A model generated the notes under the pieces. The model saw only the letters and a list, made by a program, of their open reading frames with translations. It was not told the origin of the DNA and searched no databases. Source: Hexactinellida sp. DTS-2022 (taxonomy: Eukaryota > Porifera > Hexactinellida). Taken from it: a DNA stretch of 64,000 nucleotides. The stretch is from contig JAPNXP010000009.1 in NCBI GenBank assembly GCA_028753945.1, forward strand, positions 1,798,001-1,862,000. The letters run 5' to 3'. Each line of letters opens with the position of its first letter. The stretch's first letter is position 1. The position numbers and the translations under genes are program-made. Shown one piece after another: positions 1-64,000 of the stretch.

Positions 1-22
1 TGAACAATATTCTAGGTTTAAT

Positions 23-638
23 AAGGAGAGCTGGGTTTAATTTTAACTTGTTTTTAGCATGGATGTATGTATGGGATGTTTGAATTAAGGTCTTAAAAAC
101 AAGCAAACTGACTTTTCTAAGGAAACTAATTTCATAATTAGTCATTTAGAATTTACTCTGCAACATTCTATGGTATATTTTTGTCAGGACAACTCTTAAA
201 TCTTTCGAAATCTTTCGAAAAATCGGTCAAAAGGACCCTCCACCACATGGCATCTGTAATTTAACAAGGGTACAAATACATTTGTTATATACTAGTAATT
301 CAGGTAAGACCATATAAAATAAGCCTCTGGTAGTGTCAGGAAGTTAGAACTAAGCTCTAGGGAATTTCTTTTGCCCCCTGTAGGATTATTTGCTACCTGT
401 AGGGCTTTTGCCCCCTGAAGTGGCAAAATTTCCTTGTATTATAAATACGGTATTTTGAGTTGTCCTGACAAAAATATACCATAGAATGTTGCAGAGTAAA
501 TTCTAAATGACTAATTATGAAATTAGTTTCCTAACTTTCCTTAGAAAAGTCAGTTTGCTTGTTTTTAAGACCTTAATTCAAACATCCCATACATACATAC
601 ATGCTAAAAAACAAGGTAAAATCATCCTAGCTCTCCTA
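23..638. repeat. Foldback (inverted-repeat) element
   Basis: The arm at about 23-194 is the reverse complement of the arm at about 458-638. They share, in opposite orientation, the stretch reading gacaactc / gagttgtc, the block around ggtatatttttgtcagg, and outer ends reading aggagagct / agctctcct. The unique centre is about 260 bp. This is the structure of a MITE or foldback transposon. A short open frame at 507-794 lies in the right arm and is not a gene. No target duplication was recognised. Confidence 0.8.
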
Positions 639-798
639 GGGGGAACAGGATCTACGCTGACACCGGTAAATTCCCACTTACGGCGACAATGCCCGGATAA
701 TGGAAGTTTGAATGTAGTACGTACGTATAGTAAGTTAGAGTCTCAGAATAGGATTATATGTGTCATGCAAAGGGTAACTAAAACACTGCCATAGCTCG

Positions 799-3069
799 AT
801 GCTGTCAGAAGACAGTGCACACTACATTAGGTCTGTGACAGCCAAGCACTATGAAGAGGGTCAGAACCTGTCCGGGATAGGCAGCTGGGTCCTGGAGAAG
901 CTGGGCATGAAGCGGTCGGATTACGTCATACTGATCCTGCTCACAGTGGTGGGGAGCTATCTGTTCAACATGAGAGACAGAGTCTCGCTGCAGCCCGCCT
1001 TCTTCCAGCCCATTCAGACAGACCTGTATAGCAACGACTACTACCCACAGGCATGGGAGCGGGTCAGCCGTCCCTTGGTGACAGACCTGGAGAGCGACGG
1101 GGAGAACGAGGTTATCCTCTCTTTCCCAAACGGACACATCGTGGTCGCTAAGTTCGCAACGGTTACCCCGGAGGCAGACTATCCCCTCCCGCGCCTGGAG
1201 AAGATATTCGAGACCAGTCTCTCCTCCCCGGACGGGGCCCGCAGACACGCCCTCTCTGTGGAGACGGGGTTCTTGGAGCCGTATCTGGGCATGGGCCAGG
1301 TGCGGCGACAGGTGATAGCCGTGCTGACTAACGACAGCCACGTGTTCCTCTTCTCTGCGGACCTGAAGCTGCTCTGGTCCCGCGCGCTGGGGGGCGTGTC
1401 TCTCGCGGGCGAGCAGCGCCTCTATCTGAGGGAGTCTTCCCTCCTGGTGCTCTCGCACCCTCTGCAGGAGGGGGACCTGGGCGCCGTCGTGGTGGGCGTG
1501 GCTCTGGGGGTCCGCGACGGGTCCGCGCCCGGCGGCGACGCGAAGGTGGAGGAGAGTCTGTACCACTTCTCTCTGTTCGCGCTGGAGGGGCGCTCTGGGG
1601 AGACTCGGTGGAGTCACGAGCCCGGGGACTTCGAGGTGCGCCGAGAGAGTCCCTTTCCCAACTTCCGACACTTCAAGTTCGACGCCCAGTGGAGCTCCAA
1701 GCATCGGGGGGAGCGCCACTGGGGCGAGTACAAGAACGCGTTCCGCAGCGCGCTCCCCTACAGCTGGTCCAGTCCGTACGACTCGAGACTGAGGGTGGAC
1801 AGGGTGGGGCCCCCCAGGTCCAGAGAGGCCAGTCCGGGGGAGGACTTCAAGTACCGCACCCTCCTCGACCTGGACCAGGAGTACGTCGCCGGTCTCCTGT
1901 TTGGGGGCCTCAAGCCCCACTCCCCCTCGGAGCGCGTGGCTAGTCCGGACGCTATTTTCCTGTACTCCGAGAAACAGGTGCAGCTGGTGGAGCTTTCCTC
2001 CGGACGGCCCCTGTCCGCGCTGGAGCTGATGCCCGGGCCCGTCTCCGTGGGGGACATCTCCGGGGACGGGGAGATAGAGGAGCTGCACGTGGAGCTGCAC
2101 CCGGGGGACGCGGGCGAGAAGAAGCGCGCCGAGGAGGCGGAGAAGTGGCTTACGATGAAGAATGAGTTTGAAGTGTGTCGCGGACAGGTGCACACCCTGA
2201 CCGGGAGCGCGCGTCAGTTCGCGTGGGAGGGGGAGCTCTGCTCGCACCCGCACGGCATAGACAACCTCGCGAGTGCCTTCGCGTCCCGCGTGACGATATC
2301 CCTGCTGGACCTGGCGCAGCTGCTGGGCTACGAGACTCGCGTGCGCGAGCAGGAGCGCTCCATCCAGCAGCTTAAGCTGCAGCTCTGGGGGGAAAGGGAC
2401 GCGAATGTTCGCGAGCTGCAGGGGCTGCCCCCGCTGCTGGTCCCCTCCACCCACTACTCGCACTCCCCGCTCAGGCTGCACTTCACAAAAACCATGAGCA
2501 GCAACTTCCAGGTGGGAGGGGCCACCAGCTATGACGTCATATTCATCCTCTCGAATGGCCGCGTGACTAGTTTCGGCCCGGAAGGGCACCTCAACTGGCA
2601 GACCTATGTGACCACTGGCTGGGGCGACGCCGTTAGGTTCCGACTGGGATACGCCAACACGCCGCCCCACGGGGAGCAGGGCCTCCTGGCGCACGTCTTC
2701 GTGCCCCACGCAGTCCCCCTGAGCCTGCTCTCCTACGGGAGACAGACGCACCTGCTGCTGGCCGGACAGAGCGACCTGTCCCTGGTCTCTCTGGAGGACG
2801 GGGCCGTCGAGAGCGAGCTGGACCTCCCCTGCGCCCCCGTGGCGCCTAGCGTCGTTGCGGACTTTGACAGCAACGGAGTTAATGACGTCATTGTCATGTG
2901 CAGGGACAACTATATAGGATTCCGATTGAATCACACTTCTGGGAAATCTTACACTACCATGGTTACCTTCCTGATATCCGGTCTTGTTCTCGTTGTGTTG
3001 ATGCACTTCCGAGGCTCGTCTGTCCGTCCTAAGCAGGCAGCAGCCGGGAAGAGCAAGCGACAGGACTGA
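799..3069 (+). CDS. Membrane-anchored FG-GAP/VCBS-type beta-propeller protein, single exon
   Basis: 756 residues in one open frame. Residues about 42-57 (VILILLTVVGSYLF) form a hydrophobic segment near the N terminus, and about 721-737 (TFLISGLVLVVLMHF) form a second one followed by a short basic tail. Between them are integrin-alpha-like calcium-loop signatures: DLESDGENEVIL near residue 100, GDISGDGEIEEL near 415 and DFDSNGVNDVIV near 698. Such loops mark FG-GAP propeller blades. The C-terminal block (D-x-N-x-D/N loop, then a TM helix) resembles the plant DEX1 and ITFG/FAM234 architectures; this is a resemblance by eye, not a proven orthology. The likely site is the ER/Golgi or cell surface with a large lumenal or extracellular propeller. 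The start is the first ATG of the frame; an upstream coding exon cannot be excluded. The body is visibly GC-rich against AT-rich flanks. The stop lies 143 bp before the FUNDC1-like start. Confidence 0.75.
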   Translation: MLSEDSAHYIRSVTAKHYEEGQNLSGIGSWVLEKLGMKRSDYVILILLTVVGSYLFNMRDRVSLQPAFFQPIQTDLYSNDYYPQAWERVSRPLVTDLESDGENEVILSFPNGHIVVAKFATVTPEADYPLPRLEKIFETSLSSPDGARRHALSVETGFLEPYLGMGQVRRQVIAVLTNDSHVFLFSADLKLLWSRALGGVSLAGEQRLYLRESSLLVLSHPLQEGDLGAVVVGVALGVRDGSAPGGDAKVEESLYHFSLFALEGRSGETRWSHEPGDFEVRRESPFPNFRHFKFDAQWSSKHRGERHWGEYKNAFRSALPYSWSSPYDSRLRVDRVGPPRSREASPGEDFKYRTLLDLDQEYVAGLLFGGLKPHSPSERVASPDAIFLYSEKQVQLVELSSGRPLSALELMPGPVSVGDISGDGEIEELHVELHPGDAGEKKRAEEAEKWLTMKNEFEVCRGQVHTLTGSARQFAWEGELCSHPHGIDNLASAFASRVTISLLDLAQLLGYETRVREQERSIQQLKLQLWGERDANVRELQGLPPLLVPSTHYSHSPLRLHFTKTMSSNFQVGGATSYDVIFILSNGRVTSFGPEGHLNWQTYVTTGWGDAVRFRLGYANTPPHGEQGLLAHVFVPHAVPLSLLSYGRQTHLLLAGQSDLSLVSLEDGAVESELDLPCAPVAPSVVADFDSNGVNDVIVMCRDNYIGFRLNHTSGKSYTTMVTFLISGLVLVVLMHFRGSSVRPKQAAAGKSKRQD

Positions 3070-3212
3070 GGCTCTACCTAACAATAGCCGTCTGTATATA
3101 CGTGTCAATTCATAAATTATAATTAATGCTTTTAGTGTTCATTAGATACGCTCGCTTTATTTATTCATCTCTTAGTTCTACTTGTATATCTTTGTGACGT
3201 ATTAGAACTTGT

Positions 3213-6185
3213 ATGTCAGAAGTGGACTCCCCAGGTGACGCCGTTATCCGCAGGAACACCGGAGAGGATCTCGCGGCAGAGCTGGCGGACCTCCCAGACA
3301 TCCTGCCCTATGACCCGCCCCCAGGGGACGTAGTGGGGTACACGGAGGGAGTTATAGGACTCATTTCTAGGCAGCACCCGTTTGCACAGCTGGGCATTGG
3401 CGTGGGTACCGGCTGGCTGTGCGGACTGGTTGGCCGCAAGGTCGGTACCTCGGTTCTGTTCCTCCTGGCCTCTGGCATCATCGTGCTGCAGCTGGCCAAC
3501 CACTCGGGAGTCGTACAGGTGTGCATGCTTATTCAACAGTTTTGTATTCAACTGCAAACAATTTGTCTACTCTTAAGTTTATAATGGAGACAACGCGGAG
3601 TCAACATTTATTCCTAATTGCCAAGTCCTATGTTCAGATTAAATAATTGAATACAAAACTCGTTTCCCAACAAGTTCGCTATTAAGCGCTTCCACTTTAT
3701 TAATGTTTGGTGTATACTAGCGCTTTTCGCGCATAACACAAATAGAACCTGTTTTTGCTAATATAAATGTCCTAAAAACCAAATCAGCACTTAAGGCGTC
3801 AAGTGAGAGAATGTCCTGAAATGGAAGTAAGGAATTTGCCCGATAATGGATCGCCAAGATATACAGTACATAATGGATATAGTGATAATGGTGGGGACAT
3901 GGGATTTCTTGGCCAAATTATCACTATAACCAATATCACTATATCCAATATATCACTATGTAGTTCCAATATTTCACTATATCCAATATATCACTATGTA
4001 GTTCCAATATTTCACTATATCCAATATCACTATATTCATTATGTACTGTAGGCTGTAGCTAACTTCTTCAAATCTTATCTGATCAACTTATAATCACCAG
4101 AGTTAAACTCAGAGTTAAAATTCCAGCAATTTCGCACTTCATTATCATTCGAACTACTTCCCCTTTTCATTTTCAATTTCATTTCTCATCCTAACGAGCG
4201 GTTCATTTACTACTCCCCTCATCAATCTAGATCATTTGCACATTTGAAATCATAATCAGAATATCATCCGAAGAGACAAACTTTAAAATAATAGCTATAA
4301 AATTATAAATACTTTTATTAAATCGTTTTAATTATCGTTGTTCATCCACACTTTCGTTTATTTTATGCTATCCATCTGAGCCTCTATGATTCCCACTTGC
4401 GATTGAATGCTCCAGGCATTTAACATCAGACTACACTGTCGGTTTTACAGTTGCATCTATCAGCTATTGGATTTCTTCTCGAGCCAATTGAATTTTCAGA
4501 GGAACTCTTCTTTCCTTTGTAGAAATCGCTTTTCTTTTTGACCCCACCATACATGATGCAACTTTGTTGTGTGTAACATTGTTGCATCGTGTATGGTGGG
4601 CTTAAGGTTGTTGATTTTCGCCTGATAGAAATGTTGTTTCCCTATAAATGTTATATTGGTTGTAAAGAGAGTATTTAGCTATTTACAGGATATTTGGATG
4701 TTTAAGTTAATTTTCCTTTTAACAGGATCCTACAACGTCCTTGCACCGTCATTCTATTTACATTTTGGAAAAACGTATAAATTATATGCTTCTATGATCG
4801 AATCTATTGTTAATTAAGAACTAATTATAAAGTATTAGCCAGGTAGAGACTTGTCAAATACCTTCGAACAAGAAAGTTGCTGTTGGAGTACACTTGTAAC
4901 GGAAACCTCACTAATGGAGTTAGAAATTATATCTATTTCTTTGAGACCTTTGGGAAGAGTTATGAACAATCAACGATACAACAGTCTTCCTAATCTTTAC
5001 CAAAGTAAAATTATCAAAATTTGTTTATCTACCTCAGGGCCGGTGGAAGCAGTTATAAAGTGGTCAGGCCATGGCTTGACCGGCCTAACTAGTGACGTAA
5101 GAGTGGTCAGGCCATGGCCTGGCCGGCCTGACCGCTTCCGCCGCCCCTGTACCTTTGAGATGCAAATATAATTTTCTGGAATAATATACTACATACGTAA
5201 TTTGTAAGTTAATCAACAAACAGAAAATGTTCAAGAAAATGTTGATTATCAATGTGAGAGAGAAATTATTATTACAGTATATTTATATTCGTATTTCCTA
5301 TAAGCCAACCATAAGAAGTTCATTAACAAACACAGTATGGGACAAAAGAATATGCTTGTTGGAAGTTGAAATAATGCACGAATAGAAATGTATTGGATCT
5401 TAGTTAGAAATTACCAAACCTGTACTTTATTGTGGAAATTCTCGGAATAGTAAGCAAGAAAAGAATTATATTTGCACGGACTAATTGTAGAACGAGAATG
5501 AGAATAATTAAGTTACGGATTACGCATCTTAACTTAAGATTTTTGAGATGGTTCTTATAAGATTCCTTATATAGCATTTGCTGTGGAATCCTCTTTATTT
5601 CTCGATGCAGTTTGTATCTCCTCCGCATGTAATACACTAATACAAATAGCGCAGATATTTGTATTCAAGTAAACTAACAAATGAAGTATTTATAGAATTT
5701 ACTTATCCACCGATCATCGGCGTTTGTATTAAATAAGCTGGCTAGTTTCTACCGATGGTGTTTTTTTATAAACATAAAAAAACAATCGGTAGAAAGTAGC
5801 GAGGTTTTTTAATACAAACGCCGATGATCGGTGGATAAGTAAACTCGTATTTATATTACGTATTGGAAAAACGTGGGTGAAAATTGAGCTTGAAATATTT
5901 CATTATCTCTCAAGATATTGTATTATACCCTCGTAACAAAACAATTCAAATTCCCTTGTCCTTTCTTATGATTATATTGAGAATGTCCTATAGGTTAACT
6001 GGGGCCGTGTCGGCGAAGCTGTTAACACTGCCTACCAGGACCAGCAGCTAGGCCAGCCCTACCTGCAGTCTCCCACCTCGCTGCTCTTCAGACTGCGAGC
6101 AAACAGACTCTGGCAAGCTATGTCCAAACACAGCTATCTCAACACTGGACTCCTGTCTGGAGTTTTACTCGGATTATCTATCTAG
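3213..6185 (+). CDS. FUNDC1: FUNDC1/2-like outer mitochondrial membrane protein (2 exons)
   Basis: Exons are 3213-3518 (102 codons, phase 0; donor CAG/GTGTGC) and 5994-6185 (63 codons plus stop; acceptor ATAG/GTTAAC). The 165-residue product matches FUN14-domain proteins (human FUNDC1 is 155 aa): a Gly-rich TM segment GIGVGTGWLCGLVGRKVG, a second TM GIIVLQLANHSGVVQ running across the splice junction into VNWGRV, and a C-terminal TM ending GLLSGVLLGLSI. FUN14 proteins act in mitophagy and at ER-mitochondria contacts. The N-terminal cytosolic part (residues 1-45) has no obvious aromatic-x-x-Leu LC3-binding motif like the YEVL of mammalian FUNDC1, so the LC3 role is uncertain here. The 2.5-kb intron holds at least four inverted-repeat elements. 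Assignment to FUNDC1 rather than FUNDC2 or a pre-duplication form is open. Confidence 0.85.
3863..4050. repeat. Inverted-repeat element with internal tandem repeat
   Basis: In the FUNDC1-like intron. Ends tacagtacataatggatata (3863 on) and tatattcattatgtactgta (to 4050) are inverted copies. The interior contains two copies of a roughly 40-bp unit with atcactatgtagttcc and tttcactatatcc, at about 3945-4020. Probably a small non-autonomous transposon with an expanded internal repeat. Confidence 0.6.
4542..4602. repeat. Short hairpin MITE, ccaccatacacgatgc family
   Basis: Arms ccccaccatacatgatgcaa and its near complement ttgcatcgtgtatggtggg enclose about 20 bp. The same terminal sequence brackets a longer copy at 60958-61229, so this is a short member of the same family. 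Confidence 0.6.
5035..5149. repeat. MITE with CAGGG termini and TACCT target duplication
   Basis: Inverted ends cagggccggtggaagc and gcttccgccgcccctg enclose inverted copies of ggtcaggccatggc. The element is flanked on both sides by TACCT (5030-5034 and 5150-5154). It sits in the intron of the FUNDC1-like gene. Confidence 0.7.
5697..5845. repeat. Foldback element
   Basis: The left arm from tttacttatccaccgatcat to about 5762 is inverted at about 5787-5845, with atgatcggtggataagtaaa at the outer end. The loop is only about 25 bp and rich in T and A runs. Intronic. Confidence 0.7.
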
Positions 6186-6870
6186 CTACACCCATCGAGT
6201 TACTCTCGTCAGCTTCCTAACTTAGCCATTAAACAGTAATGGACAGTCTATCTCGCTTCTCTGCCCTCTACGTACTAGTTGTTATTAATTTATTAATTAT
6301 AGTATCGATATCTCAAAAATCTCTAAAATACGCACACACATTTCTTATTACATTTTTTGTGGCTCATTGGTTCGTTAGTTAATTGAAATCTTATTCCTGT
6401 GCGGATGTATTACTAGTTTCGAATATAATAATATTAATAATAATAATTTATATAAGGAGTATCCACGTCCAATTTATTGTCCCGCCCCCAGACTAGTATA
6501 ATTACAAGCTACACATTGGTAACATTGAGATGGCTACTCAACCATAGCATGGCTGGATATAATAGGAAGATGTACATATTAACAATTGTATGTATCCAGG
6601 CTGTAACTTTTGAATTCTGGCTCACAGATCAGCTCACGGCTTCACTGCCATTTGGTTATGTTATCTGTTCTCAGCAGTATGCTGTTTCAGAGCAATCTCA
6701 ATAAGTACTTACTCCGCTTCAGAATAGCATTCACGCATATTTGATGTATTAATTGAGTTAAAGCTCTGCTTTTATGTCTCACTCAAAGAATTATTGACAA
6801 ATTTACATTATAATAATTCCTATATCTATTTCTTGCAGTTTAGAATTTATTTTCACAAACTTGAGTAACA
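6186..6870. other. Intergenic spacer, FUNDC1-like to V-ATPase E
   Basis: About 685 bp of AT-rich DNA that should hold the 3' UTR of the FUNDC1-like gene and the promoter and 5' UTR of the V-ATPase gene. No gene, repeat or clear TATA box was recognised. Confidence 0.5.
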
Positions 6871-7665
6871 ATGGCTCTGTCGGACGCGGAAGTTTCCAAG
6901 CAGCTGCAGCACATGGTTGAGTTCATCAACAAGGAAGCAGGGGAGAAAGTGGAGGAAATTGATGCCAAAGCTGAAGAGGAGTTTAACATTGAGAAAGGTA
7001 TTATTAGCATAATTTGGAAACTTATTTGTACTGTTTAATTACCGTATCTCTTCTTCAGGCCGTCTCCTCCAGCAAGAAAAGCTTAAAGTAAAGAACTACT
7101 TTGAGCGGAAAGAGAAGCAAGTAGAAATGCAGAGGAAGATTCAGCGCTCGAACCAGCAGAACCAGGCCCGTCTCTCCGTTCTCAAGGCTCGCGATGACAA
7201 CGTGGACGACATCCTGGCTGACGCGGTTAAGAAGCTCGGAGAGGTGACCGCGGACACAGCCAGGTATCAACAGATTCTCTCCTCTCTGATCGCTCAGGGT
7301 TTGTTCCAGCTGATAGAGCCTCAGGTGAGTCTATGCTGTGTAGTGTGCTCAATACCATTCTGACTTATGTCTGATAGGTGACTATTTTCTGTCGCAAACA
7401 AGACATCAAGCTAGTGAGGGCAGCCCTACCGTCCGCAGTAGACCAGTACAAGAAGGCGACTCGTGCTAAAGTTGATGTAGACGTGAGTAGTACTAATTTC
7501 CTGCCTGAAGAGTGTTCAGGGGGCGTGATGCTCTACGACAAGACCCGTTCCATTTCAGTCAGCAACACCTTCGAGAGCAGACTGGAGCTGCTCTCCAGAC
7601 AGATGATTCCGGAGATCAGGAGCATTCTGTTCGGACAGAGTTTGACGAGGAAATTCTACGACTAG
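6871..7665 (+). CDS. ATP6V1E1: V-type proton ATPase subunit E (3 exons)
   Basis: Exons are 6871-6997, 7059-7324 and 7378-7665, with introns of only 61 and 53 bp. The 226-residue product has the same length as human ATP6V1E1. Recognisable family blocks are the N terminus [15 protein letters not shown], then [16 protein letters not shown] across junction 1, [26 protein letters not shown] across junction 2, [20 protein letters not shown], and the C terminus [15 protein letters not shown]. Subunit E forms the peripheral stalk (EG heterodimer) tying the catalytic V1 head to the membrane sector of the proton pump on endosomes, lysosomes and acid-secreting membranes. Junction phases keep the frame (1 then 0). 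All three exons look intact, so the gene is probably functional. Confidence 0.97.
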
Positions 7666-7805
7666 CTACCCATTGTGCCACATATACATATGACTAGTCA
7701 CAGATGTAACTTTCTCTATTCTCTTATAATACTTGTTTAACTGTACTAGATTAGTGTGTTAGATTATTGTTTGTCATGAGACGCACATGTTAATCATCTA
7801 TCCGG

Positions 7806-7910
7806 CATAGGCGCAAACTTTTGACCTGTAGCCAAAAGTGCCAGTGGTGCACCTCAATACAAAGTACAGGTGCACTTGCACCACCGGCACCACCGTACTT
7901 TTCGCCTATG
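7806..7910. repeat. MITE with CATAGGCG termini
   Basis: Begins cataggcgcaaacttttg and ends cgtacttttcgcctatg, with inverted ggtgcac / gtgcacc inside. The flanks ATCTATCC and ATCTATCG look like an 8-bp target duplication if two further bases (gg) belong to the left end. Relatives lie at 52331-52485 and about 42930-43014. Confidence 0.6.
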
Positions 7911-9965
7911 ATCTATCGTGACTATATAGCTTGGTACATTTGACCCTATAGACAGATTGACTCACCTAACGTATTTCTTGTGCCATTTGGCAGACCCTCC
8001 TTTCGTAGGCTTAAGTTTCCTAAAAATTCTTACAATTTGATTGCCGAGATCTCTAATTTTGCTACCTCATCAAAACGGAGCACATAAGACTTTTTATATT
8101 TTGGCACATTTTCTTGAACCCTCTGATTTTTTCAAGAAAATTTGTACGTAATAATTTATGTCGTGGGTCCGGTTTCCGATCCCTTCTATATACAGTAAAA
8201 CCCGTTAGTACAATTACAAGTGACCGTCAAAATGTGTTCGCCTTATCCGGAATTCGTACTATAAACCAATATATTTTGTATTAAACTAGTTTTGAAGGGG
8301 ACTGAAATAGTGTCTGTATTAAAACCCCCAGATGCATAGGGGTAGATGGTATAAATAGAAAAATCCCATTTTCACTTTCAATTTGAATTGAAAGTGAATT
8401 AACTTCCAGTTTTACTTTCACATTCCTGGGCATTGGAGGGTTTAACCAGAACTTCGCATTAACAGTACGAATAAGTATAATATGAGGGGTTTTTACCCTT
8501 TTTAACTCTGAGACGTCCGCAATCCCTTTTAACAGGTGTGGTCAGGGGCGGATTATGGGGCAGTTATATATATATTTTGTCCTAGCAATGAAACGGGCAT
8601 AATCAAGTGGCTTTACAAAGACAGCACTAATGGGATCCTCAACAAAACCTGGAACCATCTCTGACCGGCGAATAATTACCTTTGTAAGACAAGATTTATT
8701 CTATCACATATTGAAGTCGCGCTTCGTACCTAATGGATTGTAATTGCAATATATTTTCATACTAAAACGTACCAAAAATGAACTGTGCTCAAATATGGGA
8801 CAGATTGAAAATACTGTCAAAGAAATTGCTCTAAGAAATCCTGAAAGGTGATATTGCAGTTGATAACTGTTTTTTTATTGATTTTATTTATGTATTTTTT
8901 TCTAAGTGTGGCGTTTCAGTCCCCCGAGGGCTCTTAATGGCTTGTGCCCTGGGGCACGTGCTCCAGTTTCCCATAGCAAATCCCTCGCTGGATGTGGTAT
9001 ATTCTGAAGACGCTCACACAATTTTTCTAAAATTACTGATTTCTTCTAATTAGTACTTTAATCTTTTAACTTGATGATTTTAAGACATTTTTAGGAGTGC
9101 TCTTAACAGCTGAAGTATTTTAAGTCTTTATTTAGGATCTTTGCTTTTCTCCGAAACCGCCACATCCATTTGCTAAGCTGTTACCGCACCGTAGGTCAAA
9201 AGTATTTGAAAAACAATAATTCGTATGCTTAATTTGCTATATTCAAGGCTTCTAGCAGATTATATTTAAGATGCTTCACCATTGCTATTTACACAAAACG
9301 ATATGTTAAATGTGGTAAAATAGCATTTTTAAAATAATTTTATGAAGTGTAGACGCAATAACTATAATGAGCTAATTATATATTCAATTTCTGAACATTA
9401 TAAGACTATTTGGCCATGTGAGAGATTTCTCTGCACCAAACGGTCAAGAGTATTTGAACAACAATAATTTGTATTCATACGTAGTGGGGTCAAAAATTAA
9501 GGTTCCGTGACCAACCTCTGGCTAGTTAAGTTTTATGCCTGATTCTGATACTTCAGGATATAACTCGCGATTTAAGCTCCCATGCCGCCGCTCTGGAAAG
9601 TTTGGGCAAACTTTTTTATAGCGACAAATTCAAAGGGCCTCCGGCAATCATTTTGAAAAATTAAGGCCCCTCTCTGAACATTTCATGAATTGAGATTAGA
9701 GTATTTTTGAACAGTATGCAATAAGTAGTAGCTGCACTGAAAATTTCAACTCAATCGGGACTATACTTTTAATGTAATAACCTTTTTGAAGATTCTTTCG
9801 TCATTTGTCACCATGGGAGGTCCCTTCTTTAAACTATTTTTTTAAGGGATTTTGAATCTGTTCATGAGCTGCCTGACTAATTTATGTTTTCCATTTAATA
9901 TTAAAACATACATATATGTTGTCTAACTACTAGTACAGCAGAATGTAGATATATATATATAAATA
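7911..9965. other. Gene-free repeat-bearing spacer
   Basis: No coding region recognised. Contents: a pogo-like terminus at about 8196 (cagtaaaacccgttagtac, with cgccttatccggaattcgta behind it, matching an inverted piece at 61233-61300); a diverged direct repeat of about 35 bp at 9188-9222 and 9436-9474 sharing agtatttgaa.aacaataat; and otherwise unassigned AT-rich sequence. Confidence 0.5.
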
Positions 9966-10083
9966 CGAGCCCTTCGGTCTCGGTCGCTTCGCGACGGATC
10001 ACTCTCTCACAAAAGTCGCTTCGCGACTTTTGTTCGTTCGTGTTAGGCACTACGCAATGCAATTAACGGCCGCTTCGCGGCCT
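9966..10083. repeat. Cluster of CTTCG-loop hairpins
   Basis: The 30-bp motif at 9966-9995 contains two hairpins: cgag/ctcg around cccttcggt, then gtcg/cgac around cttcg. It is followed by acaaaagtcg/cgacttttgt around cttcg (about 10014-10038) and ggccg/cggcc around cttcg (about 10068-10082). The stems differ but the loop is constant. Near-identical 30-bp copies are at 21173-21202 and, inverted, at 36556-36585. Confidence 0.65.
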
Positions 10084-10387
10084 TTCCCTCCCCAAAAGCA
10101 ATAATATTAATAATGAGTTCACCTGTGTCCGTGCCTAAAATTCATTTTTGGTTTTGATTAGTTACTGTAATTTGTTTTGGGAAATTATGTTTGTAAGTTA
10201 TTCTCATTGCTCATTAGTTAATAATTATTAGTTAATTAATAGCTCAATAATTCTTAAGGGTAGCTCGTTCAGCTATATTAAAACGTTAGCTTGTTAGCTC
10301 AAATAAATTGAGACCTGTATTGGTAAATTATACGCAATTAATTAATTTCAGTAAATTGCAAAGTAATTTACCAACTCTGGATTTAAT

Positions 10388-10468
10388 CTCTGCATAATAA
10401 TGGTTTAAAGATGAGAATAAGACCGCTTCGCGGTCTTATTCTCACCATTAAACCATTATTATGCAGAG
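10388..10468. repeat. 81-bp near-perfect hairpin with CTTCG loop
   Basis: The sequence from ctctgcataataatggttta to its complement at 10449-10468 folds almost completely, with an inner stem tgagaataagaccg / cggtcttattctca around cttcg. Single-copy in the window apart from the loop motif. Confidence 0.8.
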
Positions 10469-10864
10469 GTACATTCAGGGTTGCAAAATATTTGATTTAA
10501 TAGTAATAAACATTTATACATCCCTCCATTAACTATATATTTTGCAGGAGCTGGGTTAGTGAATTATTTAATTTAATTGATAGGAATAATTAACATAATA
10601 AATCTCATCGTTAAGCAGAACCAAAATCTTAGATTACTTAACTTAATTCATTTCTAGTAGAAATCCTATGTTCTATTGATAGTCTTATTATAGAAGCCAA
10701 TATAGGTGTAATAAATAAACAATGCATTTTAGACTCTAAGCGCATTCTTGTTGACCAAACAAATCAGATTGCTAGAATATAACTTATGTGATTGACGTAA
10801 GCTAAATACATCACGAATAGAATAAACTGATGGAAGCCAAACTGGATTCTACTTCATGGCTTCA

Positions 10865-11012
10865 CCAGACAATGACATAAGGTTGAATAGTTCTCCAAGG
10901 TCGCAATTTAACACTTCTATCTGTAAATGTTTACACTTAGGGTGAAATGCCACCCGTATAGTATGTTAGGTACTATATATTCCCTGTTTACTCTACTGTG
11001 CATCTTCTAGCG
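10865..11012 (+). repeat. DIRS left inverted terminal repeat
   Basis: 148 bp starting ccagacaatgacataaggtt, inverted with high identity at 14748-14895. The end facing the coding region reads gcatcttctagcg and reaches just past the first gag-like start. Confidence 0.9.
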
Positions 11013-12231
11013 ATTTCATTTCTATCTAAATATTCTTCTTCTCCATTATTCTATTTTCTAATTACGACCTCGATGTGTGAGCCCTACACTCCACCTTCAA
11101 ATTACAGCTCAGATTCTAAAGAATGCACCGCACAAGAATCTGAAACAGGAGATTCCTTTCTCCAGGACCATATGGCCCCAAACCTGACAGCCCCGGGTGG
11201 CCCCAATGTTACCATTTCTGGCGTCGTGCCAAGTAATAGGGACGCGGTAGCTATTGCTGACCATTATGCCTCCCGCACCCCGGTCGGGCCTTCCCCGAAT
11301 TTGGTGCCCGGTAACTCCCTGCATTATTGCAGGCATTCAAAGGACTGCAGCAGTCCATGACAGTGATCACTGACCAACTAGCTGCTCAGGCTCCCACCCT
11401 AAGCCAGGAAGTGCAGCTTCAGACGGAATCTATGACGATTGCCGAACCTCCTGTACAAATTGCAGTCCAATCTGCCCAACCCATTTCCTTCTTTGACCCC
11501 AGTGGGCTTGTGGAAAAGAAATTCTTTGCCGGTGCACCGGATAACATATGTGCTTACCTCACTAAGCACTTCTCACATTCATTGGACTCTGAGCATCGAA
11601 TTGAGATGGCTAAGCGGTACAAAAGGCCGGACATCTCTGCTATGAGAGTCCATAAGCTAGACTCACATTTTCAAAAACGAGATTTCGGATTTGTAAAAGC
11701 TCGTGACGAAATACTAAAGGAAATCCAGCGATCTACATTGCATACGGTTGGCCCCTTGTGCGAACTAATCAAGTATGTGAAGGTCATATAATTACTCAAG
11801 ACCAAATGGTGGAGTATGCATCAGCGACTCTAGTTCTACTTGGTGCCACCACCACTAGAATCCTACTGGCCAGAAGGAAAAACGCAATCAGGGCAGTAAA
11901 CCCGGCATTAGTCAGCGAGGTAGAGTCTCTCCCCCCTGATGAGCAAACAAACTTTGTCTTTGGTCCCAACAACCTAAAAACCCTCATTGAAACTCAGAGG
12001 GACCGGTCTACCTTTGAGAAACTAGCTGCAGAACGTCCAGCTAAGAGGCAAAAATCAGACAACGAATCTTACTACAACTCTCGTGAGAATACTGACTTCA
12101 AACCGAACCAGTTTTTTCGGAGGGGCTCCACAGGAGGCACGGGCTTCAGTGGGGCCGATCAGAGGAAATCCCGAGTATCATACCCCAGAAGGCCATACAG
12201 GGGCAACACCTCTGGCAACTACAGGCACTAA
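10998..12231 (+). pseudogene. DIRS gag-like region, frameshifted
   Basis: Three overlapping open frames (10998-11360, 11327-11791, 11758-12231) together cover the expected gag position between the left repeat and RT. The middle frame carries FFDPSGLVEKKFFAGAP and a helical segment with HFQKRDFGFVKARDEIL. The last frame ends in a basic, Arg/Gly/Asn-rich tail (FRRGSTGGTGFSG, YPRRPYRGN) typical of nucleic-acid binding at the gag C terminus. Frame changes near 11340 and 11765 break the protein. The likely role was the structural protein of the retrotransposon particle. The assignment rests on position and composition. Confidence 0.6.
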
Positions 12232-12254
12232 TCCCTCTAAGCCTGCTCGACTTA

Positions 12255-14186
12255 ATGTCGCCTCCGCCCGTCGAACCACCAATGACGGGACGTCTGCCCT
12301 ATTTCTACCACAACTGGGCTCTAATATCCCCGGGGAGCAACATCTTGGCATACGTAGAGGGCCTTATTCTACCCCTAGCATCAGTACCGACTATGGCACT
12401 GCGAACCAACAAACTTCCAAAGGAACAAACTGTCCTTGTACGCCAGGAAATAGAGAGGCTACTCACTATCAAAGCCATTCAACGCACACAAAACCTAGGG
12501 TTCACGAGCCCGATTTTCTTACGCAAGAAATCTTCAGGCCATTGGAGGCTAATCCTGAACCTCAAACTCCTCAACAAATATCTTTCCCCTCCACACTTCA
12601 AGATGGAAGGCATTCAGTGTGTCCGATACATAATCACACAGGGAGACTATATGACCAAAATAGACCTAAAAGATGCTTACCTGACAGTTGCTGTCCATAC
12701 GGACTCCCGCAAATACCTCCAGTTCGAATGGGACAACGTACTGTATCAATACACAACAATGCCCTTCGGACTGAGCATCGCACCCTTTGTCTTTACCAAG
12801 ATCATGAAACGCCCGGTTGCAATCCTCCGGGGCTGGGGTGTGCTACTACTCGTATACCTGGACGAGATGTTAATAATTGCTCACAGTCCGAATACAAGCG
12901 CTCTACATACCCACTGGGTAATCAAAATGCTCTCACAACTGGGTTTCATTGTCAATCGGGAGAAATCTATATTAACCCCGAATCAGGTCATGGAGTTCCT
13001 AGGCTTTACGGTCAACACAACCACCATGACATTCCAACTACCACTGTCGACACTAACAACCATCAAAACGAGATGCAGAGCTATGATACGCAATCCTACG
13101 TGCACGGCTCGCCAGTTAGCAGCCCTACTAGGTCTACTGAGTTTTTCGAAAACTGCCATCAGTCCAGCACCTATATTCTACCGATCAATTCAATTCGAGC
13201 TCATACGAGCCCTCCACGCCTCCGAAGGCTATTACAATCAGTCGATTTCGCTGGGACCTCAGGCCCTATTAGACCTGAAATGGTGGACATCCAGTTCAAC
13301 AGCTTGGAATGTGTCCCCTATCCTGAAACGGAATATCGACAATACTATGCAAACCGACGCATCCCTCACTGGATGGGGAGTAGTATGCAGGGAGCAGAAA
13401 GCGTCAGGACCCTGGTCACAGCAAGAGAAACAGCTCCACATAAACGCTCTAGAGCTGAAAGCTATAATGTTTGTGATCACCCTGTTCTCCAAACCCAACA
13501 CACACGTACTAATTCAGACCGACAATCGCGCTGCAATCCGCTACATAAACAAGCTGGGAGGCACCCACTCCCAAACCCTCTGCAGCCTATCCCTCCAGCT
13601 ACACAAGTTTGCGATATCCAACAATGTCGCTCTAACTGCAGAGCACCTACCTGGGGTAGAAAACATAGAGGCGGACAAACTATCCCGCCTCCCAAACCAG
13701 GATTGGAGCGACTGGAAACTGTTGCCCGAGATATTCAGGTGGACTTTACAGCAGGTGAAGCTAGAACCGGAGATGGACCTATTTGCCTCTCGACTGAATA
13801 CCCAGCTTCCCAGGTTTATGAGCTGGAGACCAGAACCGGGAGCAGTAGCAGTGAACGCATTTGTACACAGTTGGACGAATCTGACATGTCCATACCTGTT
13901 CCCACCAATGATATTGATTGGCCGAGTCCTAACCAAGCTTCGCCTGGACGAAGTGAGTAAGGTAATCTTAATTGTACCCAATTGGCCCTCAAGACCTTGG
14001 TGGCCTGTGCTACTACAGTCCCTGATACAAGAACCAATTCACCTACCACAACTTCCGAATCTGCTCACGGATGTAGAGGGCAACCTTCATCCTCAAATTT
14101 TATCCAAGAGGATGAGCTTACTAGCATGTGTAGTATCAGGGACTTGCTCATCGCAAGAGGTGTCTCTGAACGCTCCAGTGACATAA
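12255..14186 (+). CDS. DIRS reverse transcriptase-RNase H polyprotein (probably inactive)
   Basis: 643-residue open frame. RT motifs in order: SPIFLRKKSSGHWRLILNLK (fingers), YMTKIDLKDAYLTV (motif A, catalytic Asp), TMPFGLSIAPFVFTKIM, and VYLDEMLII (catalytic box, residues about 201-208), where the second aspartate of the usual YLDD is glutamate. RNase H follows with MQTDASLTGWGVV, HINALELKAI, IQTDNRAAI and LPGVENIEADKLSR. The C-terminal part (MDLFASRLN, WPSRPWWP) is the segment commonly found after RNase H in DIRS and Ngaro elements. The Asp-to-Glu change in the active site, together with broken gag and recombinase, suggests a dead copy, although the ORF itself is uninterrupted. A second open frame overlaps it at 12083-13960. 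Confidence 0.9.
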   Translation: MSPPPVEPPMTGRLPYFYHNWALISPGSNILAYVEGLILPLASVPTMALRTNKLPKEQTVLVRQEIERLLTIKAIQRTQNLGFTSPIFLRKKSSGHWRLILNLKLLNKYLSPPHFKMEGIQCVRYIITQGDYMTKIDLKDAYLTVAVHTDSRKYLQFEWDNVLYQYTTMPFGLSIAPFVFTKIMKRPVAILRGWGVLLLVYLDEMLIIAHSPNTSALHTHWVIKMLSQLGFIVNREKSILTPNQVMEFLGFTVNTTTMTFQLPLSTLTTIKTRCRAMIRNPTCTARQLAALLGLLSFSKTAISPAPIFYRSIQFELIRALHASEGYYNQSISLGPQALLDLKWWTSSSTAWNVSPILKRNIDNTMQTDASLTGWGVVCREQKASGPWSQQEKQLHINALELKAIMFVITLFSKPNTHVLIQTDNRAAIRYINKLGGTHSQTLCSLSLQLHKFAISNNVALTAEHLPGVENIEADKLSRLPNQDWSDWKLLPEIFRWTLQQVKLEPEMDLFASRLNTQLPRFMSWRPEPGAVAVNAFVHSWTNLTCPYLFPPMILIGRVLTKLRLDEVSKVILIVPNWPSRPWWPVLLQSLIQEPIHLPQLPNLLTDVEGNLHPQILSKRMSLLACVVSGTCSSQEVSLNAPVT

Positions 14187-14449
14187 TATGCCAAAGTTGG
14201 AGACCCTCCACTCTAAAATCATACACTTCCGCTTGGAAAAAGTGGGTAACATATTGTACCCTTAAAGCAATCAACCACCTGAAACCCGACCTGTATGATA
14301 TAATTGCTTTCTTAACGGAATCTTTTGACTCACAGAAGTCAACTAGTTGGGTATCAAAATCTAGCCAATCTATTGCCACAGAGTCCTTCACTAGCGCAGT
14401 CTTATCAGAGCTACCTACTGTACCAGCTAGCGACGACTGCTACCGCTAG
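13982..14449 (+). pseudogene. Tyrosine recombinase N-terminal fragment
   Basis: The frame overlaps the RT end and carries a SAM-like core-binding region: LLIARGVSERSSDIICQSW, then RPSTLKSYTSAWKKW, as seen in DIRS tyrosine recombinases. The frame stops at 14449, only about 300 bp before the right terminal repeat. There is no room for the catalytic domain with its Arg-His-Arg-Tyr residues, so that part has been deleted. The enzyme would have integrated the circular DNA copy. Confidence 0.7.
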
Positions 14450-14590
14450 TTATAGTTCATTACATAAAAAGCACTTTTTAGAACTAGTACAAGTGTTACC
14501 ACAGCATACTGTGTGTCTGATTAGTTATTAGCTTTCTACTAATCTGCAATGACTAACAAATGACAGGTGCAAGCCTATGAGGTTAAACGG

Positions 14591-14710
14591 CCTATTCAAC
14601 CTTGTGTCATTGTCTGGTGAAGCCATGAAGTAGAATTTGAAATTCGACGAGCCCCGTAGGGGCGACGTCGAATTGTAATTCTACAAATGGCGTAACCAGA
14701 CAATGACATA
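14591..14710 (-). repeat. DIRS internal complementary region
   Basis: Positions 14591-14635 are the reverse complement of the left end of the element (about 10847-10895). Positions 14634-14710 are the reverse complement of the right end (about 14883-14957). The two halves meet at an AA corresponding to the TT at both element ends. Confidence 0.88.
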
Positions 14711-14747
14711 TAGCGTCCCTCCCGCTACCACCCAGTAGATAAAGGGG

Positions 14748-14895
14748 CGCTAGAAGATGCACAGTAGAGTAAACAGGGAATATATAGTACCTAACATACT
14801 ATACGGGTGGCATTTCACCCTAAGTGTAAACATTTACAGATAGAAGTGTTAAATTGCGACCTTGGAGAACTATTCAACCTTATGTCATTGTCTGG
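14748..14895 (-). repeat. DIRS right inverted terminal repeat
   Basis: 148 bp, inverted copy of 10865-11012, ending tatgtcattgtctgg. A further 60 bp up to 14957 are outside the inverted match but are copied in the internal complementary region. Confidence 0.9.
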
Positions 14896-15307
14896 TTACG
14901 CCATTTGTAGAATTACAATTCGACGTCGCCCCTACGGGGCTCGTCGAATTTCAAATTAATCAAGTATGCAATTTCGGAAATATTGTAGGTGAAGATTAAA
15001 TCATCAAACCTCAATATGTGCAATGATGCAGAAATTGGAGGTTACATTTTTGTTATTGCCTGGCTCAGATTAAATGCGAAAATTATAAAAATTTCTAGGG
15101 ACATGCAATACATTCTGTTTTATAATGTGACAAAATTATTTGTCGATTGAACCAAAAGTGTAAGAGCTGAATCCAAATTAGTTCCTACGTGACGTCACAT
15201 TCCCATAAATCGGTATACGTGTGTCTCATTGTATGTTGTGTTATCATCTAAAATTGTGGGCGAATCGAATAAAAACTGAATGAGTTATCCTCAAATATGT
15301 TCGTTTA

Positions 15308-15838
15308 TGACGTCATAATCCCGTTATTTCGCTTAGAAAACCAATAGATCGTTGTCAGCGTGTAAAATTACCCATGCATGCCAATTTTCAGCTTTCTAGG
15401 ACTCGTAGTCTTTCCTATTAATTCTGGACAAACACACACATGCACTTTGCTATACCTGTGTTGGTACGATACGCTATTTATGGTTGATTAGTGTAGGGAC
15501 TAATTAATTAACTGTGTCACAATCAGAAGAAAAATTGGAATTCGTGAACTGCTATCAGGTGTAGAAATTTAGTGTACGTCTAATGCTTTGAATTTTCTAC
15601 AGATCGGAGCAAAATTGGGAGGCTAGTACAAAATATCTGTTTTTCGAAACTGTGACGTCATAATCCCGTTATTTTGTTTCAAAAACCAATAGATCGTTGT
15701 CGCAGTACAAAATTACTCTAGGATATAAATTTTCAGCTTTCTGGGACTCGTAGTCTTTCCAATTAATTCTGGACAAACACACACACACACAAACAAACAC
15801 ACAACAATTGCGCTTTAATATAGAGAAGATATAGATAT
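15308..15838 (+). repeat. Two copies of an interspersed repeat with CA-rich tail
   Basis: Direct repeats at about 15308-15440 and 15654-15790 share gacgtcataatcccgttatt, aaccaatagatcgttgtc, tttcagctttct.ggactcg and attaattctggacaaacac, then run into (CA)n/(CAAA)n. The second copy continues to acaattgcgctttaatata. A third copy is at about 21620-21770. The one-sided microsatellite tail suggests a non-LTR-derived or SINE-like 3' end; the class is unproven. Confidence 0.65.
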
Positions 15839-15862
15839 CAATCCTAAACAAAACTTCACAGT

Positions 15863-16213
15863 TTACTTAAACAAGCTAATCTTCTGATTTTGTTGTTTCT
15901 CTGCCTTCTCTCGCTGTATCCTCTCCATCTCGACCCTATGCTCCTCTGAACGCTTCCTATCTTGTTCAGTGTGATACATGTCATGCCAAGCCTTATGCGC
16001 ATAATGTCTCGAATAGGAGTTATTCTTGTATTCCGGGTCTTTTCCCCAGATGAAGTTGCTAACGGACCTCCAGAATTTATTATCTGTCATTTCTCTTCCC
16101 GGTATTGTCCTTAGTATCTGCTCCTGCTCATAAGTTGCTCTTATTATATACAGGCAGACATCAGGCCTACTCTTCATTGAATAATTTAGCAACCAAATTA
16201 CACATCTGATCAT
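15863..16213 (-). CDS. Small protein of unknown function
   Basis: 116 residues reading leftwards from an ATG at 16213. I do not recognise it. The N-terminal half is moderately hydrophobic (MIRCVIWLLNYSM) and contains CLYIIRATYEQEQILRT. The middle is aromatic-rich (FWRSVSNFIWGKDPEYKNN, HYAHKAWHDMYH). The last 35 residues are a charged helix likely to form a coiled coil (RKRSEEHRVEMERIQREKAEKQQ). Composition is protein-like rather than that of a shadow frame, and no coding frame lies opposite. It could be a complete small gene or the last exon of a larger minus-strand gene. It abuts the tail of an interspersed repeat on its 3' side. Confidence 0.45.
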   Translation of the reverse strand: MIRCVIWLLNYSMKSRPDVCLYIIRATYEQEQILRTIPGREMTDNKFWRSVSNFIWGKDPEYKNNSYSRHYAHKAWHDMYHTEQDRKRSEEHRVEMERIQREKAEKQQNQKISLFK

Positions 16214-16643
16214 TTGCAACTGATATGACTCAGGTTACAATTTTAGCATTTCAAATATGACTAGCGCGCTTCGCGGCAGAACAGAACCACCACCAACCGC
16301 GAAATAGGCATAAAATAGTCAAATTTACAATGTGAAAATGTTGTGATTACGTCATCATGCGATAATGAGTATGCATATTGGCAATCAGCTGTAACCAAAG
16401 GGTCCGCATCATTAATGTACATGTTCTATTCATTTTTCAGATTTTTATCTCTTAGAGGGCGCGAATTATGTGCGGTTCTCGAAATGTGACAATGACGTCA
16501 TAACTTGTCGAGGTGTGAGAAATTTTAAGTGGAAACCTCAACTTGTTGGCGGGTGCCAAAAGTTACCCCTATATGCCAAAAATCATATTTGGAAACCGTC
16601 CAGTTTCTTTAATCAACTCGGAACATACAAACAAATATATATA

Positions 16644-16812
16644 CAGTGGAGCCTCCCATAACGGACACTCCAAATAGCGGACAACCTCTAAATAACGGAC
16701 AACCCTCGTGGCACGGATTTATTTATTTAGCATATGTCTAATAGAAAAGCAACCTCTAAATAACGGACAACGACTCCGGTCCCAAGGTGTCCATTGTTCA
16801 GAGGCTCTACTG
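16644..16812. repeat. Pogo/Tigger-like MITE (TA target)
   Basis: Ends CAGTGGAGCCTC and GAGGCTCTACTG are flanked by TA on both sides (16642-16643, 16813-16814). The interior repeats ctctaaataacggacaac twice. The CAGTRGA..CTC ends with TA duplication are those of pogo-type elements. Confidence 0.75.
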
Positions 16813-16816
16813 TATA

Positions 16817-17069
16817 TGTTATGTCGATTTTGTCAAATAGTCGATTTTACAAAATCGAAATATTTTATTCGTTGATTTTCCAAAAGCGCCCTGGAATATT
16901 TTTTCATTCTAGTAAAAAAATTTCATTTCGGTAAAAACATTTCTTCATGGCTTATCCGAGTAATATAGCCATAGTCGAACACTTGTTTTAATTCCGTTGA
17001 TTCATGTTGATATTGTAAAATCGACATGTTGATTTTGTAAAATCAACATTTGACAAAATCGACATAACA
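16817..17069. repeat. Foldback element
   Basis: tgttatgtcgattttgtcaa at the left is inverted at the right end as ttgacaaaatcgacataaca, with additional inner copies of gattttacaaaatc. It lies directly beside the pogo-like MITE. Confidence 0.7.
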
Positions 17070-18139
17070 TTTACTATATATACAGCCTTGTGTTTTAATA
17101 GTACCCCCGTATAGATATAATATTTTCAGATATTCGAGTGCTTATGTCATATTTATTTCAATTTCTTAACTAATACTTTCTCCTCTTCACACTCCATTGT
17201 TGCATGTTGTTGTACATCTAGATATTATTATAGGATAGAACAATGAATTGAGATTTATCTGTACTTGTACTGGCTGTATATTGCAGGAGCAAGATGGAAG
17301 GTAACTTCATTCTTGTAATTGACGGATTATCAAGGATGGGGCAGAGTGTCTTGAGTTTCCATAATTAGGATTAGGGACTTCTTCCCTAATCCTAATTATG
17401 GGAATTCATTGTATTTATTATACGTTACGACTTATCAATTATATTGAAGCTATTTTGTTGCAAATGTAGTTTTAATTTAATCCCCTTATTATATTTTTAA
17501 TTCTACTTCAGTTTGTAATGAATTTATCTTGATTGCCACATTTAGTTTGGCACTTATGTATCCCACATTAGGATTTGTCACCCAGCTTGCCCACCAATTA
17601 TTAAGTACAACTATACAACAATATTGCGACATTGTATTTCCAAAATATTATCTTATTAACTTGTTTTCACCGGTTATTAGCTGAAATGTATCCATTAATT
17701 TTATCACAATGTTGGTAATCTGATTTGTTTGGTTAACAGTATTTTATACGTACAGTAGTTAGATTTTTCTTTTGACTTCTACTATATTAATTGATTGACG
17801 CATGTACTAAGGCCTTAACCTCTCTACTCAACAATTCATTTATTAAAACCCCCATATCGGGCGATTACTCGAGGGGGTTACTATTCGGGTAAATAAGGCT
17901 CATTGATTTCATTTTGATGAAATTTTCGCAATTGTTCACTTACATTTTTTTATTTCATAAATAAAAATCATGGTAATGCATTCCTACTCGGAATTAACGT
18001 GGCTTAGATTTACTTATTCTTCTTTCAATGAGGAAGCACAATCACATCGCATTTTGATAGGGCCAATTTTCTATTGGAAAAAGATCAGTGAAACAAGCTA
18101 TAGACACTCAAAATACTCAATAACCAATAACTGTATAGA
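17070..18139. other. Gene-free spacer 3' of SDR copy 1
   Basis: Apart from the hairpin at 17359-17401 this is unassigned AT-rich sequence. The short frame at 17970-18155 shows no protein features. Confidence 0.4.
17359..17401. repeat. Perfect 19-bp-stem hairpin
   Basis: ccataattaggattaggga is followed after five bases by its exact complement. No independent transcription signal was seen. Confidence 0.7.
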
Positions 18140-19165
18140 TTATTTTTTAACTTGATCAATTCCTAACATCTCTTCACTAAGTCTCCAGAGATTCTCCGCT
18201 TCTTTCTTGTTCACAAACCAGAGGAGAATACCTTCTGCGCAGTTTGTGAAGTATTTTCCGGATTTCCCTAACACTTTATCGGAGACAGCGCAATAAATAG
18301 AAGTCTGAGCTCCCTGAGTAGGGGATAGTAAAATATTCTTGATGAGCTTTATCCGAACCAATGGACTGATATTAGTAATTACAAATCCTGGATGTACGCT
18401 GTACGCCTCTACTTTCGAGTGTTGCAGTCTGTCAGCTAACTCAACAGTAAACAATACGTTGGCAAGCTTGCTTTTAGAATAATTAGCGAATATACCACAG
18501 CGAGAATTATCAGGCTTAACATTATCTGCCGTTAGATAGGGAGATCCTAATTTATGTACAATTGAGGAGACGTTGATAATCCTACTGGGAGCTGATTCCT
18601 TGATTCTGTCCAGGAGTAGGTTAGTCAGATAGAAAGGTCCCAAGTGATTTACACCGAACGCTAATTCAAATCCATCTGTAGTCACTCCAGGTGTACTGTT
18701 GAGAATACCTGCGTTATTGATGAGAATATCAATTCGTGTCTCTTCCCTCAACAGCTTCTCAGAGAACTCTCGAATCGAGACCTTACTACCAAGGTCAATC
18801 TGTCTGTAGAATACAAGGTCGCTACCTGACTCCTCTCGCAGGTCTCTCTCAGCCCGTGTGCCCCTCTCCTCGCTCCTACAGCCGATGATTACCCTGGCAC
18901 CTCTCCTAGCCAGGGCAAGAGCTGTGGTATACCCGATCCCGCTATTCCCGCCTGTCACAATAGCGGTTTTACCGTCCAATCTCTTTACAGGGAGCTTGTC
19001 CCCTGCAAGGAATAGATCAAACAGGTGTCCGTAGACCAGGGTGTGTAGGATTATAGATGCGGGTACAAAGGCTAGCCAGAGGGAGGGGAGAGGAACGAGT
19101 AGGAAGAGAGGGATAATGCAGAATAGAATGAACTCTGCGATGAATACGATGCTTAACACGACCAT
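18140..19165 (-). CDS. Membrane-anchored short-chain dehydrogenase, RDH11-14-like, copy 1
   Basis: 341 residues, single exon, start ATG at 19165. Residues about 5-48 are hydrophobic and provide a membrane anchor. The Rossmann motif TGGNSGIG is at 71-78 and CRSEER at 96-101 (an Arg typical of NADP(H) binding). NNAG is at 150-153, the catalytic Ser in NVSS at 200-201, and YSKSK gives the catalytic Tyr229 and Lys233. This matches microsomal retinol dehydrogenase/RDH-like SDRs, which oxidise or reduce retinoids and lipid aldehydes with NADP(H) on the ER. The substrate cannot be read from sequence. It is transcribed divergently from copy 2, with 766 bp between start codons. All active-site residues are present, so it is likely functional. 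Confidence 0.88.
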   Translation of the reverse strand: MVVLSIVFIAEFILFCIIPLFLLVPLPSLWLAFVPASIILHTLVYGHLFDLFLAGDKLPVKRLDGKTAIVTGGNSGIGYTTALALARRGARVIIGCRSEERGTRAERDLREESGSDLVFYRQIDLGSKVSIREFSEKLLREETRIDILINNAGILNSTPGVTTDGFELAFGVNHLGPFYLTNLLLDRIKESAPSRIINVSSIVHKLGSPYLTADNVKPDNSRCGIFANYSKSKLANVLFTVELADRLQHSKVEAYSVHPGFVITNISPLVRIKLIKNILLSPTQGAQTSIYCAVSDKVLGKSGKYFTNCAEGILLWFVNKKEAENLWRLSEEMLGIDQVKK

Positions 19166-19931
19166 CTAATTGAATAGTTTAGTATTAAATTATTAATTGC
19201 ATTCAGTAGATTATTGGTTAATTAATTGCCTGATCCCCTACTGAACTATATGCATCATTGTACTTTATTTTTCTAAATTAAACCTTTTTATCAAATCTCG
19301 CCTCGCTGCCTTACCCCTCAATAATAACCCATTCATTACACACAAATTAAACCTTTTATCGTTAAATTACTTATTTCAATACAATATTCTGTAATTTATG
19401 AATCAGATAATTTAACCCTCTAACGATAAAATTACTTATTTCAATACAATATTGTGTAATTATTCCTATGCATAGAGAATGCACTAAGCTGTTGTTGCAT
19501 TCCTGTTGAGTGTTGACCAAACAAAAAAGATTTCCAATTATTAGTGCATTTAAGTTACTAATTTAGAATAATTAATAGTAATCTAGTATATGTTGCATAA
19601 TTATTTTAATTATAATATTGAACTAATTTATAATGACAGTATTTGTTTAAAAAATCAAAAATAACAGAGTAGGCCATGGGCGTCGCCACAGGGGTCAAGT
19701 CCAGTCCTCGACCATTTCACAGTCGGCCACTGGGACCTGGGTGCTACTGGGCTATTCCATTATACCCCGAGGCCTGCTCTCACCAACGGTCGAACGTACA
19801 CGACCGGCAGCACCTAGACTTCTGAAAGCGGTTGATATTTCGGGGCTGAGCCCTTTATCACATTACTGAGTAAATACTGCATATCACATCTTAGGAATGC
19901 GAGTAATAATTTAATACAAATATGTAATTAG
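19166..19931. promoter_or_regulatory. Divergent intergenic region between SDR copies 1 and 2
   Basis: Must contain both promoters. It holds a tandem duplication: a unit sharing aaattacttatttcaatac and tgtaatt at about 19350-19398 and again at 19411-19460. A GC-richer insert (about 19670-19860; cctcgaccatttcacagtcg, atttcggggctgagcccttt) looks like a piece of a mobile element, but I could not assign it. No TATA box was chosen. Confidence 0.4.
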
Positions 19932-20966
19932 ATGGTTGTTCTAAACAACATATTCATCGCAGAGATTATTCTATTCTGCATTATCCCTCTCTTCCTACTC
20001 GTTCCTCTCCCCTCCCTCTGGCTAGCCTTTGTACCCGCATCTATAATCCTACACACCCTGGTCTACGGACACCTGTTTGATCTATTCCTTGTAGGGGACA
20101 AGCTCCCTGTAAAGAGATTGGACGGTAAAACCGCTATAGTGACAGGCGGGAATAGCGGGATCGGGTATACCACAGCTCTGGACCTGGCTAGGAGAGGCGC
20201 CAGGGTAATCATCGGCTGTAGGAGCGAGGAGAGGGGCACACGGGCTGAGAGAGACCTGCGAGAGGAGTCAGGTAGCGACCTTGTATTCTACAAACAGATT
20301 GACCTTGGTAGTAAGGTCTCGATTCGAGAGTTCTCTGAGAAGCTGTTGAGGGAAGAGACACGAATTGATATTCTCATCAACAACGCAGGTCTTCTCAACA
20401 GTACACCTGGAGTGACTACAGATGGATTTGAATTAGCGTTCGGTGTTAATCACTTGGGACCTTTCTATCTGACTAACCTACTCCTGGACAGAATCAAGGA
20501 ATCAGCTCCCAGTAGGATTATCAACGTCTCCTCAATTGTACATAAATTAGGATCTCCCTATCTAACGGCAGATAATGTTAAGCCTGATAATTCTCGCTGT
20601 GGTATATTCTCTAATTATGCCAAAAGCAAGCTTGCCAACGTATTGTTTACTGTTGAGTTAGCTGACAGACTGCAACACTCGGGAGTAGAGACGTACAGCG
20701 TACATCCGGGATCTGTATTTACAAACCTCGATCCAATAATTCAGGCGAGCCTCCAGAGTTTACTTAGGATGATTTTACTATCCCCTACTCAGGGAGCTCG
20801 GACTTCTATTTACTGCGCTGTCTCCGATAAAGTGTTAGGGAAATCTGGAAAATACTTCACAAACTGCGCAGAAGGTATTCTCCTCTGGTTTGTGAACAAG
20901 AAAGAAGCGGAGAATCTCTGGAAACTTAGTGAAGAGATGTTAGGAATTGATCAAGTTAAAAAATAA
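19932..20966 (+). CDS. Membrane-anchored short-chain dehydrogenase, RDH11-14-like, copy 2
   Basis: 344 residues, single exon. Same layout as copy 1: N-terminal anchor, TGGNSGIG, NNAG, NVSS and YAKSK active site. Residues up to about 200 are almost identical to the other copies, including at synonymous positions. The segment after the active site (HPGSVFTNLDPIIQASLQSL) differs, and identity returns from LLSPTQGA onward to the C terminus. The variable segment corresponds to the substrate-binding and lid region in SDRs, so the copies may differ in substrate. It stands head-to-head with copy 1. Confidence 0.88.
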   Translation: MVVLNNIFIAEIILFCIIPLFLLVPLPSLWLAFVPASIILHTLVYGHLFDLFLVGDKLPVKRLDGKTAIVTGGNSGIGYTTALDLARRGARVIIGCRSEERGTRAERDLREESGSDLVFYKQIDLGSKVSIREFSEKLLREETRIDILINNAGLLNSTPGVTTDGFELAFGVNHLGPFYLTNLLLDRIKESAPSRIINVSSIVHKLGSPYLTADNVKPDNSRCGIFSNYAKSKLANVLFTVELADRLQHSGVETYSVHPGSVFTNLDPIIQASLQSLLRMILLSPTQGARTSIYCAVSDKVLGKSGKYFTNCAEGILLWFVNKKEAENLWKLSEEMLGIDQVKK

Positions 20967-21810
20967 CTACTCTTATTCAATCATAGGTTAATAATTGTGT
21001 TACAATATTTTACTGGGCCGACTATTATAGTGGCCCAGTATTGAAAAGACTTCTTTGGTATTTTATTATAATTATAATTATAATTATATAATGTGCCGAC
21101 TATACTATACTATACTATACTATAGTGTCCCAGTATTGAAATGACTGCCTTGGTTAGTTATTATTATTATTACGAGCCCTTCGCTCTCGGTCGCTTCGCG
21201 ACGGTTCGGCGCTTCACGCCTCAATTGACGACCGTTGCGCGGCCTTACTACGCCTTGAAACTAAACATTTAGAATTATACATCTCTGTGGTGTATTAAAT
21301 ATATTCCTCATAAAGTCCCCTTAAGAAGAATGCTATACAATGTAATTTGTTTGGGAAATTCAAATCCTCCCATTAGTAGCTCAATAAATTTCAGTTGCAC
21401 GATAAGGATAGCTCGAATCCAAATAATACTAAAAGAAAAACATGCAATAGATAGACAAATGATTAATTGGTTAGATGAATTTATTTTCAATCAATCAGAT
21501 TGCAGCCTCAGAAAATCTTTCTATTATGCAGTCTATTTAAACATAGACTGCATAATGAAGTATAGCTAATCCATACTAACAAACCCTAAAATTTAATTGG
21601 CTAACATATTTTGTGTGAATATTTCTCTACAAAAACCAATAGAAAAGTATCCCTGTATACAAATTTTCAGCTTTCTAGGACTCGTAGTCTTTCAAATTAA
21701 TTCTGGACAAACAAACGAACAAACACACTAATAGCACACAAACACACACTACAATTGTGCTTTTAATATATAGATTATTATTATTATTTTCTTCCGTATC
21801 CCATCCAAGA
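20967..21810. other. Repeat-rich spacer 3' of SDR copy 2
   Basis: Contains a repeat at about 21013-21160 built on gtgccgactata, with a (tatac)n expansion and cagtattgaaatgactgcct. A related stretch is at 45848-45905. CTTCG hairpins follow at 21173-21240 (the 30-bp motif, then ggcg/cgcc around cttca and a variant ccgttgcgcgg). The third copy of the ggactcgtagtcttt repeat with CA-rich tail is at 21620-21770. No gene recognised. Confidence 0.5.
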
Positions 21811-22110
21811 ACAGAGTTTTATTATCTAAGAACTGAAATTTCAGGCTAAGTGTATCATGGGTTACATATGTGCACCTGGGGTCACGATTTTTGATCACAT
21901 TTTTTTGGACACGTTTTACACCTGTTTATTGTCACAACAGGAACAATAAATAGTGCCCGAATATTAAATTTATTTGCATTCGCGATAGAGAATTTAATTG
22001 TACACCTTTTCACAGTGAACGAATTTTCAAATTGGGTTTCGTTTGTGCCACAATTGAGTTGCAAATTTCCTTTGTTTACTAACACTTCAATTCAATTGAA
22101 AGTGTTAAAT
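21811..22110 (+). repeat. Interspersed repeat, about 300 bp (copy 1 of 2)
   Basis: Shares long stretches with 46045-46330 in the same orientation: cagagttttatta, gtgcacctggggtcacgatt, aacaataaatagtgcccgaa, tttgtttactaacacttca. No terminal inverted repeats were recognised; the class is unknown. Confidence 0.7.
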
Positions 22111-22269
22111 CTAATTTGATTGTTTCAACTTGTGATAATTATATTGGTTCAACTTATGATTAGGCTTCTATTTTCTAATTGATAACTAAGATTTTACATC
22201 TGCAAGAATACTCTTGTCTATTAATATACTGACGTAATTAATTAAAATTAACTTATTCAGTATCTAACA

Positions 22270-22419
22270 CAGGGTTTTTTTAAGGTTGAGACCTTGGTGT
22301 AACTCAGCGCGGCCTTGGTGTAACTCAACACTGCAGCGGCCGCGGCCGACTCGAATCGTGGTGTAACTCCAAAAAATCTTGGTGCAAATTTACACCAAGA
22401 TCGACTTAAAAAAACCCTG
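22270..22419. repeat. MITE with CAGGGTTTTTTTA termini
   Basis: Ends cagggtttttttaag and cttaaaaaaaccctg are inverted. The interior repeats ccttggtgtaactca. The flanks TCTAACA and TTTAACA could be a diverged target duplication. Confidence 0.65.
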
Positions 22420-22648
22420 TTTAACATATGGAGAAGCATCCAGTTTGGTTATAGGGGATCATTATCGAGTGTGCGGAATTGAAATATGGTAGCCAAATTC
22501 ATTTTAAATTACTACCCCGCGTCAGTGCTAGGAACCATGAGGGTACAGGTAGAGGAGGAGGATGACCCTTTCCACTAGATCTGGACCCCTCTTAACATTA
22601 ACTTTGAGCTTTTAAACAGTACTTATCTATCTATCTGGAGCGGAATTG

Positions 22649-22684
<36 letters not shown>

Positions 22685-22803
22685 GAGGATGTCCTCATAT
22701 CGCAAAAACTTGTCCTCGTATCTATAGATGTGAGGACAAAAACTTGGATATGAGGACAAAAATTTGGATATGAGGACAAAAACCGGATATGAGGACATTT
22801 ACC

Positions 22804-22838
<35 letters not shown>
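22649..22838. repeat. GT-microsatellite cassette, copy 1
   Basis: A 126-bp core (22681-22806) is flanked on both sides by (GT)n. The core starts gcaggaggatgtcctcatat and ends atatgaggacatttacctgc, so its ends are inverted. It contains about four degenerate 20-bp units of gatatgaggacaaaaa.ttg. The same core, identical by eye, is at 36024-36149, again between GT tracts. Confidence 0.8.
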
Positions 22839-22854
22839 TAAGGCACACATTCGG

Positions 22855-23013
22855 GGCCAGTTCCCTGTCCGTTGTTCGGAATTCGGAGTTGTCCGCTTCT
22901 CGGGGACTGCTTAAGTATTACATGTATGCTAATTTAATTCCGTTCCAAGAGGGTTGTCCGTTATAGAGGGGTTGTCCGCTTCTCGGAGTGTCCGTTTTGG
23001 GAGTCTCTACTGT
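22855..23013. repeat. Pogo-like MITE remnant
   Basis: Repeats of gttgtccgcttctcgg end in gtccgttttgggagtctcta ctgta, i.e. a CAGTAGAGACTCCC-type terminus on the right. The left end appears lost next to the GT cassette. Confidence 0.5.
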
Positions 23014-23070
23014 ATACTAATTATACTAATTAGCTAAATATCAATAATTTCAGAGATGATACAAGATACA

Positions 23071-23601
23071 AACAAACTTCCCATCATCTTTCGGAATATC
23101 TGTATTAAATCGGTAGTGGCTGTTATGCACAGGTCGATATAATAGAGAATGGGACGGATCCATTGGGGGGGTGCGGGGGGTGCGCACCGCCTCAACTCTT
23201 CATGAGATTGGACTCAAAGACGGTCACATTTCACAGATAGCTAGATTAGAGTGATAATTACGCTATGGTTTAAATTTGCACCCCCCCCCCCCCACTAATT
23301 CTAGCCTGAATCCGTCCTTGATAATAGGGAATGGTACGGGACTGTGTTTAGATGACCGTTAGGCAGGTTTGGCTGTGCTACATGTGTAGATCCCTATGGC
23401 GGCACTTAGAATGATGTCTATACGTCTACATTTGGAATGAGTTTTCATTGCATTATTTGGGATTTTCCAAACGCCAATACAATGATCTTAACAATTGAGG
23501 ACTTATATAGTACGAAATCATTGGAGTCTAGTTGCGATGTATAGCAGCTTGGAATATTAGAAAGTAATAAGTAGTTGCTTTCCAATCGATACGTCCCTTA
23601 T
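23071..23601 (+). repeat. Segmental duplication, unit A (upstream of SDR copy 3)
   Basis: Matches 27303-27590 plus 28921-28985 (unit B, upstream of SDR copy 4). Shared stretches are ctttcggaatatctg, taaatcggtagtggctgt, gaccgttaggcaggtttggc, atgatcttaacaattgagga and tagttgcgat / caattgcgat. Unit A is interrupted by a MITE at about 23151-23320. The match to unit B resumes across that MITE, so the MITE came later. Confidence 0.8.
23151..23320. repeat. MITE with GGACGGAT ends, inserted in unit A
   Basis: Ends gggacggatccattggg and ctgaatccgtccttg are inverted. The flanking ATAATAGAGA and ATAATAGGGA are a near-perfect target duplication. The interior has G- and C-runs. It is absent from unit B at the same position. 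Confidence 0.65.
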
Positions 23602-25550
23602 GGGGATACCCACATTTCGTTACACGACATTTCGTTACTGCGACATTTCGTTACACGACAGTTTGTTACACGACACTTCGCTACTAATTTCATTGGTTAA
23701 TCCTAAACACCGGAGTGTTATTGTTTATAATGATATTTTAGCTGCTAGAATGCTGTAATTAATGTACTAATTGTAACATACTATTGTAACATAAAACTAA
23801 TTATTAACAATAACAACTAGTTTGCATACTGAAATGGTGTGCAACCCCTCTTAGAAACTCCATTCTGGGACGATATAAATAACTAGCGATGAGTTCTTTC
23901 AAAGCTTGTTCGCTAGCTTGTGACTTCACGCGTTTAGGTGGCTGAGCTCCTGCAATGAACTTAGCCTGTCGCACCTCGACCAGTCCTTGTTCACGTTTTA
24001 GGATGCTATAAACTTCCAAATTGTAGGATGGTTGCACCCAACAGTTGCATTAAAGGAACGGTGTCATGCTTCAACAATATTAGTTGTCCGGGGTAGTCCG
24101 AATGGGGTGTCGAAATGGTAATTCCATTTTTCAATGGGAAACAGCGCCTCCTGGTAAGTGCCGCCTGGTAGTGTTTGCCCGATATAGGTGTTCTCGAAAT
24201 ATAAGACAAGACCGTTGCTTGGGGCATGGGAAGTTGTTGTACAACATCGCCAAATAGATGGGGCACCTCGTGGGGTGCGGCGAAGGCGTGGGCTGGCAGC
24301 AGGCGGATGCGTATTGCCAGTTCTGCATCCTGATTGTAATCTGATTGCAGTCCCTCAGATTGTATTTTGCGCCAAACGTTTTATGTCAGATGGAAGAAGC
24401 AACACTTTACAGATGTGACAGGCCATACATGCTCAAAGCTGTTGATTGCAGCCTTTTCGAAGTCCATGATCATCTGGCTTGGATGAGCATTAGGACAAAG
24501 AGTTTTAATTTGTTGCCACATCCTCGTATAGGTAGCCTGAGTTTTGTTGGGTAACAAGACGAACAAGCTTGGTAACAGGTGACCATTCTGTAGAGGGTCA
24601 GGTCCTCCTCGGAGAGCATGTATTACATAGACCTGTAGGAATAGTTCGGGAGCAGTTTTGAAGGTCCCATCAGCAAGCCAGTATTGGGGTGATTCCAGCA
24701 TCTCGAGGTTGCGTTGCGTCCCGAATATTAGAATTCTATCTGGTCCAGAGCCAGAGTCGTGGAAAAGGAAGTTCTCCGCCTTAGCTGTCTGTTGGTAGTC
24801 CGGGGGAAGGATGAACTCCTCCAGGGTAAGAGGCTGTGCTGGTGCTGCAAGTATTCGCTCCCGTTGACGCTGAATAGTGCGCTTGAGGCTGGTTAACTTG
24901 GGCAGCTTAACTGAAACTCCGTCGGAGACAGTGAGGAGACTATCGCCTACGATGAGATGCGAACCATCCTGCGTTTCACTCGCCTTCCTCTTTACGCCTA
25001 TTTTTACCTTCTGACAAGTAACTGACTCTTCATCTGGTTCATGGAAATGCTCGTTAGTGCGCTTAACTATCTGCGATCCCTTCTTGTGAACTCTGGTTTT
25101 GCAAACCACTCTCCTCTCACATTGCCAATGTACCACTTCCCCTACTCTCCTCTGTTGTCCATAAATGAATCCTCCTTCAACCAGCTTATTGCCTCCTTTT
25201 GATGACTTGATGAGGGTAAATGACTTATGATTATTTTCTGATATTATTGTTGTTGCCTTGTGTTGCGAATTATGAAATATGAAATTTTTTCCTATTTATT
25301 TCCACAATAAGTGATGGAAGAAAACCTTTAAATTTCAACAAAGGTTAACATGACCTTATTCAATAACATTCTAGCAGCTAAAATATCATTATAAACAATA
25401 AGTTATCACTCCGGTGTTTAGGATTAACCAATGAAATTAGTAGCGAAGTGTCGTGTAACAAACTGTCGTGTAACGAAATGTCGCAGTAACGAAATGTGTG
25501 TAACGAAATGTCTGTAACGAAATGTCGTGTAACGAAATGTCGGTATCCCC
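23602..25550 (-). mobile_element. MULE-type (Phantom-like) DNA transposon, decayed
   Basis: Ends ggggatacccacatttcg and cgaaatgtcggtatcccc are inverted. The inverted termini extend about 150-180 bp and are built from tandem (t)acgacatttcgtta units, followed by the shared stretch aaacaccggagtg. The interior carries a minus-strand MULE transposase with a FLYWCH finger, which fits the animal Phantom group. A target duplication could not be read. Confidence 0.75.
23804..25260 (-). pseudogene. MULE/Phantom transposase pseudogene with FLYWCH zinc finger
   Basis: Reading leftwards from about 25260: a FLYWCH-type finger (KSSKGGNKLVEGGFIYG, HWQCERRVVCKTR, then H-x-H in NEHFHEP), a linker, then the transposase core with YWLADGTFKTAP (first Asp) and MIMDFEKAAI (second Asp) and CFFHLT. 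The main open frame stops at 24381. Conserved C-terminal sequence continues in other frames (VEA-stop-HRSFN, HPTIWKFI, LVEVRQAKF). An in-frame TGA replaces the expected Trp of the VE.WHR motif near 24075, and there is at least one frameshift. It would have cut and pasted the element bounded by 23602-25550. It is dead as it stands. Confidence 0.8.
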
Positions 25551-25832
25551 TGTGAATACAAGATCCCTATAAGTCAGTTTTACACACAATAGGAATATAG
25601 TTAGTATTTAGTATGACAGAGGTAGAATAAGTTAGTTCCGACTGAGGATAAATTGGGACGGGCGGGGATGATATACAATTTATTTACTTAGCCTTAGTTG
25701 CTGCGGGGATGGTTCCAGACTTTAGTTTGAAATAACAATGCGATTTCTACCCATATCGTAATACTGATCCAATTTTAGGATTGACCAAGTTTTGATATAT
25801 TGATACCATGCTATCGATAGCTATTCAATTAG

Positions 25833-26867
25833 ATGGTCGTGTTAAGCATCGTATTCATCGCAGAGTTCATTCTATTCTGCATTATCCCTCTCTTCCTACT
25901 CGTTCCTCTCCCCTCCCTCTGGCTAGCCTTTGTACCCGCATCTATAATCCTACACACCCTGGTCTACGGACACCTGTTTGATCTATTCCTTGTAGGGGGC
26001 AAGCTCCCTGTAAAGAGATTGGACGGTAAAACCGCTATTGTGACAGGCGGGAATAGCGGGATCGGGTATACCACAGCTCTGGACCTGGCTAGGAGAGGCG
26101 CCAGGGTAATCATCGGCTGTAGGAGCGAGGAGAGGGGCACACGGGCTGAGAGAGACCTGCGAGAGGAGTCAGGTAGCGACCTTGTATTCTTCAGACAGAT
26201 TGACCTTGGTAGTAAGGTCTCGATTCGAGAGTTCTCTGAGAAGCTGTTGAGGGAAGAGACACGAATTGATATTCTCATCAACAACGCAGGTCTTACAACT
26301 AGTACACCTGGAGTGACTACAGATGGATTTGAATTAGCGTTCGGTGTTAATCACTTGGGACCTTTCTATCTGACTAACCTACTCCTGGACAGAATCAAGG
26401 AATCAGCTCCCAGTAGGATTGTCAATGTTTCCTCTGTCGCACACAAAGTATCCAATCCTTATCTAACTGCAGACAATGTTAAGCCTGATAATTCTCGCTA
26501 TAGTATATTCTCTAATTATGCCAAAAGCAAGCTTGCCAACGTATTGTTTACTGTTGAGTTAGCTAACAGACTGCAACACTCGGGAGTAGAGGCGTACACC
26601 GTACATCCAGGACTTGTATTTACAAACCTCAATCCAATAAATGAGCCGAGGCTCAAGAGTATACTTAGGATGATTTTACTATCCCCTACTCAGGGAGCTC
26701 GGACTTCTATTTACTGCGCTGTCTCCGATAAAGTGTTAGGGAAATCCGGAAAATACTTCACAAACTGCGCAGAAGGTATTCTCCTCTGGTTTGTGAACAA
26801 GAAAGAAGCGGAGAATCTCTGGAGACTTAGTGGAAAGATGTTAGGAATTGATCAAGTTCAAGAATAA
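25833..26867 (+). CDS. Membrane-anchored short-chain dehydrogenase, RDH11-14-like, copy 3
   Basis: 344 residues, single exon, with anchor, TGGNSGIG, NNAG, NVSS and YAKSK. Closest to copies 2 and 4 over the first 190 residues. It differs in SVAHKVSNPY after the catalytic Ser and in LVFTNLNPINEPRLKSIL. About 90 bp before the ATG (atgcgatttctacc, ccaattttaggattgaccaa, gataccatgctatcgatagc) are shared with copy 4. The promoter was therefore duplicated with the gene. Confidence 0.88.
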   Translation: MVVLSIVFIAEFILFCIIPLFLLVPLPSLWLAFVPASIILHTLVYGHLFDLFLVGGKLPVKRLDGKTAIVTGGNSGIGYTTALDLARRGARVIIGCRSEERGTRAERDLREESGSDLVFFRQIDLGSKVSIREFSEKLLREETRIDILINNAGLTTSTPGVTTDGFELAFGVNHLGPFYLTNLLLDRIKESAPSRIVNVSSVAHKVSNPYLTADNVKPDNSRYSIFSNYAKSKLANVLFTVELANRLQHSGVEAYTVHPGLVFTNLNPINEPRLKSILRMILLSPTQGARTSIYCAVSDKVLGKSGKYFTNCAEGILLWFVNKKEAENLWRLSGKMLGIDQVQE

Positions 26868-27302
26868 CTACTCTTATTTAATAACGGTTATATTTTTAAT
26901 ATTTTTTTGCTTCTATTGCTTTAATTATTTTTTTATTTTTTGGTGTCTTCGCTGCAGTTCATAGGCGTGCCTTGGTGTATAACACGTCGGGGCGGGCCCA
27001 GGGCTGTATCAACTCATTTTGAGTTGACAAAAAACTCCTTTTTTTTTGTATGAGTTGAATGAATTGGTACATTTCAAGGCTGTTATTTGTGATTAACTTG
27101 TCATGTTTATAAATCCCTGTTGAACCTGTCAATAATGGCCAACCATTGGACTGACAGAAAATGCCGTTATATACATTTAATGACCAGAATATTCAAGGTC
27201 GTGATGTGATGATCATTGTGATGATACAATGTGACATCAATCGATATATAAATTGACTGAAGCACATATTTCTTATGTCTAAGCGCAAAATTTCTAAAAA
27301 CT

Positions 27303-27590
27303 AAATCATCTTTCGGAATATCTGCTGTATTAAATCGGTAGTGGCTGTATACACAGGTCAATATAATGGCGAATGGTACGGGACTGTGTTTAAGTGACCG
27401 TTAGGCAGGTTTGGCTGTACTACATGTGTACATGCCTATATAGGTCAGATCTTAAGGCGGCACTTTGACTTAGACTGATGTCTACATTTGGAATGAGTTT
27501 TCATGGCATTATTAGGATTTTCTAAATGCCATTATAATGATCTTAACAATTGAGGACTTATCTAAATACGTAATCCATGAAGTCCAATTG
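27303..27590 (+). repeat. Segmental duplication, unit B, left part
   Basis: Paralogous to unit A (23071-23601). The match is broken at 27590 by the palindromic element and resumes at 28921. Positions 27582-27590 and 28921-28929 both read gtccaattg. Confidence 0.8.
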
Positions 27591-28920
27591 GGGGCTGACT
27601 GAATAGTGGAATCTAGTGGAATCTAGTGGAATCCAGTGGAATCCAGTGGAATCTAGTGGAACCTAGTGGAATCTAGTGGAATCCAGTGGAATCTAGGGTG
27701 ACTGAATGGTGGAATCTAGTGGAATCCAGTGGAATCTAGTGGAATTACTAAATTTTAGTGGAATTGACTGAACGGTGGAATCGAGTGGATTTTCTAAAAA
27801 CCGACTGAACAGTGGAATCGAGTGGAATCTTTGACTGAATAGTGGAATCGAAGGGAATTTGACTGAATAGTGGAATCGAGTGGAATCTTTGACTGAATAG
27901 TGGAATCGAGTGGAATCGAGTGGAATCGAGTGGAATTTGACTGAATAGTGGAATCGAGTGGAATTTGATTAAATTGTTAAACACCACGTATATGCTATAA
28001 GCTACATGTCCATCATATTACGTTAAATATTCGCCCATGTAAAATTGTTTGCAACGATTAAACTAGTGTTGTGCAAAAAGTGGCACAATATGTACTATAT
28101 TAGTATTCTTACTAATCATCTCTATTGAACTGCCCAATGAATACCAACTGGAGTTGCTAAGGAATTGTTGATAAATAATGTTTATAGGATGTGTCTAAAT
28201 AACATGGTAACAAAGTCTAACAAATAAATACTATTGAGTTACTGTTAGGCTTTGTTACCATGTTATTTAGACACATCTTATAAACATTATTTATCAACAA
28301 TTCCTTAGCAACTCCAGTTGGTATTCATTGGGCAGTTCAATAGAGATGATTAGTAAGAATACTAATATAGTACATATTGTGCCACTTTTTGCACAACACT
28401 AGTTTAATCGTTGCAAACAATTTTACATGGGCGAAAATTAACGTAATATGATCACACGTAGCTTATAACATATATCTAGTGTTTAACAATTTAATCAAAT
28501 TCCACTCGATTCCACTCGATTCCACTCGATTCCACTATTCAGTCAAATTCCACTCGATTCCACTATTCAGTCAAATTCCACTCGATTCCACTATTCAGTC
28601 AAATTCCCTTCGATTCCACTATTCAGTCAAAGATTCCACTCGATTCCACTGTTCAGTCGGTTTTTAGAAAATCCACTCGATTCCACCGTTCAGTCAATTC
28701 CACTAAAATTTAGTAATTCCACTAGATTCCACTAGATTCCACCATTCAGTCACCCTAGATTCCACTGGATTCCACTAGGTTCCACTGGATTCCACTAGAT
28801 TCCACTAGGTTCCACTAGATTCCACTGGATTCCACTGGATTCCACTAGATTCCACTAGATTCCACTGGATTCCACTGGATTCCACTAGATTCCACTAGAT
28901 TCCACTATTCAGTCAGCCCC
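27591..28920. mobile_element. 1.33-kb palindromic foldback element with minisatellite arms and 9-bp TSD
   Basis: The whole element is one long inverted repeat around a 20-bp loop (about 28223-28242). The outer arms are arrays of a 10-bp unit (gtggaatcta and variants gtggaatcca, gtggaatcga) punctuated by gactgaatagtgg. The inner arms (about 27968-28222 and 28243-28490) are unique sequence, nearly perfectly complementary. Terminal ggggctgactgaatagtgg is exactly inverted at the right end. The 9-bp flank gtccaattg is repeated perfectly on both sides. The right arm has roughly seven more 10-bp units than the left. A 9-bp duplication is the usual size for Mutator-like transposition; the superfamily is not proven. 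No coding capacity. Confidence 0.9.
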
Positions 28921-30201
28921 GTCCAATTGCGATATGATAGCAGCTAGCAATAACATAGTAATTAAGTATTTGCTTTCCTACCGTAGTTTGACCATGTAAA
29001 ATACATTATTTTACATCATCCAGGTTTTTAGTAAATACAGATCACGGCAGGATTTTTTTATTTCCTATGTCAGCAACAAAATTACTATTTTATGCAATCA
29101 GAGAATCACAAGGAAGGGTGGGGTTGGCTAACCGATCTAAGGCAACGGTTACAACTTACAATTCGATTTCTCGCCACGGTTAACCGGTTAACCGCCCATC
29201 CTACTGAATACAATAAATCCTTTATAAAATTTGATTATACTACAGAATATGACTCAGGTGTATAAAGTATAACTGCATAATTATATTAACTGATACATTT
29301 CGTGCTTTAGGTAAATTTAAATCAATGTTGTCAAATCAAATTTATTAAGTGGTGATGAAAAATGGATTTAGGACTACATATTCTGATAAAATTCAAAAAA
29401 CTTAATACTTTATACATTAATTTCCCAATAACTCTGCTATTATTCAATAGACCGGCTAACTGGTTAATAAAATCTCTAACCGTTAACCGATGTCAGCAAC
29501 GGTTAACCGAATCCAGCCTTGCACAAGGCAACGCCTGAGCAAAGCTTGCTAAATAAGGATAATGCAGACATGTAGTATATGGACTGAATAAGGGTCTTAA
29601 ATAAGAACACTGTCGTCAGGGGAGCGATTGCTCCCGCTCCCCCATTGGTTACGCTGTAATGAGTCAGAAACACCTACGCTCTCCCATCATAGGAGTCTAT
29701 GTGTAATAGAGGTGGTTTCATGGAGGCAAAATTCACACCTGCCGTGGAATTATGACGTAAATTGTCACATTTTGAAAGTGTGAAAATCCACCTAATTGCT
29801 TTAACTCACAATCCCTAAGAGATAGAAACGTGAAAATTTAATACAATATGTACAGTAATAGTACCAATATATCACCCACACAAAAATCACCAATATGCTT
29901 ACTCATTGTCAAAATATGACATTACAAAAATTTTTAAAACAAAATTGTTTTCTCCTTCGCGAGGCACGAAGTGCCGAGTACACCCACAACAAACGCGAAG
30001 TGGTTGTTGTGTTGGGTGCGTCACATCGCGAAGCAAGCGAGCAAGCGTAGCGCGCTAGTAGTTAAGATTTAGTATGACAGAGGTAGAATAATTTAGATCA
30101 AGACAATGCGATTTCTACCAAATAACGTAATAAAGACCCAATTTTAGGATTGACCAAGTTTTGATATATTGATACCATGCTATCGATAGCTATTCAATTA
30201 G
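28921..30201. other. Spacer upstream of SDR copy 4
   Basis: 28921-28985 continues unit B. About 29113-29518 is a putative MITE with repeated ggttaaccg motifs and roughly inverted ends (gggttggctaaccg / cggttaaccgaatcc). 29955-30060 holds more hairpins, including ggca/tgcc around cgaag and acaacaa/ttgttgt. 30070-30201 is the proximal promoter shared with copy 3. No other gene seen. Confidence 0.5.
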
Positions 30202-31221
30202 ATGGTCGTGTTAAGCATCGTATTCATCGCAGAGTTCATTCTATTCTGCATTATCCCTCTCTTCCTACTCGTTCCTCTCCCCTCCCTCTGGCTAGCCTTT
30301 GTACCCGCATCTATAATCCTACACACCCTGGTCTACGGACACCTGTTTGATCTATTCCTTGTAGGGGACAAGCTCCCTGTAAAGAGATTGGACGGTAAAA
30401 CCGCTATAGTGACAGGCGGGAATAGCGGGATCGGGTATACCACAGCTCTGGACCTGGCTAGGAGAGGCGCCAGGGTAATCATCGGCTGTAGGAGCGAGGA
30501 GAGGGGCACACGGGCTGAGAGAGACCTGCGAGAGGAGTCAGGTAGCGACCTTGTATTCTTCAGACAGGTTGACCTTGGTAGTAAGGTCTCGATTCGAGAG
30601 TTCTCTGAGAAGCTGTTGAGGGAAGAGACACGAATTGATATTCTCATCAACAACGCAGGTCTTACAACTAGTACACCTGGAGTGACTACAGATGGATTTG
30701 AATTAGCATTCGGTGTTAATCACTTGGGACCTTTCTATCTGACTAACCTACTCCTGGACAGAATCAAGGAATCAGCTCCCAGTAGGATTGTCAATGTCGC
30801 CTCTGTCGCACACAAAGGAGGCTCTCCCTATCTAACTGCAGATAATGTCAAACCGGAGAATTCCAGCTGTGGTTTCTTCTATAATTATGGCAAAAGCAAG
30901 CTTGCCAACGTATTGTTTACTGTTGAGTTAGCTGGCAGGCTACAAAACTCAGGAGTAGAGGCGTACAGCGTACATCCGGGATTTGTTTTTACTAATATCA
31001 GTCCAGCGTACCAGGCCAGTGTTGTACAAATGGTTTTACTATCCCCTACTCAGGGAGCTCAGACTACTCTTTACTGTGCTCTATCTGACAAAGTGTTAGG
31101 GAAATCCGGAAAATACTTCACAAACTGTGCAGAAGGTTCTCGATTCTGGTTTGTGAACAAGAAAGAAGCGGAGAATCTCTGGAGACTTAGTGAGGAGATG
31201 TTGGGTGTTGATCAAGTCTAA
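30202..31221 (+). CDS. Membrane-anchored short-chain dehydrogenase, RDH11-14-like, copy 4
   Basis: 339 residues, single exon. N-terminal anchor and cofactor motifs match the other copies. The active site differs slightly: NVAS replaces NVSS (the second Ser is kept), and the catalytic pair lies in YGKSK. The post-active-site segment is the most diverged and about five residues shorter (HPGFVFTNISPAYQASVVQM), and the tail reads GSRFWFVNKKEAENLW. A polyadenylation signal AATAAA is at 31354-31359, 133 bp after the stop. Likely a functional paralog with altered substrate pocket. Confidence 0.88.
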   Translation: MVVLSIVFIAEFILFCIIPLFLLVPLPSLWLAFVPASIILHTLVYGHLFDLFLVGDKLPVKRLDGKTAIVTGGNSGIGYTTALDLARRGARVIIGCRSEERGTRAERDLREESGSDLVFFRQVDLGSKVSIREFSEKLLREETRIDILINNAGLTTSTPGVTTDGFELAFGVNHLGPFYLTNLLLDRIKESAPSRIVNVASVAHKGGSPYLTADNVKPENSSCGFFYNYGKSKLANVLFTVELAGRLQNSGVEAYSVHPGFVFTNISPAYQASVVQMVLLSPTQGAQTTLYCALSDKVLGKSGKYFTNCAEGSRFWFVNKKEAENLWRLSEEMLGVDQV

Positions 31222-31353
31222 GCTATGGTAATTCCCATTGTTTTAATTTAAATTACTAAGTCGTATTATTATTATTTTTATCTATTATTATTAATATCAT
31301 TTTGTTCTATTTGTTTGTATAGTTAGAACTGCTAAATATTTTATTTTTTAAAT

Positions 31354-31359
31354 AATAAA
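31354..31359 (+). terminator. Polyadenylation signal of SDR copy 4
   Basis: AATAAA in an AT-rich 3' flank, followed by a GT-rich stretch (ggcttgttgatttgtttgtt) that fits a downstream element. Confidence 0.5.
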
Positions 31360-31523
31360 GGCTTGTTGATTTGTTTGTTGGTACGAACTGTAGGTTTGGG
31401 GCAGACATTGTTAATGAGTAATACTAACCGAACTATACCACTGGTGCTGATAAATATACATATATGACAGTTTATTTATAAGGATTAATAATTTATCTAA
31501 ATATAGTTTGATATCTTCAATAG

Positions 31524-32463
31524 ATGCCATTGTTTGTCTCAGACAAGAAATTTACTAAATCAACTTATAAACCAAAGTTTTGTCAGAGAGAAGCTTGTGC
31601 TATTCAAGATTGCCTTGCATTACACCATTACAACCAGGTATGTGAGTGGAGTTTTCTAACCTGAATGCTAAAACTTATACAGATGCAATTTATAGAGTTG
31701 AAATTGAATGGTTATTTCTAACGGGTTTATAATTCAGTTGTAATTAATATAAGCACTGCAAAGCTGTTGATAATGTGAAAGTAGAATTTTATTGAAAACT
31801 GAAGTCAGTATTTGACCAAAAATGCAAGTAGGAATATGATCGAAGTATGTGTAGGTATTTGGAATTTGTTATAAATTTTGTCTACTAAAACATGGCACTT
31901 TTTAGTTTGGCACCTACTCTTACATAAGGGATTTGCTCACGCTGGGTTTGTAAAGGATATATATTCAACTGAATTACGTATTACGAGGCATGTCTGCCTA
32001 ATATGCCAGGACCAGTAATGGGAACAATTAAGATTTTATAGTTGAATACCAATTTTAACTTAATTCTTTAAAATCTAGGTTGCACACATATTTCAGGTTC
32101 ATTTTAGAATATGTAATAACTATTTAGCTAATACACAATCTATAAAATGTGGCTATGGATTTATCTATTTTTCGATCATTTTCCGACAATAGTAACTTTT
32201 CGAACAAATTCATTCTTATTCACTTTTGGTCAAATTACGAATAATATTAATACCTACAAATTCAAACCTAATTTTAGATCAAATTCAGACGACTCGTTCT
32301 AGCCTTGTTATATTATTTTGTTTACACAACTCTTGACACGAACTCATGTACATTCTATTAGAATAAGTGCGAGTCCGTAATTCGTCAGTTATACAACTGC
32401 TGTGACAAACTTACTGCTGAAGAGGCTGATTCATCTCCACACTGTTTTCAGAAGAGACAGTAG
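31524..32463 (+). CDS. CMC4: CMC4-like twin-CX9C mitochondrial protein (3 exons, one microexon)
   Basis: Predicted exons are 31524-31637, 31754-31774 (21 nt) and 32389-32463, all phase 0, giving 69 residues (human CMC4 has 68). Exon 1 encodes KPKFCQREACAIQDCLALHH with a CX9C pair. Exon 2 gives HCKAVDN, and exon 3 begins LYNCC and ends SPHCFQKRQ. The join restores a second CX9C and all seven cysteines of the CMC4 pattern (C, C, C, C, CC, C). Such proteins are imported into the mitochondrial intermembrane space by the Mia40 disulfide relay. The first and last exons are firm by homology. The microexon rests on one conserved Cys, intact frame and AAG/GTG boundaries, and its donor (GTGAAA) is weak. 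The stop is 9 nt before, and in frame with, the TMEM33 ATG. Confidence 0.75.
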
Positions 32464-32472
32464 CTATCCACA

Positions 32473-34451
32473 ATGGGAGCAGTAGTGAACACACTATTCG
32501 GTACCCGACAGGGGAATGCCGCGGGGACAGAGGGAAGGGAGGAAACTGAGCAGAGAAACGGATCCAGTATGTATTCAGAACAATAATTTATATACAAATT
32601 ATTTATAGACTTGCAACAATATTATACAAGCATCTAAGAATATCGACCAACACCTTTTCTAATGAAATTTCCAGGCACTGGCAAGGACATTTTACTATCA
32701 AAAAATTCACCTTTTGCGAAGCCGCCTTTTTATAATGAATAAGTGTTGGCCAATATATATATATACTATATAAGTAAGTCCTTATTGCTAATGCTTGTTC
32801 CAGGTACAGGGGATACCCAAGCGGATCGAACTCCATTCCAGAGTTACATGTCTACCCACTGGAACACAGTTATATATTTCGGAGCTAGGGCTTGCATAGT
32901 TTTGCTAGGCATTATGTATGTCCTGCAGTCTCTCGTTCAGGACTACTACTACTCACCAACAACATACTACCTCATCTTCCTCGTAGGTATTTACATCTTT
33001 GGTCTGTAGGAATGTTTACCCATTCACTCATAGTTGCTTTATAATGGGATACAGTGAAGCCGCTTAATCGGGACGCCTCGGGAGTAGGCATTTAGTCCCG
33101 TTTATCCGTTCTCCCGATTAACCGATATGCATAATACATTTTGATACGAATTGGTTTCAAAAGCCTCGTCCCGATTAAGCGGCTTCCACTGTATAAACAT
33201 TAATTAATTCCATTTGATTTATATATTTTTTTGTTCAGCATGCATAGTGAACTTATCAAGATTCTACACTCGCTACTCAAGTACCAACATTCGATTCTTC
33301 AGCAGAGAGTTCCTGCAATACTCAATGCTCGAGAAGTCATTCCTATCATTCGCCTACGCGTTTATGTTTCTCAAGAGCTACCCCACCCTCCCACTGGCTA
33401 TACCCATTGTTCTCACTGCTCTAGTTAACATGGCTTTATTCACGAAACAGGTCGTCCAGCTCCTCTCTCCTCAGATGCGCCCTACGGTGACCAAGTTCAC
33501 TCAGCTGATCACTTCCCATCAGGATCAGCTGATGAGGATCAGTGCCGTAGCAGAGATTTGTTCCCTCCCAATAACTGTGCTGCACATGACGTCTGGACAC
33601 GCTTCCATCTTGCAGCCTTTCCTATGCTTCACTTATTTGAAGGTACAGCCTACTCCGCTTAATTGGGACACGTTCGTTTCAGGCCTCTTGTTCCAATTAA
33701 GCGGAGTTCCCAATTAACCGAAAATTATAGTAAGTAGCGATCTAGTAGCTAGTAGCGATTTTAAACTATTTCAGTTTATAACCTGTTACAACAATTCCTC
33801 CACTGCCTGCGGACCATTGAGGCCCTCACACCCATTGTATGTGCCTTAATTAATATTTGTGGACTGTTTGGAATTATCCGTGAATCACAAGGTCATAATC
33901 TATGGTAAATTGCGATTTTACGGAAATCAATAAGACAATAAACCCTATTTATATATTTTGTTGTTGTACTTTTATCAGAATTGATCAATATAATTTTAGA
34001 ATTTGTTCTGATCAAAATATTAACTTTCTATTGAGCGAGCACTATTTGGAACCCAATTTGTTGAGTTTGTCCCGATTAACCGAAATTTTTAGTATTAGCT
34101 TCTTTGGAAAAGATTTGGTTCATGGGGAGTTGTCCCAATTAAGCAGGTGTCCCGATAACTGGTGTCCCAATTAAGCGGAGTCTACTGTTCATTGAATAGA
34201 TACCTGTAGGTGTTACTATTGTGCGGTTAACTAATAGCAGTATTAAATTTTGTTATTTTGTTTAGCTCCGTGTTGCCTCGGGATCTAACCCATACATTCT
34301 ACACAATCTACAGGGGTTGGAGATGATGTTCATATCTCTGGGCAATCATCAATACTGTCCAGCTCTTCTGTCTCGTCTTATCCATGGTTCCATATACTAT
34401 ATCGGGAAGATCTGTTCTATCCAACAGGTACCTGTACAAGGCGCGCGTTAA
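32473..34451 (+). CDS. TMEM33: TMEM33 / Kr-h2 family ER membrane protein (4 exons)
   Basis: Exons are 32473-32566, 32804-32986, 33239-33642 and 34266-34451, joined in phases 1, 1 and 0, giving 288 residues (human TMEM33 has 247). Family blocks are FLSFAYAFMFLKSYP, ALFTKQVVQLLS, ISAVAEICSLPITV, SGHASILQPFLCFTYLK and, across junction 3, LRVASGSNPYILHN. Several TM helices are evident in exons 2 and 3. TMEM33/Pom33 proteins shape tubular ER with reticulons and act near nuclear pores and in the unfolded-protein response. Introns 2 and 3 contain pogo-like MITEs; the one in intron 3 begins within the splice donor. The first 31 residues are polar and lineage-specific. AATAAA is at 34644-34649. Confidence 0.9.
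33052..33191. repeat. Pogo-like MITE in TMEM33 intron 2
   Basis: CAGTGAAGCCGCTTAATCGG at the left and its near-perfect inverse ending GGCTTCCACTG at the right, with TA at both flanks (33050-33051, 33192-33193). Confidence 0.8.
33646..34187. repeat. Pogo-like element filling TMEM33 intron 3
   Basis: Left end cagcctactccgcttaattg and right end caattaagcggagtctactg are inverted, with further copies of the same terminal motif at about 33690-33720 and 34070. TA precedes the left end and forms part of the splice donor GTACAG. Confidence 0.65.
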
Positions 34452-34805
34452 GTCTCTTCTCTTAGTTATGCTACACTCTAGTTGTTGTATATGTCACAGG
34501 CTATTATAATGTAATGTTTGGTTATCTGCTTTGTGTGAGTTTAATAGGAAATTATTAGTTGGGCTTATTTCTGAGGAAGGAAGTACTGTTAGCTTGGAGG
34601 TCTCCTAACATAAGGAAATTAAAGTGTGTTATGTCTAACATTAAATAAAATTGAGGTTTACATATGAATTAGGTGATATTTTTGTATTCCCAAGTGATTA
34701 GGATTTTATCAATTTTACTTTTAGTATTTGTCATGTGCAGAGCCCAATATTATAAGTTTTGTTAATGTTTATTTATAATAAAATGTTAAATAGCTGGTTA
34801 GGAAG

Positions 34806-35723
34806 ATGCTCACAGAACTATTGTACTTTATTGGTTTACTGATTGTTTGTAAGTTCGTATTGAGTACCGTGTGCCGTCTCATAAGGTGCTTCTACGTGTT
34901 CTTCTTGTCAGGAACTGCGGACTTCAAGAAGTTCGGTAAATGGGCGGTAGTGACAGGCGCTACAGACGGCATAGGCAAGGAATACTCGGAGCAGTTAGCC
35001 GAGAAGGGAATGTGTGTTGTTCTAGTTAGTCGCACTATGGATAAGCTAGAGACTGTAGCATCACATATCGGGGAGAAGTATGGCGTAGAAACGAAGGTGA
35101 TCGCAGTAGACTTCTCACGAACTGACATCTATGCTCAGCTTACGTCAGAGCTAAGTGGACTGGACATAGGCGTTCTGGTTAACAACGTAGGAATGTCATA
35201 CGAGCATCCACAGTATTTCCATGAAGTCCCTGCGGAGAGGGTAGAGGGTGTGTTGACTGTGAATGCACTCTCTCTAGCAGAGATGACGCGTATCGTGCTA
35301 CCTCGCATGCTGGAACGCAAGAAGGGAATTATCATCAATATCGGATCGATGGCAGGCGATATGGTTATCCCACTTCTTGCTGAGTACTCAGGATCTAAGG
35401 CATTTGTTAGCTTCTTCACCAGATGCATCCAATACGAGTACAGGGATAAACCGTCTGTCATTATACAGTATGTAGCACCTGGAACTGTGGCTACTAAAAT
35501 GGCTAAAATTCGTCCCAGGTTATTCGTTCCCTCTCCCAAATCCTTTGTGAGGTCTGCACTTAAATCAGTAGGGAAATTACCCGTTACTACTGGTTGTTTT
35601 GCGCACGAATTACAAGATCATTTATCAATGTTAATTCCAGATTTTATAAAGCTTCGAATAATCTCTTCTGGTGCTATTGCAATCCGAGCTAAAGCCTTGA
35701 AGAAGAAAGGAAAAACCCAATAG
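34806..35723 (+). CDS. HSD17B12: HSD17B12-like 3-ketoacyl-CoA reductase / 17-beta-HSD, copy 1
   Basis: 305 residues, single exon. N-terminal hydrophobic anchor (LLYFIGLLIVCKFVLSTVC), TGATDGIG at 50-57, NNVG at 126-129, catalytic Ser181 (IGSMAG), Tyr194 and Lys198 in YSGSK. The C terminus KGKTQ fits a KXKXX ER-retrieval signal. HSD17B12/LET-767 enzymes carry out the second step of very-long-chain fatty-acid elongation on the ER (NADPH reduction of 3-ketoacyl-CoA); the related HSD17B3 reduces sex steroids. The family fit is good, but orthology between HSD17B12 and HSD17B3 is not resolved. Copy 2 lies 3.4 kb downstream in the same orientation. Confidence 0.87.
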   Translation: MLTELLYFIGLLIVCKFVLSTVCRLIRCFYVFFLSGTADFKKFGKWAVVTGATDGIGKEYSEQLAEKGMCVVLVSRTMDKLETVASHIGEKYGVETKVIAVDFSRTDIYAQLTSELSGLDIGVLVNNVGMSYEHPQYFHEVPAERVEGVLTVNALSLAEMTRIVLPRMLERKKGIIINIGSMAGDMVIPLLAEYSGSKAFVSFFTRCIQYEYRDKPSVIIQYVAPGTVATKMAKIRPRLFVPSPKSFVRSALKSVGKLPVTTGCFAHELQDHLSMLIPDFIKLRIISSGAIAIRAKALKKKGKTQ

Positions 35724-35851
35724 TTATTTAGTGATTTATTCTTTTTTAGTAATTTGTGGACCTGAATCTAGTGATCAGAGTAACTACCCAATATTATTTT
35801 TATAACGATTTAGACATTCTACGTATTTGTATATTTATATTATTAAAACTC

Positions 35852-36244
<393 letters not shown>

Positions 36245-36555
36245 TCCGGATTGTATTAAAGAGATGGGGAGAAACCGCATTTATAATTGAGATAGAGACT
36301 GAGTTCCAAATGTTATAATAGGTAAACAAGTATGCTGAATTCGAATTTCGCATTTACAAATATTTGTTGTTGTTGTTTACACAATTAGGTACGTAATCAA
36401 ATTAATCAAAATTCAAAATCAGCTTCCAACGGGTATTATTGGTAAACAAGTTAAAACTATGGAAAATGGTAGAAAGGGTTGTATATAACATCCTCCATAG
36501 TAGAAAGGGTAAGGCCGCATAGCTTTCGTTAACTTAAGGTGCGTAGCCCCGATCC

Positions 36556-36585
36556 GTCGCAAAGCGACCGAGACCGAAGGGCTCG
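36556..36585 (-). repeat. 30-bp double-hairpin motif, inverted copy
   Basis: Reverse complement of the motif at 9966-9995 with one mismatch (gcttt for gcttc). It lies in otherwise AT-rich DNA. Confidence 0.75.
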
Positions 36586-36756
36586 TGTATATCTATATAT
36601 TATTTTTTAATAAATGTTGCAACTGAATAGTTATTAATCGTTTGAAACGAATAATATTTGCTAAATAGTTAATATTCGGTATTTGGTTGGGAACCGAATA
36701 TATTCGGTTCACCGATAATATTTATTCTATTATATATGTCATATATGTCATATGTC

Positions 36757-37275
36757 ACGAAATATTCGGTCCGTGTTGTTTTTGGTCCGGCCGGACCAAA
36801 ATGTAACCCGGACCAAATATTTCAGACATTGTTGGTCCGGGTTTACATTTGGTCCCCCCCCCCCCCCCCCAGACGAACGTTTTTGATCCGATTGTATATT
36901 ATTGTGTTCAATAGGGTAATATATTCTAGATTATGAGAGCAATATTTCTAATAAATATGCATTTTCTTAAGCAGATAAATATAGAGTTAATTTAACAACA
37001 GCATCGATTTTAACCATTAGTGTACTTATTTTGTTTGGTCCCTTTGGGGAACACGCATTAAAACTATTAAAAAAAATGTGGTTTCACTGAATCTCTTCCC
37101 TCGAGACTAATTGGTATACTATTGGCACGACGGTAACCCAAATCTCAATGTTGAAAATGTAAACCCAAAAGTCTGAAATATTAGTCCGGTTAATATTTGT
37201 CCGGCCGGACCAAATATAACTGAAATATTTGGTCCGGCTTGACCAAAAACAACACGGACCAAATATTTCGTGCAG
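36757..37275. repeat. Foldback element with GGTCCGGCCGGACC motifs
   Basis: aaatattcggtccgtgttgt at the left is inverted at the right (acaacacggaccaaatattt). Inner copies of ggtccggccggacc and a C-run occur as well. The outer AT-rich flanks (about 36650-37330) contain further ttcggt / accgaa matches, so the element may be larger. Confidence 0.65.
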
Positions 37276-38486
37276 ACCAAATATCATTATTTTGTTGACC
37301 AATATGTTCGGTTTGATCAGTATTCGGTTGAAGTGATTTCAACCTTTATATTAATTAATTTGTTTTATAGAGGGGTTTAAAACCATGGGTTGCGGCCCAA
37401 AGTAGGGTCGCCGGATTGTTTATGACAATAATTTAAATTTGAATTTGATTGTTCGGTCATGATTTTTTATGCAAGTCGGGTCGCCAAGGAATTCAACCCG
37501 TTAAGAGGGTCACAAGAGGAAAAGTTTGGATACCTAGAGTTTATATTCTGCATTCTTATAGCAATATGTATGTATATTTAATTAATACTTTATTTGGGTA
37601 GCTCGAATGGCGTTTCTAGGATTCGGTTAAGGGTGCTCAATTTTGTTAGAGTTGCCATTGTAGTTGAATAAACACTACAGTCAGTTAAAATCTGGCGTCC
37701 TCGTTTGATACATTTTGTTTGATATTTTTATATTAAATTATTGGAATCATTATCAAGGTTGTGGGAAGCACTTTTGATATTCATTAAAACCATCGAGTTA
37801 TTTTAAAAAAGCAAGGTTTATTAAATTATAGCAGGTTACTATAATTGCTGACGAGGCTAGTGGGGGTTGTTCGAGCACCTCCGCCCCCTTCGACCTTCCC
37901 TGGACATGCCAATGACACGCGCGAATATTATAACAAATTGTGTTCGATCAATTTTTAGCAATTTCTCTAACACGTAGCAAGTTGCTTACTCTCCCCATTG
38001 TCCCAAGCGAACATTTAATGTTAATACTGTTCCTCTAATGGCAAGTTCGCCTATTAGTAGCAAGAAAATTTCGTGCAAAATACGAATTCCTATAACGCGA
38101 ATCCCCTGTACTTTAATTCAGACGAATTCAATAGCTCATAGGAGTGCGGATCGAATCTTACAGTCGCGACATAAGTCCTGAAGATTTCGCGAGGTGGCTT
38201 TAACTTTTCAGATTTGATTCCAAATTAGCAAGGAATGTATTCTCATTTCATTAATGATACCCCTAATCTTTGGAATCAATTACCTGACGTATTTATGGAC
38301 GCTGTCGATTATGTAATTAACTTTATATCCAATAAGCCAAATCAAATTACCAAATAAATTGAATTTTTGGATTTCGGGATGCGTGATTATTTAAATATAT
38401 TACAAATATTTAAATTGGGTTCAATATCGGCCTGATATTAAGATCTTTTCACACCTGTGAGAACGTATGCAACATAGCATCCATAT
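37276..38486. other. Gene-free spacer between HSD copies
   Basis: AT-rich. At about 37375-37505, ggggtttaaaaccatgggtt and gtcgggtcgcc-type sequence resemble an eroded MITE. No gene recognised. Confidence 0.4.
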
Positions 38487-38843
38487 CAGGCTTGGACCGG
38501 GTCAAGATATCATGACCCGGTCGATCCGGTAAATTTTGACCCGGTGACCCGGTTGACCCGGTAAGTAAGTATACAGTGACCAGCGATACCAAAGAAATTT
38601 CAATTGAAGTACTATGTCTCATAAATATTAAAAGACTTACTATATTAGATGAATCTTTCTAAGTTATAATTCTACAAACCAATAAAATTTAATTAGCATT
38701 ACTGTGAAGTATCGGGTAAAATCAAAATTAAGTGAGCCGGTTGACCCGGTATCTGGTGACCCAGTCCAAGCCGGACCCGGTAGTGACCCGGTGTTTTAGC
38801 GAATATTGTGACCCAGTTGACCCGGTGACCCGGTCCAAGCCTG
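38487..38843. repeat. hAT-like MITE with perfect 8-bp TSD
   Basis: Inverted ends CAGGCTTGGACCGGGTCA and TGACCCGGTCCAAGCCTG enclose many gacccggt repeats. ATCCATAT is duplicated exactly at 38479-38486 and 38844-38851. An 8-bp duplication with CA-G ends fits the hAT superfamily. Confidence 0.88.
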
Positions 38844-39134
38844 ATCCATATAAATCATATGTTTGTATACGCAAGCAGGTTAGGATATTTTTATTTGATC
38901 TTCATCCAGTGTGTATCTAATTTCCATTGTGGAATTGAAGTTAGCCTCTAGGTTTATTTTGAATCTTTACATTTTGTTCATCTCTTTTTACTATTCACTG
39001 AATTCCTATTATATTTGTAAACGTATTCGTAATCAACATACTTGTTTGCTATTATCATGATTAGAAACGGGTCTCTTCTTGAATACAAATGCAAATAACA
39101 ATCTAGACAAACAAACTGACAACAATTGAGGAAG

Positions 39135-40052
39135 ATGGTTACAGAACTATTGTACTTTATTGGTTTACTGATTGTTTGTAAGTTCGTATTGAGTACCGTG
39201 TGCCGTCTCATAAGGTGCTTCTACGTGTTCTTCTTGTCAGGGACTGCGGACTTCAAGAAGTTCGGTAAATGGGCGGTAGTGACAGGCGCTACAGACGGCA
39301 TAGGCAAGGAATACTCGGAGCAGTTAGCCGAGAAGGGAATGTGTGTTGTTCTAGTTAGTCGCACTATGGATAAGCTAGAGACTGTAGCATCACATATCGG
39401 GGAGAAGTATGGCGTAGAAACGAAGGTGATCGCAGTCGACTTCTCACGAACTGACATCTATGCTCAGCTTACGTCAGAGCTAAGTGGACTGGACATAGGC
39501 GTTCTGGTTAACAACGTAGGAATGTCATACGAGCATCCACAGTATTTCCATGAAGTCCCTGTGGAGAGGGTAGAGGGTGTGTTGACTGTGAATGCACTAT
39601 CTCTAGCAGAGATGACGCGTATCGTGCTACCTCGCATGCTGGAACGCAAGAAGGGAATTATCATCAATATCGGATCGATGGCAGGCGATATGGTTATCCC
39701 ACTTCTTGCTGAGTACTCAGGATCTAAGGCATTTGTTAGCTTCTTCACCAGATGCATCCAATACGAGTACAGGGATAAACCGTCTGTCATTATACAGTAT
39801 GTAGCACCTGCAGCTGTTTCTACTAAAATGTCTAAAACTCGTCCCAGTTTATTCGTTCCCTCTCCCAAATCATTTGTGAGATCTGCACTTAAATCAGTAG
39901 GGAAGTTGCCCGTTACTGCTGGTTGTTTTACGCACGAATTACAGGAACATTTATCTATGTTTATTCCAGATTTTGTGAAGCTTCCCCTAATTTGTTCTGG
40001 CATGGTTGGAATGCGTGCTAGGGGCATGAGGAAGAAAGAAAAAGCGAAATAA
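39135..40052 (+). CDS. HSD17B12: HSD17B12-like 3-ketoacyl-CoA reductase / 17-beta-HSD, copy 2
   Basis: 305 residues from the ATG at 39135; the frame continues three codons upstream without an ATG. Cofactor and active-site motifs are the same as in copy 1 (TGATDGIG, NNVG, IGSMAG, YSGSK). It is nearly identical to copy 1 through about residue 225. Differences concentrate after VAPAAVSTKMS and at the C terminus (LPLICSGMVGMRARGMRKK). The tail KEKAK keeps the KXKXX pattern. A polyadenylation signal AATAAA is at 40167-40172. A recent tandem duplicate, probably functional. Confidence 0.87.
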   Translation: MVTELLYFIGLLIVCKFVLSTVCRLIRCFYVFFLSGTADFKKFGKWAVVTGATDGIGKEYSEQLAEKGMCVVLVSRTMDKLETVASHIGEKYGVETKVIAVDFSRTDIYAQLTSELSGLDIGVLVNNVGMSYEHPQYFHEVPVERVEGVLTVNALSLAEMTRIVLPRMLERKKGIIINIGSMAGDMVIPLLAEYSGSKAFVSFFTRCIQYEYRDKPSVIIQYVAPAAVSTKMSKTRPSLFVPSPKSFVRSALKSVGKLPVTAGCFTHELQEHLSMFIPDFVKLPLICSGMVGMRARGMRKKEKAK

Positions 40053-40219
40053 TTCTTATTTTAGTGATTTCTTTCTTATAATATTTGGTTTGAATATAGT
40101 TCGTATCTAGTTATCAGAGTAACTACTAACTAGCTACCATTTTGTAATTCAGAATTTTCAAGTTCCAATAAAATTGTAAACATTAATAGTATCTGTAAGT
40201 ATGTACTTTAATCTATTTC

Positions 40220-40494
40220 CAGAGGCGTAGCAATAGGCGGTTCAGGAGGTATTGAACCAGGGCCCCGATGTCTCGGGGCCCCCCAAAGATTCCAAAATTA
40301 TCCATTTGCAATTTTGCAGATATACTTGAATCATAATTCGTCAAAATGCGGGAAATATCATTTCCGAATCCAAATTTACCCAGATGTATGCCTAAAACCT
40401 CCTTAAATTTTACTACTCCAATTTGAACTAGTTTGGCCAGGGGCCCGGCACATACTTTTGAACCGGGGGCCCCGGAACCTTAGCTACGCCACTG
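40220..40494. repeat. hAT-like MITE with 8-bp TSD TCTATTTC
   Basis: Ends cagaggcgtagcaa and ttagctacgccactg are inverted. Inner gggccccgatgtc / cggggccccgg are also inverted. TCTATTTC is duplicated exactly at 40212-40219 and 40495-40502. Confidence 0.88.
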
Positions 40495-40502
40495 TCTATT
40501 TC

Positions 40503-43500
40503 CTATTCAAAGTTATTTTGACTCCTGTTTAGTATCCGCCGATATAGTTAATTACACCAATTGTTGAAATTGTAAAGCTATCAATGTAATATCAGTATAA
40601 TATTTCACATAGTGGTTGATACAACAATTAAATCATCTGCTACAGTGTCAACTTGACCAATACTAGTTAACATGACTTATAAAGGTATCATTCAGTTGTA
40701 CTCTTAAAGAGTTTAATTCAGAAATTAGATAAACACCAGATCATGAGTAGCACTGAATAGAATATTACGTTGCTTTAACTTGATACTATACTTGGTCTCA
40801 ATGCACATTTGAGAAGGTTTCTGCGCTAGTAATGAGATGATTAGGAACTATTTCGAGAAATTACAAAGAATGACATAAATGATAATTTATGATATTATTA
40901 TACTAGAGTTGTATTTATACGTACGTGTACATTATTCTAAATAAACAGAGTCGTTATCATCATAATAATTGCTGTACTCTTATTACGGTACAAATTTTGA
41001 AGCTATTGTAGTACGTACGTATAATGAATATTGTATTGAACTGTGTCAGGATATTATTGATTAGACAAATTTACCCTGCAGTTTAGTTTCGTCAGGATTT
41101 GTTTACTTATTCTCTCTATACACAACAAGTGGTGGCTTAGGCTCATAATCAACTTGTCGAGCACTGTATTGTTGTATACGTATACAATACATATACAAGT
41201 ACTGTCTACTCAGCTTAATTTGGTCAACCACGTTATTGGGCATTTTCCCAGTAATACGAGAATAACGCCAATAGAAGCTAATAGAAAAGATTTCTTTTAA
41301 CGGGTCAAATTTTTTTTATTCGAGTCCCAATTTGGTTACTCTGGATAAAATTTGGGTAATTGTTCAATATTTGCGTAATAAGATCAAATTTCCCATTAAT
41401 CGGGTTGGTTGTTTGTATCAAAGCACGTACGTAAATGTATTTATCACTCGATACTCGTATAGTAGAGTAGATATGTATGTCTACAATCATAAAATATAAA
41501 AGTCTACGTATATAATATACGTGTATAGTTATACCCTCAAAATAGGATATTTACAGATAACTAATTTGGTCAAGTGACTCAAGTTACCCTCGGACCAAAG
41601 TGTCCCGATTAAGCAGAGTTGAATATATCGTGTTTATGTTATATAATTACAATTGTGCAAATAACTTATATTTATAATATATACTCAAGTTTGTAGGGTA
41701 ATATCAAAACTGGGCTGCTAGTACGAAATCCTCATTCTTCTATAAAGCAGTGATTAAAAATTGATAAAAAAGAGTTCCAACTTCCAAGGAATTATTTATT
41801 CTACTAGGTGTCTGCAGGTGAAAAGCATCGTTATTAAGAATAGTTTTGTGCGTATATGCTACGGTAGATGTTGACCTATTCCGATAGTCAACATCTACCG
41901 TAGCATTAAACTTGAGTATACTGACTTGCAATTCTTAAAATATAGCTGTTGTTAGCTGTATTGTAATTTGTATTCATCGGTTATTTGAAATCACCTGATT
42001 TAATATTACAAGATTTATTTTATTACAAGTATATCAAGTTAGATGGTTCCCCGTTTACCAATTATACTCAATCCTATGACGAACTTATGTATTGTCCTCT
42101 AGCAAATATGTTCAGCTCGTAGAACTAAGGTTCATGTCTATTTAAGGTTCCATCATTCTATCTTCCAGAAATCAATTGTCTTGAGGTTATAACTTATAAT
42201 TTATTTATTACAGAACAATTCTACATTCTTTATTATAAAGTTCATTCATTCATTCATTGTATTACTTACTATAAGTTATCATTTGATTATAGTACAAGCT
42301 ATTATATTCAACTCCGGTCACGCTGCTAGTAGTTCTCAGATATAATACATAAATTCAACATATGAATATTAGAAAAAGCTACTTGTATATTTTGTCTAAT
42401 AAACTGCAAACATCAGCGCTACATTCTTTGAAACTATATTTCTTTTTATCTACCTGTTTGAAACCATTATTTAAACATGATGATGTGTTTATTCCTTAGT
42501 CTTTGCTCGTCACCCCTATTGAGGGGAAAGTTGAACTGATATTGTACAAAAGTTTTGTCCACTTGATAATAACAGGAACAATAATTTATATTTCATTAGA
42601 CTCTCGTGACTCGTTAATACGAAATATTGGTTAAGGAGTACAAGGTTTATCTCTCTGGCTTATACAATTGCATGCAAATGACCCTGGTTAAAAAGAATTC
42701 CCGATTAACGAGTGACTACTGTTAATGAAAATATTAAGGGATTTAAACTATATTAAGTAAATTTATAAACTGCTATAGTTTCGTTAATTACTCATAGTAG
42801 CGATATCTGAAAAAATATTTTAACATTAATTATTCTTATAATGAAATCATTCTAAAGGCATAATATACAACAGCAAGGAGGAACCTTCTGGAAATAGTTG
42901 TCAGAGGATTTAATATTTCTGTAAATAACTATAGGCGCGATGTTTTCGGGACCTATTATTCAGCTTTTTCCTTCTGCCCCTCCCCCAGAACCCCAAACTT
43001 GGCGCCTATGGCCCCCACTGAGACATGCGTTTATTCCCCTTGTGTATTATAGTAGAACCAAGGGGAAGCTAATAATACATTCGCATTCCTATGGAGTGGG
43101 GATCAAGCGTATATCCCAGTTAGGACATTTTGCTGAAATAATAAGTTATCTCTCTGAGATCAAATTTAATGAAATTTTACAGAAATATGTTCAGATGGGG
43201 TTTAAATTACAATTTATTCAACAAGTACCAGCTTTTATACTAGTCCAATTGTGCCAATTATCAAACTTATATTACCAGACAGCTGACAATAACTGGTATC
43301 AAAACCTGGAATCATATCATAGAGCTTATGTAGAGTAGAATCTGCTTTATACTATACCGGTTAATTAGGTAAACATTTCACATGATTTACGGGCGGAATT
43401 ACAGTTTGTTTTGCAATGTTTTCGGTTAATTGGATTCTCCATTTAATTGGGTCACCGCTCTCGCCCAAAAGTGACCCAATTAAGCGGAGTCAACTATACT

Positions 43501-43800
43501 TTCCTAACCTTGGGAATATTTAGGTTGGGGTGGGACAATCCAGCTTCCCATCCCTCTGAATTATATTGTAGACAAAAATAGGGATAAAGAACAAGATTAG
43601 TTCAAAACTCCAATCTTGCTAAATTTGACCTTCCATTGAAATTGAAGTCAGATTCCTAATGTCGCTTTAATCTGTATCACTTGATGAATGCGTCAGGAGT
43701 AAGCCTATGAACTAATAGTTTATGTATAATACAATTAATTGAAATCTTAAAGTCGTTAGCACCAGCGGCTATTGTACTGTATTAATTTCATCAACAAAAG
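40503..43800. other. Long gene-free AT-rich region with MITE remnants
   Basis: No gene recognised on either strand. Contents: a diverged pogo-like element at about 41205-41620 (ctactcagcttaatt / gattaagcagagtt); a perfect 20-bp-stem hairpin at 41856-41906 (atgctacggtagatgttgac); an element at about 42600-42722 (gactcgttaatacgaa / cccgattaacgagtgac); a short CATAGGCG-family MITE at about 42930-43014; and a MITE at about 43350-43497 (ccggttaattagg / cccaattaagcggagtc) that shares its left half with 59632-59715. Confidence 0.5.
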
Positions 43801-43808
43801 TATAAATA
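43801..43808 (+). promoter_or_regulatory. TATA box of the astacin gene
   Basis: TATAAATA lies 53 bp upstream of the ATG, which would place the transcription start near 43832 and leave a short 5' UTR. Confidence 0.5.
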
Positions 43809-43860
43809 CAAGAAAATGCTCTCCATCTTCATTAATCAGTAAATCCATCCTTTCAACAAA

Positions 43861-45645
43861 ATGAAACTCGTACTTGCAATAATATTCAGTCTCCTTTCGA
43901 TGCCAGAATTGATAATGGGACAGAAAGTTTACTGTGAGAATCTGACAGATATAACCATGCTAAATCAAGAATACAACTACATAGAGGGCGATATAATTAT
44001 TCCTGCTGAAAACCTAACTGATTTCGTCATGTCCACAGAACCGTACGCAATTCAGAACGCCGTAGCCAGGAACACGCGTGCCCTATGGGAAGACGGCATC
44101 CTTCCTTATGTGCTATCCACCAGTCTCAACCAGAGGGCCAGAGACGCTATCGCTACTGCTATTAAGTTTTATGAGGAAAACACTTGCATTAGATTTAAAG
44201 TTAGGACCAATGAAATAAACTGGGTTAACTTCTTCCCTGGGAGAGGTTGTTACAGCTATATTGGGAATATTAGGAGGGGACCTCAGGACATCTCAATAGG
44301 GAGTGGCTGTGAATTCGTTGGGATTGTTGAACATGAGATATTCCATGCACTCGGACGCTGGCACGAGCAGAGTCGACCTGATCGCGATGCATACATTATA
44401 ATTAATACCGATAATATAATCTCAAATCAAATATCTAATTTTGAGAGGGTGTCCGAAAACGTAGCAACTACACAAAATCTTGCATATGATTTTAGCTCTA
44501 TCATGCACTATCGTTCCCGAGCATTCACCAGAAATGGTTTGGACACGATTTCAACCATTGATCCCAACAACCAAGATCTGATAGGACAGCGCCAAACCCT
44601 CTCTGCGACTGACATTCAACACATTGCTCTACTCTACTCTTGTGAAGGGCAGACTTCAACTTGGGCTGATTGGACACAATGGTCCATATGCGATAAAAAT
44701 TGCGAAGAATATATGCGAACTCGTACGAGATCATGCATGGGCAACGGGTGCCAAGGAGTCAGTCTCGAGAGCGAGTCGTGCGGAACCACTAGTTGCAATA
44801 TGCAAGCTAGCTGGGGCACCTGGAACCAATGGACTCAGTGCAGCGTGACATGTGGCGGTGACGGCTATAGGTACAGGGTCAGGAGCTGTGAGAATGGAAA
44901 TAACTGTCCTGGGCTCTATTACGAGGTTGATAGGACATGCAATAGTGTTGCATGTGTGACCGCTACCTGGAACGAGTGGAGCAATTGGGGATCGTGTTCC
45001 CTCACGTGTGGAGGCGGAAGTCGCACCCGCACACGAACTTGCACTGTAGAAAACTCGTGTGTAGGTCCATCCAGCCAGGCTCTGGTTTGTAATACACTTG
45101 TTTGCCTAGCTGATGAACAAATAATTAACGACACTCTCAGGCACCTGGGCTGCTTCCAGTACCTTGATTCGACCAATCTCTTCTACTACTCGAATGGCTC
45201 CTCCTTCACATTGGATATTCTAGAAATATCAGCTATAAACCGTGCTATAGTTAAGTGTTCTGTCTCAGTCGTCAGTCGAGATAGGCTCTTCTTTGGTATG
45301 ATAGATGGCTACTGTATGCAGGAGGGGTCTGCCTCCAATACTGGAATAAGAGCATTTGTTGGAGAGGAATTAGCTTCTTCGGTTTGTCAAGATCGGGCAG
45401 GAAGTTTTCAGAACGGGTTAGCAATGAGTTTATGGTATATATATGATCCCAGTGGAATAACTGCCCGTGAGAGGAGGGACACTATTTTCACAAGTACCAA
45501 CGAAACAGACGTAGACGAAATGGATAGAGAGGCTGAAGCGTGCGGCATTAATGTGGGGGGTCCAGATGAGTTCAATGGAGCGGTGAGGTTGTCATCCACC
45601 CTACTTTATGCCTTCCTAGCTCTTGCATTACTGCTTCAATATTAG
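43861..45645 (+). CDS. Secreted/GPI-anchored astacin metalloprotease with three TSP1 repeats
   Basis: 594 residues, single exon. Residues 1-20 form a signal peptide. YIEGD at 40-44 resembles the F-x-G-D aspartate-switch motif of astacin propeptides. The catalytic domain runs about 70-260 with zinc site HEIFHALGRWHE (158-169; three His and catalytic Glu) and Met-turn SIMHY (213-217). Three thrombospondin type-1 repeats follow (about 262-415), each with W-x-x-W and CSVTCGG-type signatures; the first repeat is atypical (CDKNCEE). A Cys-containing domain starting HLGCFQYLD is reminiscent of WSC-like modules but unassigned. A hydrophobic C terminus (LSSTLLYAFLALALLLQY) with small residues before it suggests a GPI anchor. 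Astacins cleave matrix and growth-factor proteins outside the cell. Confidence 0.9.
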   Translation: MKLVLAIIFSLLSMPELIMGQKVYCENLTDITMLNQEYNYIEGDIIIPAENLTDFVMSTEPYAIQNAVARNTRALWEDGILPYVLSTSLNQRARDAIATAIKFYEENTCIRFKVRTNEINWVNFFPGRGCYSYIGNIRRGPQDISIGSGCEFVGIVEHEIFHALGRWHEQSRPDRDAYIIINTDNIISNQISNFERVSENVATTQNLAYDFSSIMHYRSRAFTRNGLDTISTIDPNNQDLIGQRQTLSATDIQHIALLYSCEGQTSTWADWTQWSICDKNCEEYMRTRTRSCMGNGCQGVSLESESCGTTSCNMQASWGTWNQWTQCSVTCGGDGYRYRVRSCENGNNCPGLYYEVDRTCNSVACVTATWNEWSNWGSCSLTCGGGSRTRTRTCTVENSCVGPSSQALVCNTLVCLADEQIINDTLRHLGCFQYLDSTNLFYYSNGSSFTLDILEISAINRAIVKCSVSVVSRDRLFFGMIDGYCMQEGSASNTGIRAFVGEELASSVCQDRAGSFQNGLAMSLWYIYDPSGITARERRDTIFTSTNETDVDEMDREAEACGINVGGPDEFNGAVRLSSTLLYAFLALALLLQY

Positions 45646-45847
45646 TCTTTTTAACTTACATGGAATAACCATGTTGTTTTAACTGTGTAGATATTTTCTC
45701 TTTCTTTATTCTATCTTGCTTTTCTTCTGTGTTGTAATTTCTTTCCACTGTTGCTGTAGATAATAATTGTAATTACTCCCATATTAATTGATTATGTTAT
45801 CCATACTCTGCTTGTTAACAGTTATAGTAGAACCTCGTTTTACGCGG

Positions 45848-46330
45848 TTTTTACTGTGCCGACTATACTATATAATAGTGACCCAGTTCTAAAATGACTG
45901 CCTTTAGTTAGGGAATTTTAACTCAAAACCTTGAAAATAATTGTTACCAAACATTTCTAAACTAGAGTCTTCTTCTGGGCCCAAATAAACATAGAAAAAA
46001 AGTTGCAAGCCCAAACCCGTGAGGAAATCTGTATCCTCTCCACAAAACAGAGTTTTATTAAAACTAACAACTGAAATTTCAGGATAGGTGTCTCATGTGT
46101 TACAAATGTGCACCTGGGGTCACGATTTTTTATTACAATTTTACACCTATTTAATGTACAAAAGGAACAATAAATAGTGCCCGAATATTGATATGCATTC
46201 GATAGAGAATTTAATTTTATACCTTTACACAGTGCACAAATTTTCAAATTGGGCTTAGTTTGTGCAATAATTGAGCTGTTAATCTCCTTTGTTTACTAAC
46301 ACTTCAGTTCAATTGAAAGTGTTAATTCAT
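45848..46330 (+). repeat. Spacer with two interspersed repeats
   Basis: 45848-45905 shares tgtgccgactatactat and aaatgactgcctt with 21020-21160. 46045-46330 is the second copy of the 300-bp repeat at 21811-22110, same orientation. A 25-bp pogo-like end (agtagaacctcgttttacgc) precedes them at about 45829. Confidence 0.65.
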
Positions 46331-46495
46331 TTACTACGACTACTAATCACTGAACAAATGGAGTAAATCCCCAGACACCTGGACATAGGGCGAAACCCCT
46401 GGACTTTCCAGGGAGTCCCTGTGTACGGTTTGGTATGTTTGAAGTTAATTAATCAAGGATTTGAAAAACTTAACATTTGCCCTCAGATAGGATTT

Positions 46496-47811
46496 ATGAA
46501 GAGTATCAAGACATACAGTCGTTATGCTCTCCTGTCCACTTACGAGCTCCTGTTAGAATATGACACTCCCAAGTATGTGCATGTGCAAGACAAGTTTGCT
46601 GGACTATTCTTCAGATTGGTTCAGCTCTGCGTGTTGTTGTTTATTTCCCTTTACTTGGTGTGGTGGAAGGCTGGCTACCAGAAGGTGGGTTACGTTTCTA
46701 GCGTCACTACCTACAAATTGAAAGGGGTTAGCTTAGGAGAGTCTCACGACGGATCCTCTCCCGTATCCCAGTTCTGGGATCCGGTTGACTACACCATCCC
46801 AGTTAAACAGAAAGACCAGTTCATAATCCCTACTCGCTACGTGTACACTCCTCGGCAGACCTACGGATACTGCCCTGAGAGTCCTAAGTACTCCAAGTGC
46901 AGCACTGATAAGGACTGTGCTGCCAACATACAGGTAAGTGATAGAGTCGGTTTATATAAAGCAATGCATTCCACTTGCTCCTGTAGGTTCCAAGTGGAAA
47001 CGGCATAATGAATGGCACCTGTGATACCAACACCCACACCTGCATCATAAACAGCTGGTGTCCAGTGGAGAACGATAGTAGAAATGCTGTGTATATTTCT
47101 AACTTCCTGAACTTCACAGTTCTCATTAAAAACTATATATTCTTTCCAAACTTTCCCGACGCAACTCCCAAACATGCGCATAGGAATGTGAAGAATGTAG
47201 ATAAAACTAACTCCGACTTCCTGAAGAACTGTAGATACGACCCGACAGAGGTTAAGACTAACCACTCCATGCTATTCTGCCCCATTTTCACCCTAAGAAC
47301 CCTCCTGAGTGACCCCGAGATGATATTGGGCAACACGTCTATGGATGTAGACAGTCTAATCGAACTGGGCGGTGTGGTTGATATTAACATACACTGGGAC
47401 TGTAACCTAGATTTTTCAATTGAAAACTGCAACCCACAGTACCAAAGCAGGAGACTGGACCAGGACAAGGTGAGCATATCACCTGGGTACAACTTCAGAA
47501 AAGCAGATTACTCGTATGAGGATGAAGGGAAAACTAAGTACAGGTATCTGTACAAACTATACGGAATAAAGTTCAGCATAGTCGTGACGGGTATAGCTAG
47601 GCAGTTCGACGTCTACCAGCTGTTCATCACGATAGGATCTGGAATTTCCTACTTTGCCATCGCTACTATTACCACAGATTTCTTTATACTGTGGGTGTAT
47701 AAAAAGAAAAAACTATATCGCAGAGAGAAGTATCAGTTAATTTCAGACGTTGAGGATCCAGATTTGCTGACGAGATTGCTCACTAGTAACAAGAACGAAG
47801 ACAGGAGTTGA
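46496..47811 (+). CDS. P2X ATP-gated cation channel (2 exons)
   Basis: Exons are 46496-46933 and 46987-47811 (phase 0; 53-bp intron), 420 residues. The N-terminal motif EYDTPK contains the conserved TP(K/R) site. TM1 is about 38-57. The extracellular loop has VTTYKLKGV (ATP-site lysines), the ten P2X cysteines, NFTVLIKN, SPGYNFRKA (Asn-Phe-Arg of the ATP site) and YKLYGIKFSI (final ATP lysine). TM2 is followed by VYKKKKLYRREKY, matching the Y-x-x-x-K trafficking motif region. Trimeric P2X channels open to Na+ and Ca2+ on binding extracellular ATP. The start is the ATG nearest the conserved N terminus; the frame stays open upstream, where AG at 46488-46489 could be an acceptor for a 5' exon. 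Confidence 0.95.
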
Positions 47812-48240
47812 GAGCCTCCTAAGTGAGGTTCTCAGATTGTAGTAAGAATTTACGAATTAAAAATAATAATAATAAGATAACTCCAGTTATTTATGCTGGG
47901 TTATTGAAATTTTGAAAATGGTTTGTAATTTATGATTTTTGAGCTTCTAATAATTTATATCTTGACTTAATTAATTTATGATATTAATTTATCAGCCATT
48001 TGTTAGTGTGTCAGAGTAACTCCTAAATTGAATCAATAGACCTGTTTATAATTCCCCAGGTAGTTCAGTAAGTTGGTCTATCAATTTATTTGGCTATTTC
48101 GCCAGGACAGGGTCTTGGACTAAACGTAGATAAGTCTAATTATCTTGATTACGTTACTGGATTCCTGAAAACGCTATATTGTATTTAATCTATTTTCAAC
48201 AAATACTACATTTCAGAACATTTAAATCTGAGATAGGAGA
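47812..48240. other. Spacer between P2X and ARGLU1
   Basis: AT-rich; 3' UTR of the P2X gene and promoter/5' UTR of ARGLU1 are expected here. No repeat or other gene recognised. Confidence 0.4.
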
Positions 48241-51200
48241 ATGCCAAAGAAGCGCAGCCACTACTCGAGAGAGAGGAACCCCTCTCGGTCCCGCTCCAGG
48301 TCTCGCTCCAGTTCTCGCTACAAATCTAAACGCAGTAGAAAGAGGAGCAGGAGTCGATCTAGACATGACTCCCGTAGTCCCAGCAGGTTATCTTGTATAC
48401 ATAATAAAAATAATATCTCTAATTTATTGCTAGAAAGTTTCATATTATAAATGAGTTGATAGGTTGAGAGATAGGAAGGAAAAGAAATACCAATCGCGCA
48501 GAAGATCTCCAGAGAAGAACTCTAAACAATATGACAAACTCCATTGTCCGAATTGCAAGAATCCCATCTCGGTCTCTCGGTAGGTAGTTTTCTCCATGAT
48601 TTTATACTAAACTATTCAGTTGTAGGTAATATTAGTGTCGTAACTCTTCAAATTATGTATTATTGTTATTATTTTCTTTAATCTTACATAATTGTATTCC
48701 TCGAGATTTGTTTCGCTGCTAACTATTTACTTTGGTTACAGTTTATTCTCTATTTTTGGCTACCTTAACTTAAATAATTTGCTAAACTAACCAAGGTTCT
48801 TCCAGTGTGTTACACCTGGATGCGCGTTTATTTAAAAAATGATGCACGATTAAATTATGATCTATCCAACTGACGTATGCATTATTCAGGTTATAAAGAA
48901 CCAAGGATTTAAACCTAGATACAACCCGCTATAAATCACCTCAATTGATTTATATCTACTATGTCTATGCCCTGTGCACTTCTCTGATAATTAGAACTCT
49001 GCTAGGTTTACAGCTGAACAGGAAGCAAAGCTGATCGAAGAGGAGACGAAGCACCGAATAGAGTCTGTGCTGTCCGAGCGAGTGAGCTCTGAGCTGGAGC
49101 TAAGGAAGGACGAGATCGAAGAGGAAGTGAAACGCCGAGTTGAAGAAGCAAAGCGAATAATGGAACAGACAATGGTAGAGGAGTTAGAACGTAGAAAGAG
49201 ACTGCAACAAGACGAAGAGATCAGGAGACAGGTACGCCATAATACAGTATAGTATTTGTACTTGTATAACAAGATTTATATTGTGGTTAATATGCTACCT
49301 GAACAGAATTAATATATTAACTGGTGCCCAATTGTTTGAACTGCAATTTATATTCAATGTTAATTGTTATTCTACAGACAAACTTTGAATTACACTCAAT
49401 AATATTATTTATTAATGTTTACAAGAATATATTCGTTGCCTCAGAATCGAGGTTAGCAGGTTTTGTGATTACGTTAGATCTTTCTCTGGCTTTCTCTGGA
49501 TCTGGATGAAGTATCAAACCCGAATTTACAAGATTATGGTACATTCTCGGGACAAGAAAAGATTGCTACATTTTTCGTAACAGTTTTATTTCTATCTCTC
49601 TCACTCACTTGGCACGTATCTTCATTCTATCAGGACGCTTAAATATTTCTGTCAAACCTCGTAAATGCATATCCAAATTATACAATACATTTCTTTATGT
49701 TTCAATTTAACAATGTGTAAATAGGCCAATTCTCTACTGGCTAGAATATGCGATGTTTCCTTTAACTAAGGATTTAAGTAGAACCTCGTTAGTACGGACT
49801 CGGAGACGGTTAATACGAACACTATTTTCGTCCTCTTCAAAACCTTTTCAATACAAATGACACCGGTTAATACGAATTCCACACACTAATGAGGTTCTAC
49901 TGTGACTCGCTTTTTTATTATTACTCTCATTCACGAGGCTTGACTGTATAGTTATTTTTATATAATATCTTATTTTGTAGTTTCCTAGCTATTTATCTTG
50001 CCATTTATAGCGTTTGTTATGTAAAAATTGTAAACCAATTCCAACCGCTATCCATTAAATAATAATAATATATTATTCTTGTGTTACTAGAGTTGCATAT
50101 GTTTATTGGCACAGTTATTGATTGGAATTCGACTAATTTGTAATAATTCATCTCGATATTTTATATGATCATTTATTAAAATTAAATTATATTTAAAAGC
50201 AATATGTTTTTCTTCGCGTTGTATTATAATTTGAATATAAAGTGCTTTAGTGCCTTGTGTCTGTAGCAAGATGCGAAGAAGCAAGAGGAGAGGCTACAGA
50301 GGATTATGGCAGAGAACCAAGCTAGAATTGAGAAGGAGACGAAAAGAATAGTAAGACCCATTAAAAATAATAATTTTTAATGTGCACATTCATTTCCTAT
50401 CTAGCAGAACTCTGTTTTGGCATATGTCAACAGACATTTAATTTTTGATGTTTTACATCTTTGAACGAGCGGATATCTGCAAAGCGCTCATTTATTTCCT
50501 TTGACATTGAAAATTCAATTGGGAAAAGGCCATTAATTAACTCTACTTTTCTAAGCCCTTTTATACTGTTTTACGATGTGGACTGTCATGGTGTGATGTA
50601 GCCAGGTAGGTATATAAGCAAGATTTGTCTTCTCCCTAGGTTAGAACCTGACACGCCCAAAATATTGGTTTTGTATTACTTCATTCATTGGCGCGTTACG
50701 GATAAATCCCTGTAGCTGTAGGCATCTGGTGTATCTCAGGCGTTAAAATAGCTATACTTAGGCTAAGTGATAAAATGTCCTGCTGTATACTAATGGACTA
50801 TCTCGTGTCTTTTAATTAAATAAAACTTTTCACACTCTCTAGGCACAAACATAATCAGATATTCTCATGAGAAGTCCATCCTACTATTGCTTGTCTTTTC
50901 TAATTCAATATTAGTCACTCATGTATGAAAGTACATAAAGCATTGTACCAGCTCGAACTATTGTAGTCGTAACAACGAACTAGGTTGTCACTATCCATTC
51001 TGTTCCGCAACCTATGTTGCTGCTGCTGTTTGCAAGAAATTGAGAAATGTATCTCAGTGGGTAAGCAGCTATTATTTGCTCAAACTGACCACCTAATTTA
51101 ATATTAATCAAATATTCTTAATGCACTTCGCATGGAGGTGACTCTGCTTAATTGATTCCGCTGGGACAACAATTAAATTATTTTGTAAAGAGAAGTTATA

Positions 51201-53099
51201 GACCACTCGTAACTGAATAATTCAATAAAGCAGAGTTACCGGTATAGGTGCAATTGGCGTAAAAAGAAACTTAATTCATTTTAGTTGGGGTATGCTAGAA
51301 TCTCAACTAATCTATTATCTTCTGCTTCAAATACAATCGTTTAAGTGTTTCCTTACCCTTCCACATAATGGCACAAAATGATATTCTCGATTGGCATAGA
51401 GTCTCGAAAATACTTTATATTTAATTATTCTCATTACTAATTTAATGGCAGAACTAGGTAGCGGACAACAAGTTATTTCTGCTCAAAAGGTTTTAATATT
51501 GGCGGGGCGACGGCGGGTAAATTAATTTATGGGTTAATTGTTAAGAAGATTATTACGTTCATATACAAACAATACAATCACTTTCAGGACATTAAGCTGA
51601 TGAGATATTGAATATGCACAGGCATTGACCCCCAAACTGTTCTGACCATAACTGTGACTGTGAATATTCAAAGAAGTATCAAATTATATCCTCACTTAAT
51701 TAATACTTGTATTTATATCATAAAGTGAAAAAAACTTCTTGAAACTCGTGCATTTATTCCGATTTGACTTGAAATTTGTAGATCCGTGCTTTATTTGTTT
51801 TAATTTGATTTCCCACAAACAGGGGCGTAGACTTCGAGGTTGGTCATGGGGGTGCGAACATGGCACAAACCCACTTACACCAAATAGAGACATTTGGTAG
51901 TGGATAGAACCAATGTATTACAGCGTTAATTTAGATGACGTTAACTTGAATATTTCAAAAAAAATTATTCGCGTTAATTTCATGTATTTAAAAATGTTCT
52001 CCCTCAATCGCGTTAATTTCATGTATTTGAAAATGTTTTTCTCCAAATCGCGTTAATTTCCTTCGGGTTAATCTTCTATAATAAGGTATTCTACATCTTA
52101 GCACAAGCGGCACTACCAAGCATTTCGTCTTGGCAAGGCAACATAAAATCATGGGGGTGCCAGGCAGGCCTGGCACCCCAATGATTTTCCGCCAGGGGTG
52201 CCATGCACCCCCGGCACCCCCCAAGTTTACGCCACTGTCCACAAACTATAAAATTATCGGGTCAATGTATTCTTTGTAGTGCGAGTGTGGAACCCGGATT
52301 TATGCCTTCACAGAGCTCTAGGCCCATGAGCATAGGCGTCGGACCCATCCGGCATGGGCCGGGCAGCCCGAAGGGTCTACCCGGCTCTACCCGGCCCATT
52401 CCCGGCCCATAGTTGTGTTAGTGATGCCGTGAATGTAGCGGCCCCAGAATCGATTGGGCCGGCGGGCCCATTTCCGACGCCTATGTCCATGAGTCCAACT
52501 TTGTTATTATTCTTATTACCACACTCAACATTTGTTAATCCTACTAATCTAACTATGGAGTGAGACGTAAATTTACCCAAGTAGTGCACATATTTTCGAG
52601 GCTCTATGTTATTCTGGATTTTGTATACTCTGTCTCCTATGGGCGAGTATTCACTAGTTGAATATAACAATATTATTTATTTATTTACAATGTTTATTAT
52701 ATATTGAATTAATTTTATGGAGTCCCAAACTCAAACTGGGCTTAGTAGCTAATACTCTGATCTACAGAATTTTATTTGTATTTTTAATAATATCAATTTG
52801 ACCAAAAAGAAACTAATTAGTTAATTAATAATTAAACGATTTTCCCGAATGCAGCCCTCTTAGTTTAATTATTTATTTAATTTGATTTACTTATTTTTGA
52901 GTTACCCAATATTTCATATTAGGAGGAAGAGCAGTTACGAATAGTTGAACAAAGGAGGATTGACAATGAAGAGAGAGTTAAACGAGAAATTTCAGAACAA
53001 CAAGCTAACATGCAGATCCAGGAAGTAATTTTAAATAAATCTGGGGGTAAGAGAGCTAGACTCTCTTTCCAGTTTGGACCAAAAATGGACTCAAAATAA
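48241..53099 (+). CDS. ARGLU1: ARGLU1-like arginine/glutamate-rich splicing coactivator (5 exons)
   Basis: Exons are 48241-48386, 48463-48579, 49006-49231, 50267-50350 and 52923-53099, all in frame, total 249 residues. The N-terminal half is an RS domain (RNPSRSRSRSRSSSR and similar). A short CxxC segment (LHCPNCKNPISVS) follows. The C-terminal half is the Glu-rich helix of ARGLU1: RKDEIEEEVKRRVEEAKRIM, MVEELERRKRL, then EEEQLRIVEQRRI and the end GGKRARLSFQFG, which parallels human KGKSRPKLSFSL. ARGLU1 works in the nucleus with Mediator and spliceosomal factors on nuclear-receptor transcription and alternative splicing. Introns 3 and 4 (1.0 and 2.6 kb) carry several MITEs. The exon-1 donor (GTTATC) is weak. 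Confidence 0.88.
49783..49904. repeat. Pogo-like MITE in ARGLU1 intron 3
   Basis: agtagaacctcgttagtacg at the left and actaatgaggttctactg at the right are inverted, with inner cggttaatacgaa copies. Confidence 0.7.
51137..51240. repeat. Short pogo-like MITE in ARGLU1 intron 4
   Basis: gactctgcttaattgattcc and aattcaataaagcagagtt are inverted termini. Confidence 0.55.
51820..52237. repeat. hAT-like MITE with internal tandem repeat
   Basis: Ends caggggcgtagact and aagtttacgccactg are inverted. The flanks CCCACAAA and TCCACAAA form an 8-bp duplication with one mismatch. Inside, a roughly 50-bp unit with cgcgttaatttcatgtattt is repeated about three times. Confidence 0.8.
52331..52485. repeat. 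MITE with CATAGGCGTCGG termini
   Basis: cataggcgtcgg and ccgacgcctatg are exact inverted ends. The flanks CCCATGAG and TCCATGAG are an 8-bp duplication with one mismatch. The interior is GC-rich with gggccgggcagcccg-type repeats. Confidence 0.8.
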
Positions 53100-53458
53100 A
53101 TGCAATTTTAACATTTATTTATAGTTTCCTCTAATTTATAAGTATTAACTACTTTAATCAGTACGGTACTTTCTTTGAGATTAACAATTTAATTCTTATC
53201 AAGTGTAATATGAATTTAATTGCTAATTTATCAATGAAAGAACATAAATGTGACTCCTATTTTGTGATCAGTTCTACATTCATTAAATTATTTTAAATAC
53301 TTTTTATTTTTTTAAATTCCTACATTACAATTTCCCCTTTAAACAAACTAATAACTAAGTTCTGAATTTGACTTCCGCTATCTATCTCGAACCTCAGGGG
53401 ATATCAAAATCAGTTCGAGATAACGAATGTTCGAAATTATGGATGCCTCCATAAGATA

Positions 53459-53754
53459 CAGGGGTTTATCTAGGTGCCTGGCCGGAACTTTAAAGTTCCG
53501 GCCAGGCATCAGTTGTGGTCAAAAAGTGCGTGATTTTCGAATCGTTTTAGGTGCCGGGTGTATTGACAAATTTTCTGTTCCAGAAATGCTTGGATAAGCA
53601 ACTGTTTGTGCACCGTAGCAGTTTTTCCTCCTTAAAATAATGCCGTATCATTGAATTATACTGATTATGTATTATTGCTAATACCTATAGGGTGCCGGAA
53701 AATTTCTAGCTCCATGATAAAGTGCCAGCCACGAAAATCCTAGATAAACCCCTG
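53459..53754. repeat. MITE with CAGGGGTTTATCTAGG termini
   Basis: caggggtttatctagg at the left and cctagataaacccctg at the right are inverted. Inner ggccggaacttt / aaagttccggcc forms a hairpin next to the left end. It abuts the next element directly. Confidence 0.75.
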
Positions 53755-54147
53755 GGGCCTTATTCACTAACAATTCTTAACTTTTTTCTTAACTCATATT
53801 TATACAAATTCTAGGAAATAATTATAATTTCAAGAAGCCTGCTTAGATAGCATTTCAATTAGGGCTTAGATTCGTAACCAAAGTATCTATGAAATCTAAC
53901 AACCAAGGTGCAATTTTGTATAAAAATGAGTTAAGAAAATTCTAAGAATATGATGTCATGCTTAAGTTAAATGGTGGCATAACTCTGAAGAAATTCTGAG
54001 GAATCAAACAAAATTTATCCTCCAAAAAGGTGTTTTAGATATTTCGAACCTTTAGACTGGTAATTCAAATATTATTTCAATAACCTCTCATAATTTCAAG
54101 AATACAAAGTTAAGAAAAAAGTTAGAATTGTTAGTGAATAAGGCCCC
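53754..54147. repeat. MITE with GGGGCCTTATTCACTAAC termini
   Basis: Long inverted ends of about 35 bp: ggggccttattcactaacaa, then ttcttaacttttttc, with the inverse at 54110-54147. AT-rich interior. The ends resemble Harbinger-type MITEs; that placement is tentative. Confidence 0.8.
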
Positions 54148-54417
54148 TCTCCATATCCATTTAATTAATGTAACAAAATGTTAATTCAAATGATATGTAG
54201 AAAACTGCTAAATCTGAAAAATTCGAGTTAATTAATTAAAGGGTTGTAATTCTTTGGGAAAACAATAAAAATTCCATTTATGAAGGGAAATTAAAATTTG
54301 TTCGAGATTGCGGGCAATTATTTCAAACGCCATTTTTGTCAAAACAGCCACATACAATCTTTATAAACTAGCATTTTTCTTGAGCAGTTACCTGCTAGCT
54401 TATACCCAATATATAAG

Positions 54418-57246
54418 ATGGATAATAATAATAACAAAAACGACAGCCCCACACAGCCAGAACAGGACGACACTTCCCCTGTCTCGATCCCTGACCCACC
54501 ATCCGAACTCCCCCCGTCCCCTCCCTCAGCTGACCCGGCAGTCCCCTCTCCCGCGGAGCAGCCGGATACGGAGCCGCCCCCTCTCGAGAAGGGGGACTCC
54601 TCGGACCCAGACCCGGCGCCTGAGGCCGAGACTGAGCAGCCGGAAGGATCAGCTCAGGAGATCGACACACTACAGACCGAAGCGGAGCCAGCTTCCGAGG
54701 CCCCGAGTGCTGACAAGTCCACGCCAAGCGCCCCGCCCTCCAGAGAGACCTCTCTCGAGCCCCCTCCCGCCCTCGCAGCCCCCGACAGGGTGTTGGAGTC
54801 CAGAGGGAGCAGACTGTCCTCCGACCCGCCTTCGGCTATCGGCATGACCCGCGTGGTGACCCCTGGCTCCGAGGGCGCCATGCCGCGCCTGAAGGAGCGC
54901 GGGAGGAGCAGGGCCAGCGGCCTCCCCACCCCCTCGCGCGGCACCCGCACCCCCAAAGAGGACACCCTCCTCTCTCTCATGGACTCCGTCTTCCTGGCCG
55001 CGGACAGCAACGGAGACGGGACTCTGGAGGAGAAGGAGTTCTGGCGGCTGCTGCAGTCCCCTCTGCTCAACCTGAAGCTCACCAGCGCCGACGTGAAGCG
55101 GCTCCGAGCGCGGGTCAGGCCCGGGCCCAGCGGGTCCGTCAACTACCTGGAGTTCCTGCCCGCCGCGCGAGAGATGATCCGCTCCGTCTACCAAGACAGG
55201 CCGCGCTCCTCCGCCTCCAACTGGACCATGCTCGTCAGCCAGGAGGGCGCGACGCTGGGGTACTTCAACAAGCACTCTGGGGAGGTCCGAGACACGCCCC
55301 CGGAGGGAATCACTTTCGAGGATCCCAACCTGATCGAGGACACTATCTACGACTTCCTGGTGGTGATGGACGCGGATCAGAAGGGGATAATATCCGAGAG
55401 GATGTTCCTGGAGAGCATAGACGCCATGAGGTCGGGGGCGCTGGGGCTCATAATAACGGCCGAGGAGCTGGAGGAGATAAAACAGATTTTCCGTCTCCGG
55501 AAGGACCGGGTCCCCTACGAGGACATAATGCCGGTGCTGCTGGAGCTCATCTGCCGCACCTACCAGGTCAAGGACGCCTCGCACCTGAACTGGATCCAGC
55601 TGGACAGTCCGCGCGTGGGCATGTTCTGGTTCAACAAGCGGACGGGTCGCTCCAAGCGCGCCATGCCGCCCGAGTTCCAGGAGCTGCACCAGTGGTGCGT
55701 GTACCAGCAGCAGGAGCGCGCGCAGGAAATGAGCTTTGTGCAGCAGACCATCCACGACCTGGAGGCGGCCAACCAGGAGATCCAGCTGGGCCGGGCGCGG
55801 GTCGGACAGCTGGAGAACCAGGTGGCTCTCCTCAACGAGGAGATGGAGACCGTGATGGTGCAGCTGGACGAGACGGGGACCACCCTGGACCAGACCACGG
55901 CGCGCCTGCAGCAGAAGAGCTCCCGACTCGAGGAGGCGGGTGACAACCTTCTGAAGTCGGAGCGAGAGAAGGAGCAGCTGAGGAAGAAGCTGCAATCCGG
56001 ACAGCCCTACAGCGAGGAGACCGGCGCGTCCGATCTGCGGCGCGAGCTGCGACAGACGGGGGACAGTCTCCGGGAGACAGAGAGGAATCTAGAGAGGAGA
56101 GACGCTAGGCTGGAGGAGATAGAGACAGATGTCAGGATCCAGCTCGCTAAAAACCGCGATTTGGAAGAGGAGCTGCTGCGAGTGGGCGAGCTGGAAGGAA
56201 GGCTTCAGGGCACGGAGAGTCTGCTGGAGAAGTCGGATCTCCAGCTGGAGGAGAAGAACGCCGCCCTGAGCCACGCCCGCAGGAGTCTGCAGCTGGCCAA
56301 GCAGCGCAACCAGGAGCTGGACGAGGAGCTGCAGCACATGGCCGAGCTGCGGGAGAAGCTGCACCACTCGCGCTGCGAGATAAACACGCTCAAGAGCTTC
56401 CTGGCGTCCAAGACTGCGCAGGTGCAGTCCAGGGACTGCGAAATCGAGCGCGGCAAAGAGTTGATAGACACGCTTCAAACCAGGGACGAGAAGAGAGCTC
56501 AGATCCTGTCCATCGTGCTGGAGCGGACTGCCCGTCTCCAGCAGGAACAGAAGCAGCGCGACACAGCGGGCGCGAAGAGCTTGGCAGGGCGGCCTTCCTC
56601 CGCGGGGCGCGAGCGCGAGAGGACGCTCTCTGCGCCCAACACGTTCCCCTCTCCCGCGCCCCCTGCGGCCACTGGGCTGGGGACGGGACGGAAGAAGAAC
56701 CAGCAGTTGGCGAAGAGACTGGCTGCAGAGTCTCGCAACAAATCATTCGCGGGAGTTCTCCCCCAGCTGGACGGGAAGCCGGCTCAGAGGAGGAGAGCCA
56801 AACCCTCGTTTTCTCTGCCGAACAGCAGCGAGCTGCGCTACCTGACCAGACTAGCGGACGCCTCTATCAAGAAGGACTCCGAGCTCCTGAACATGCCGTT
56901 CTACGACGACCCGCCCCCTCCCCTCCTGAGGACCGGGGACAGGGTGCTGGTGGACGTGTCGAGGCCGGGCCTGAGCAGACTCACACCCCACGCGATAGCC
57001 GGACACGTCAAGTACGTGGGCAAGGTGGACAGCGCCTACATAGACAGCAGGTACTTCGTGGGGGTAAAGCTGGACGAGGCGCTGGGGGACTGTGACGGCA
57101 CCAGGAAGGGCAAGCGCTACTTCTCCTGTCAGCCCCTGCACGGCCTGCTGCTGCAGAGCGACCGGGTGGTGGCTGTTCTGGACAAGAAGACCCTCAAGTA
57201 CGTGCCGGTCTCCAGCAGGGGACACGCGAGGAACGAGACTTCTTAG
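54418..57246 (+). CDS. EF-hand, coiled-coil and CAP-Gly domain protein, single exon
   Basis: 942 residues. Residues 1-190 are Pro/Ser/Glu-rich and disordered. A canonical EF-hand loop DSNGDGTLEEKE lies at about 195-206, followed by a degenerate second loop (GPSGSVNYLEF). Two WW-like segments occur at about 266-295 (NWTMLVSQEGATLGYFNKHSG) and 390-420 (HLNWIQLDSPRVGMFWFNKR); they are only approximate to the WW consensus. About 430-700 is a long heptad-rich coiled coil. The C terminus (about 835-925) is a CAP-Gly domain: GHVKYVGKVD, YFVGVKLDE, GDCDGTRKGKRYFSCQP. CAP-Gly domains bind EEY/F tails of tubulin and EB proteins, so the product probably acts at microtubules or in cilia, possibly under Ca2+ control. 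I do not recognise an orthologous named gene. Visibly GC-rich. Confidence 0.82.
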   Translation: MDNNNNKNDSPTQPEQDDTSPVSIPDPPSELPPSPPSADPAVPSPAEQPDTEPPPLEKGDSSDPDPAPEAETEQPEGSAQEIDTLQTEAEPASEAPSADKSTPSAPPSRETSLEPPPALAAPDRVLESRGSRLSSDPPSAIGMTRVVTPGSEGAMPRLKERGRSRASGLPTPSRGTRTPKEDTLLSLMDSVFLAADSNGDGTLEEKEFWRLLQSPLLNLKLTSADVKRLRARVRPGPSGSVNYLEFLPAAREMIRSVYQDRPRSSASNWTMLVSQEGATLGYFNKHSGEVRDTPPEGITFEDPNLIEDTIYDFLVVMDADQKGIISERMFLESIDAMRSGALGLIITAEELEEIKQIFRLRKDRVPYEDIMPVLLELICRTYQVKDASHLNWIQLDSPRVGMFWFNKRTGRSKRAMPPEFQELHQWCVYQQQERAQEMSFVQQTIHDLEAANQEIQLGRARVGQLENQVALLNEEMETVMVQLDETGTTLDQTTARLQQKSSRLEEAGDNLLKSEREKEQLRKKLQSGQPYSEETGASDLRRELRQTGDSLRETERNLERRDARLEEIETDVRIQLAKNRDLEEELLRVGELEGRLQGTESLLEKSDLQLEEKNAALSHARRSLQLAKQRNQELDEELQHMAELREKLHHSRCEINTLKSFLASKTAQVQSRDCEIERGKELIDTLQTRDEKRAQILSIVLERTARLQQEQKQRDTAGAKSLAGRPSSAGRERERTLSAPNTFPSPAPPAATGLGTGRKKNQQLAKRLAAESRNKSFAGVLPQLDGKPAQRRRAKPSFSLPNSSELRYLTRLADASIKKDSELLNMPFYDDPPPPLLRTGDRVLVDVSRPGLSRLTPHAIAGHVKYVGKVDSAYIDSRYFVGVKLDEALGDCDGTRKGKRYFSCQPLHGLLLQSDRVVAVLDKKTLKYVPVSSRGHARNETS

Positions 57247-57414
57247 CTGCGAGGTAACCCTGTCTCTTTTTACTTTTCTACTCAAATAATATTATATTTA
57301 TGTATTTATGATGTATTCCTGTAGTTGGCATATATAGATAATTTATTTTCTAAGTTACAACTGTTTATGTAGAGCTGGAAAGAGGTTTCCTAACCTTTTC
57401 ACAAAATCTTGATA

Positions 57415-57608
57415 CAGTCAGGTCTGCTTATTATGAACAAGATTTCGTCTGCTTAATATGAAGATTTTTTATTATGAACAAACCCTATGGTCCCAATTTA
57501 ACAACTTACATAGGGTTTGTATTAAGTTGAGTTCGTTTATTATGAAGTCTCTCTATTATGAACACAATTGTTGGTCCCTTGAATGTTCATAATAAAAGAA
57601 CCTGACTG
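57415..57608. repeat. Pogo-like MITE (TA target)
   Basis: CAGTCAGGTCTGCTTATTAT and ATAATAAAAGAACCTGACTG are inverted, with TA at 57413-57414 and 57609-57610. The interior repeats the terminal motif. A further pogo-like end (cagtagactcttg) stands at about 57688. Confidence 0.8.
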
Positions 57609-58006
57609 TATTATAAACTGAATTAACATTACATGTAATTGGGTAATTTTTTTAGATCGCACTTATTACACTATTAGTTTCTAAATACAGTAGACTCTTG
57701 TTTATTAATAATACGAACACCACCGCCGAAATTGTTTTATTTTCATGAAACTCGTATTAACCAGATTCACTTGCATGTTTATAGGCTAGGGGAATTAATT
57801 AAACTTGTATTTGTACTTAACGCCTCACTCGTGTTTATATTAGCGATAGTTTTTGTAGTTTCTAATGAATATGGATACTCTCATTCCTTTATTATTGAAG
57901 CATTGAATAAATATAATTTTATGTGTTGTACCAAGTGCGTATTGCCATTCATATTTTATATTGAATTACGACTGACATAGTTTACACTAGGTGTATAGCA
58001 CAGTAG

Positions 58007-59260
<1,254 letters not shown>

Positions 59261-59811
59261 TAGTATGTAGTAGTCTAGAAAATATACAATGTGCCTTAGG
59301 CAGTGTAGTATAGATGAATGGTTAGTTTTAAAATGCTAATATTCCCGCGCACATACAAGCCACTTACAAATTCACAATACATTAATTAGCTTTGACTATT
59401 TTATTTGCATAATTACTATTAGTTCTTACGAGTCTGAAGATAGATAGCGCAATGAGCTTGAGAATGGAGTGCTATTCTAATGCAGAGGATTCTCTTTAAA
59501 GTACTATTTAGTATTTAGTGTTAAATTTGATTATTGACAATTAGAAAAGTATACATATTATAGTCACTCTTTGTATTGAGTATTGACATTTAGGCTGGTA
59601 GAACTCTCTTGTAGCACCAGTCGTAAATACAGAGTACTCCGGTTAATTAGGCCAACATTTCACAGCATTTACGGAACATAGTTTGGCTTGCAATATTTTC
59701 TGTTAATTGGGTCAAAAGTTTCATAACACACTCGATCCAATTGACCCAATTGATACGTCTTGACGTATTGACATACCCTATAATCTAATGTAATAATCTA
59801 ATGTACGGATA
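59261..59811. other. Spacer 3' of PRMT1 with a MITE remnant
   Basis: AT-rich. At 59632-59760, ccggttaattaggccaacat and following sequence match about 43357-43450, ending with cccaattgatacg. No gene recognised. Confidence 0.5.
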
Positions 59812-59975
59812 CAGTAGATGTCGGATATAAGTACACCGGCTATAAGAACACTATGTTGGAAAACGGTTGCCATATACTCTATATAATTTATGTCGGTTAT
59901 AAGAACATGCCGGTTATAAGCACACTGCACACTATATGCAGTTCCCGACGATGTGCTTATAACCGGCATCCACTG
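59812..59975. repeat. Pogo-like MITE (TA target)
   Basis: CAGTAGATGTCGGATATAAG and CTTATAACCGGCATCCACTG are inverted, with TA at both flanks (59810-59811, 59976-59977). The interior repeats cggttataagaaca. Confidence 0.85.
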
Positions 59976-60135
59976 TACTAATATTTGGTTATTAATTTTA
60001 TTTTATTATTCATACTAACAATTCTATATTATACAGCGTGTTGCATGTTGTACCCTTCTCCATTTTATTTTCTGTACCAGCTGTGTACAGAAGTACCTAT
60101 TTAATCTCTTCACATTATTGGTTAGCATTAGATAG

Positions 60136-60766
60136 ATGGCTGCTCCAAATGACTCCGTTTCTATATTCCAAAGATTGAGAGAACAGATTGAGTTGGAATT
60201 TAATACAATACTTGCCCTCTTGTCAGATAAAAAATCTAAACTATTTTCTTTTCTCGATACTCATGAATTCGATTTCAACAATTCAAACAGACAGATCAAT
60301 GATAATATAGGTTGGATAAATGAATTGTTTTTGTTTTCACCTATTCGAACCCTTAGGACTATAAATAGTATAACTTCAGTTGTTTAAATAATTATTATAT
60401 TTTTTAGAAAGACTGAATAAACTGCGGCACATTACTGAAGAACTCCTTATCCCCAACAACCTAGGAAATACACAAGAAATTATTGTACATGAAATAGACT
60501 TAAAACTGAATGAATTAAAGATTAATAAAAGGAAGGACCCAATCTTCTCTCTAGAATGTGACATAAAAGGTTTAAGAGATTTGATTGAGAAGTTTGAAAT
60601 TAAGATTGGGATTTTTCACCCTCTAAGCCAAGAGTTAGTTTTGGTATCGAGTCAAGATCTTCTATCTATTAACCCTACCGCACCTGGAGCCTCTCAACCT
60701 ATACCGAGTCAGACAATGGACCATGTTCCTTTCTCTACTCAGAGTGATCTGGAATCTGATTGGTGA
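60136..60766 (+). CDS. Small coiled-coil protein, function unknown (2 exons)
   Basis: Proposed exons are 60136-60310 and 60408-60766, with a 97-bp intron (donor GTTGGA, acceptor TTTTTTAG). They join in phase 1 to give 177 residues. The product starts MAAPNDSVSIFQRLREQIE and is heptad-rich helix through about residue 125 (LEFNTILALLSDKKSKLFSF, then RLNKLRHITEELLIPNN and LRDLIEKFEIKIGIFHP), followed by a Ser/Pro-rich acidic tail ending LESDW. The helical part recalls the coiled coil between B-box and C-terminal domain of TRIM-type proteins, but no RING, B-box or NHL motif is present. It could be a gene fragment or a small stand-alone gene. The donor is weak; without splicing, the first frame ends at 60387. 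Confidence 0.5.
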
Positions 60767-60957
60767 TTGTTGGCAAACAGAACACAAAACGAACAGATAC
60801 ACGAATACTTAACTGATAGTTTATTTTTATTTTTATTTTTATTTACTAGAATTTCAACTCGCTCACTTAGAAACTGCTTTATTTTTCTCAAACAATGGTA
60901 AGAGATATATGTGTCAATTTGCTGAGTTACAGGCGACTCTCCTTAAGCCTTAAGCCG

Positions 60958-61229
60958 ACCATACACGATGCATTTTTGTGGCATCGTGTATGTTGATTTT
61001 AATGCAACAAAATTTAACGCAACTTTTAGTTTTTTATTGTGTTACATGCAAATTTTGTAGCATGGAACAAAGTTATGTTTATGTTGAGTTTCATGCAACT
61101 TTATTGTATTAAAACTTGTTGTATGGAAGTCAAACTGTGATTTTATGCAACCTGTTTTACCATCTATTTACCTAGTTGCAAACTTCCAATAGTTGCTTAC
61201 AACGAAGTTGAATCGTGTATGGTGGGCTT
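60958..61229. repeat. MITE, ccaccatacacgatgc family, long copy
   Basis: gccgaccatacacgatgcat at the left and gaatcgtgtatggtgggctt at the right are inverted. The interior repeats ttgttgcat/atgcaac-type words. Immediately after it, 61233-61300 contains an inverted pogo-like terminus (cgggcttcactg). Confidence 0.65.
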
Positions 61230-61467
61230 TAGTACGAACAATAGGAGACCGTTAAAAATTTATTCGCCTTATCCGACATTCGTACAAACGGGCTTCACTG
61301 AGAATACGAATGTTTTGATGGGGACCGAAAGTGTTGTAATAATTAATTAATAATTATATAATATTCGTAACAACGAGAGTACTGTGTATGAGTAATGTTA
61401 TAATTGCATATTTGGCGCATGCAGATCTACTGCTTATATTATATTTATACTCTGACCCACTGGCGAT

Positions 61468-64000
61468 ATGAACATCTGGCCCGAGTGGACCGACACTGAA
61501 GAGGCGAAAGGCAAGGCCGGGAGAGGAGCGCCCGCTCTCTTCGAGGACGCGGAGTCCTTCGAGCTGCCCCCTGGGCTGCTGCGCGCCTGCGAGCAGTGGA
61601 AGCGGCCCTCGGAGCTGCTGCCGGAGGAGGGCAGCGAGGAGCCGCTGACGCCGGTCATAGTGGAGACCGAGACCACCCAGCTGCTGGACCTGGTCAGCTC
61701 CAACCTGCACCTGTTCCCGCTCAGCGAGCTGGTGCGCTGGATCGTCTGCCAGCTGCAGGCGCTCTGGCAGCAGCGCGACGTGTTCCTGGCCAGTCCCACG
61801 AGCCCCCCGGACGCGGACAAGGTCCAGTGGAGACCGTGGGACCACATCTACCCCCAGAACAAGGGGACCCCTATCCTCTCGGCTAACGGCAAGTACGCGG
61901 TGCGCCTCTTTTGGCTGAACAGCTGGCGCCGCATCACCATAGACGACCTGCTGCCGATAGACCTGGACGGGCGGCTCCTGCTGCCCTCCTCCACCAACCC
62001 CTGCGAGATCTGGCCCGCCCTGCTCTCCAAGGCCATCCTGAAGGTCGCCTCTCTCGACTACAACTCCCCCTCCTCTCGCGGGGACTTCGGGGAGGCTAGC
62101 GTCGTGTACATGCTCACTGGCTGGTGTCCCCAGCGGATCGGCACGCAGGAGCTGAAGAGCAGCGACCGTCTGTGGCCGCTGCTGCTGCGCGCGCTGCCCC
62201 TCTGGAAGCCCCCCTCCGAGAAGGGAGCCAAGAGCCCCGTGCCCTCCCCGGACAAGCAGGAGCCCTCCGGACTAGAGTCCAACTCCTCGCGGGCCTCCAT
62301 GAAGGGGAAGCCAGCTGCAAAGGGATCTGCTAAGGGCGACAGCAAGAAGCCCGCCTCGCGAATGGGCGGACAGGGAAAGAAGCAGACCGCTGAGGTCACG
62401 GATAAGCTGGAGCAGCTGGACAAGTTCGCAAAGCTGAACCCTGGGGGCGAGCCCGAGCACCCCTCCACCTGTCTCCTCTTCGCCACCTACAAGTCCGTCA
62501 GTGAGTGCGTCAGCTCTTTCGAGGCTAAGAAAAACGCAGAAACCTCCTCCTTCATGAGAGGCAACCAGATCCCTCCCGACCAGTCGCACCCGCTCCAGCT
62601 GATCGAGGTGCGAGACCGGCCGCTCAAGCCCCCAGAGACCCCTCCCCCGTATCCGCCCAAGAAGTTCCCGCGCTACCCGGGCCACAGACACCGGAGAGAG
62701 AACCCGTTCGACGACCGGCTGCCCCCGCCCACTCCCCCCAAGGAGCCGCGCTTCATTCGCCTGCAGTCCGTGCTGGCCGGCACCTGGCAGCGCCCCGAGA
62801 AGGAAGTGGTGAAGCAGCCGCTGCTCGTGAGTCTGCTGGAGAAGGTGCGGGAGAGCGAGCGCACCAAGGATAGGATCGGGAAGAGAATGAGCATCGACAT
62901 CAACGCAGTGAGTGATGTGAACGAGACTCCGCCGAAGGAGATGGACATGTGGATAGAGTTTGAAGAGTTCCTGCGTATCTTCTCCGCTTTCTACATATTC
63001 TACAGACCGGACGTATACCGATACGATGAGAAGATTGAACGGGTGTCCCCCTACGCCCTCAAGGCCGGCGCCAGGGCTGCGAGCGGCACGAACTCGCGCA
63101 CGCCTCTCTCCACGCACAAGTCATCCGTCATCAGCCACTACGCCATCGACCCAGTGTCCGAGTCCAGACTGCTCTACGTGGACAGCAGCCAGCCCATCCA
63201 CGTTCTCATCTCTCTCAGCGCTTTCGTCAACTGGAAGACCAAGTCTCAGGGCAGCCTCGTGTTCCAGAAGAGAACCAAGGTCATCCTGCGTCCCACCGCC
63301 ACGCCCTCCACCCGCTCCACGGAGTCCGTGCACCGCATTCAGAGACTCGGGCCCCCCTCTGTCGACAAGCAAGAGGTGCTGGAGACTAAAGAGGCGTGGG
63401 TACGAATCGTCCCCTACGATTGGAGGGTGCTGGGCGACAGCCGCCCCCTCCACATCCTGCAGACGTCAGCAGTCAGCTCCTTCCTCCTCTCGCTGCCGCC
63501 GGGCCGCTACGCGTACAAGCTCTCTGCCCAGTCGCCCATCGGCATGGTGCTCACGCTGCGCTCCCACAGCAGGTTCCGCCTCGTGGAGGAGGAGGAGCTC
63601 CTGGCGCTGCTGAGGGGCCCGCCCGCCGCATTCCAAGCGGTATCCAAGAAAATGTTCGATCACATATTCGAAGTGGCTCTGCCGAAGCTGCGAGACGTGG
63701 AGGAGTTCTCCCGAGTGCTGACGAGTCGCGACTTGTCTCCCATACAGGGACACCACTCGGACATGTGTCAGGCTCTGTTCGACAGCCTCACGAGCGGGAA
63801 GGAACAGCTGTGTCTGATTAGTTCCAAGTACTTGCTTTGCAAACAGTTCCTGTTGGACACCTTCAGGCGCTTGGACCCGGGTCTGCAGGTGGACACCTCT
63901 CTCTCCTACAAAGCCGTGTCTCACTCCGAGGAGAGACAGCTCAGCGAGGAAGAGAAGACCAAGGTTCGGAAGCTGCAGTTCTACTACAGGGTGCACCGGA
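61468..64000 (+). CDS. ADGB: Androglobin, 5' part (continues beyond the window)
   Basis: 844 complete codons are open to the window edge, with no intron. It starts MNIWPEWTDTEE, close to the human LWPEWSE segment. The calpain-like domain follows: ELVRWIVCQLQALW, WRPWDHIYPQNKG, GKYAVRLFWLNSWRRITIDD, LLLPSSTNPCEIWPALLSKA and VVYMLTGWCPQ, which align with androglobin rather than classical calpains. A Lys/Ser-rich linker and a long middle region with EFEEFLRIFSAFYIFYRPDVY follow. The permuted globin domain and IQ motif expected later are outside the window. Androglobin is a chimeric calpain-globin protein linked to cilia and sperm formation in animals. The first ATG is used; an upstream exon remains possible. 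GC-rich. Confidence 0.9.
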   Translation, partial: MNIWPEWTDTEEAKGKAGRGAPALFEDAESFELPPGLLRACEQWKRPSELLPEEGSEEPLTPVIVETETTQLLDLVSSNLHLFPLSELVRWIVCQLQALWQQRDVFLASPTSPPDADKVQWRPWDHIYPQNKGTPILSANGKYAVRLFWLNSWRRITIDDLLPIDLDGRLLLPSSTNPCEIWPALLSKAILKVASLDYNSPSSRGDFGEASVVYMLTGWCPQRIGTQELKSSDRLWPLLLRALPLWKPPSEKGAKSPVPSPDKQEPSGLESNSSRASMKGKPAAKGSAKGDSKKPASRMGGQGKKQTAEVTDKLEQLDKFAKLNPGGEPEHPSTCLLFATYKSVSECVSSFEAKKNAETSSFMRGNQIPPDQSHPLQLIEVRDRPLKPPETPPPYPPKKFPRYPGHRHRRENPFDDRLPPPTPPKEPRFIRLQSVLAGTWQRPEKEVVKQPLLVSLLEKVRESERTKDRIGKRMSIDINAVSDVNETPPKEMDMWIEFEEFLRIFSAFYIFYRPDVYRYDEKIERVSPYALKAGARAASGTNSRTPLSTHKSSVISHYAIDPVSESRLLYVDSSQPIHVLISLSAFVNWKTKSQGSLVFQKRTKVILRPTATPSTRSTESVHRIQRLGPPSVDKQEVLETKEAWVRIVPYDWRVLGDSRPLHILQTSAVSSFLLSLPPGRYAYKLSAQSPIGMVLTLRSHSRFRLVEEEELLALLRGPPAAFQAVSKKMFDHIFEVALPKLRDVEEFSRVLTSRDLSPIQGHHSDMCQALFDSLTSGKEQLCLISSKYLLCKQFLLDTFRRLDPGLQVDTSLSYKAVSHSEERQLSEEEKTKVRKLQFYYRVHR

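Follow-up and report, generated by a model that had tools for sequence, protein, structure and literature searches.

Neighbouring CMC4 and TMEM33 genes meet in one exon of a glass sponge genome and may be expressed from a bicistronic mRNA

We analysed a stretch of 64,000 nucleotides (the window, G000:C18:1798001-1862000) from the genome of the glass sponge Hexactinellida sp. DTS-2022, which comprises 112.4 Mb on 18 contigs. Positions 31524 to 34451 of the window contain two conserved, unrelated genes which are nine nucleotides apart and meet in one exon (Table 1). The upstream gene encodes a CMC4 protein of 71 amino acids that is obtained by splicing of two coding exons. The codon immediately 5' of its ATG is an in-frame TAG, so that CMC4 cannot start before 31524 unless splicing adds an exon from further upstream. 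The spliced protein matched the Pfam family CMC4 (PF08991), including its cysteine motif, over residues 20-67 (E 3.6e-15, 56.5 bits, cut-off 28.9), and human CMC4 (PDB 1hp8) could be aligned to residues 19-54 (E 1.1e-6), free of gaps over the splice junction. Codon log-odds of the two exons in their own frame were -19.3 and -7.3, in each case the second best value. Since these figures do not make the exons stand out, the assignment of CMC4 rests on homology. A search of the sponge's own genome disclosed three weak single-exon matches to CMC4, all of them below the cut-off; two were the exons of the gene described here (E 3.4e-4 and 0.0104), and the third lies elsewhere on the same contig (E 0.011).

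Table 1. Features of the CMC4-TMEM33 locus (positions within the window)
Feature	Positions	Strand	Remarks
CMC4 coding exon 1	31524..31637	+	38 codons; donor CAG|GTATGT
CMC4 intron	31638..32361	+	724 nt; TATAAA at 32141; candidate site of a separate TMEM33 promoter
Shared exon	32362..32566	+	205 nt; 33 terminal CMC4 codons with the stop, the nine-nt gap, and 94 nt of TMEM33 from its ATG on
CMC4 coding exon 2	32362..32463	+	stop TAG 32461-32463
Acceptor-like string ctgttttcag	32442..32451	+	within the CMC4 coding sequence; nine nt lie between it and the stop codon
Inter-ORF gap CTATCCACA	32464..32472	+	nine nt, in frame
TMEM33 coding exon 1	32473..32566	+	ATG context CACA-ATG-G
TMEM33 coding exon 2	32804..32986	+	donor 32987 picked by us among in-phase models
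TMEM33 coding exon 3	33239..33642	+	holds the Pfam TMEM33_Pom33 match
TMEM33 coding exon 4	34266..34451	+	stop TAA 34449-34451
AATAAA 3' of TMEM33	34644..34649	+	probable poly(A) signal for both genes; further ATTAAA at 34618 and 34640

The downstream gene, TMEM33, consists of four exons coding for 288 amino acids, with introns of 237, 252 and 623 nt. The open frame around exon 3 alone already gave 65.8 bits with the TMEM33/Pom33 profile PF03661 (cut-off 24), and the gene was the only match in the own-genome search. Its first exon has a GC content of 0.56 (0.30 in both the CMC4 intron and TMEM33 intron 1), reads best of all six frames in its own one (codon log-odds +22.8, next 10.9) and splices in phase to exon 2. 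Translation of TMEM33 could also begin at one of the Met codons of exon 2, or the gene may use a different first exon. No relative of TMEM33 was found by sequence among solved structures at E 0.1. In non-animal collections, which are silent on the conservation of the gene pair, bacterial and archaeal genome contigs yielded no confirmed TMEM33 relative, and viral contigs and plasmids no CMC4 relative. Introns 2 and 3 of TMEM33 contain related inverted repeats (33056-33075/33167-33186 and 33637-33671/34162-34196), whose arms are 20 nt long with 100% identity and 35 nt long with 83% identity, respectively. As extended by the search tool, the left arm in intron 3 covers the end of exon 3 together with the 33643 donor, which would fit a donor, or an entire intron, brought in by a mobile element.

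A second tight pair on one strand was identified in the window, where the gene of a 756-residue protein (799-3069) is followed after 143 nt by the ATG of FUNDC1, a member of the FUN14 family, at 3213. The 756-residue protein, which we take to be FAM234-like, had no Pfam match, and neither AATAAA nor ATTAAA occurs over the 568 nt that follow its stop. Upstream of CMC4, four intronless short-chain dehydrogenase genes, one of them on the minus strand, are located at 18143-19165, 19932-20963, 25833-26864 and 30202-31218 (DNA identity approximately 91-95%), while two genes of another short-chain dehydrogenase type follow TMEM33 at 34806 and 39135 (93%). The overlapping long frames at 12096-14446 resemble reverse transcriptase and a tyrosine-recombinase-like protein and are read here as a putative element of the DIRS/Ngaro type. 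A block of 187 bp occurs with 100% identity at 22650-22836 and 35993-36179, beside TG/CA microsatellites. Long single-exon genes are present in the window as well, in keeping with a glass sponge, and for Aphrocallistes vastus 12,409 single-exon transcripts beside 19,578 genes have been described (excerpt of PMC10282587).

Some features of the whole genome were also recorded. The homeodomain search gave 16 matches out of 21 candidates, and a motif scan detected the third-helix motif in 13 of the 16 loci. By our reading, domains of the Msx-, NK-, POU-, Six- and Islet-like kinds are among them, and a Hox domain is not; this would agree with a glass sponge. Another glass sponge, Oopsacas minuta, possesses 20 homeodomain proteins, among them one Msx and two NkX (excerpt of PMC10280926). 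For Wnt the genome search returned no match, without signal for any target, so that its absence is not established. Of two DIX matches, the better one resides in a coiled-coil protein that was read as DIXDC1-like and not as dishevelled; in O. minuta, both wnt and dishevelled are reported to be missing (excerpt of PMC10282587). The 200 kb inspected on contig C1 with regard to gene spacing contained few long frames, many of which resembled mobile elements, and were used for no rate. With 47 of 3180 candidates scored, at least two 5S rRNA genes exist. They are 48 kb apart on contig C7 (L002 and L003, at 1472-1696) and have only about 225 bp in common (93%). When the two loci were compared for a linked short repeat, their similarity was confined to these approximately 225 bp around the 5S gene.

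The preliminary description of the window had placed the TMEM33 ATG (32473) nine nucleotides behind the CMC4 stop codon and in the same frame, had noticed no acceptor between them and had concluded that, if the genes are co-transcribed, the last exon of CMC4 is the first coding exon of TMEM33. The spacing, the frame and the lack of an acceptor were borne out. The exon at 32362-32566 holds parts of both genes, and no AG occurs in the gap, which leaves no room for a trans-splice acceptor from the CMC4 stop to the TMEM33 start. The spacing is a structural fact and as short as in bicistronic genes, while the in-frame relation has a chance of one in three. Together with the sequence TAG-CTA, the common frame had also given rise to the idea that readthrough of the stop codon generates a CMC4-LST-TMEM33 fusion. 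Nothing else speaks for it, and we judge it very unlikely. The well-known context stimulating readthrough is UGA-CUA, and the destinations of the two parts would be in conflict, CMC4 being a mitochondrial and TMEM33 an ER membrane protein.

As the end of a separate CMC4 message, neither AATAAA nor ATTAAA was found from 32464 to 33936; the first canonical signals are situated at 33937, in TMEM33 intron 3, and at 34242. At the rates of the window (1.11 and 0.96 per kb) approximately three signals are expected in these 1473 nt and the probability of none is about 5%, coding stretches not being allowed for. However, the lack of a canonical signal is suggestive only, because three of 13 stops in the window (CMC4, the large protein before FUNDC1, and PRMT) are without one in 500 nt, the other ten having it. 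The ends of these 13 ORFs were set by us; four belong to SDR paralogues and one (P2X) is uncertain. PRMT, for which no canonical signal appears for 1155 nt, weakened the missing signal as strong evidence for one mRNA. Moreover, TMEM33 intron 1 contains the rarer signals AATAAT (32582), AATGAA (32661 and 32734) and AATATA (32752).

These rarer signals bear on the possibility of two overlapping tandem genes. TMEM33 would then be driven by its own promoter, located in the intron or in exon 2 of CMC4. The CMC4 transcript would stop at one of the unusual signals of TMEM33 intron 1 or else share the 3' end of TMEM33. The CMC4 intron is the longest of the four introns and carries a TATAAA, though such a motif is probably unremarkable for 724 nt at 70% A+T, and no canonical signal for a separate CMC4 message precedes 33937. 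In Drosophila, where release 6.04 lists 159 dicistronic pairs, 69 loci also give rise to monocistronic mRNAs for one gene and 45 to such mRNAs for both (excerpt of PMC4528330). Altogether, we regard tandem genes as possible, though rather unlikely.

A further proposal concerned the acceptor-like string inside the CMC4 tail, which, it was suggested, could serve as trans-splice acceptor for TMEM33, an operon being one of the proposed outcomes. The string does exist, and with a generic acceptor matrix it scored 3.66, slightly below the TMEM33 acceptors (4.35, 5.16 and 3.8), the value of CMC4's own acceptor being -1.87. Within the window, 2.1% of 7895 AG sites reached at least this score, and the probability of one such site in any 100 nt was 0.11. 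Its significance did not stand, as 51% of random synonymous recodings of CMC4 exon 2 scored as high at 32451. Thus, the string is probably a by-product of the CMC4 protein sequence that needs no function to explain it, and it was dropped as evidence for trans-splicing. The resolution of an operon failed for another reason: the site lies within CMC4, so its use would end CMC4 and destroy its message, and two mRNAs cannot be split off by it.

What spliced-leader trans-splicing at 32451/32452 could still produce is an SL-TMEM33 mRNA in which 21 nt precede the ATG behind the leader, at the expense of CMC4. A spliced leader of about 37 nt has been reported for a glass sponge, the group to which the host belongs, with predicted leaders in 4% of the long reads (excerpt of PMC10282587). 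In the other tight pair, the second gene, FUNDC1, is also preceded by an acceptor-like site (3.04, P 0.14), at a distance of 37 nt from its ATG, but so is the HSD-like gene at 34806, which starts 355 nt behind TMEM33 and has a site of 3.0 at 65 nt before its ATG; FUNDC1 is therefore not special. Given the recodings and the frequency of such sites, we consider trans-splicing at this position improbable. Still more doubtful is a two-way switch, in which use of the weak acceptor at 32361 would result in a bicistronic mRNA and use of the stronger one at 32451, in cis or with a spliced leader, mainly in TMEM33. If it were true, one splice choice would govern the balance between a mitochondrial protein and an ER membrane protein, with most or all of CMC4 removed whenever the acceptor at 32451 is used.

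The start contexts of the two genes differ. CMC4 has a weak context with T at -3 and C at +4, whereas that of TMEM33, with A at -3 and G at +4, is strong, and no further ATG occurs in any frame from one start to the other. Leaky scanning depends on features of this kind. Many starts in the window have T at -3 (8 of 14 listed starts including CMC4 and four SDR paralogues; 5 of 10 with paralogues counted once), which makes the weak CMC4 context weak evidence. Given the CMC4 protein, an ATG-free outcome has a probability of 0.40 when its own codons are shuffled and of 0.56 with the codon usage of 12 window genes, and across these genes 1130 of 4710 coding stretches of 222 nt (24%) are without ATG. 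AUG depletion, being expected in 40-56% of synonymous recodings, was hence dropped as evidence for leaky scanning; the ATG-free stretch permits this mechanism and is no argument for it. Upstream of CMC4, ATGs are present at 31414 and 31464, which would interfere with scanning if transcription starts upstream of them. In sum, the anatomy permits leaky scanning and does not demonstrate it.

A bicistronic mRNA might alternatively be translated mainly by re-initiation or from an internal entry site. The nine-nucleotide spacing and the short first ORF suit both modes, and FlyBase curators hold that internal entry may be common in fly dicistrons (excerpt of PMC4528330). On the other hand, green-algal mutants are better explained by leaky scanning than by re-initiation (excerpt of PMC11892635), and as the main route to TMEM33 we give these modes little credence.

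Thus, of the proposals made in advance, the dicistronic mRNA is retained as the best reading of the shared exon and the spacing. We assign a probability of roughly one half to a single cis-spliced bicistronic CMC4-TMEM33 mRNA on which TMEM33 is reached by leaky scanning; from the DNA sequence we infer that the genes are co-transcribed, that scanning is leaky and that TMEM33 has no start site of its own. One promoter upstream of 31524 would drive a single pre-mRNA, from which ordinary cis-splicing would take out all four introns of the two genes, and the poly(A) signal 3' of TMEM33 (34618-34649) would terminate the transcript. The capped mRNA would contain the 71-codon CMC4 ORF, followed nine nucleotides behind its stop by the 288-codon TMEM33 ORF. 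Some scanning ribosomes would use the weak CMC4 AUG, while others would bypass it and initiate at the next one, that of TMEM33; re-initiation after CMC4 may contribute some of the TMEM33 product.

Known systems resemble this arrangement to a different extent. The mammalian MTCP1/CMC4 locus, which had been cited as a parallel, is similar in that CMC4 is encoded in one transcription unit together with a second protein, as is probably the case here. Its layout is different, as MTCP1 and CMC4 arise by alternative splicing of a common 5' part and not from two ORFs nine nucleotides apart in one exon, and its partner is unrelated to TMEM33. The operons of Ciona and Oikopleura have a very short spacing too, but their acceptor lies at or after the end of the upstream gene, whereas the candidate acceptor here is inside the upstream coding sequence. 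In Ciona, the median spacing of SL trans-spliced operons is 1 bp (excerpt of PMC7986045, on Ciona and Oikopleura). Like CMC4-TMEM33, Drosophila dicistrons such as stoned and snapin (named in the excerpt of PMC3372440) combine two unrelated conserved proteins. At loci with polycistronic transcripts only, -34 to 319 nt lie between the ORFs, a range that includes nine nucleotides, and small proteins are over-represented; unlike the sponge pair, the fly loci have cDNA or RNA-Seq support, and the excerpt of this account does not contain CMC4-TMEM33 (PMC4528330).

With the bicistronic genes of green algae the pair has in common a short ORF 1, a short gap, a weak first start, few or no AUGs in ORF 1 and a larger ORF 2. 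The differences are that it belongs to an animal, that it is known from sequence and that neither its AUG depletion nor its weak context is above chance. One of the algal ORFs 1 encodes TOM22, a small mitochondrial protein as is CMC4. In these algae, ORF 1 has medians of 357 and 291 nt and the spacing medians of 183 and 40 nt, and leaky scanning is supported in vivo, TOM22 being a tested ORF 1 without internal AUG (excerpt of PMC11892635). Our literature search did not find CMC4 together with TMEM33, and the pair was absent among the matches listed for sponge spliced leaders, operons and bicistronic mRNA. The arrangement is most likely a further bicistronic gene of a kind described in flies and green algae.

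Should the bicistronic mRNA prove real, a mode of producing two proteins from one nuclear mRNA as in algae and flies would exist in early-branching animals, in the same group for which a spliced leader has been reported. Gene finders may merge such paired genes or lose one of them. A real case would also allow us to ask how widespread bicistronic mRNAs are in compact sponge genomes.
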